From the NCBI GenBank assembly GCA_026786335.1, contig JAJAYG010000445.1, forward strand, positions 1 through 10,201: DNA of 10,201 nt, given 5' to 3'. The notes beneath the pieces are model-generated. The model was not told where the DNA came from and searched no databases. It was given only the letters and a program-made list of their open reading frames with translations. The position numbers were made by a program, and so were the translations under genes. Origin of the DNA: Chitinophagales bacterium. Its GTDB lineage: Bacteria > Bacteroidota > Bacteroidia > Chitinophagales > UBA10324. Within the stretch, counting starts at the first letter, position 1. Every line of letters begins with the position of its first letter. Below are positions 1 through 10,201 of this stretch, one piece after another.

Positions 1-50
1 AGCAACAGGCAACAGAAGAAACAAAATATTTTATCTTGCATTGATGTCAT
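1..50 (-). CDS. possible start of a divergent secreted or lipoprotein gene (partial)
   Basis: Read on the minus strand, an ATG at 50-48 (with a second in-frame ATG at 41-39) opens a frame that runs off the left edge without a stop. It encodes a short polar start with a lysine, then a run of Ile, Phe, Cys and Leu residues, the layout of a signal peptide or lipoprotein leader. Upstream on the same strand is TAATTTTC, one base off the Bacteroidota -7 element, with a TTG 17 bases before it. Only about 16 codons are visible, so the product cannot be named, and a chance open frame is quite possible. Confidence 0.3.
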   Translation of the reverse strand, partial: MTSMQDKIFCFFCCLL

Positions 51-127
51 TTTTTCAAAATGAAAATTAGAAAAAAACTTTGTTGTCAATGATTCTTATT
101 GTGTTTCGTCTATCATCTTTCGCTTTC

Positions 128-135
128 TATATTTG
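128..135 (+). promoter_or_regulatory. candidate Bacteroidota -7 promoter element
   Basis: TATATTTG matches the TAnnTTTG element used by the Bacteroidota primary sigma factor and lies 48 bases before the ATG of the acyltransferase gene, giving a leader of roughly 40 bases. No well-placed TTG is seen at -33: the nearest, at 99-101, is 26 bases upstream. This is a motif match only. Confidence 0.45.
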
Positions 136-150
136 CGCCACAAATTTTTC

Positions 151-182
151 ACTAAGGACTAAGTACTTCCTACTTCCGACTA
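151..182 (+). repeat. heptamer tandem words in the leader of the acyltransferase gene
   Basis: The leader holds ACTAAGG then ACTAAGT (151-164), followed after a one-base overlap by TACTTCC twice (164-177). It ends one base before the ATG at 184. The words are 7 bp long and the two pairs are roughly inverted in sense around AGTACT. The arrangement resembles heptanucleotide tandem repeats known from other bacteria (the STRR class of cyanobacteria), although this sequence is different. Confidence 0.55.
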
Positions 183-183
183 C

Positions 184-1626
184 ATGGTTTTTAACTCATT
201 TGCATTTCTCCTTTTCTTCCCGGTAGTCACCGTTCTCTATTTTTTGTTGCCGCATAAATTTCGATGGTTGCACCTGCTCATCTCAAGTTGCGTGTTTTAT
301 ATGTTTTTTATTCCGGTTTACATTCTCATTCTCCTCTTCACTATTGTAATTGATTACTTCGCAGGTATTCTCATTGATAAGGCACAAGGAGGTAGACGAC
401 GAGCATATTTAATCATGAGCATTGCAGCAAACGTAGGCGTGCTCGCAGTGTTTAAGTACTACAACTTCTTTATTGATAATGCAAAAGGAATTGCATCGCT
501 CTTTGGTGCCCACCCCGATCTGCAATACATGCAAATTTTATTACCCATTGGTTTATCGTTTCACACGTTTCAGGCAATGAGTTATACCATTGAGGTTTAC
601 AAGGGAAACTTTAAACCCGTTCGTGATTTTGGCATTTACTCATTGTATGTAATGTTCTATCCTCAATTAGTTGCAGGCCCAATTGAGCGACCACAAAATT
701 TAATTCATCAGTTTTATGAGAAGCATGAATTCAATTACGATCGTGCAGTAAGCGGATTAAAGTTGATGCTTTGGGGATTGTTTATGAAAGTAGTTATCGC
801 CGATCGCCTTGGATCTTATGTTTCAAATGTTTTCAACTTCCCGCATGCGCATGATGGAGAGCCATTAACTTTTTGGGTGGCAGCCTGGTTCTTTGCCATT
901 CAACTCTATTGCGACTTTGGCGGCTACAGCATGATGGCAATTGGCTCTGCAAAAATTATGGGCTTCACACTCATGACGAATTTCCGCCGCCCTTATCTTG
1001 GTGAATCGGTAGGTGATGTTTGGCAGCGCTGGCACATTTCGCTCACCACCTGGTTTCGCGATTATGTTTTTGTTCCGCTCGGCGGTTACCGAAAAGGAAA
1101 GTGGCGCGGCATTTTAAATTTAGGTGTGCTCATGTTTTTAGCCGGTTTATGGCACGGTGCAAATTGGACTTATGTGTTGTGCTTTATGGTGTTTTATTTT
1201 TTCCTTACCACCAGATTGGTTTTCAGAAAGCCATTACAAAAGTTTGACGACATCGTCTATGGTATTCATCCGCTGTTTGGGAGAATTGTGAATACGCTTA
1301 TTGCTTTTCACGCCGGAATTTTTTCTTACGTTTTCTTTCGTTCGGGAAGTGTGAGTGATGCGCTTTACTATTATTCTCAAATGTTCAGTTTAAAAAGTTT
1401 AAAATTTTATGACGGTGATGCATCAACCATGTGGTATGGAGTATTCGGCATTGTTACTTTGTTTGTAATAGAAGAGTGGCAGGAAAATTATTCAAAAGAT
1501 AAAGAAGCCATCTTCCCCGAACCCAAAAGTTCATGGGGGAAATATCTTTTTTATGCAGGAGTGGTTGCAGTGATTTTACTTATAGGTGTGTTTGATGCAA
1601 GTCAGTTTATTTACTTTCAGTTTTAA
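184..1626 (+). CDS. MBOAT family membrane O-acyltransferase (AlgI-like)
   Basis: This is a polytopic inner-membrane protein of 480 residues, the usual size of AlgI-type MBOAT enzymes, which pass acyl groups (acetyl in alginate) to extracytoplasmic glycans or other acceptors. Hydrophobic segments fill the N-terminal third and recur to the C-terminus. The diagnostic stretch WQRWHISLTTWFRDYVF begins at W280, with His284. The second motif, GLWHGANWTYV, follows with His324, the expected catalytic histidine. The family motif VAGPIERP is also present near residue 165. The ATG at 184 gives a hydrophobic N-terminus straight away and follows a TAnnTTTG element. AlgI-type enzymes usually act with an SGNH-fold partner. 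The likely partner here is the gene at 2438, separated from this one by the ORF6N gene. The acyl donor and glycan acceptor cannot be told from sequence. Confidence 0.93.
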   Translation: MVFNSFAFLLFFPVVTVLYFLLPHKFRWLHLLISSCVFYMFFIPVYILILLFTIVIDYFAGILIDKAQGGRRRAYLIMSIAANVGVLAVFKYYNFFIDNAKGIASLFGAHPDLQYMQILLPIGLSFHTFQAMSYTIEVYKGNFKPVRDFGIYSLYVMFYPQLVAGPIERPQNLIHQFYEKHEFNYDRAVSGLKLMLWGLFMKVVIADRLGSYVSNVFNFPHAHDGEPLTFWVAAWFFAIQLYCDFGGYSMMAIGSAKIMGFTLMTNFRRPYLGESVGDVWQRWHISLTTWFRDYVFVPLGGYRKGKWRGILNLGVLMFLAGLWHGANWTYVLCFMVFYFFLTTRLVFRKPLQKFDDIVYGIHPLFGRIVNTLIAFHAGIFSYVFFRSGSVSDALYYYSQMFSLKSLKFYDGDASTMWYGVFGIVTLFVIEEWQENYSKDKEAIFPEPKSSWGKYLFYAGVVAVILLIGVFDASQFIYFQF

Positions 1627-1634
1627 TTTTGGAA

Positions 1635-2198
1635 ATGAAGAAAACCAAGAATCAACTAATGATTGCTGATGACAAAATCATCAACAAGATTTTTTTGATC
1701 AGGGGAAAGAAGGTGATGCTTGATCGGGATTTGGCGGAGTTGTATGGCGTAGAAACTAAAGTATTGAAGCAAGCTGTTCGACGAAACCTAGATCGCTTTC
1801 CTGAAGATTTTATGTTTGAGATGACAATAAAAGAACTGAATAATTGGAGGTCACAATTTGTGACCTCCAATTCTACAAGAATTGGTCTAAGGTATCCTCC
1901 CTTCTGTTTTTCGGAACAAGGTGTAGCAATGTTGTCTTGTGTGCTCAATAGTGAGCAAGCAATTGGAGTAAGCATACAAATTATGCGCGTGTTCACCCGT
2001 ATGCGAGAGTACTTGCTCACACATGGAGATATTTTATTGAAGCTTGAAAAAATAGAGAAGGAACTTTTGAAACAAGACAGACGAGGAAGTAAACATGAAG
2101 AAGAAATAGGAATGTTGTTTGAAGCGTTGAAAGAGTTAATGAATCCACCGCAACCACCAAGAACGCAAATTGGATTTAAGTTGAGTAACAAGGGTTGA
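1635..2198 (+). CDS. ORF6N domain-containing DNA-binding protein
   Basis: The product has 187 residues and carries an ORF6N domain over about residues 10-110. Matching features are the RGKKVMLDRDLAELYGVET segment, KQAVRRNLDRFPEDFMF, NWRSQFVTSN (70-79) and FSEQGVAMLSCVLNS. ORF6N is a phage-type domain related to the KilA-N/Bro-N group and is thought to bind DNA. A charged, probably coiled-coil segment follows (about 137-170), with the usual basic Pro-rich tail. A TTG at 1629 could also start the frame, but the ATG at 1635 is the better choice. The gene begins 8 bases after the acyltransferase stop, so it is probably read from the same transcript although it is unrelated in function. Its own coding sequence contains a 31-bp palindrome (1842-1872) that recurs three times downstream, which makes self-binding or a palindromic-element origin worth considering. 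The cellular role is unknown. Confidence 0.88.
   Translation: MKKTKNQLMIADDKIINKIFLIRGKKVMLDRDLAELYGVETKVLKQAVRRNLDRFPEDFMFEMTIKELNNWRSQFVTSNSTRIGLRYPPFCFSEQGVAMLSCVLNSEQAIGVSIQIMRVFTRMREYLLTHGDILLKLEKIEKELLKQDRRGSKHEEEIGMLFEALKELMNPPQPPRTQIGFKLSNKG
1842..1872 (+). repeat. perfect 31-bp palindrome inside the ORF6N gene (copy 1)
   Basis: The left arm AATTGGAGGTCACAA (1842-1856) is the exact reverse complement of 1858-1872, around a single central T. It is in frame with the gene and encodes N70-W-R-S-Q-F-V-T-S-N79, a conserved part of the ORF6N domain. Confidence 0.95.
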
Positions 2199-2204
2199 TG
2201 AAAA

Positions 2205-2235
2205 AATTGGAGGTGCCAATTCGACTCCTCCAATT
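2205..2235 (+). repeat. 31-bp intergenic palindrome (copy 2 of the ORF6N-type element)
   Basis: The outer arms AATTGGAGG and CCTCCAATT are perfectly inverted, and 12 of 15 arm positions pair overall. The length and outer arms equal those of the copy inside the ORF6N gene, and about 25 of 31 bases are identical. Read in the same phase it would encode N-W-R-C-Q-F-D-S-S-N. It begins 7 bases after the ORF6N stop codon. Confidence 0.85.
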
Positions 2236-2249
2236 AACACTAAATAAAT

Positions 2250-2280
2250 AATTGGATATTGCAATTTGCGATATCCAATT
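2250..2280 (+). repeat. 31-bp intergenic palindrome (copy 3)
   Basis: The left arm AATTGGATATTGCAA pairs with 2266-2280 at 14 of 15 positions; the one mismatch would be a G-U pair in RNA on one strand. It has the same 31-bp length and CAATTTG core as the ORF6N copy, but its arms read GGATAT/ATATCC in place of GGAGGT/ACCTCC. In the same phase it would read N-W-I-L-Q-F-A-I-S-N. Confidence 0.85.
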
Positions 2281-2311
2281 CTAACGCAGTGAAATGAATT
2301 TAAAGAAGCAA

Positions 2312-2342
2312 AAATTGATATCACAATTTGCGATATCAAGAA
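2312..2342 (+). repeat. intergenic palindrome (copy 4)
   Basis: TTGATATCACAA (2315-2326) pairs with 2328-2339 at 11 of 12 positions around the shared CAATTTG core. In the phase of the ORF6N copy it would read K-L-I-S-Q-F-A-I-S-R. The outer three bases on each side are less well paired than in copies 1-3. Confidence 0.75.
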
Positions 2343-2392
2343 TTAAAAGATTTATGATGAAGATGCATAGACAGATTCGGAAACAAAATTTA

Positions 2393-2419
2393 AACACTGT
2401 GTCTCCGTGCCTCAGTGTT
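2393..2419 (+). repeat. short hairpin and dispersed repeat before the SGNH gene
   Basis: AACACTG (2393-2399) and CAGTGTT (2413-2419) form a 7-bp inverted repeat around a 13-base loop. The right half belongs to a 21-bp word at 2402-2422 that recurs at 3543-3563 with 18 of 21 bases identical; both begin TCT, share CGTGCCTC and end in TAAA. It ends 15 bases before the ATG at 2438. Confidence 0.6.
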
Positions 2420-2437
2420 AAATCAAAGTAATTGAAG

Positions 2438-3493
2438 ATGGAAACAAAATCAACTGGCATATCAAAATTTTTTCGCAACGTACTAATCTTGCTGATTGTA
2501 ACAGCAGTATTGGATCAACTCGGCGGAGAAATTTTGCATTACATGTATTTCAAACAGAAAGCCGGACCCAATGCCGAAACAACTTTCACGTTCACCAAAA
2601 TGCATGATGATGGATTTATTCTTGGTTCATCACGCGGCAGAAGAAATTACAACCCAAAAATCATTGCAGATTCATTGGGCATTTCGGTTTACAACGCGGG
2701 GCACGATGGACAAACAATTTTTTATGAGCAGGCAATCGTGCGCATGGCACTTGCACGTTACACACCCAAGCTGGTGATCATTGATTTGAATCCTGAAGAA
2801 ATGTATTACCGTGATTTGCATTATGATCGCCTCAATGTTCTTGCACCGTACTTTAAAGATTATCCCGAGGTGCGTGAAATTTATTTGTTGAAAGGAATTC
2901 GCGATGGCAAAAGTGAGGGCAACGATTTTTTTGTGAAGCCTGCAACCATTGCCGATAATTCATGGGATAATTTCTGGTTCCGTTTGCATTCCATGGAGCA
3001 ATGGGTTTTGCCACTCAACACCGAACGATTCAAAATGGCTTCTGCAATTTATCCTTACAACTCATCAACACTCGATATTCTTACAGGTATTTTTAAAAAC
3101 AGTAAATCAGAATCGGGTTTCAAACCATTGAAAGGTACAATTACAGAGGTAAAAGCAGATGAGCTCATCAGGCAGAATGCAGCACTGCGCGAAGAAAAAG
3201 GAAAGCGCGTTGACCCTAATAAAATTAAAGGGCTTGAAGAAATTCTTTCAACTCTCACTTCAAAAGGAATAAAGGTTTTTGTGTGCATGTCGCCGGCATT
3301 GGCGCCATTCGGTATGGAACCTTCATACAAAGCCATTGAAGAGGTATGTTCAAAATACAAAGTGCCGTTCAAAGATTATAGTCAGGATTCAAGTTATCTT
3401 CATCTCGATTTATTTTTCGATAACCACATGAATAAAGAAGGAGCAAACATGTATTCATCGAATTTGGGTAGTGACATTAAAAAAGGATTTTAA
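2438..3493 (+). CDS. membrane-anchored SGNH-hydrolase-like protein, probable MBOAT partner
   Basis: The protein has 351 residues: a short basic N-terminus, one hydrophobic segment (about 11-27) and then a soluble domain, so it is probably anchored in the inner membrane facing the periplasm. The soluble part has SGNH-like blocks: G63-S-S65-R (nucleophile position Ser65), then N-A-G-H-D-G-Q (Gly block), D-L-N-P-E-E-M (Asn block) and, near the end, D328-N-H330-M-N-K-E-G (Asp/His block, one residue tighter than the usual DxxH). AlgJ/AlgX-type proteins of this fold work with AlgI-type MBOATs in glycan O-acylation, and the MBOAT gene lies just upstream beyond the ORF6N gene. ATG 2438 is preferred to the TTG two codons earlier. 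The fold call is by motif. Whether it transfers or removes acyl groups is not known. Confidence 0.75.
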   Translation: METKSTGISKFFRNVLILLIVTAVLDQLGGEILHYMYFKQKAGPNAETTFTFTKMHDDGFILGSSRGRRNYNPKIIADSLGISVYNAGHDGQTIFYEQAIVRMALARYTPKLVIIDLNPEEMYYRDLHYDRLNVLAPYFKDYPEVREIYLLKGIRDGKSEGNDFFVKPATIADNSWDNFWFRLHSMEQWVLPLNTERFKMASAIYPYNSSTLDILTGIFKNSKSESGFKPLKGTITEVKADELIRQNAALREEKGKRVDPNKIKGLEEILSTLTSKGIKVFVCMSPALAPFGMEPSYKAIEEVCSKYKVPFKDYSQDSSYLHLDLFFDNHMNKEGANMYSSNLGSDIKKGF

Positions 3494-3511
3494 AATATTT
3501 ACGATAGAAAG

Positions 3512-3560
3512 ACCAGATCACAGACGGATGCAGTAAGGATTTTCTGCGTGCCTCTGTGGT
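3512..3560 (+). repeat. imperfect inverted repeat before the first sulfotransferase gene
   Basis: A left half holding ACCA, CACAGA and GCAG (3512-3532) is loosely complementary to CTGCGTGCCTCTGTGGT (3544-3560). The right half overlaps the word at 3543-3563 that is also found before the SGNH gene (2402-2422). The repeat lies between the SGNH stop and the ATG at 3575. Confidence 0.55.
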
Positions 3561-3574
3561 AAAAAAAATATAGA

Positions 3575-4453
3575 ATGCAGAAACCAAATTTTCTTTTAGT
3601 AGGAGCCGGAAAAAGTGCAACCCGATCGCTGTACAATTATATGATACAGCATCACGACATCTTTATGCCGAAGATGAAGGAGCCGCAGTTTTTTGTCGCT
3701 AAAGAAGTACATGGCAGAATTCAGAAATGGCTCGATGATGAGAAAAAATATTTCCATCTCTTTGATCATTCATCAGGCAAAAAAGCAATTGGCGAAGCGA
3801 GTGTGATGTATTTATTTTTTTATGAAGAAGCAATTCGCAACATCAAAAAATATCTGGGAACGGATGTGAAGATCATGATGATTCTTCGCAACCCGGTTGA
3901 TCGTGCTTATTCAGCTTACAACTTTGTTCATGTAAATAATCCCGATGAAAAATATTCTTTTGAAGAAGCCTTGGAGAAAGAAGACGAGCGCTGGAAAAAT
4001 AATGCGACACTCTTTATGCAATACAAACGCATGGGATTGTATGCCGATGCAGTAAAGGCATATAAAGAAAATTTCCCCAACCTTCATATCATGTGGTATG
4101 ATGAATTCAGAAAAGATCCTGAAACGGTTTTAATAGGTGTTCTGGAATTTTTGGGAGTAGATAAAAATGTTCCCATTGATTATTCACGCCAATGGAATAA
4201 GGGAGGAAAGAAGTGGAAGAATCCGGTTTTGCGGTGGCTTTTTATGAGCGATAATATTTTAAAGAAGACCTACAAAGTTTTCGCACCTCAAAGAAAAGGA
4301 GTTCGCACCAATGAATTCTTTACCAAAAATTTTATGGAGAAAACCGAACCCATGAATCCTGAAACACGAAAATTGCTGATTGAATATTTCAAGAAAGATG
4401 TAAATCAATTGCAGACCATTACAGGAAGAGATTTAAGTTCCTGGCTACAATAA
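3575..4453 (+). CDS. PAPS-dependent sulfotransferase (intact, paralog 1)
   Basis: The product is a 292-residue cytosolic enzyme of the sulfotransferase superfamily, which moves sulfate from PAPS to a hydroxyl or amino group, here probably on a glycan precursor. The 5'-phosphosulfate loop is G-A-G-K13-S-A-T-R-S-L19. K-E36-P-Q-F-F supplies a glutamate at the place of the catalytic base of heparan-type sulfotransferases. The 3'-phosphate motif is L-R105-N-P-V-D-R-A-Y-S113. The C-terminus, GRDLSSWLQ, is shared with the three other paralogs here. The phosphosulfate loop departs from the usual KSGTTSL: Ala15 replaces Gly and Arg17 replaces Thr, which may alter cofactor binding. The gene starts 81 bases after the SGNH stop and no clear promoter lies between, so cotranscription is likely. 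Confidence 0.9.
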   Translation: MQKPNFLLVGAGKSATRSLYNYMIQHHDIFMPKMKEPQFFVAKEVHGRIQKWLDDEKKYFHLFDHSSGKKAIGEASVMYLFFYEEAIRNIKKYLGTDVKIMMILRNPVDRAYSAYNFVHVNNPDEKYSFEEALEKEDERWKNNATLFMQYKRMGLYADAVKAYKENFPNLHIMWYDEFRKDPETVLIGVLEFLGVDKNVPIDYSRQWNKGGKKWKNPVLRWLFMSDNILKKTYKVFAPQRKGVRTNEFFTKNFMEKTEPMNPETRKLLIEYFKKDVNQLQTITGRDLSSWLQ

Positions 4454-4490
4454 TTTTAATTGAACAAAAAAAAACTTCACTAATAAATTT

Positions 4491-5918
4491 GTGGAAAAAG
4501 AAACAAAAGGTGAACACACTTCAGAAATTGTTAAGGGCGGCATATCAGCATTTGCCATGCGCCTCATTGGTATGGCACTCAACTGGGTATTTGCTGTTAT
4601 GCTTGCCCGAACAACCGGAGCTGCAGGAACAGGAGTTTACAACCTCACTCAATCATTGCTGAATTTCTGTAACAGCATTTCAAAACTTGGTTCCGATACA
4701 TTAATGACCCGCTTTGGAGCGCAATATTATGTGAAACGGCAATGGAGTTTGATAAAAGATTTGTACAACAAATCCATGATGGTTTCAATACCTCTCAGCA
4801 TTTTTATTTCGGCCATCATTTATTTTTTCGCGAATGAAATTGCCGGCGACATTTTTAAAAAACCAGACCTTGCTCCATATTTTCAAATCGCATCATTAGC
4901 GCTTTTACCATTAACAGTTTTTCAAATAAGCACGGGTGGCATACGGGGATTGAAGAAAATTAAAGAGTATGCTTTTCTGCATAATGTCAGCAACTTTATT
5001 TTCGGAATACTCATTCTCGGCAGTATTCTTCTTTTTACCTCACGCCGTGATTTGTACGTGCCTGTAATAGTTTACACAATATTCATTACCCTCACCGCTA
5101 TTCTTAGCTTTTACTGGTACCTTAAATTCTCACGCTACTTTTCTACAAAACCAGAAACCGGCATCAACTTCAATGAAAAATTCTGGATTGGCATTTCACT
5201 TTTTGTTGCCGCCTTTGCATCATTGATTCGTGGCTATGCCGATACTTTTATTCTTGGGCGCTATGCACCTATTGAAGATGTGGGAGTATACCGTAATGCT
5301 TTTAAAGTAGCCACTATCACCCGCATTACACTGGTGGCATTGCTTATTCCCGCAGCACCAAAATTTGCCGAATTATTTTCACTTGGTAAAATGGATGAGT
5401 TAAAAAAGTCGGCACAATATGTTACTAAAATAATTTTCTGGTGTTCTGCTCCAATTCTTGCGATGGTAATTATTGGTGCACCCTTCATTATGGGTATCTT
5501 TGGTGAGGACTTTGTAAAAGGAAGTTTGGCACTCATCATTCTTGCTATTGGTCAGTTCATTAATGCAGCAACGGGTCCCGTCAACAGCCTTCTAATAATG
5601 ACCGGAAAGCAAAAGCTGAATCGCAATATCATGGTGGGTGCAACTATTATCGCTGTAGCGCTTGACCTGGTTTTAATTCCCAAGTACGGAGCTGTAGGTG
5701 CTGCTTGCGTAAATACACTGGGGGTAATTGTAATGAACATGATACCATTTTTCCTTATCAAAAAGTATTATGGTTTCTATACACTCGACTTCACAAACAT
5801 TTTTAATGTTAATCCAAAAACTTTTTTGAAAGAAGTAAAAAAAGCACTTAGGCCTGAGAAGAAAAAAGGCGAAGGCGATTCAACAGCTACTGAAGATCAA
5901 ATTGGAGGAGTTGAGTAA
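4491..5918 (+). CDS. polysaccharide flippase (Wzx/MurJ-like, MOP superfamily)
   Basis: This is a polytopic inner-membrane protein of 475 residues, the usual size for oligosaccharide flippases. Its N-terminal SEIVKGGISAFAMRLIGMALN segment is typical of this group, and hydrophobic helices run to about residue 430, followed by a charged Lys/Glu-rich cytoplasmic tail. Such proteins move undecaprenyl-linked sugar units to the periplasmic face, which fits the sulfotransferase and glycosyltransferase neighbours. The start is GTG at 4491. The only nearby ATG (4557) would cut into the first helix and lose the conserved SEIVKGG, so GTG is preferred. The exact substrate cannot be told. A TAnnTTTG-like string (TAAATTTG, 4484-4491) overlaps the start codon. 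Confidence 0.9.
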   Translation: MEKETKGEHTSEIVKGGISAFAMRLIGMALNWVFAVMLARTTGAAGTGVYNLTQSLLNFCNSISKLGSDTLMTRFGAQYYVKRQWSLIKDLYNKSMMVSIPLSIFISAIIYFFANEIAGDIFKKPDLAPYFQIASLALLPLTVFQISTGGIRGLKKIKEYAFLHNVSNFIFGILILGSILLFTSRRDLYVPVIVYTIFITLTAILSFYWYLKFSRYFSTKPETGINFNEKFWIGISLFVAAFASLIRGYADTFILGRYAPIEDVGVYRNAFKVATITRITLVALLIPAAPKFAELFSLGKMDELKKSAQYVTKIIFWCSAPILAMVIIGAPFIMGIFGEDFVKGSLALIILAIGQFINAATGPVNSLLIMTGKQKLNRNIMVGATIIAVALDLVLIPKYGAVGAACVNTLGVIVMNMIPFFLIKKYYGFYTLDFTNIFNVNPKTFLKEVKKALRPEKKKGEGDSTATEDQIGGVE

Positions 5919-5945
5919 TCCGTTTTGTAACTTGCAAACAAATCT

Positions 5946-5972
5946 GAAATCCAAATTCCGAATTCCGAAATC
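5946..5972 (+). repeat. tandem heptamer words before the second sulfotransferase gene
   Basis: AATTCCG occurs twice in tandem (5954-5960, 5961-5967), flanked by GAAATCC (5946-5952) and GAAATC (5967-5972). The array ends three bases before the ATG at 5976, the same placement as the 7-bp words before the acyltransferase gene. Confidence 0.6.
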
Positions 5973-5975
5973 AAC

Positions 5976-6851
5976 ATGCTTCCAAACTTCCTCTGTGTAG
6001 GCGCACAAAAATCAGGTACTACCACGCTGTATGAAATTCTCAAACAGCATCCTGATATTTTTCTTCCCCAGAAAATAAAAGAGACCAAGTTTTTTGTATT
6101 TGAAGAAAAATTTTCGAAAGGAAAAGCATGGTACGAGAAAGAATTTTTTAGTGAATGGTAAAACCAGATAGCAATTGGGGAGGTTGATCCTGCAATGATG
6201 TTTGAAGAAAAATCAGCTCAGCGTATTTATGATACTTTAGGAAAGGATGTGAAACTCATTTTTATTTTCCGCAATCCGGTAAGTCGCGCCTATTCGCATT
6301 TTCTCATGAGCCGGCGCAAAGGATTTGAAACATTAAGCTTTGATGATGCCATTGAAAAGGAACCCGAAAGACTAAATACCGACCCCGAAAAAAAATTCAA
6401 TTACAGTTATTTTACCAGAGGATATTATGCGCTTCAGGTGGAAAGGTTTTTGAAATTGTTTTCGAGAGAAAACTTTTTGTTTTTGGTTATGGAAGATGAT
6501 TTTGTAAAGAACCGCAAAGTCACATTTGAACGAATTCAGGATTTTTTGGGTGTAAAAAAAGCAGCGCTGAATTTAGGAGTTAAGAGCAATGAAGCTGCGG
6601 CACCCAAGAGTAAAATGGTTCACGACATAACGAGGAAGAAAAACCCATTGAAGAAAATATTTGGAAAACTGATTCCGAAATCACTTAGAAAATCAGTTCA
6701 GAATTTCATTTCAAAAAATAATGAAGCAACCATTCAAAACCCAAAGCTCGACCCGAAGAGAGAAAAAGAATTGATTGAAAAATATTTCATTGGCGATATT
6801 CACCGCCTTGAGAAAATGATTGATCGCGATTTGAGTTCATGGTATAATTAA
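5976..6851 (+). pseudogene. PAPS sulfotransferase interrupted by one in-frame TAA (paralog 2)
   Basis: Frame and length match an intact enzyme (291 sense positions, against 292 residues in paralog 1), apart from a TAA at codon 62 (6159-6161). Before the stop, 61 codons hold the phosphosulfate loop G-A-Q-K12-S-G-T-T-T-L18 and the probable catalytic Glu36 in K-E-T-K-F-F. After it the same frame continues through A-I-G-E to the 3'-phosphate motif F-R99-N-P-V-S-R-A-Y-S107 and the end, RDLSSWYN. No insertion or deletion is needed. The rear part could restart at ATG 6195, where GGGGAGG lies 11 bases upstream, but that G-rich string is also the codons for G-E. The codon before the stop fits a Trp-Lys-Asn reading, so an AAA-to-TAA change is the simplest history. 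Readthrough or a sequencing error remain possible. Confidence 0.8.
6159..6161 (+). other. in-frame TAA within sulfotransferase paralog 2
   Basis: This stop lies six codons before the G of the conserved A-I-G-E. It separates a 61-residue front part (5976-6161) from a 218-residue rear part (6195-6851) in the same frame. Paralog 4 has an AAA lysine codon at this column. Confidence 0.9.
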
Positions 6852-6852
6852 A

Positions 6853-7776
6853 ATGATTGATAAAAATTTATTCCCCAACCTCTTCATCGTAGGTGCAGCC
6901 AAAGGCGGCACCACCACCTTGCATTATGCACTCGATCAGCATCCGCAGGTGTATATGAGTCAAAAGAAAGAACCCGGCTATTTTGTGTGGGCTGAAGAGG
7001 ATTTGCAATTCATCAATAACGGAAAACTAATTACACAGCCGCGTTTTCTTGTCAATCACCTCAATGATTATCTAAATCTTTTTAAAGATGGATAAGAAAA
7101 AATGATTCGTGGCGAATCATCTACCACCTATCTTTTCTTCTATCAAAAATGCATTGCAAACATCAAACGCATTCATCCCAATCCTGAGCAGGTAAAGATT
7201 GTAATTGCGCTGCGCAATCCTGTTGACCGTGCGTATTCGCAATACATGCACAAACTCCGAGATGGCGCCGAGTCGCTTTCTTTTGAAGAGGCATTGGATA
7301 AAGAGCAATGGAGAAAAGAAAACAACTGGCACTTTGATTATCAATATGTGCAGCGCGGATTTTATTATGAGCAGGTGAAAGCATTTCTCGAAAATTTTTC
7401 TTCCACCAAAATTTATCTGAGCGAAGATTTGCGAAATGATGCCGCAGGTGTGGTGAATTCATTGGAAGAGTTTTTAGGAATAGAAAAACTGCCACTTGAT
7501 TTTGGCGGAGAATTGAACGCCAGCGGCGAAGGGAAAATCGAATCGCTTAATAAATTTTTGAAGAAAGAAAATCCGCTAAAGAAATTTGTAGGAAGTTTAT
7601 TTCCCAAAGCATTGAGAAGAAGAATGCGACTGAAAGTGCAGAGCACTGTTTACAAATACAATTTGGAGAAGAAGGAAATGAACCCCGAAACCCGTGAGCG
7701 GTTGAAGAAAATATTTCATGATGATGTGCAGAAGTTACAGGAATTGATTGGGAGAGATTTAAGTTCGTGGCTATGA
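6853..7776 (+). pseudogene. PAPS sulfotransferase interrupted by one in-frame TAA (paralog 3)
   Basis: The ATG follows the stop of paralog 2 by a single base, so the two form one transcription unit. The frame holds 307 sense or stop positions before the TGA terminator, a normal length. The front part carries G-A-A-K17-G-G-T-T-T-L23, with Gly18 in place of the usual Ser, and Glu40 in K-E-P-G-Y-F. A TAA at codon 81 (7093-7095) follows L-F-K-D-G. The same frame resumes with E-K-M-I-R-G-E-S-S-T, the 3'-phosphate motif L-R121-N-P-V-D-R-A-Y-S129 and the shared end, GRDLSSWL. Restart is possible at ATG 7102, six bases beyond the stop, which would give a 224-residue rear part lacking the phosphosulfate loop. 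A single AAA-to-TAA change explains the break. Confidence 0.8.
7093..7095 (+). other. in-frame TAA within sulfotransferase paralog 3
   Basis: This stop lies six codons before the G of the conserved G-E-S, the same column as the stop in paralog 2. It divides the gene into 6853-7095 (80 residues) and 7102-7776 (224 residues). Confidence 0.9.
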
Positions 7777-7807
7777 GAAAATAGATTTTGCGATCAATTT
7801 CATTTCC

Positions 7808-8932
7808 TTACAACAGAAAGTCGAAATAGTTTTTTGTATCAATCATTTTTGTAGATGCGTTTGGATATGCTATTAAAAATTGAGAAGGAAACTTAACTGT
7901 GGTTTTTGCTTTCCATTTAAATTCAAAAGCACTGAGTTCACCATCACCCTCCTCGAGATAATCAATCTCCTGTTGTTGCTGGGTTCTCCAGAAAAATGAA
8001 TTTCGAAGTTTGTTGTGGTAGTGAAGAAATTTTATTCGCTCACTCACCAAATAGTTTTCCCACAACGCTCCTTTATCAGTTCTTAAATTCAAATGGCTGA
8101 ACTGTGCAAGTATGCTGTTACGGATTCCATTATCGTAGAAATATATTTTTCGTGCCCTCTTCAATTCATTTCTCAGATTTCTGCTGTAAGCCGGCAGGCG
8201 GAAGATCACAAATGTTCGCTCGAGCAGATGAACATATCGTTCAATGGTTTCTTTATCCGCACCAATCAATTGTGAAAGTTCATGGTAGCTCACTTCTGAT
8301 CCCATCTGTAATGCAAGTGCTTTAATTAATTTTTCAAGTAGTGCCGGCTTCTTCACTTTTTCGAGCGAAAACAAATCTTTGTACAACACACTATCAGCAA
8401 TGCCCGATAATATTCCTGTTTCATTTCCAGGTGATGTTACCACTTCGGGAAACATGCCATATACAAGGCGGTGTTCAAGTAACCTGCTTTCTTCAAGTTC
8501 ACCATGCGCTTCCACCATTTCACCAAGGGAAAAAGGGAAAAGATGAAACGCCCATTTTCTTCCGGCAAGTGATTCTTTTATCTTATCAGAAAGTTCGAAT
8601 GATGATGAACCCGTTGCAATTACTTGAACATTTTTAATTTGATCAGTAAATAATTTAATCATCAAACCTGCATTCTCAATCCGCTGTGCTTCATCAATGA
8701 TTACCAACTGAGCTTTACCTATCAAGCGCTTGAGCTGTGTTGAGTTCGCATGATTCAACCGTTCACGAATATCCGGTTCATCTGCATTCAACCATATTGC
8801 AGGTTTTTTACTGGTAGATTCAATTTGTTTTGCAATTGTTGTCTTCCCCGATTGCCGTGGTCCAAGAATAATGATTGCCTTTCCCTTGTAAAGTTTTTTT
8901 AGAATGGACGGAAGTATGAACCTGTCTATCAT
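7808..8932 (-). CDS. AAA family ATPase with C-terminal DUF4143 domain
   Basis: The product has 374 residues. The N-terminal ATPase domain shows Walker A G24-P-R-Q-S-G-K30-T, Walker B L-V-I-I-D80-E81 and a sensor-like A-T-G-S-S-S segment (106-111). A winged-helix-like middle (around 205-245) leads into DUF4143. The C-terminal part has E322-I-D324 and E337-F-K339, which fits the PD-(D/E)xK nuclease-like fold often described for this domain; whether it cuts DNA is unknown. Proteins of this type are widespread in Bacteroidota and archaea as solitary accessory genes without a settled function. The gene converges on sulfotransferase paralog 3 (31-bp gap) and diverges from paralog 4, so it interrupts the sulfotransferase run on the opposite strand. 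Two palindromes just upstream suggest repression. Confidence 0.9.
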   Translation of the reverse strand: MIDRFILPSILKKLYKGKAIIILGPRQSGKTTIAKQIESTSKKPAIWLNADEPDIRERLNHANSTQLKRLIGKAQLVIIDEAQRIENAGLMIKLFTDQIKNVQVIATGSSSFELSDKIKESLAGRKWAFHLFPFSLGEMVEAHGELEESRLLEHRLVYGMFPEVVTSPGNETGILSGIADSVLYKDLFSLEKVKKPALLEKLIKALALQMGSEVSYHELSQLIGADKETIERYVHLLERTFVIFRLPAYSRNLRNELKRARKIYFYDNGIRNSILAQFSHLNLRTDKGALWENYLVSERIKFLHYHNKLRNSFFWRTQQQQEIDYLEEGDGELSAFEFKWKAKTTVKFPSQFLIAYPNASTKMIDTKNYFDFLL

Positions 8933-8948
8933 TTTGGATTGAAAGGCG

Positions 8949-8956
8949 TAAATATA
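8949..8956 (-). promoter_or_regulatory. candidate -7 element of the ATPase gene
   Basis: On the minus strand this reads TATATTTA, one base from TAnnTTTG, 16 bases before the ATG. The expected -33 region falls inside the palindrome at 8960-8981, where no TTG is present. Confidence 0.35.
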
Positions 8957-8959
8957 ATG

Positions 8960-8981
8960 TTTCTCGTTTTAAAACGAGAAA
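8960..8981. promoter_or_regulatory. perfect 22-bp palindrome, probable operator of the ATPase gene
   Basis: TTTCTCGTTTT is followed directly by its reverse complement. The element covers the -33 region expected for the ATPase promoter, as a repressor site would. A second copy of the CTCGTTT/AAACGAG half-sites lies 32 bp away, centre to centre. Confidence 0.65.
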
Positions 8982-8993
8982 TAGTATAATATA

Positions 8994-9011
8994 TCTCGTT
9001 TTGAAACGAGA
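8994..9011. promoter_or_regulatory. second CTCGTTT palindrome, probable operator
   Basis: CTCGTTT and AAACGAG, with T and A outside, are inverted around a central TG, and the half-sites are the same as in the palindrome at 8960-8981. The 32-bp centre spacing, about three turns of B-DNA, puts both on the same face of the helix. The site lies between the two divergent genes, nearer the ATPase. Confidence 0.6.
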
Positions 9012-9063
9012 AAACTGAAAGCAGATCAATTGCATGTTGGTTTTGTTGTGCAAACTCAATGGT

Positions 9064-9071
9064 TATCTTCG
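9064..9071 (+). promoter_or_regulatory. candidate -7 element of sulfotransferase paralog 4
   Basis: TATCTTCG differs from TAnnTTTG at one base. TTG at 9043-9045 lies 18 bases upstream, close to the usual -33 spacing. The ATG at 9091 follows 19 bases later. The following GCCGCAC resembles the GCGCCAC after the -7 match of the acyltransferase gene. Confidence 0.45.
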
Positions 9072-9090
9072 CCGCACTTTCTAAAACTTA

Positions 9091-10041
9091 ATGGCAAATA
9101 AACTCCCTAACTTTTTTGTAGTAGGCGCAGCCAAGAGCGGCACTACTTCATTGTATGAATATTTAAAGTTGCATCCGCAGGTGTACATGGCTCCCATCAA
9201 AGAAACCCATCACTTCAGCACCGATATTGACAATAGCAAATTTCGCCCAAACTATGCGCGATCACTCAATAAAGATTTGAGTAAATTTTTAGAGAGTGAT
9301 ATGGAGGAAGGAATCTTTCATGCTTTCGTAAAAGACCCGAACGATTATGTGCAGCTTTTCAAAAATGTAAAAGAAGAAAATGCTGTAGGCGAAATCACAA
9401 ACTCTTATTTGTATTCGCATGAAGCAGCTAAATATATCATCACCAAATTCCCCAATGCAAAAGTGATGATGATGTTGCGCAATCCTGTTGATCGTGCTTT
9501 TAGTCACTACCTCATGGATTTAAGAATCGGGTATGAGACGGAAGATTTTATGACTGCCTTGAAGAAAGATATGAACCGCAACCCTAAAGGGTGGGGCATC
9601 AGCAACTTGTACATCGAGATCGGGATGTATTATGATCAAGTGAAACGTTACATCGAAATTTTTCCTGAATCACAACGGCGCATTTTCATCTTCGACGATT
9701 TTATAAAAAATCCTGAGGCGATGATGAAAGAGATTTTTCGTTTCCTGGGAGTTGATGAAGAAACAACTATTGATTTCGGAAAGAAGTACAATCCGAGTTT
9801 CATTCCCAAAAATAAAATCATTGGCAAGTTGAATACTATGAAGCGCGTTAAGGATTGGCTGAAAGGTGTGTTGCCGAAATCGGTAAAATCAAAGTTTAAA
9901 AAAACATTTTACACCGATAAAGATTTGCCGAAGATTAAACCCGAAGAGCGAAAATTCCTGAATGAAATTTTTAGAGAGGATGTGAGCAAGCTTTCGCAAT
10001 TGCTGAATCGTGATCTTTCAAATTGGTTAGAAAAAAAATAG
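9091..10041 (+). CDS. PAPS-dependent sulfotransferase (intact, paralog 4)
   Basis: The product has 316 residues and all the parts of the family in order: phosphosulfate loop G-A-A-K15-S-G-T-T-S-L21 (a textbook form), Glu38 in K-E-T-H-H-F as the probable catalytic base, A-V-G-E-I near 108, 3'-phosphate motif L-R130-N-P-V-D-R-A-F-S138, and the shared C-terminus RDLSNWLEKK. Relative to paralog 1 it has extra residues between the Glu and the G-E motif, as does paralog 3, so these two may be closer relatives or share an acceptor type. It has its own candidate promoter and sits beyond the opposite-strand ATPase gene. At the column where paralogs 2 and 3 have TAA it has lysine (AAA). The acceptor is probably the glycan made by this locus, but this is inferred from neighbours only. 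Confidence 0.92.
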   Translation: MANKLPNFFVVGAAKSGTTSLYEYLKLHPQVYMAPIKETHHFSTDIDNSKFRPNYARSLNKDLSKFLESDMEEGIFHAFVKDPNDYVQLFKNVKEENAVGEITNSYLYSHEAAKYIITKFPNAKVMMMLRNPVDRAFSHYLMDLRIGYETEDFMTALKKDMNRNPKGWGISNLYIEIGMYYDQVKRYIEIFPESQRRIFIFDDFIKNPEAMMKEIFRFLGVDEETTIDFGKKYNPSFIPKNKIIGKLNTMKRVKDWLKGVLPKSVKSKFKKTFYTDKDLPKIKPEERKFLNEIFREDVSKLSQLLNRDLSNWLEKK

Positions 10042-10098
10042 AAAATGGAAAATAGAAAATAGTAAAGCATTATTCACCATCTTCTATTTTCTATTTTC
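10041..10098 (+). repeat. heptamer tandem repeat forming an AT-rich inverted repeat
   Basis: GAAAATG, GAAAATA and GAAAATA stand in tandem from 10041 to 10061. The stretch GAAAATAGAAAATAG (10048-10062) is exactly inverted at 10084-10098 after a 21-base loop. The repeat starts at the last base of the sulfotransferase stop codon and ends 13 bases before the next ATG. The stem has almost no G-C pairs and no following U tract, so it is a poor terminator. Confidence 0.7.
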
Positions 10099-10111
10099 AA
10101 ATTACTCATCT

Positions 10112-10201
10112 ATGCATCCAAAAGTTTATATCGTCTTAGTTAACTTCAACGGTCACAACAACACCATTGAAACCATTGAGTCATTGGCGAAACAATCGTA
10201 T
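10112..10201 (+). CDS. family 2 glycosyltransferase, N-terminal fragment
   Basis: Thirty codons are visible before the window ends. They read M-H-P-K-V-Y-I-V-L-V-N-F-N-G and then T-I-E-S-L-A-K-Q. The hydrophobic beta strand ending in V-N-F-N-G and the following T-I-E-S-L helix are typical of the nucleotide-sugar binding start of GT-A fold family 2 enzymes, especially rhamnosyltransferase-like members. It would extend the sugar chain handled by the flippase and sulfotransferases. The catalytic Asp motifs lie outside the window, so donor and acceptor are unknown. Confidence 0.75.
   Translation, partial: MHPKVYIVLVNFNGHNNTIETIESLAKQSY

What the first reader, a model, noticed from the sequence alone, without database searches (positions are those of the whole stretch)
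6159..7095. Two adjacent sulfotransferase genes carry TAA at the same homologous column
Paralogs 2 and 3 are otherwise full-length, in frame and have intact cofactor motifs. Each has exactly one TAA, and in an ungapped local alignment both fall six codons before the G of the conserved G-E motif, where paralog 4 has AAA (Lys). The bases around the two stops differ (TGG TAA AAC against GGA TAA GAA), so a simple copied patch is not obvious. Options are coincidental decay at a mutable AAA codon, a shared systematic base error, stop readthrough, or genuine division into a front part with the phosphosulfate loop and a rear part with the 3'-phosphate motif.
Basis: partly seen in the sequence, partly recalled or inferred. 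Interest (0 to 1): 0.8.

Follow-up and report, generated by a model that had tools for sequence, protein, structure and literature searches.

The report
Chance stop codons in sulfotransferase genes
Two neighbouring sulfotransferase genes in a fragmentary environmental genome each carry one stop codon at the same position, but relatives carry intact copies and the same genome has stray stops elsewhere, even in a core gene, so this looks like chance breakage or base errors rather than a new device.

Summary
P2 (5976-6851) and P3 (6853-7776) each contain one in-frame TAA (6159, 7093), and alignments put both in one column, a variable loop just before the conserved G-E. No shared stop was found: 7 same-family orthologs of each gene are open, and a full-length protein 95% identical to the P2 rear exists. 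Apart from the stops, 0 of 86 and 0 of 99 otherwise invariant positions are changed, so there is no sign of old decay. The host assembly (G000, 564 contigs, 73% complete) has other stray in-frame stops in 389 kb sampled, including one in nusA (single match), which is open in 13 of 13 matching relatives. The same scan gave 7 such stops in G000 and 0 and 2 in two control genomes. Best reading: independent chance nonsense, either wrong consensus bases (slightly preferred) or very recent loss of both genes. Two random one-step stops share a column with probability about 0.005, a noticeable but post hoc coincidence. Readthrough, a functional split and recoding are weakly supported and not excluded. 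Raw reads would decide.

The parts
3575..4453 (+). P1, intact sulfotransferase paralog
   Evidence: PF00685 2.7e-14
4491..5918 (+). polysaccharide flippase (Polysacc_synt)
   Evidence: PF01943 4.6e-20; same neighbour order in L009 and L014 (flippase named there by eye)
5976..6161 (+). P2 front part with phosphosulfate-binding loop (motif recalled), up to the in-frame TAA
   Evidence: 61 aa, PF13469 9.2e-7
6159..6161 (+). in-frame TAA of P2
   Evidence: read from sequence; absent from 7 same-family orthologs
6162..6851 (+). P2 remainder in the same frame (first ATG at 6195)
   Evidence: PF00685 3.3e-10 for 6195-6848
6853..7095 (+). P3 front part up to the in-frame TAA
   Evidence: 80 aa, PF13469 26.9 bits, just under its cut-off of 27
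7093..7095 (+). in-frame TAA of P3
   Evidence: read from sequence; absent from 7 same-family orthologs
7096..7776 (+). P3 remainder in the same frame (ATG at 7102)
   Evidence: PF00685 3.2e-10 for 7102-7773
9091..10041 (+). P4, intact sulfotransferase paralog
   Evidence: PF13469 1.6e-18, PF00685 2e-18

Best explanation
The two TAA codons are two independent single-base nonsense differences in otherwise intact sulfotransferase genes of a draft genome close to Chitinophagales assemblies. They most likely are wrong or minority-strain bases in a fragmentary assembly that carries a scatter of such stops. They fall in one column by chance, in a variable loop. Shown: the stops, the column, open relatives, no decay, extra stops elsewhere including nusA. 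Inferred: that the bases are not those of the living majority genome; no reads could be seen.
For: nusA of the same assembly (single match, contig C307) has an in-frame TAA inside NusA_N, yet is open in 13 of 13 matching relatives (of 15 searched), with E in 9 and D in 3 of the 12 that cover the column. That a cell cannot live with nusA broken there is recalled, not tested. Same-criterion scan: 7 stop-interrupted coding frames in 389 kb of G000, 0 in 377 kb of G007, 2 in 400 kb of G003. A simpler scan flagged 19 against 5 in G007, adjacent-gene pairs included. P2 and P3 are otherwise unchanged at invariant positions: 0 of 86 and 0 of 99, as in 22 of 33 and 26 of 39 relatives. nusA of G000 departs at 4 of 150 such positions against 0-2 in eight same-family relatives. 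A full-length protein 95% identical to the P2 rear is intact. Window composition is native to the assembly.
Against: No reads were available. Two nonsense errors within about 1.8 kb is more clustering than a scattered rate predicts, while 7 other genes of the window are clean. ABC_tran and Glycos_transf_2 matches in the assembly (31 and 16) show no internal stop, and in 54 genes compared by homology the only interior stops were those of P2 and P3. TAA is over-represented: 6 of 7 in the stricter scan, 47% expected from equal single changes. The shared column has a chance of about 0.005. The cluster of the P3 rear has 3 member sequences; if the others come from strains with the same truncation, the P3 stop would be real.
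Confidence: 0.45

Rival explanations
1. Real, very recent nonsense mutations: this strain has lost both neighbouring surface-polysaccharide sulfotransferases, and the column is coincidence.
For: Two lesions in linked neighbours fit relaxed selection on one pathway. Other lesion clusters in the assembly (two stops and an apparent frameshift in C447, stop and apparent frameshift in C17) lie in genes without core-gene domains (no family, and DUF5122). The AAA_14/DUF4143 gene between P3 and P4 is absent from L009, where the two genes adjoin, so the locus has been disturbed.
Against: No accompanying decay in either gene; nusA with the same kind of lesion argues for errors.
Confidence: 0.38
2. Low-level stop readthrough keeps both proteins made in small amounts, as proposed for in-frame stops in other bacteria.
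For: Both genes look selected until recently. In-frame stops in conserved bacterial genes are reported as widespread (PMC7918605: outline with abstract, and passages). Only one release-factor (PCRF) match was found in the assembly, so release factor 1 was not seen, though the assembly is 73% complete. nusA would then be tolerated.
Against: No stop in 7 orthologs of each gene; 20 tRNAs found, none with a stop anticodon (150 of 168 candidates were scored); the release factor found reads like release factor 2 (named by recall), which also reads TAA.
Confidence: 0.08
3. Genuine division into a front and a rear polypeptide that assemble, with restart after the stop.
For: The column lies in a loop between helix 50-58 and strand 66-70 of the modelled P2 relative P0122. 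In P3 an ATG follows three codons after the stop behind an A-rich stretch. Rear-length database proteins P0002, P0125 and P0160 start near the same place.
Against: In P2 the next start codon is 12 codons on and loses G68, E69, D71, P72 and A73, invariant in 30 of 30 relatives. A search with the two front parts found 15 proteins; all 15 were read and none ends where the window's parts end. P0190 is one residue longer, its last residue lying at the column, on a 537-base contig. The three rear-length proteins sit on contigs of 835 and 1129 bases or on none listed, so may be cut.
Confidence: 0.05
4. TAA is read as an amino acid in this lineage.
For: 6 of 7 stops of the stricter scan are TAA, 14 of 19 of the looser, nusA among them; 47% expected by equal single changes. 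Release factor 1 was not seen.
Against: TAG and TGA interruptions are flagged too (1 TAG; 3 TAG and 2 TGA); TAA ends ordinary genes of the window; residues replaced differ; no suppressor tRNA among 20.
Confidence: 0.02

Closest known systems
Sulfotransferases of Pfam PF00685/PF13469; nearest solved chain by profile of P2 relatives 3rnl_A, then heparan sulfate 3-O- and N-sulfotransferases
   Same: Domain, N-terminal phosphosulfate-binding loop (motif recalled), R-N-P-x-x-R-A-Y-S segment, G-E loop in the same place in 3rnl
   Different: P2 and P3 are interrupted by a stop between the two cofactor-binding parts
In-frame stops in otherwise selected bacterial genes (PMC7918605; outline with abstract, and passages)
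   Same: Single stop, rest of gene conserved
   Different: That study includes complete genomes (section heading); here a fragmentary assembly, and a core gene is hit too
Flippase-sulfotransferase-glycosyltransferase loci of Chitinophagales relatives
   Same: Order flippase-P2-P3-P4-glycosyltransferase in L009 and L014 (flippase and glycosyltransferase named by eye)
   Different: Window has ORF6N and AAA_14/DUF4143 genes within the locus; the latter is absent between P3 and P4 of L009 and L014

Membership tests
Sulfotransferase (PF00685/PF13469) | Family profile match | tested here: met
   Pieces of P2 and P3 score 25-40 bits; best scores of P1 and P4 are 54 and 68 bits
Sulfotransferase (PF00685/PF13469) | Both cofactor-binding parts on one open frame | tested here: not met
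   One TAA between them in P2 and in P3
Sulfotransferase (PF00685/PF13469) | Sulfate transfer activity | not testable with these tools
   needs an assay
Functional stop readthrough | Stop conserved among relatives | tested here: not met
   0 of 7 same-family orthologs of each gene carry it
Functional stop readthrough | Suppressor tRNA or similar decoder | tested here: inconclusive
   None among 20 tRNAs, assembly 73% complete; one release-factor match only
Old pseudogene | Accumulated changes at conserved positions | tested here: not met
   0 of 86 and 0 of 99
Assembly or base error | Reads disagree with consensus | not testable with these tools
   no reads held
Assembly or base error | Implausible lesions elsewhere in the same assembly | tested here: met
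   nusA with in-frame TAA; essentiality recalled

The most novel reading that the evidence does not exclude
The organism tolerates in-frame stops genome-wide by leaky termination, mostly at TAA, so that nusA and both sulfotransferases are made at reduced level across their stops, and the sulfotransferase pair is tuned by stops at one tolerant loop position.
Probability: 0.04. Interest if true: 0.8.

Novelty: already known. Interest (0 to 1): 0.2.

Why it matters
If the stops are errors, it is a caution for reading single-genome oddities in fragmentary assemblies: check a core gene first. If real, this strain has lost two probable surface-sulfation enzymes at once. Only if readthrough were proven would it say something new about termination.

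Tried and rejected
Copied patch between P2 and P3: local identity is at the pair's median. Foreign or misbinned contig: GC 0.379 against median 0.374; 4-mer correlation with the rest 0.975, 47th of 70 from the lowest. Shared stop in the protein database: two rear-part searches and one front-part search gave no clear case; one search listed 120 of 175 hits. A 45,599-base contig length is shared by pieces of both genes (P0172, P0188, P0194); I read these as frameshifts, not the same stop. Genome-contig scan: 5 loci, all 5 on contigs whose lengths match contigs of G001, G007, G008, G009 and G011 listed. Rfam: no match in the window at gathering score. One search was flawed (a script read an alignment row as the window and included 15 contigs that read all N) and is superseded; one search ended in an error. 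Paper searches: one search found nothing; one search listed PMC7918605.

Rows dropped: of 84 sampled G000 contigs 15 read N and were left out; 69 plus the window make 70. Adjacent-gene pairs among the 19 flagged stops were judged by eye only. Only 8 read-through proteins were given to Pfam; the stop lies inside the best-matched domain stretch in 2 of 8 (nusA, rmuC). In one search, 33 of the 38 P2-like rows P0122-P0159 and 39 of the 40 P3-like rows P0003-P0042 were used (length limits; two P2 rows, P0144 and P0150, also removed as near-duplicates). In one search events needed 40 codons on either side; frameshift calls were 11 in G000, 10 in G007 (at least 4 beside runs of N) and 2 in G003. In one search the controls had 13 genes with no stop and 12 with one at a gene edge.

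Full report
What is there. The window is a whole 10,201-base contig (C445) of G000, a draft genome of 2.9 Mb in 564 contigs, 72.85% complete. The relatives named are four Chitinophagales and one Bacteroidetes assembly. The contig holds part of a likely surface-polysaccharide locus: MBOAT, an SGNH/GDSL-like protein (below its Pfam cut-off), four sulfotransferases (P1-P4) and a flippase, and at its end the start of what looks like a glycosyltransferase (by eye against L009). P2 and P3 each have one in-frame TAA.

Relatives. P3 orthologs in 7 of 15 other same-family genomes (58-75% identity; the one in G009 lies in two pieces) and P2 orthologs in the same 7 (55-72%) have no stop. Outside G000 I saw no internal stop in the listed matches of either search; the list was cut. 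Among the best database rows the column holds K 24, N 8, G 2, S 1, A 1, Q 1 in P2-like proteins (37 of 40 rows examined) and K 12, R 11, E 6, I 4, A 3, C 3, T 1, S 1 in P3-like proteins (41 of 45). It is a variable position. In the model of the P2 relative P0122 (mean pLDDT 85) residue 62, the column, lies in the loop between helix 50-58 and strand 66-70. P0122, full-length, is 95% identical to the P2 rear. The closest intact P3 relative listed is 84% identical to the P3 rear.

State of the genes. Leaving each sequence out in turn, the window's P2 departs at 0 of 86 positions invariant in 33 relatives, and P3 at 0 of 99 in 39; most relatives also show zero. So there is no old decay.

Is the assembly peculiar? 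In 70 contigs (388,841 bases, window included) a codon-usage scan flagged 19 stops with coding sequence on both sides (14 TAA, 3 TAG, 2 TGA; P2 among them, P3 not), against 5 in 377,023 bases of G007; some are adjacent genes. A stricter path model gave 7 read-through stops in G000 (6 TAA, 1 TAG), 0 in G007 and 2 in G003 (400,000 bases), and 11, 10 and 2 frameshifts; P2 and P3 are not among its 7. Of 8 read-through proteins given to Pfam, two have the stop inside the best-matched domain: nusA (NusA_N 6-128, stop at residue 53) and rmuC (RmuC 11-207, stop at 167). nusA is a single match in G000 and open in 13 of 13 matching relatives of 15 searched; of the 12 that cover the column 9 have E and 3 D. 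rmuC is open in the 2 relatives matched, with L at the column. nusA of G000 also departs at 4 of 150 otherwise invariant positions, against 0 to 2 in eight same-family relatives and 3, 9, 12 and 23 in four more distant ones, as errors or faster drift would give. Against a very high error rate: no stop in 31 ABC_tran and 16 Glycos_transf_2 matches, and in 54 genes compared with G003 and G007 the only interior stops were P2 and P3, with no change of frame; four further flags lie at gene edges.

Chance. Single changes give a stop in 4.8% of cases, TAA being 47% of those. Two random stops in P2 and P3 share a column with probability 0.0045 to 0.0059. That is a post hoc figure for one oddity picked from a scan. 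The excess of TAA (6 of 7) is a mild point for TAA-specific readings.

Mechanism. I favour wrong or minority bases in a fragmentary assembly (0.45) over real recent loss of both genes (0.38). Together, chance nonsense takes 0.83. Readthrough (0.08) has literature precedent (PMC7918605, outline with abstract and passages) but no conserved stop, and no suppressor tRNA among 20 tRNAs. One release factor was found, read by recall as release factor 2; release factor 1 was not seen in this incomplete assembly, which leaves a little room for leaky TAA. A functional split (0.05) would suit P3, whose next ATG is three codons on, but not P2, whose rear would start after five invariant residues. None of the 15 front-part proteins found ends where the window's front parts end. 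On checking I raised TAA recoding from 0.01 to 0.02 because of the TAA excess and the unseen release factor 1.

Verdict.

Noticed in passing
G000 contig C307 (L142, L194): nusA (single match) carries an in-frame TAA inside its N-terminal domain; open in all 13 matching relatives.
   Followed up: yes
L101 (C447), L088 (C17): Two stops plus an apparent frameshift in one gene of C447, and stop plus apparent frameshift in one gene of C17: clustered lesions in the same assembly.
   Followed up: partly
window 1839-1872, 2202-2235, 2247-2280, 2309-2342: Four copies (62-100% alike) of a 34-base palindrome-like repeat, the first inside the ORF6N gene's reading frame and three just downstream.
   Followed up: no
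window 8953-8981 and 8985-9013: Tandem pair of palindromic 29-base repeats upstream of the AAA_14/DUF4143 gene, which lies between P3 and P4 on the other strand and is absent there in L009.
   Followed up: no
proteins P0172, P0188, P0194: Pieces of P2-like and P3-like genes on a contig of 45,599 bases, apparently frameshifted, one close to the same loop of P2.
   Followed up: partly
proteins P0002, P0125, P0160: Rear-length sulfotransferase proteins starting near the same loop; cut contigs or further broken genes could explain them.
   Followed up: no
G000 (L231): Only one PCRF release-factor match in the assembly, release factor 2-like; release factor 1 not seen.
   Followed up: partly
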